A DNA stretch of 27,694 bases from Chromera velia (taxonomy: Eukaryota > Sar > Chromeraceae). The stretch is from contig JAHBMJ010000428.1 in NCBI GenBank assembly GCA_018398765.1, positions 17,296 through 44,989 on the forward strand, written 5' to 3'. The position numbers were made by a program, and so were the translations under genes. Below, one piece after another: positions 1 through 27,694 of the stretch. The stretch's first letter is position 1. Each line of letters opens with the position of its first letter. The notes under the pieces were generated by a model. It was not told the DNA's origin. It worked only from the letters and a program-made list of their open reading frames with translations, and made no database searches.

Positions 1-593
1 CCAGAAAAGTCAGCAGATTTCCTTTTCATTTGTGTCCCCTCTTTCTGTTCGATCCTATATTCCGTTTCTGCCCTTCGCCCTTCCTCCTTCTTGCCCCCCC
101 GTCTCGTTTATCTTGTCGCTTTCTTCACACCCTCCCCAGCCGCACAAACTGCTCTTGAGTTCGCCTTCACACGATGTCTTAGACCCATCAAGCAAGAATC
201 CTTCAAGGCAAAAAAGGAAGAGGAGAGGCGGTCCGAGGGACATGCGGGACACCGGGCAGCTTGGGGCATGGGAGAGACGCGTCATTTGCTCGTGTGCTCT
301 TGCTGGTGCCCCCCAAACTCCTTTCCCTTCTTCCTTCACCTCAGACAGAAAATTCTGTTTGTTTTGTTCTTCGACTTGAAGTCTGTGTGTGTAGAGGGCC
401 ATCAAATCATTTAAATCAGCGGAGGCGGGGCAAGTACACGTGTATCTATCCATCCAGGTGAGATGCACTTCACTTCGGGGACTGGCTGTACATTTTCGTT
501 TGACACGTTCTTCCGGCCTCGTAAGTCCTCTAGCTCTGGCACAAGCGACAAGTGCACCTGGCAGGCCCGGACCGATTCCACACATCTTCCCTC

Positions 594-737
594 ACAGCCA
601 GATTGCCTGACCGACTGACAGACTGATCGACTGATTGAGGAACGTTCACGCGATCTATGATGTCCTCAGGTCACAACATACACACTGACTGATTGACTAA
701 CTGACTAACTAACTGACTGACTGACTCACTCACTGAC
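594..737. repeat. imperfect (CTGA)n / (TTGA)n tetranucleotide repeat
   Basis: Two blocks of CTGA, TTGA and CTAA tetramers flank about 40 bases of ordinary sequence. This is a simple-sequence repeat of the kind that recurs throughout the spacers and introns of the window. Confidence 0.8.
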
Positions 738-1043
738 CCCTCTTGGAGTGGAGGCAGGATCGTCCTTCACGTCCTTCGAAGCTGCGCACCCTCCCATAGG
801 CAGACGGGGAGCATGCCAGATAGGCTAGTGATCTCTCACTCGCTTGATCGACAAAGATCGAAGCGACAGAATTAAGGGGGAAAGGCAAGAAGTTTCTCAC
901 AGAACACTTCAGCGCCTTTCTTTTTGGAGCACTCTGTCAAGCAGATGACAGTAGATCGAAACCTATTTGTGACGATCATCCGTCGATCATGCACGTCAGA
1001 ACTGCCTCAGAAGATCGATGTCAGAAGCTTCGATCGTATACTC

Positions 1044-1106
1044 GGTGGCCGGGGCCGCGCAGGCCCGACGCCGCGGCCGCCGCCGCGCGGCCGCGCGCGG
1101 CCGGAT
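1044..1106. other. CpG-dense GC-rich patch
   Basis: Almost entirely G and C, with many CpG steps and several overlapping GCGGCCGC-type palindromes able to form hairpins. It lies about 370 bases upstream of the first ATG of the GNAT gene. It could be part of a promoter or 5' UTR, but no specific element can be named. Confidence 0.4.
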
Positions 1107-1476
1107 GAAGAAGGATGCATGAAGCTGCCGTATATATGAATATAGTGGCTGCTGATAGTGGCTGACCTGAGTCACCCTGCTTCTGTATGCTTCTGTTAGA
1201 CGTACAGGGGTTTGAGGGATCTGAACACACGATAGTGCTCTTTTCTGTGTGACAAGAAAGACAATTTCTCCTGAGTTCCTTTGCCTCCAACATTTCAGAG
1301 AGGGGTGCTGAGCTCGGGTAGACATTCCAGCTTGATCAGACAGATTCCACAAGAGCTGACCGAAACTCGGGCACGCGAACCTAGAGAGCCCTGCCTTGTG
1401 TTTTTTCTTGTTGTCCATTTCCTCCAGTATCGCTAAGGGTGACAGAGCCACGGCAGTTAAGGAACAGACAGACAGG

Positions 1477-2187
1477 ATGAGTTCTGCCGAAAAGGAAAAG
1501 AAACGAGACGACAAAACTTCTCCAGACCCGGGGAAAGACAAACAGACCGAATGGTACTCACGGCCGGAACCGCCGCAGAGATCCCACTCGACCTATGTCA
1601 TCGATCGGCTCCCCTCAGGTGCGTGCACGTGATTGCTGCCTTTTTCTTTCAATCTCAAAATTATCTGGTCTATGTATCATGGACGCTCCCCATCCGGCCC
1701 TCAGCCCGTCTGAGCAGTGTGCAGCGTTAGCTTCCCCCGCCCCCTTCGAGTTGCCGGAGCGCTTAGCAGGCTGACGCGCAGAGTTTTCTTCCAGTGTGCG
1801 AAGGGAAAAGGAAGCAAAGGGAGTCGGCACTTGTAGTGTCTGCCTCTCTTTCCATACATGTCAACCCTCGAGCAGGCATGTGGTTTCCTTTCGTTCCTCT
1901 TGCCGTGTAGGCAGCTGACCTTTTCACGGAATCCCTGAGTGCCCGATCGGATGTTGCATCTGTATGCTGTCGCGTGACGGTTGCCGGTCCTCTCTGTGTG
2001 TGTGTGAGAGAGAGAGAGGGAGATGCTCCTACAAATGGAAACAGTGGGCGCTTGTTTAGTCCTCTTCCATGTCTAGTGGAAGGAAGCATAGGTGAAAGAA
2101 GAGCGAACTGCGAATAAGATTGGTTGACAGGTCTTCAGCTTTGCATTTGCTTGTTCCCTCTCTCCCCTCTCTCCCCCCCTCTCTCTC

Positions 2188-2224
<37 letters not shown>

Positions 2225-4131
2225 TCGCAGGTCTTGTGATCCGCACTTTTGAGGAAGGCGACAAGGAAGAAGTGAAGCGTCTGGTTCACCGCCACGTCCG
2301 GTCGCAGGTCCTTCCTGCAGCCAAATTTTGGGTTTTTCGGAATTTCTCTCACTTGTGCGTTTTGACGGTGATTCTGTTTCTCTTTCTGGAATTTTGGCGC
2401 CTTGTCTGTGTGTTGGTGATCTTTCACGTTTACCTTCTTTTGAGGTCTTGGTGGGAGTTTGAGTCCTACATTCGTGAAAGCAGCGACGAGCTGAATGACA
2501 TACACGCACAGTATCTTTCACAACCGAGAAAGCATTTTTGGATTGCGGAATTGAACCCATCGAAAGAGAAAGGGGCGGGGAAAAGGGGGGATAGGGAAAG
2601 GAAGGGGCCAGTGAGCAGAAGGGAAAAGAAGCCCGAGGAGACGGCAGGTGCCTCCCCACCTCCTCCCCCTCCTCGCGGCACAATCGTCGGGTGTGTCGGG
2701 GTAGCGCCAATGCGTGAAGACCCGGAACGCCTCTGTCAGGTGGGTGGGTAGACGCAATCGATCTTTCACTCCCTCACTCACTCACGCTCCTAGCTCACTC
2801 TGCACAGAGATCGAGGGTTTCCTTTCCCTTTCACCCACCCTCCCGATCTCTTCCTTTCCTTTGCTTTCACCTCCCTTCTCTTCTCGTCTCTCCTCTTTTC
2901 TTCACCTTTGCATCAACCCATCCGTTTATCCAGTTGTGTGACTCACCTCTTCGGATTGAGACGCCCTCCTAGTTCGGTCAGCCTAGTCTGTGTCTCCGTC
3001 CCTGATCTCATGTATGCAGACTGCATGGTGTCTTTCCTCTGTGACGGACTGAGTAAAGGTCCATGTGGGGGGGAAGGTTGTGATGGCTCAATTGACGCAC
3101 GCAAGGACGCATCAAAAGATGTAAAGGTGCCTTCAGGAAAGTTATGATGGCTCAAGTGTCTAGTTTTTGAGAAACCGTGCGTACCATTTATTTTTTCCTT
3201 TACTTGTTTTCATCACAAAACTGCCTCCCTGCCTCCCTGCAGGTGTACCGTCTTGTGGTGGCCCCCCACATTCGGCGTCTCCACGTGGGTTCTTATCTTT
3301 TGGACACGGTGCACGGGTGGGCAGAGAAGCACGGGTTCTCGGAATCGAGAATGATAGCCAACAACCTGCTGCCGTACATCCACTTCTTCTACAGGAAAAA
3401 CGGTACGCAGATGCAGAAAGACAGACAGACAGACAGACAGATAGAATACAAGCAGGCGTCTGTCTGTTCATGCATGCGTAGTTGAACTCAACGCAATCCC
3501 CATGCATCGACCTAGCTGCCTGCCTCCTTCCACGAGCTCCCCTAACTGGCTGCCGAGCGGAGGGGGTGCCTGCCGAGGGATGGAGGGAGGGAGGAAGGGA
3601 GGGAGGGCAAAGGACGAATCGATCGATCGATCTAGGGTTCCTTCCAAGAGCTGTCTGTTTGGTTGGTTGGAATGGCGCAGCTAGATTCACTGGCTGTCAG
3701 TCTAGCTGTAGTCTTCTTAATTCAACCAGAAGAGAGGAGAGGAGACGAAGCGAGAAGGTGGTTCGTTCGAAGCCCAACCGCTTGCGCAGGAAGGAAGGAA
3801 GGAAGGAAAACGGTTGTGCCGTCCTCAAACAGTCTTGATCGCATTGCATTGCATTTTGTGCCCCCCGTGCATGCGATGAGGTGCAGGATATGAGGTCCTG
3901 TACACGGCACAGCGCGCGCTGATGCGTGGTGACTTGATTGCGTACAGAAAGGTGTTGAAGGAGGAGCCGGTGGTGGAGGGAGATGGGGGGGGGCAGGGAG
4001 GGGAGGGGGTAGGGAGTGCAGCTGGTGAGGACTCACAAAGGCGGGGAAGGCTGGGCACTGCGCAGTCTCCCGTGATGACTCAGAAAGAAGAAGTCGCAAA
4101 GGGTCCCCTGTTGGCAGAGGGGCAGATTTGA
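1477..4131 (+). CDS. NAT8/camello-like membrane-anchored GNAT N-acetyltransferase
   Basis: Exons 1477-1618, 2231-2739, 3243-3402 and 3887-4131 join in frame with GT..AG introns to 351 codons ending in TGA. ATG 1477 is the first ATG in the open frame. Residues 49-78 match the first strand and helix of a GNAT fold (LVIRTFEEGDKEEVKRLV). Residues about 88-119 form a long hydrophobic hairpin followed by RSWWEFESYI. SDELNDIHAQYL and HFWIAEL (about 132-155) align well with the NAT8/NAT8L family, which acetylates cysteine conjugates or aspartate at the ER membrane. A Lys/Arg/Pro-rich loop (about 157-196, with PPPPPP) precedes the strand GTIVGCVGV. Motif A follows in exon 3 (VYRLVVAPHIRRLHVGSYLL) and the C-terminal strand is NGYEVLY. 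The acetyl-CoA loop is odd: the usual R-x-x-G-x-G/A reads R-R-L-H-V-G. The substrate is not predictable. An alternative spliced C-terminus is listed separately. Confidence 0.75.
2192..2221. repeat. (TG)n microsatellite abutting a splice acceptor
   Basis: About 15 TG units end nine bases before exon 2 of the GNAT gene (acceptor GCGTTCGCAG, exon from 2231). A CT-rich tract precedes it. The repeat may serve as part of the polypyrimidine/acceptor region of this intron. Confidence 0.85.
3418..3812. repeat. intronic tetranucleotide repeats (CAGA, GGGA, GGAA)
   Basis: The third intron of the GNAT gene (3403-3886) contains short runs of CAGA (about 3418-3442), GGGA/GGAG (about 3578-3610), ATCG (about 3616-3631) and GGAA (about 3790-3810). 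No coding signal was seen in it. Confidence 0.75.
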
Positions 4132-5547
4132 TTTGATGGGACTGGATGGGATGGGCTTCTTTGGTTCTTTGTTTTGGTGAGATGGATCAATCAACCTGTG
4201 TGTTTGTTGCCTGGTTTGTGGCATTGCGGTAGAGAGAGAAGGGAACAACAGAAAGGGGTGTATGGGTGGGCATGACTTCGAATGAGGGAGGTCCGGGTGA
4301 GTTTAAGGGGAACTGATGTAACACACACAGGTAAGTGTTCGATTGCAGGGGTTCTTCAGGAGGGGTTAAAAGAAAGAGGGGGGGCGTTTGGTTGGTGTCC
4401 CCTTCCTTTCCTCTCTCTGTCCCTCACTTCTTGTTTTGTATGAGGGAAGGAGAGACATGCAGGCAAGGTGAGGTGGTAAAAAATGAATAAAAAAGAGAAC
4501 AGGAGCAAGAGCAGGCAGCATCTATTTCCTTCCGTCTTCTTTGATAAAGAGAAGGAAGACATTGGAATGATCCGAAACGAACGAAATGGGCAGACGGGCG
4601 TACGCGTACATGCCATACAGAAAGGAAACGTAACAGAGAACAAGGGGGGGGGGGAGCGAGAGGGTGAAATCGAAGGCAGGCAGGCATAGAGGCAGGCTCT
4701 TTCCGCTGGATCGATTAAATGCACGTGTGTGTATATACGTGCATTCATTCATTCCTTTTGAAGTGGCTGAAGAAGGAAGGCCAGGGGCGAAAGCGAAGAA
4801 AATCAAGTCAGTCCAGCCGGCTGTCCTGAAGAGGGGACACGTAGAACAAGAGTTCTTTCTTCCTTTCGGTCATGAAAGAAACCTTCTTTGCAGTGACAGA
4901 GAAGAAAGACACTCACTCATTCATGCCTCACCTTAACCTACCACTCAACCAAGCAAGCGACGAAGCAACCAACGAAGCAACCAGTACACTCACTGGATGG
5001 ATGCATCGATGCGCTCTCCTCCTCTACTGGTGTGGATGTCATGTCATGTGATCCATCTCGCTTGTGTTCCTTGCTCGCTTGTCAGTTTTGAAGAAAGAAC
5101 GCTCGGTTTTGAGCGTAGAGAGAGAGAGAAAAGGTACGCAGGCACGCGAGAATTAAAGGAAGCAGATGCTGTTTGCATGATCCACAGAGAGAGAGAGAGG
5201 CACTGATCGATGGATGGATGGATGGGTGTGTGGGCAGGTGGGTGGATGAGTGCAAGAATATAGATGGATCGACGCACGCCTCCCTCCCTCCCTGCTCACA
5301 TGTACCACTCATACATTTGTGGGCGGATGCATGCGCTTTTGATCTTTCGGTGTGTTTACCTTGGGCAGGGAAGGAGCGAGGGTTGACGTACGGACCAGCG
5401 AGGGTGAGTGACTTGGGGGTGTTGTGAGGGTCCAATAATGGATTGATTCGATGAATCCCTTTTTTTCCTTCCTTCATTGATGAAGTCCTTTCTCTTCTTT
5501 TCTTTTCTTTTCGTGGCCAGTACCACGAATTGACAGGAATGTCGTGA
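4025..5547 (+). other. possible alternative intron and terminal exons of the GNAT gene
   Basis: Exon 4 contains a good donor (GTGAGG at 4025). Splicing there leaves phase 1. A 35-nt exon at 5369-5403 has an acceptor ending GGGCAG, a donor GTGAGT and the correct phase. It joins to 5521-5547, whose acceptor follows a strong TTTTC-rich tract. This gives the tail GKERGLTYGPARYHELTGMS, then TGA, for a 336-codon protein. A phase-neutral 48-nt exon at 5086-5133 could also be included. All junctions are canonical, but the exons are tiny and were found by eye, so chance is possible. If the model is wrong, 4132-5547 is downstream spacer. Confidence 0.35.
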
Positions 5548-6294
5548 AAGCTTTTGGGGGGAAAGAGGGAGGGGGTGCGCAGGGAGGGTTCCTTCCCAGA
5601 TTCGTCTCTCTCATCGTCTGCAGGTCTGTCGGTCCATCCATGCGTGCGTCAGGGTGCATACATGCACGCGGGTGTTTCTGTCTTTCTTCGCCCTACTCGA
5701 TTTCAATGAACGAGGCGCTGAACTCTCCCCCCCGCTGTCTCTTGCTTGCATGAAGTCTCTTTCTCCCTCTCTTTCTCTCTCGGTGTCGTGATTGATCCGA
5801 CGATGTTTGTGAACACCGACGGGAGGGTCGGATGGACGCACAGCTAGAAGCAGTCAGTCAGACAAGGGAGTGACTGACTGATGAATTCGGTCCGAGCTAG
5901 AGAACGTTTGCACGTCCATGCACTCACTCACTTTGCCTGTCGGTGTCTCTCTGTCTGCTTGTCTATCTGTCTCTTTCCTCCTTCGTCTCTGCGTGCGCGA
6001 GTGTGCGTGCATTTGTCGATTGATGGATGGATGCCGGTTTTTGTATAACTTGACGGACACGCATGCAGGCAGGCAGACAATTAACGGAAGGAGTTCCTTC
6101 TTCTTCCCTCTAGCTGGCTTCAGATCAATCGATCAATTTTGCCTGCATGGATGCATGTGCAGGAAAGCAGGACGTGTTTCTAGCTGCATGACTGACTGCT
6201 GGATCCAATTGTCGATGCACATTGTTTGGAAGGGGCCCTGCATGCCGGCCCTCACTGGTAGCCTGCTTAATTGTGCGTAAGTGTTTCAGCCATG

Positions 6295-6347
<53 letters not shown>

Positions 6348-6371
6348 TGAGTGTGAGTGTGAGTGTGAGTG

Positions 6372-6407
<36 letters not shown>

Positions 6408-6913
6408 TGTGTGTGTGTGCGTGTGTGTGTGTGTGTGTGTGTGGGTTTATGTATGTGTGTGTGAGTGTGTGAGTATGTATGTGTGAGGAAATCCCAATAC
6501 AACTTGAACTAGCAACTTTTGAATGCAAAATCATTTTTTGAAAACACGCGCCTGGAAGCAGCTAGGCTAGGAAGCAGGCTGGAACTACTAGTATAGGACT
6601 AGAAGCATGAAAATAATTGTAATTTGCTATTAAAACTAGTATTAAAATTTGATCAGACTCGGATTATCAGACTAAACGCCAGACTGGAAGTTGAATGGGA
6701 GGGCATTGACTTAAAGTTTGTTCCTAGTATCTGGCCTATGCGTCTTTCGTCTCTTCCTTCTGTCCTGGTTACTGCTCTCGCTGCTAGCTCTCTCTCTCAT
6801 GCGACCCCATACTTGACGTTCCTCCATCCGAATGCCTTCTTCGGCATTTGGCATTTGCTAAGTACTTCCTATCCCTCAGTCATAACCAGCGCACTGCCTA
6901 CTCCTCCTTCCTC
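5548..6913. other. spacer between the GNAT gene and the retroelement
   Basis: I see no gene here. The sequence is rich in tetramer repeats (CAGT, CTGT, GGAT, GCAG) and holds a large compound microsatellite at 6299-6484. From about 6520 to 6660 the composition becomes AT-richer. The true 3' edge of the retroelement may lie there, but no terminal repeat or poly(A) tail was found. Confidence 0.55.
6299..6484. repeat. compound microsatellite (TC)n (TG)n (TGTGAG)n (TGAGAG)n (TG)n
   Basis: About 185 bases of pure TC repeat pass into TG, then hexamers TGTGAG and TGAGAG, then TG again. The ordered interconversion suggests growth by slippage from one seed. The long open frames on the minus strand here are repeat artefacts. 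Confidence 0.95.
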
Positions 6914-7573
6914 CTAGCCCTCCCCCTGCACTCCTCTGGTCCCCTGAATGCACGCGCTTGCCGCTTTCAGGTGGGCAATCTGCAGTCGGGCTTAGATCCG
7001 GCCACACGTCTTGCTCACGTGTTGCCCCTATTTCTCACTCAATCGCTCTGCCACCCTCTTCAAGAACATCTTAGCCTCCCCCTCCATCGTCCTATCGACC
7101 GCACTCATGAGTAGGGTGAAGTCGCACCCTCTGTCCATATTTACCTGCCCATGTTTCCTCTTTTTTTCTTCTGTTGCTGCTTTGAGGGCTTGAGTCCAGG
7201 TCACCTTCTCCCTCGAGGTGGCGTGTGGGTTTATCACCCTGGTATCGAAAATTGCCAACCTCTATAGAGCATAGGCCCCCCGGACTTGGAAGTCCCCCCT
7301 TAGTGCCGGACATCCCTGCACCTCCCCTTCCTCCCTAATGATCGGCTCTTTTGCGTGAACCGCTCCCGCGGGGTATGCTTCTGCTGCTAGACTCGCCCAT
7401 GTGTGGTTGACTTCGTCATGTCGCAGCATGGGCAGTCCCCCTACTGGGCAGTTAAGGGCGTGTTGCAGACTCCACCTTCCCCCACATCCCTCACATCTGC
7501 TCTTCTCCCCCCCTACCCTCCCCTGATATTGGATTGTCATCGTATCCCGGAATTCGTCTGGGCTGAGATTCAT
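6914..7573 (-). pseudogene. retroelement C-terminus: Cys/His motif and nuclease-like domain
   Basis: Reading leftward, MNLSPDEFRDTMTIQYQGR leads into a CxxC...H...C motif and GGL...RHDEV. Then come RGDFQVRGAYAL, a TAG at 7262-7264, AIFDTRV, and a helix with EEKKRKHG and the box FTLLMSAVD. The frame continues past a TAG at 7028-7030 and a TAA, with residues that still resemble the family, to another TAG at 6914-6916. D-x-x-V-R-G followed by I-F-D-T-R-V looks like a PD-(D/E)XK nuclease core; that is inference from pattern, not proof. The three internal stops mark it as a pseudogene under the standard code. Confidence 0.65.
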
Positions 7574-8391
7574 TCCGTATTCCTTCAGGGGGGTGGCCGT
7601 CAGCCATCCTGACTGCCTCTTTTTTTTTGACTGCCTGACTTCCTCACACTGGTCCTCACTGGCTGCCTGCCCTGACTGGCTGCCTAACCTCTCCCACTCC
7701 TAAAGTTTCTCTACTGTTTCTTTTACTGCTTCTTTGTGGGCTGCCCTTACCTTCTGCCCCCTCTTCATATGCTCGTCTGCGTCTATGTCCTCTTCGCGAA
7801 GGATGGCCTTTGTGATCGCTTCACTGGCTACGACTGAGGTCTTATAGTCCCTATCTGCTGTTTCGGTGGGTTTAGGGATACCTAGGCCTAGCAGTCGGAC
7901 CGGGAGGGCGGCAACATCTCTTAGCCACATATCGTACTAGTTGGGGGGCCCTCCATTCCGTCGTCTTTTTATTAGGGCGGGGATGAGGCGGTTTCTGATC
8001 ATGCCTTCCAGCTGCCCCATCTGTTCCCCCGCCCCTGGTACTACCCGCACCACAAACTTCCATTCGTGTTGCAAGGATTTGGAACAGGCTGCGTATGCTT
8101 CGTGTGGGGCAAATTCTACTGCTGTTGCGACTCTCTCTACGTTTCTGGCCCACTCCTTCACCTTCTGCTGCACCCATTTCTCTCTGTGTGCGTCCGTGCC
8201 TACATACCCCCCTAGGAGATACGTCCCCTCTACTATCTGCAGGTCGGGGAACTCTGCAAAAATCTCCTTAGCTTTCTGCATAAATTGCAGGAGCACTGCA
8301 AGGATTAACTTGTCCACCTCCACTACATACCCTGCCGCGGGCCCCCTCTTGACTAACTCGCGTAGCCATGCTCGCAGCTGGCGCAACCAGC
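7355..8391. repeat. left copy of a 1037-bp direct duplication (RT thumb to Cys/His motif)
   Basis: This segment matches 8643-9679 at a constant offset of 1288 bases. I found only five differences, all transitions (7368, 7382, 7404, 7428 and 7449 in this copy), and all in the first 95 bases. The left copy ends exactly at the N gap and the right copy begins exactly after it. Minus-strand reading gives the RT thumb (RQLRAWLRELVKRGPAAGYV at its right end), LPVRLLGLGIP, and WLTATPLKEYGMNLSPDEF. It is probably an unmerged assembly overlap rather than a biological tandem repeat. Confidence 0.9.
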
Positions 8392-8642
8392 NNNNNNNNN
8401 NNNNNNNNNNNNNNNNNNNNNNNNNNNNNNNNNNNNNNNNNNNNNNNNNNNNNNNNNNNNNNNNNNNNNNNNNNNNNNNNNNNNNNNNNNNNNNNNNNNN
8501 NNNNNNNNNNNNNNNNNNNNNNNNNNNNNNNNNNNNNNNNNNNNNNNNNNNNNNNNNNNNNNNNNNNNNNNNNNNNNNNNNNNNNNNNNNNNNNNNNNNN
8601 NNNNNNNNNNNNNNNNNNNNNNNNNNNNNNNNNNNNNNNNNN
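8392..8642. other. assembly gap of 251 N
   Basis: A run of undetermined bases inside the retroelement, flanked by the two copies of the 1037-bp duplication. Any reading frame crossing it is meaningless. Confidence 1.
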
Positions 8643-9729
8643 GTGAACCGCTCCCACGGGGTATGCTTCCGCTGCTAGACTCGCCCATGTGCGGTTGACT
8701 TCGTCATGTCGCAGCGTGGGCAGTCCCCCTACTGGGTAGTTAAGGGCGTGTTGCAGACTCCACCTTCCCCCACATCCCTCACATCTGCTCTTCTCCCCCC
8801 CTACCCTCCCCTGATATTGGATTGTCATCGTATCCCGGAATTCGTCTGGGCTGAGATTCATTCCGTATTCCTTCAGGGGGGTGGCCGTCAGCCATCCTGA
8901 CTGCCTCTTTTTTTTTGACTGCCTGACTTCCTCACACTGGTCCTCACTGGCTGCCTGCCCTGACTGGCTGCCTAACCTCTCCCACTCCTAAAGTTTCTCT
9001 ACTGTTTCTTTTACTGCTTCTTTGTGGGCTGCCCTTACCTTCTGCCCCCTCTTCATATGCTCGTCTGCGTCTATGTCCTCTTCGCGAAGGATGGCCTTTG
9101 TGATCGCTTCACTGGCTACGACTGAGGTCTTATAGTCCCTATCTGCTGTTTCGGTGGGTTTAGGGATACCTAGGCCTAGCAGTCGGACCGGGAGGGCGGC
9201 AACATCTCTTAGCCACATATCGTACTAGTTGGGGGGCCCTCCATTCCGTCGTCTTTTTATTAGGGCGGGGATGAGGCGGTTTCTGATCATGCCTTCCAGC
9301 TGCCCCATCTGTTCCCCCGCCCCTGGTACTACCCGCACCACAAACTTCCATTCGTGTTGCAAGGATTTGGAACAGGCTGCGTATGCTTCGTGTGGGGCAA
9401 ATTCTACTGCTGTTGCGACTCTCTCTACGTTTCTGGCCCACTCCTTCACCTTCTGCTGCACCCATTTCTCTCTGTGTGCGTCCGTGCCTACATACCCCCC
9501 TAGGAGATACGTCCCCTCTACTATCTGCAGGTCGGGGAACTCTGCAAAAATCTCCTTAGCTTTCTGCATAAATTGCAGGAGCACTGCAAGGATTAACTTG
9601 TCCACCTCCACTACATACCCTGCCGCGGGCCCCCTCTTGACTAACTCGCGTAGCCATGCTCGCAGCTGGCGCAACCAGCCAGTATTGGACGCGTCATCCG
9701 CATAGTAGAGCTGGTGCCAGTATCTCTAA
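8643..9729 (-). pseudogene. retroelement RT catalytic box, thumb and linker (right copy)
   Basis: Reading leftward: WHQLYYADDASNTGWLRQL holds the catalytic YADD (9693-9704). The thumb follows with GTYLLGGYVGTDAHREKW, APHEAYAACSKSLQHEWKF and a LEGMIRNRLIPAL segment. After a TAG (9225-9227) comes LPVRLLGLGIPKPTETADR. After another TAG (8988-8990) the frame runs through WLTATPLKEYG to the Cys/His motif and reaches the N gap. A further TAG lies just before the YADD segment (9726-9728). No frameshift was found in this part; all three stops are TAG. Confidence 0.75.
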
Positions 9730-9892
9730 GGGGGATTGCGCTCCTGCTGCTGTTGCTTTTTCTTCTCCGTTCCGGCTGCCACCCCTGCACTCCATCTGTC
9801 TGCTATAAAAAACCAGTCGCTTCCGTTTTAGGCCGACGCGAAGGCGGCTAAAGAGGACGATGCTGTGCGATGCGAATCGCCAAGGGGTAGGG

Positions 9893-10080
9893 CTGGTAGG
9901 CGAGCTGAGGGGGGGAACGAGTGGAGGGAGGAGGGGGAAAAGGAGGAGTAGGAGGAGGAGGCGACGGAAGAGGCATGGAGGGAGGAGGAGGAGGAGGAGG
10001 AGTAGGAGGAGGAGGAGAAGGGGGAGGGGGAAGAGGGGGGGGGAGAGGAGCGGGAGGATGAAATGGGGGAGGAAGCTGAA
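9893..10080. repeat. polypurine (GGA)n-rich tract
   Basis: The + strand is almost pure purine: GGA, GGAG and G-runs, including runs of eight or more G. It belongs to the insertion in the RT palm. On the minus strand it reads as serine-rich low-complexity sequence (SSSS repeats). Such mirror-like purine tracts can form triplex or G-quadruplex DNA, which may also explain assembly trouble nearby. Confidence 0.85.
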
Positions 10081-10186
10081 GATGATGAAAGGGCGGCTGC
10101 CTGTCTACCTATCTTGTGTATCGAGTTGTCCTCTCTTTCTGTCTGGTTAGGCATATGAGTGGTTGTGGCGGTGGGTGTATGCTCTT

Positions 10187-10600
10187 CGGCTTCCTGTCTT
10201 CTATCTCTCGCCCCTGTCTGTTTCTCCCTGTCCGGCTGGCTACTTTCGCTTGCCTCTAGCTGATTCTCTCTGTCTGTCTGTCTGCTCCCAGTCACTCCTC
10301 ACTGATTCTCTCTGTCCGGCTGGCTGCTTTCACTCGTTCCTGGCTATGTCTCTCTGTCTGCCTGTCTACTCTCACTCACCCCTGACTGATTCTCTCTGTC
10401 CGGCTGGCTGCTCTCACTCATTCCTGACTGTGTTTTGCTGTCTGCCTGTCTGCTCTCACTCGCCCCTATCTGACTCTCTCTGTCCGGCTGGCTGCTCTCG
10501 CTCATTTCTGACTGTGTCTCTCTATCTGCATGTCTACTCTCACTCATCCTTGTCTGTTTTTCTCCGGCTGTTTGGCTGCTCCCGCTTGCTTCCGACTGTT
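10187..10600 (-). repeat. 84-bp minisatellite inside the RT palm region
   Basis: About five copies of an 84-bp unit. The anchor TGTCCGGC recurs at 10229, 10313, 10397 and 10481, with a decayed copy near 10563. On the minus strand each unit encodes 28 residues made of two related 14-mers such as SESSQPDRENQSGV and SESRQADRETQSEM. The frame equals that of the downstream YADD part. A TAG (10344-10346) and a TGA (10299-10301) interrupt it. Confidence 0.85.
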
Positions 10601-10603
10601 TTT

Positions 10604-11823
10604 CACTTTCCATCTGCCCGCTCCCGCTGCCTCGGAGAGATCGCACGAGGGGGTCTGATGGTGATAGCATACCCTGCCATCGACATCGGGTCCCCTTGCA
10701 TCCATCCCTCTCTGTTGCTGATGGTGGTAGTCCTGTGGGTTCCTCTTAGGAAGAGCTCTGCATCCTTCCTATAGCAGTTAAAGAGGAATGTGGAGGCTCT
10801 GGGCTAGAGTATGTAGGCATTCCATAGCCCCGCTATGCGATTTGCTGCATTAAAAGCGTTTTCGGCGTCTATTAGGAGGGTTTCGAATGCCTTCTCGGGA
10901 TCGTCGCCAGCTTCCTGTGTGAGGGTCTCCCAGAGCTCCCTCACTGCATGAATTCCCCCTTCCAGGCCTCCCATGAGGCCACTGCACAGCTGATTAGCTC
11001 CGCATGCCTCCTACAGTTCCTCTTTAGTCTCTTTCATAACTATTTTTCTGAGGAGGCGCCTGATCGCCTCCCCGATTCCTACTGGGCGCACTCCGGGGCA
11101 TTTGTCTAGCGCGACTAGTCGGCATACCATGAATGCCTTCACCTGGTCCTACTCGAACACCCTCCTCCCCATTTCTGTTGCTAAGTTTGCGAGTTCTTCC
11201 CTTAACTCTCTACTCTCCCTCTCTAGGCTCAGGACTGCGGTGCGGAGCTGTGTACTATCGAATTCAAATGGCCCCGCGCTGCTTTGGAGGCGGCATACTA
11301 CTGCAGCGATGTCCTCCTTGGTGATTAGGAGGGGTATGAGGGTGGGGAGACCCTCTCTGGGCATCGCTTGTAGTGCTGCTGCTTGGGGTGTTTTTCCGGG
11401 GGGATGTTTGGCTTTTAGGGTCTCTGCTACATGGTAGGTTTGTCCTCTCTTGGTGAAGGTATCTTCTCCATCCAGGACTCCCCCTTTCTCTCGGCCGATC
11501 AGTATTTATGTTCCCCTCCTCATCTCCCCCACCTGGATGAAGTTTTAAAATTTCCTCATCTCGGGGAGGCCCGCTGCCTTTTCAAGTTCTTCCCTTTTTA
11601 ATCGGCTCTTGCTCTCCCCCCTCCTGCTGCTGCTGTGGGCTCTTCTGCTAATTTTAGTTGCCTTCTAAAAGAGGGTTTCTCTTCCCTTCTCCCCCTGCTC
11701 CCACAAATCTTGCCTGCTCTCGATGGTCTCCCGTACCTTCTTTGCCTTTTTGATATGGGGGTCCCTCCGGAGGGTAAAGTCTAGCATCAGCAGGAGCGTT
11801 CGACATATGGTGTCAACATAGTT
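10604..11823 (-). pseudogene. retroelement RT N-terminal half (fingers and palm)
   Basis: One frame runs about 380 codons leftward from 11823 without frameshift, interrupted by six stops: TAG 11665, TAA 11545, TAA 11506, TAG 11149, TAG 11011 and TAG 10804 (lowest base of each). It holds LVALDKCPGVRPVGIGE (RT motif 1 region), ANQLCSGLMGGLEGGIHA, LLIDAENAFN (motif A; the second Asp position is Glu-Asn here), FNCYRKDAELFLR and MQGDPMSMAGYA (motif B). Just after motif B the plausible continuation, SPSDPLVRSLRG, is in a different frame, so one frameshift lies near 10670. A TAG at 11824-11826 bounds the open frame upstream. Confidence 0.75.
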
Positions 11824-12180
11824 CTAGACATATTTTCTCTCTATTTCTCTCCATATGTATAAGACTATAAGCTAACTCATCGGGAATAAAAAATATATAT
11901 CTGAACATCGACAGTGCAAGTCAAGGCCGGAGAGTGAACCATAGAGCGACCCAAAAAATCAATTCCATCGATCCTCTTCTATTTTATATCTAAAAATTCA
12001 TTTATTAATTTAAATTGATTACTTTTGTATAAGATATATTTACATATATATCTTCAGATTTAGCTTTAAGTCGATAAGCCTAAATATTTTTAAATAATTT
12101 TTCTTACATTCAGATATAATACCTGGTATATATCCTATTAGTAGTATCTTTCGTTTTTAAATTTTTTTGCTAGTGACAAA
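11824..12180. other. AT-rich stretch beside the retroelement
   Basis: The composition changes abruptly to AT-rich (ATATAT, TTTAAAT and similar words), unlike the GC-rich coding DNA around it. No gene, terminal repeat or target-site duplication was recognised. It could be the 5' UTR of the element, older inserted DNA or the original insertion locus. Confidence 0.5.
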
Positions 12181-13006
12181 CGAACAGCTGTTGTACGTAC
12201 ATCGTCGTACAATCATTACTAGAATCATTGCAAGAGATTTGACTCAGATTTCTTCACTTCAAGTCTACAAGTCCAAGAAGCACTTGCAGAGAGCATGTCT
12301 GCACGAAAACAGCCAAGAGGGCAGCACCATCTCACTGTTCCAGCCTTTTTGCAGACGCGTCAGCATGGTGCAGCAAAAGATCTTTTGCTAGGTCTTTTGA
12401 AGCTATATATCCACTTCACGCGCATTGAAACAAAAGATGTTCTTCGTTTTCACTCGGCAATCACCTGGCCCGCAAGTTCTGCCAGCATTTTCAATACAAT
12501 AATTGACTCATAGATCAAGGCATTCGGTTATGCACGCACAAGCGTTGAAGCGGGGCTGGAGAGAACAAGAAGAGGCTGGGTACGAACGACGGAGAGGAAA
12601 AAGAGAAGGTAGAGAAGAATGGGCAAAAGCATTAAAAGCGACCGATCACTTTGTTCTTCATTCTCTTTCTGACTGACTAAACAAGAAAGGGAACAAGTGC
12701 GGAGGGCTTTCAGCAGAACAGTTGAGCCAAAACTGGAACCTTATTTCATCAGTTCCTTACAAAACAACACTCTCTGCAAAACATAGTTTTTGTCTGTCTT
12801 GTGCATCCGCACTCAAAACGACAGACATGTCGGACACTGCATGAGCTCTTCCACTTTCCCGTTCAGGAATCTTTACATTTTTGTGGCCGGTGACTTTCTG
12901 GCCACTTTTTTTCTTTCTTTTCGTACAATCATTCAACCAAGCGGGCAGCTAACTGAACAGACAAAATGTGTGCCCATCATCGCTTCTGTCTGTCTAGCTC
13001 GTCAAG
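12181..13006. other. spacer downstream of the aminotransferase gene
   Basis: I see no recognisable gene. Short open frames on the + strand have no domain. The part nearest 13006 is presumably the 3' UTR of the minus-strand aminotransferase; no clear polyadenylation signal was identified. Confidence 0.5.
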
Positions 13007-20259
<7,253 letters not shown>

Positions 20260-20770
20260 GTGCCTCTGAGAAAAGAAAGGACAGACACGAAGCGGAAGAA
20301 CACAGGAAGGATCAACGAACGAAGCGATCAAGCCGTCTCGTTTGTGTTTCAACGAAAACAGAGGGCAGGGAGAGGTTTTCGCTCTCTCTCTTTTGTGCAC
20401 CTTGAAGCTCACTGTTCCGAAGTGTAACAGAGCAGATTTAGATCCTTAGATTGCGGCGTGAATCCGTGACATTGGTCAGCAAATTCGTTCTTGGCAACTC
20501 GCTAAATGGTGATTCGTCACTCAGTCTGACTGACCTGCATGCATCGACTTACTCGACGTGAATATTAATTTGGCACCGATTTAGCCACTTGCATGGAATT
20601 TCAGACTTGGACTGTGGATTTTTTTTATTTTTGGACATTTTTTTGGAATATTTCAGCAAACTGTTTTTTATCGCGCCAGTGAGCAAGTTCGGAGGATGTT
20701 TATAATCCCGCGTGTGCACGAAAAATTGCAAAAGTTACGAATCACACTCACCCTAGCTTAATTGGGTTAG

Positions 20771-20895
20771 TGCCTCGGGGATTATGGTGCTTCCCATTAT
20801 CTGTGCGCGCGTAACTCGAGGTATAAATGTTGATGCACGATTTCACGCAGGGCCTCAAGGCTCAAGCCGGGGCCGCTGAGCTGCCCTCCGAGGCA
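20771..20895. repeat. short inverted repeat island with A-box-like word
   Basis: TGCCTCGG at 20771 and CCGAGGCA at 20888 form a perfect 8-bp inverted repeat about 110 bases apart. Just upstream, TAGCTTAATTGG fits the tRNA A-box pattern TRGYNNARYNGG. A good B-box (GGTTCGANNCC) was not found. A small tRNA-derived SINE or MITE is possible but unproven. Confidence 0.25.
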
Positions 20896-22499
20896 TGAAA
20901 ACCGATTAAATAGCTATAGCCGTTTTGTCAGCCATATGCACTTCATTTGTTGCTGCAAAGATATGCAATCATATACAATCCATGAACACCAGAACCATGT
21001 CTGCGACTTACTACTCACACTGGCCTCATTCTTAAATTACTTTCATCTCACTGTGTCCTCTCAATACCTCTCATTCGTTTGCTTTATCCCACTCCACTCC
21101 ATTCTCTAACAAAATTCTCTCCTTCCCGCCTGCCTCTGTCATTGCACGATCGATCCTCGTTATCTGCATGCATCGTACAGCTCTCCGACTGCCTACAATT
21201 ATGCGTTCGTGCTAGCTCACTGCGCTGATATGTTCACTCATGCAGGTCTGCTGCTCACATTCGATCACTCCACGTGTATATACGTATCAATCTCTATTTA
21301 TCTTATCACCGCGTGCTTTCGCATAACATTCCACTGCCCTGCCTGTTTTGTTTCACTGTTCTCATTGCACCTTTGTACGCCACATCTCTCCCACTGTCAT
21401 TTACGTTGCCTCTTCACCGAGCCTTTCGTGCTCACGTCATGCAGGTCTCATTAAATTTCAGTGCCCACAGCTGACTCTCCCGTCATCTCAACGTCTGCTC
21501 AAATCAGTGCTCTGATTTTAATGTATGACCTCTTCCCACTTTACTCTCCCCCATGCTTGCTTCTCACTTTTTTCTACCCACAGCCATCATCTCATTGCCC
21601 TTATGCCCCAGCTATCACCCGGCGCAGACAGGTGGGCATGCAGGCAAGTAGACAGGCGGGCAGACACTGTCAGGCAGATATTCTAAACGGCAGAATAGTC
21701 AGACCGGCAAAATGAGAGGATGACACTGGCTGGCACTGGCAGAATAGCAGAAAGGCAGAGAGACATGCAAAAACGCAGACATAGGCAGGCAGGCAGACAG
21801 ACAGACAAACACACAGGCTACTCTCTTGGTGACCCTGTTTGCTTAGATCTCATCTCTTCACTTGCATGTCACTTCTCTTATCTTGCCGCTCTCATGTCAT
21901 TTCTCTCAATTCCGACCTCTAAGACTTATCCGACCTCTCACCTGTACACATCTCTACATGCCACTTCACAAACAAACTGTGAGATTCAGAGGTCGCAATC
22001 CTACTCTGCTTCCGTCTTAACGTTTCCTTCCGGCACGACTCAGTGTGTTCCAGCCTACCTGCCTGTTGGCTGTCATGCAAGGTATGCCGCCTGTATGCCA
22101 GACCGTATTTCTAATTTGGTCTTCTTTTCTGGGTATGCTCAAAGTTCTGCCCCCCTGTCTGTTTGACTGCTTTCTCATCATCCCAGATACTCATTCTGTC
22201 TGCCTGACTACCTCCCAAATTTTGATCTTTCTGTTTGTGTGTGTTCACTGAAAAGTTCTGACTGGGCCGCCCTATCCAAGGACTGCCTTTAAAAAATTGC
22301 TATCCTGACAACCATCCTCATTTCGCTTTTCTGCTCTTCTATCTTTTCTCCCGTCACCTCTTCTATCGTCTTGAAGTTCTATCCTCTTTATCTGTTCTGT
22401 GTTTCTTTCTTTCTTTCTTTCTTTCTGTCACTGTTTGCTTCCTTCTCTTCCCCCCTTTCGTTTCTCTCTCCGGACGTACCTCTTATTTTACATGTTTTT

Positions 22500-22985
22500 A
22501 TAGGGGGGTGATATCGGGGAGGGGGGGGTCCTGGTCCGCACGGCTGGCTTGTCAGCCACATGGAACCCAGCCACACGGAACCCCCCCCGGGCCACGCGGA
22601 GCGCAGTCCGGGTTCGTAGTACGGGAGGGGGGCCGTGCTACGCGGTAAACCATTAAAGCTAGCCAGAAGGACTCTAGACGAACAATTGCCCCCTGTGGAA
22701 TGGTAACGACCCCCCCCTCCGGCCTCAACTTTATTCAACTTCCGAGTCGTGTACCTCTGTAGATAAGTCTGGTTGCGCTTGGCTTGATGCTTAGCTGCAC
22801 TTGTCCTCTTAATATCGCGAAGGCTGAGCTAGGAAAGCGTGATGCATACTAAAAAAAATCCCGCTACCGTGCTGCACGGCCTGGCAGAGCCATGCCACGT
22901 GGAAGCCTTTTTTTGTGGCACGGAGGGGGGCCGTGTTGCCGTGTGGCGAAGCCGTGCGGCATGCCCCCCCCCTCCCCATGCTAAA
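22500..22985. repeat. G/C-homopolymer-rich island, possible small mobile element
   Basis: Contains many G6-8 and C7-8 runs and CACGG/CCGTG words in both orientations. Imperfect direct repeats of about 20 bases (GGAGGGGGGCCGTG-like at 22624 and 22922) lie about 300 bases apart. The composition is unlike the C/T-rich DNA before it and the AT-rich DNA after it. No coding domain was recognised. Its identity as a MITE or SINE is speculative. Confidence 0.3.
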
Positions 22986-22997
22986 GGCATTTCACCC

Positions 22998-23222
22998 TCC
23001 TATATGTTTTTTCATAACAGCGCCTGAAAGTTATTTCATGATAAGTTTCCTTAACTAGATCGTACTTGATCGTTAACATCGACCAGCATTTATTGAACAT
23101 CGCTCTTTTATACATGTTTTTCATGATGGCGCCTAAATGATATTGCATGGTAAGTTTCCTTAAGATAATCATACTTTATCTATAAGTTGATTACCAACCT
23201 CGATCGGCATTTATTGAATAAA
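22998..23222. repeat. two diverged tandem copies of a ~109-bp AT-rich unit
   Basis: Both copies share TATGTTTTTTCAT/CATGTTTTTCAT, GGCGCCTAAA-like, AAGTTTCCTTAA (23043 and 23152) and CGGCATTTATTGAA-like words in the same order, about 109 bases apart. They have diverged by substitutions and small indels. Confidence 0.75.
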
Positions 23223-23751
23223 ATTATAAAACTCTTTTACAATCAAACGGTTTATGACCGTCGGGTTTGAGGAGATTTAGCAAAATTTATACCTGATTGT
23301 AAAACTAGTTACAAAACTGTTTTGAGTGACTATTGATAAATTTAATAATTGGTACACAAAACATTTATTAAAAAACATCATAAAAGGAAGGTTACGCAAT
23401 GTGTTTAGCCGTAAGTCTAACGATTTTTAGAATATCTCATGACATAGATTTTACTTGTGTTTGATTTTGGAGACTCTGATATATACTGGTTGTTTTAAAT
23501 CTTAGTACATCTACATTAAATGTATATTAATCGACTGGTTGATGTAGGGTTTTTTTAATGTAGGTTGATGCAACACTAAAAATCAATGATTAATTGAATG
23601 AGTGGTTGATGGATCTGGATGCCATTACTAAATAGCTCAGGAAAGGATTTAGTAATCAGACCGTAATCTGTGCGTAAAATAATGTTTATATCGATTTTTT
23701 AACGTTTTCCTTTAGCCTGTCATAACATATTCACAAGACCTTAGTCACTTC

Positions 23752-23768
23752 CGCGCGCAAAGCGCGCG
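23752..23768. other. perfect CGCGCGC hairpin with AAA loop
   Basis: CGCGCGC, AAA, GCGCGCG: a seven-base-pair stem of pure CpG in an AT-rich setting. No U-tract follows, and the function is unknown. Confidence 0.6.
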
Positions 23769-24222
23769 CACTCACTTGTTATGGAAAAACTGCATGACGC
23801 AAAGAATAATGAATGTCCTCTCAATTAGTAACCGTAGTTGAACTTTCCGGGGTCACTTCGAACTTCCTCCAAAAATTCTGCAGTCTCCTTTCGTCACCAA
23901 AATCCGCCCGTGCACCCTCTAACAGATGAAGGCGCAGTCGAAGAAAACGTCGTTGTGCAGATGGGCATTTGGATGATGATCTGTGCGGAAAGAGCACACG
24001 TAGACGTTTGACACTGGTTAAGAGCAGCCTTTGCTTGAAAAGTTCAACCGTCGTTTGAAATTCTTTGTGCCCGACTATTTTGTGGAGCGGTGATTACCTC
24101 CTAACTTCGTCTCTCTTGTGCTCTTTGCATTATCATGTGGAAAGCACTCTGGTCATTTTGAACGACAGGACAATCTAGTCAAAATTGACCACCCTATTCC
24201 TACCTGAATTCGACGAGAAAAG

Positions 24223-27200
24223 ATGGACTTGATTTCAAAAGACTCCATCTCAGACACCGACGATCCCTGGAAACTGCCGCCGCTTTCTCTCGCAGGTTCG
24301 TCCCCCCTCTTTCTCCTCTGCTTCTCTTGGCGCAGAGAAAGCTCTGTGATCCTTTCCCCCCCACTCGTCACTCTCTCTTTTCCAGTGAGCTCGTCCGGTA
24401 GGCAGCAATGGGGGCAGTGCAAAGTCCTCCTCTGGACGGGCGGGGTCAAACCGTCTGCAATCTCTTCTCTCCTCTTCCGAACAGGCCACCTCACCTACTT
24501 ACCTACCCCCTTCCTTCTCTCATCCAGCTATCCTCAATGGAATTGCACTGGCTTCCTTGCTAGCGAGGAATTTGAGCTGGCGCTGCCCTCTCACGCGACA
24601 AGCAAGCACTTCTTTCAGGAGGAGTTCACGCATGCGTGTTCGTGTACCTCTCGCACCTATACAACCACACGCTCACCTGCACACACGCCTGCACCGCGGT
24701 CCCTCCCTGTGTGTGGTCTGCCCGCCTGCCTGTGTGTGCAGCCGAGGAGGAAAGCAGCGAGACCGCCCCCGCCCCCCAGCTCCGTTGCTCGTCTCCGCCT
24801 CCTTCCCTTTTCCAACCCCCCTGCCACCCCGAAAAAGGCAGACCGCAAACACGTGAGGCAAGGGCACAGCCGTCCCTGCTGACAACAGCATCTATAGGTC
24901 TGGGGGTGGAGACTGAGGTGGCAGAGAGAGAAGACCTCCTCCTCCCTCTTTTCGTCTTCGGGCAAGAGGGTGGAGTTTCTTTTGCTTCGGCGCCTCCTCC
25001 CGTCTCTCCTTCTGCCCCTTCTGCTCCTGTGGAAGCTGAAGAAGGGGGAGAGGGAGTAAAAGACCTACGAGGCGCAGCATCATCTCCTGCTGTTCTTGGC
25101 AGGAGGTTGCATGCTTCCCATTCAGCTTTTTCACCCTTTGTTTTTGCTTTGGGCGGTTTGTCGTTGCCCTCCCCCTCTTGCTCCCCGTCTCTTCGGAGAG
25201 ACGGGAAAGAAAACAGGAACGATGGCAAGGTGATGCTTGGGGGAGGGGAGGAGTCTGTCTCTCCAGAGAGTGTGCATGTGTCTGTGGGGGTGCGTCAAAC
25301 TGCGGCGCCTGAAGAGAAGGAGACGGGGGTTCGAAAGTCAGCAGCAGAACGTCAAGGCTTTCTTTGCCCTTCCAGTTGCCCTTCTTCTTCTTCCTCTTCC
25401 TCTTCTTCAAGTCTTGAACAGGAAGCTCGTCTGGTGGCGGAGCAGGGAGAGGAGGAGGATGGAAGAGGACAATGCGCCCCCTTTGCTTGTGCCCTTCCCT
25501 TTGGCGTCGACTTCTTGCCGCCTTCTTCCGCCTCGTCTGCGTCGACCCCAAGCAGCAGCAGCAGCAGTAGCAGGAGGCCTGCAGAAGACGGCAGGGCGAC
25601 CCAGAACAAAAAGAGAAAGCAGCAGCAGCAGCAGGATGGGGGGCGAAGAGAAAGAAACGGAGAAGAAGAAGGAGCACAAGAGGATGCTCCCGTGCTCCAA
25701 TTGTTCTTGAAAGACCTCGATGGTGAGTCGCTTTTTTTTTTTGTCTGTCTTTCTTTTTTTCCGTCTCTCACATTTTCTTCTTTGCGCGTGTGCTGAATTT
25801 CCTATCTGTCTTTCTGTCCGTCTTTGTGTCATTCTGTCTGTCTGGCCTGTCCGATTTGACCTGGATAGAGTTCGCGCAAATTTCTGCGAAGGGGTCCTTC
25901 TTTTTTAGATGGTCCCATGCTGGAAATGCAGCCGCGGGTGCTCGATTGCGTATTTCGAGCTGTTTTGTATGCGTAGAGGTACAAGAGATTTTCTGGTGAT
26001 ACGCATCTGTGTACATAAGTGTTTTTGTGTCATGAGTGTGTGAATGAATGACTGACTGAATGAATGAATGAATGCTCTTCCTTGGTTTGTGAATTTCTTC
26101 CTTTGTCCCTGCTCTGCGGGGGCGTGCAGGTCGCACTCATCTTCTCCGTGTTCCTCCGAACCTGTCCGTGTCGGAGTTGGCGCTCCTGATTGAAAAGAAA
26201 ACCGGTCTGCCTTCAGAAAACGCAGATTGGAGACTCCTCTCAGGCAGGCGTCAGATCACCCCGGCAGCAGTCTCAGTCTCCGCAGTTGCCGCTGAGACGG
26301 GGTGCTTCGAGTCTGCATCATGCGGTGTTTTGGAGCTGAGCGAGGGTTTCAGTTCTGATTGTGAGGAGACTGAGACTGAGATGGTAGATCGAGGGCCCGA
26401 AAAAGAAAGGAGCGACAACAAGAAGAAGATGGTAGATCGAGGGCCCGAAAAAGAAAGGAGCGACAGCAACAAGAACCATGTTTTGATGCTTAAAGATGGG
26501 GGAGAACAGGAAGAGGAAGAAGATCTCTTTGTGCATTCATCCTCGTCCCCTCCCTTTGTGTCGTCGTGTCTTTCTGTTTCTCTTTCTCAGCTTCCTGAAA
26601 GAACAAAAGAAGGGGAAGAGAAAGAAGCAGAAACACCGATTTTGTCTGTGTCTTCACCCTGCTTGCCTTCTTCCTCTTCTTCTTCCTCTTTTGCCCTTGA
26701 GGGAGAGGGGGGGGGATCCTCCAGTCACTCGGTTGAGGACAAGCAGTGGAAGGAGAAAGGAAAGGGGAAGAACGCACTGTTGGGATTGGAAGATTTGAGC
26801 ACGTTGACGATCGTCGGCCGTCTGAAGGGCGGAATGATGCAAGGCGGTGGGGGGGGAGGGGGTGGCAGGGGCGGAAGGAAAGGTACGTAGTGTGCTGCTT
26901 GCCTACATGGTGTTTCCTCTCTCCTCTATCTTTTGTGTTTTTTCTTTTTTTTTTTTCAATTTTTTTTGTTCTTTCCTTTCTTTTCTTCTTCTTTCTTCCT
27001 TCTGTCTTTCCTTCCTCCGTCCTCTCCTTCCTTTTTTTCTCTTCTCCCTTCCCTCCTTCCACCAGCGAGGTTCCTTCCTCCCTTCCCCTCTCACAACTCC
27101 CCTTCATGGGCAGCCCTTCTTTCATTCCTTCCTCCCTCACTTTCTCTCTCTGCCGTCGCTGGCTGCAATCGGACTGATTTACTCGCCGGGCTTTCTCTGT

Positions 27201-27317
27201 GCGTGTACCTTCTGACATTGTCTCGCTCTGTCTGTCTGTCTGTCTCTCTGTCTCTCTGTCTGCAGGTCGCATGGGAGGAGGCATGGGGGGCGACGGGGTG
27301 AGTCGGTGAAGCATGGA

Positions 27318-27375
<58 letters not shown>

Positions 27376-27694
27376 CTCTATCCGTCATGCCTGTTGGCAT
27401 GGAGGTCGGCTGGAGATTCAGTATCCCCAACATTCCACCTAGCTCTTCCGATTTTTCTTTGGTGAGGTGAAGTATTCTGCTTGCATTCATTCGCTTTCCC
27501 CCTGCCTCCGTCTGCTGCAGGAGGGGAGAGAATACGGTCGTCGCAACAGCGGCGGCGGACTTGGGGGAGGAGGGTATGGCGGGGGGGGAGGGGGGTATCC
27601 TGATAGAGGAGACAATAGAGGTGGCGACACGCCTGGAGGAGGAAAGGGTGGCGGGGGCAGGGGTCGAGGGGGTCATATTGACGGGGGGGGAATG
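24223..27694 (+). CDS. split ubiquitin-like domain protein with RGG tail (3' end outside window)
   Basis: Exons 26130-26882, 27266-27297 and 27521-edge join in phase to the exon ending at 25722. Upstream exons 24223-24295, 24386-24637 and 24742-25722 are a phase-consistent but less certain model starting at ATG 24223. The product is at least 755 residues. Residues about 110-424 are Ser/Glu/Pro-rich and disordered, with poly-Ser and a NKKRKQQQQQ patch (possible nuclear signal). A ubiquitin-like fold starts at 426-436 (VLQLFLKDLDG) and continues RTHLLRVPPN, LSVSELALLIEKKTGLPS and WRLLSGRRQI to 478, matching ubiquitin strands 1-4 and the helix. About 175 low-complexity residues follow, then LSTLTIVGRLKGG (658-670) matches ubiquitin's last strand and RLRGG end. 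The tail is Gly/Arg-rich (GRGGRK, GYGG, GRGRGGH), typical of RNA-binding RGG regions. The family is not recognised. Confidence 0.7.
26381..26476 (+). repeat. 48-bp in-frame tandem duplication
   Basis: Two copies (26381-26428, 26429-26476), nearly identical apart from changes at the end. Each encodes 16 residues beginning MVDRGPEKERSD. It lies in the insertion that splits the ubiquitin-like domain. Its near-identity indicates a recent event. Confidence 0.9.
26936..27260. repeat. intronic polypyrimidine (TTCC/TTTC/TGTC) tract
   Basis: The intron 26883-27265 is strongly T/C-rich. It starts with T-runs and TTCC tetramers and ends in TGTC/TCTC repeats that merge into the acceptor CTGTCTGCAG before the 32-nt exon at 27266. 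Confidence 0.8.
27321..27375. repeat. (GT)n microsatellite
   Basis: About 27 GT units with one GC interruption, in the intron 27298-27520 of the ubiquitin-like gene, beginning about 23 bases after the donor. Confidence 0.95.

Follow-up and report, generated by a model that had tools for sequence, protein, structure and literature searches.

A gene on the plus strand of the Chromera velia contig JAHBMJ010000428.1 appears to encode a ubiquitin-like domain (Ubl) interrupted by low-complexity sequence. We lean, with some reservation, towards a single Ubl in which the loop equivalent to residues 51-58 of ubiquitin has been enlarged by about 166 low-complexity residues and the rest closes as a beta-grasp. 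The gene would be a nuclear one, and its product a large protein, for the most part of low complexity, that carries one ubiquitin-like domain. The two halves of the domain, QLFLKDLDGRTHLL...WRLLSGRRQI and LGLEDLSTLTIVGRLKGG, share one frame once the GT-AG intron at 25723-26129 is removed, just as the original prediction had it, and the frame, the splice signals and the sequence signals of the split Ubl are all present in the DNA.

Gene layout and the coding status of the insert

The gene runs from about position 24223 to the end of the window (the whole stretch of DNA analysed, 27,694 nucleotides), which is also the end of the contig at its position 44,989, and its 3' end is missing. A search of the C. 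velia genome with the last 315 bases returned only the self-match; nothing that would extend the gene beyond this contig was found. The spliced frame holds, in this order, a low-complexity N-terminal region, the first half of the Ubl, 174 residues, the C-terminal half ending in RLKGG and a Gly/Arg-rich tail. GT-AG introns of the Ubl gene lie at 25723-26129, 26883-27265 and 27298-27520. The features, in window coordinates, are the following.

24223..24295, plus strand: probable first coding exon (MDLISKDSISDTDDPWKLPPLSLA-), with an open frame, matching phase and a putative start codon
End of the first exon: donor GTTCGT, phase-1, joined to 24742 or 24619, exon and acceptor both being predictions
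24742..25722, plus strand: N-terminal exon, low-complexity and Ser/Glu/Pro-rich, ending in beta-1 of the Ubl
25698..25722, plus strand: strand 1 of the Ubl, QLFLKDLDG, aligned to profile position 1, the codon of the last Gly split by the intron
25723..26129, plus strand: GT-AG intron of 407 nt within the Ubl, at the turn between beta-1 and beta-2, GTGAGT...GCGTGCAG
26130..26257, plus strand: strand 2, helix and strands 3-4 of the Ubl, GRTHLLRVPPNLSVSELALLIEKKTGLPSENADWRLLSGRRQI; 20.6 bits with PF00240 when beta-1 is included; modelled by AF2 as strand, helix, strand
26258..26779, plus strand: insert of 174 residues, Ser/Glu/Lys-rich, in an open frame, mostly of low pLDDT, between the equivalents of ubiquitin residues 50 and 59
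26324..26341, plus strand: GVLELS, candidate last strand of a compact Ubl; AF2 strand at residues 66-71, strongly negative profile score
26379..26474, plus strand: two tandem 48-nt copies, 96% identical, inside the insert (MVDRGPEKERSD...), the unit length being a multiple of three
26780..26833, plus strand: C-terminal half of the Ubl, LGLEDLSTLTIVGRLKGG, with connector, strand 5 and tail, matched by an 18-column profile
26834..26882, plus strand: start of the Gly-rich tail after the di-Gly (MMQGGGGGGGGRGGRK-)
27266..27297, plus strand: exon of the Gly-rich tail (GRMGGGMGGDG), with GT-AG borders and the frame kept
27521..27694, plus strand: exon of the Gly-rich tail, truncated by the contig end

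The first half, QLFLKDLDG...RRQI, is thus made up of 25698-25722 and 26130-26257. The C-terminal half was found where it had been placed, but the end previously given for it, 26836, takes in the next Met; the half ends at 26833. Between the two we counted 174 residues, in agreement with the roughly 175 that had been claimed. Over 24743-25722 the coding frame of the N-terminal exon has no stop, against six and five in the other frames. A Pfam scan of the N-terminal region at E <= 1 yielded no family above its cut-off, SR-25 alone being listed (E 0.026, 14.5 bits vs 40).

The insert is probably exon. Its 174 codons (26258-26779) contain no stop in frame, against nine and four in the other two frames, and such an open frame was equalled in only 70 of 20,000 first-order simulations. 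The open frame is nevertheless weak evidence for an exon here, because the intron at 26883-27265 itself has a single stop per frame. If the gene model were an artefact, the insert would be spliced out, wholly or in part, by an unseen intron, or each half would belong to a transcript of its own. The insert does contain in-frame GT...AG pairs, its best-looking acceptor-like sequence (TTTCTCAG) ends at 26590, and two of its ten 50-base windows (from 26531 and 26631) are pyrimidine-rich and intron-like. However, none of the 15 best-scored in-frame GT...AG pairs spans the whole insert, the frame is open throughout, and we regard an artefact of this kind as very improbable. The insert, which holds the 48-nt tandem duplication, is most simply a lineage-specific expansion.

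The genome (177.8 Mb) contains 58 matches to PF00504 (LHC family), which point to a photosynthetic eukaryote. Among the PDB matches listed for two of its LHC proteins (in one case the best 60 of 618) are antennae of the fucoxanthin and peridinin types, their scores being too low to indicate a near-identical chain. The window also carries a four-exon gene, at 1477 to about 4130, whose product is an acetyltransferase of the GNAT type (Acetyltransf_7, 39.6 bits). This protein has a Lys/Glu/Pro-rich low-complexity block directly ahead of the start of the Pfam match (residues 197-274) and, by eye, a hydrophobic stretch. As this neighbour has a block too, domains flanked by low-complexity padding may be frequent in this genome, to judge from just these two genes. 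Elsewhere in the window, two stretches of about 1 kb that are near-identical by eye (about 7365-8391 and 8643-9680) flank a run of N (8392-8642) and look like a repeated element or an assembly duplication.

Ubiquitin-family signal in the two halves

A ubiquitin-family profile matches the first half weakly, below threshold: Pfam PF00240 gives it 20.6 bits over positions 1-43 of 72 (E 3.7e-4), under the curated cut-off of 25.4. The score drops to 17.1 bits in a 335-residue query that includes the known tail. An HMM built from 19 full-length host Ubls gave 25.3 bits on the first half alone. To go by their names, the best 60 of 195 matches among PDB sequences (E <= 10) are ubiquitins, ubiquitin variants or fusions. 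The alignments span about query residues 7-57, and single ubiquitins are listed at E 0.0017 to 0.071; the very low E-values arise because polyubiquitin chains sum weak repeats. The weak Pfam and HMM scores and the ubiquitin matches in the PDB therefore make the first half a divergent yet credible start of a Ubl. A PF00240 search of the genome (177.8 Mb, 4,040 contigs) does not list this Ubl among its 63 places.

The second half, LGLEDLSTLTIVGRLKGG, matches the host Ubl consensus at positions 59 to 76. A profile of 19 host Ubls, with 18 columns picked after the alignment had been seen, has it as its sole match among the 32,158 18-mers of the window in six frames. Shuffling a 220-residue region never reached its score in 10,000 trials with this profile, and did so once in 10,000 with a tail profile made from eight host sequences with an LRG tail. 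As a background we used 50 other loci, where 33 of 221,386 18-mers reach the score (28 by the tail profile); 32 of these 33 are Ubls by reading, training sequences included among them. A 14-column profile is weaker: it ranks the C-terminal half first of 35,829, and 76 of 20,000 shuffles reach it. A second, noisier 14-column profile places it fourth of 35,829, and 15 of 50 background matches are non-Ubl by reading. Taken as a separate stretch in full-profile searches, the half scores only 0.3 to -3.5 bits. By the 18-column profile, the second half carries a ubiquitin-family signal beyond chance, which is weaker with fewer columns or with joined halves. The C-terminal strand and RLxGG tail typical of PF00240 can be read in LGLEDLSTLTIVGRLKGG; in a split domain they would pack on the first half.

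Homologs showing conservation were found neither in the C. velia genome, searched with both halves, nor in viral contigs, searched with the first half (51 pattern matches, 0 confirmed). Neither half retrieved a paralog from the genome, the other matches being ordinary Ubls (best E 0.07) or weak Gly-rich sequences (best E 0.74).

Where the domain would close

Searching the whole protein recovers profile segments 1-48 and 59-74 in order. When 165 residues are left out, a 75-column HMM of full-length host Ubls scores the joined halves at 35.4 bits with all positions aligned, which is the best join along the downstream protein; with the same HMM the first half by itself reaches 25.3 bits and the contiguous sequence 24.2 bits. 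One of 60 shuffles beat the score of the joined halves. With a 69-column HMM lacking the tail, the join to the C-terminal half (28.2 bits) is not clearly the best, two unrelated joins scoring 27.9 and 27.7 bits. Pfam PF00240 on the joined halves gives 23.3 bits (1-71 of 72) or 22.2 bits (1-46 only), depending on the join, both below 25.4, and 19.9 bits on the contiguous stretch.

The predicted structures point to a different ending. Contiguous pieces of exon 2 were given to AF2 as single sequences, without an alignment and with beta-1, which lies across the intron, left out; the mean pLDDT was 47.2 for exon 2 (244 residues) and 56.1 for the first 81 residues. At this low confidence, both models show a ubiquitin-like strand, helix and strand, followed by a strand at GVLELS (residues 66-71), and the 81-residue model has an extra helix at residues 50-57. 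At STLTIV, the likewise low-confidence model of exon 2 without beta-1 has no strand. A Foldseek search with the 81-residue model produced 230 matches at E <= 10, and 46 of the best 50 have titles that name ubiquitin or a ubiquitin-like protein, as a chain or within a complex; the best match has an E-value of 0.36 and a probability of 0.35, and none reaches E <= 0.001.

These models would fit a compact, contiguous Ubl of about 75-80 residues, with VSAVAAET as the connector helix, GVLELS as the last strand and LGLEDLSTLTIVGRLKGG as a separate element. A compact Ubl would be the simpler architecture, because its loop has a normal length. AF2 and Foldseek weakly favour it, whereas the sequence profile strongly disfavours GVLELS, which scores -13.7 and -12.0 bits where the distal segment scores +16.7 and +14.3 bits. 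Moreover, joining the sequence contiguously brings no gain to the HMM over the first half alone. We consider the compact domain unlikely, but it is the main rival.

Tandem Ubls occur in this genome, in polyubiquitin and as two Ubls in one frame at another locus (L041). The present gene might accordingly hold a decayed tandem, two Ubls in a row of which the first is compact and the second is reduced to a C-terminal strand and di-Gly. However, the N-terminal half of such a second Ubl is not recognised: the stretch from NHVLMLKD to RLKGG matches profile positions 58-75 only, with 0.3 bits, and everything downstream of RRQI matches positions 58-74 only. We judge a decayed tandem improbable. A second complete Ubl inside the insert was likewise looked for by profile search and not recognised.

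For the single Ubl with an enlarged loop, which we prefer, the earlier proposal that the loop had expanded while the fold was kept is borne out in part. Both halves are ubiquitin-family by sequence, they stand in the right order, and the best join omits 165 residues; the AF2 models of exon 2, on the other hand, use GVLELS and not STLTIV.

Known systems, possible roles and significance

Long inserts in Ubls have a precedent. In the available portion of PMC8527833, the Ubl of CFAP298 contains a long, largely alpha-helical insert, and its closing strand pairs with a strand more than 200 residues away. Like the domain described here, it is a Ubl split by a long insert and poorly visible to profile searches (PMC8527833, same portion). 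Its insert is helical and sits between strands a-b and c-d, whereas the present one is of low complexity and follows the helix and strands 3-4. The present protein does not appear to be CFAP298, whose family (PF11069 in the portion of that source) is absent from Pfam scans of the region from the Ubl to the tail (E <= 10) and of the N-terminal region (E <= 1). The claim of an unusual Ubl architecture is softened, because the Ubl of CFAP298, as far as this portion goes, already holds a long insert (PMC8527833). Inserts are known in beta-grasp domains generally, and none of those in the available text of PMC1949818 is a long block of low complexity within a Ubl, unlike the one here. In the open-access literature searched, part of it available as excerpts, we saw no Ubl described with a long insert of low complexity.

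The integral, non-conjugated Ubls of PF00240 resemble the present domain in the order of strands and helix, the positions of the hydrophobic patch and the RLxGG tail; the present domain differs in a 51-58 loop that is longer by about 166 residues of low complexity and in a score below the cut-off. Among the host Ubls, a small family (L048, L059 and L062) has a shorter expansion ahead of the last strand, several residues long (e.g. GLSVCGGGTENPVVHLILRL).

For the split Ubl, we infer a likely fold, docking function, loop role and processing. By alignment and hand reading, in ubiquitin numbering, the recognition face is kept or conservatively replaced (L8=L, R42=R, L43=L, I44=L, V70=V, R72=R, G75-G76), and other residues stand in place of the main lysines for chain linkage (K11=R, K48=R, K63=D). 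The 51-58 loop that the insert replaces presumably points away from the I44 face, as in the structure of ubiquitin, and the insert would loop out away from that face. In the available portion of PMC4457826, the loop ahead of the last strand of USP7 Ubl2 serves to bind partners, and its length differs between the five Ubls. A partner-binding loop in this position is conceivable here as well; the USP7 loop is short and part of a deubiquitinase, and that portion describes no long insert in USP7 Ubl2 (PMC4457826). The disordered insert could bear binding motifs, because the equivalent loop of USP7 Ubl2 binds partners according to the same portion (PMC4457826). The kept recognition face, the placement of the insert away from the I44 face and the USP7 Ubl2 loop together favour a docking domain with a looped-out segment, and the Ubl would likely be a module, built into the protein, on which ubiquitin-binding partners dock.

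The idea of a conjugation-like di-Gly is unsupported, because the di-Gly is internal and precedes a Gly/Arg-rich tail of at least 85 residues; the junction reads GGMMQGGG. An internal di-Gly is not unusual in this genome, since four host Ubls (L046, L049, L054 and L073; 4 of 41 loci scanned) run from RLRGG into M[FY][HN]ETSGM, apparently a common tail motif. As here, their di-Gly is followed by Met and a further tail; unlike here, their Ubls or Ubl exons score much higher, no long insert interrupts the open frame and the tail is not Gly-rich.

In the FUBI-eS30 (FAU) precursor, a Ubl with di-Gly stands ahead of a C-terminal partner. This identity was rejected: the 335-residue query with the known tail, in which the gene end is missing, has no S30 match, and the sole PF04758 match of the genome lies on another contig (C407). 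A deubiquitinase could possibly cut after the predicted RLKGG site and free the Gly/Arg-rich tail. The Ubl of SDE2 is cut by deubiquitinases after GG, according to the available portion of PMC9508853; the junction is GG-K (GGKGG) there and GG-M (GGMMQGGG) here. SDE2 itself was rejected as an identity, an SDE2-like segment being found on another contig (C1406, matched by a hand-written motif at E 3.1e-11); a search with PF13019 for SDE2 gave no match, and none in the control either. Finally, the plastid ubiquitin-like protein PUBL combines a Ubl with a functional C-terminal di-Gly in the available portion of PMC5487736. It resembles the present protein in its divergent Ubl, N-terminal extension and di-Gly and in occurring in organisms with red secondary plastids (PMC5487736, same portion). 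PUBL, as described there, ends at the di-Gly, and the at least 85 residues of Gly-rich tail argue against this identity; by eye, no plastid leader was recognised in the protein as predicted from its putative start exon.

The full picture, a functional two-half Ubl with a disordered regulatory or recruitment loop of ~170 residues, a kept recognition face and a deubiquitinase cut after RLKGG that releases an RGG-type tail, seems doubtful to us. The interest of the split Ubl stays modest unless it can be shown to fold and to be processed. If it is one fold, split Ubls would come in two kinds, that of CFAP298 and this one, whose insert is disordered, not helical, and placed in a different loop. 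Profile scans would then miss such domains, as the PF00240 scan of this genome, with its 63 places, did with this one. If the insert is mere loop padding, it would call for caution in inferring architecture from genomes rich in low-complexity sequence.
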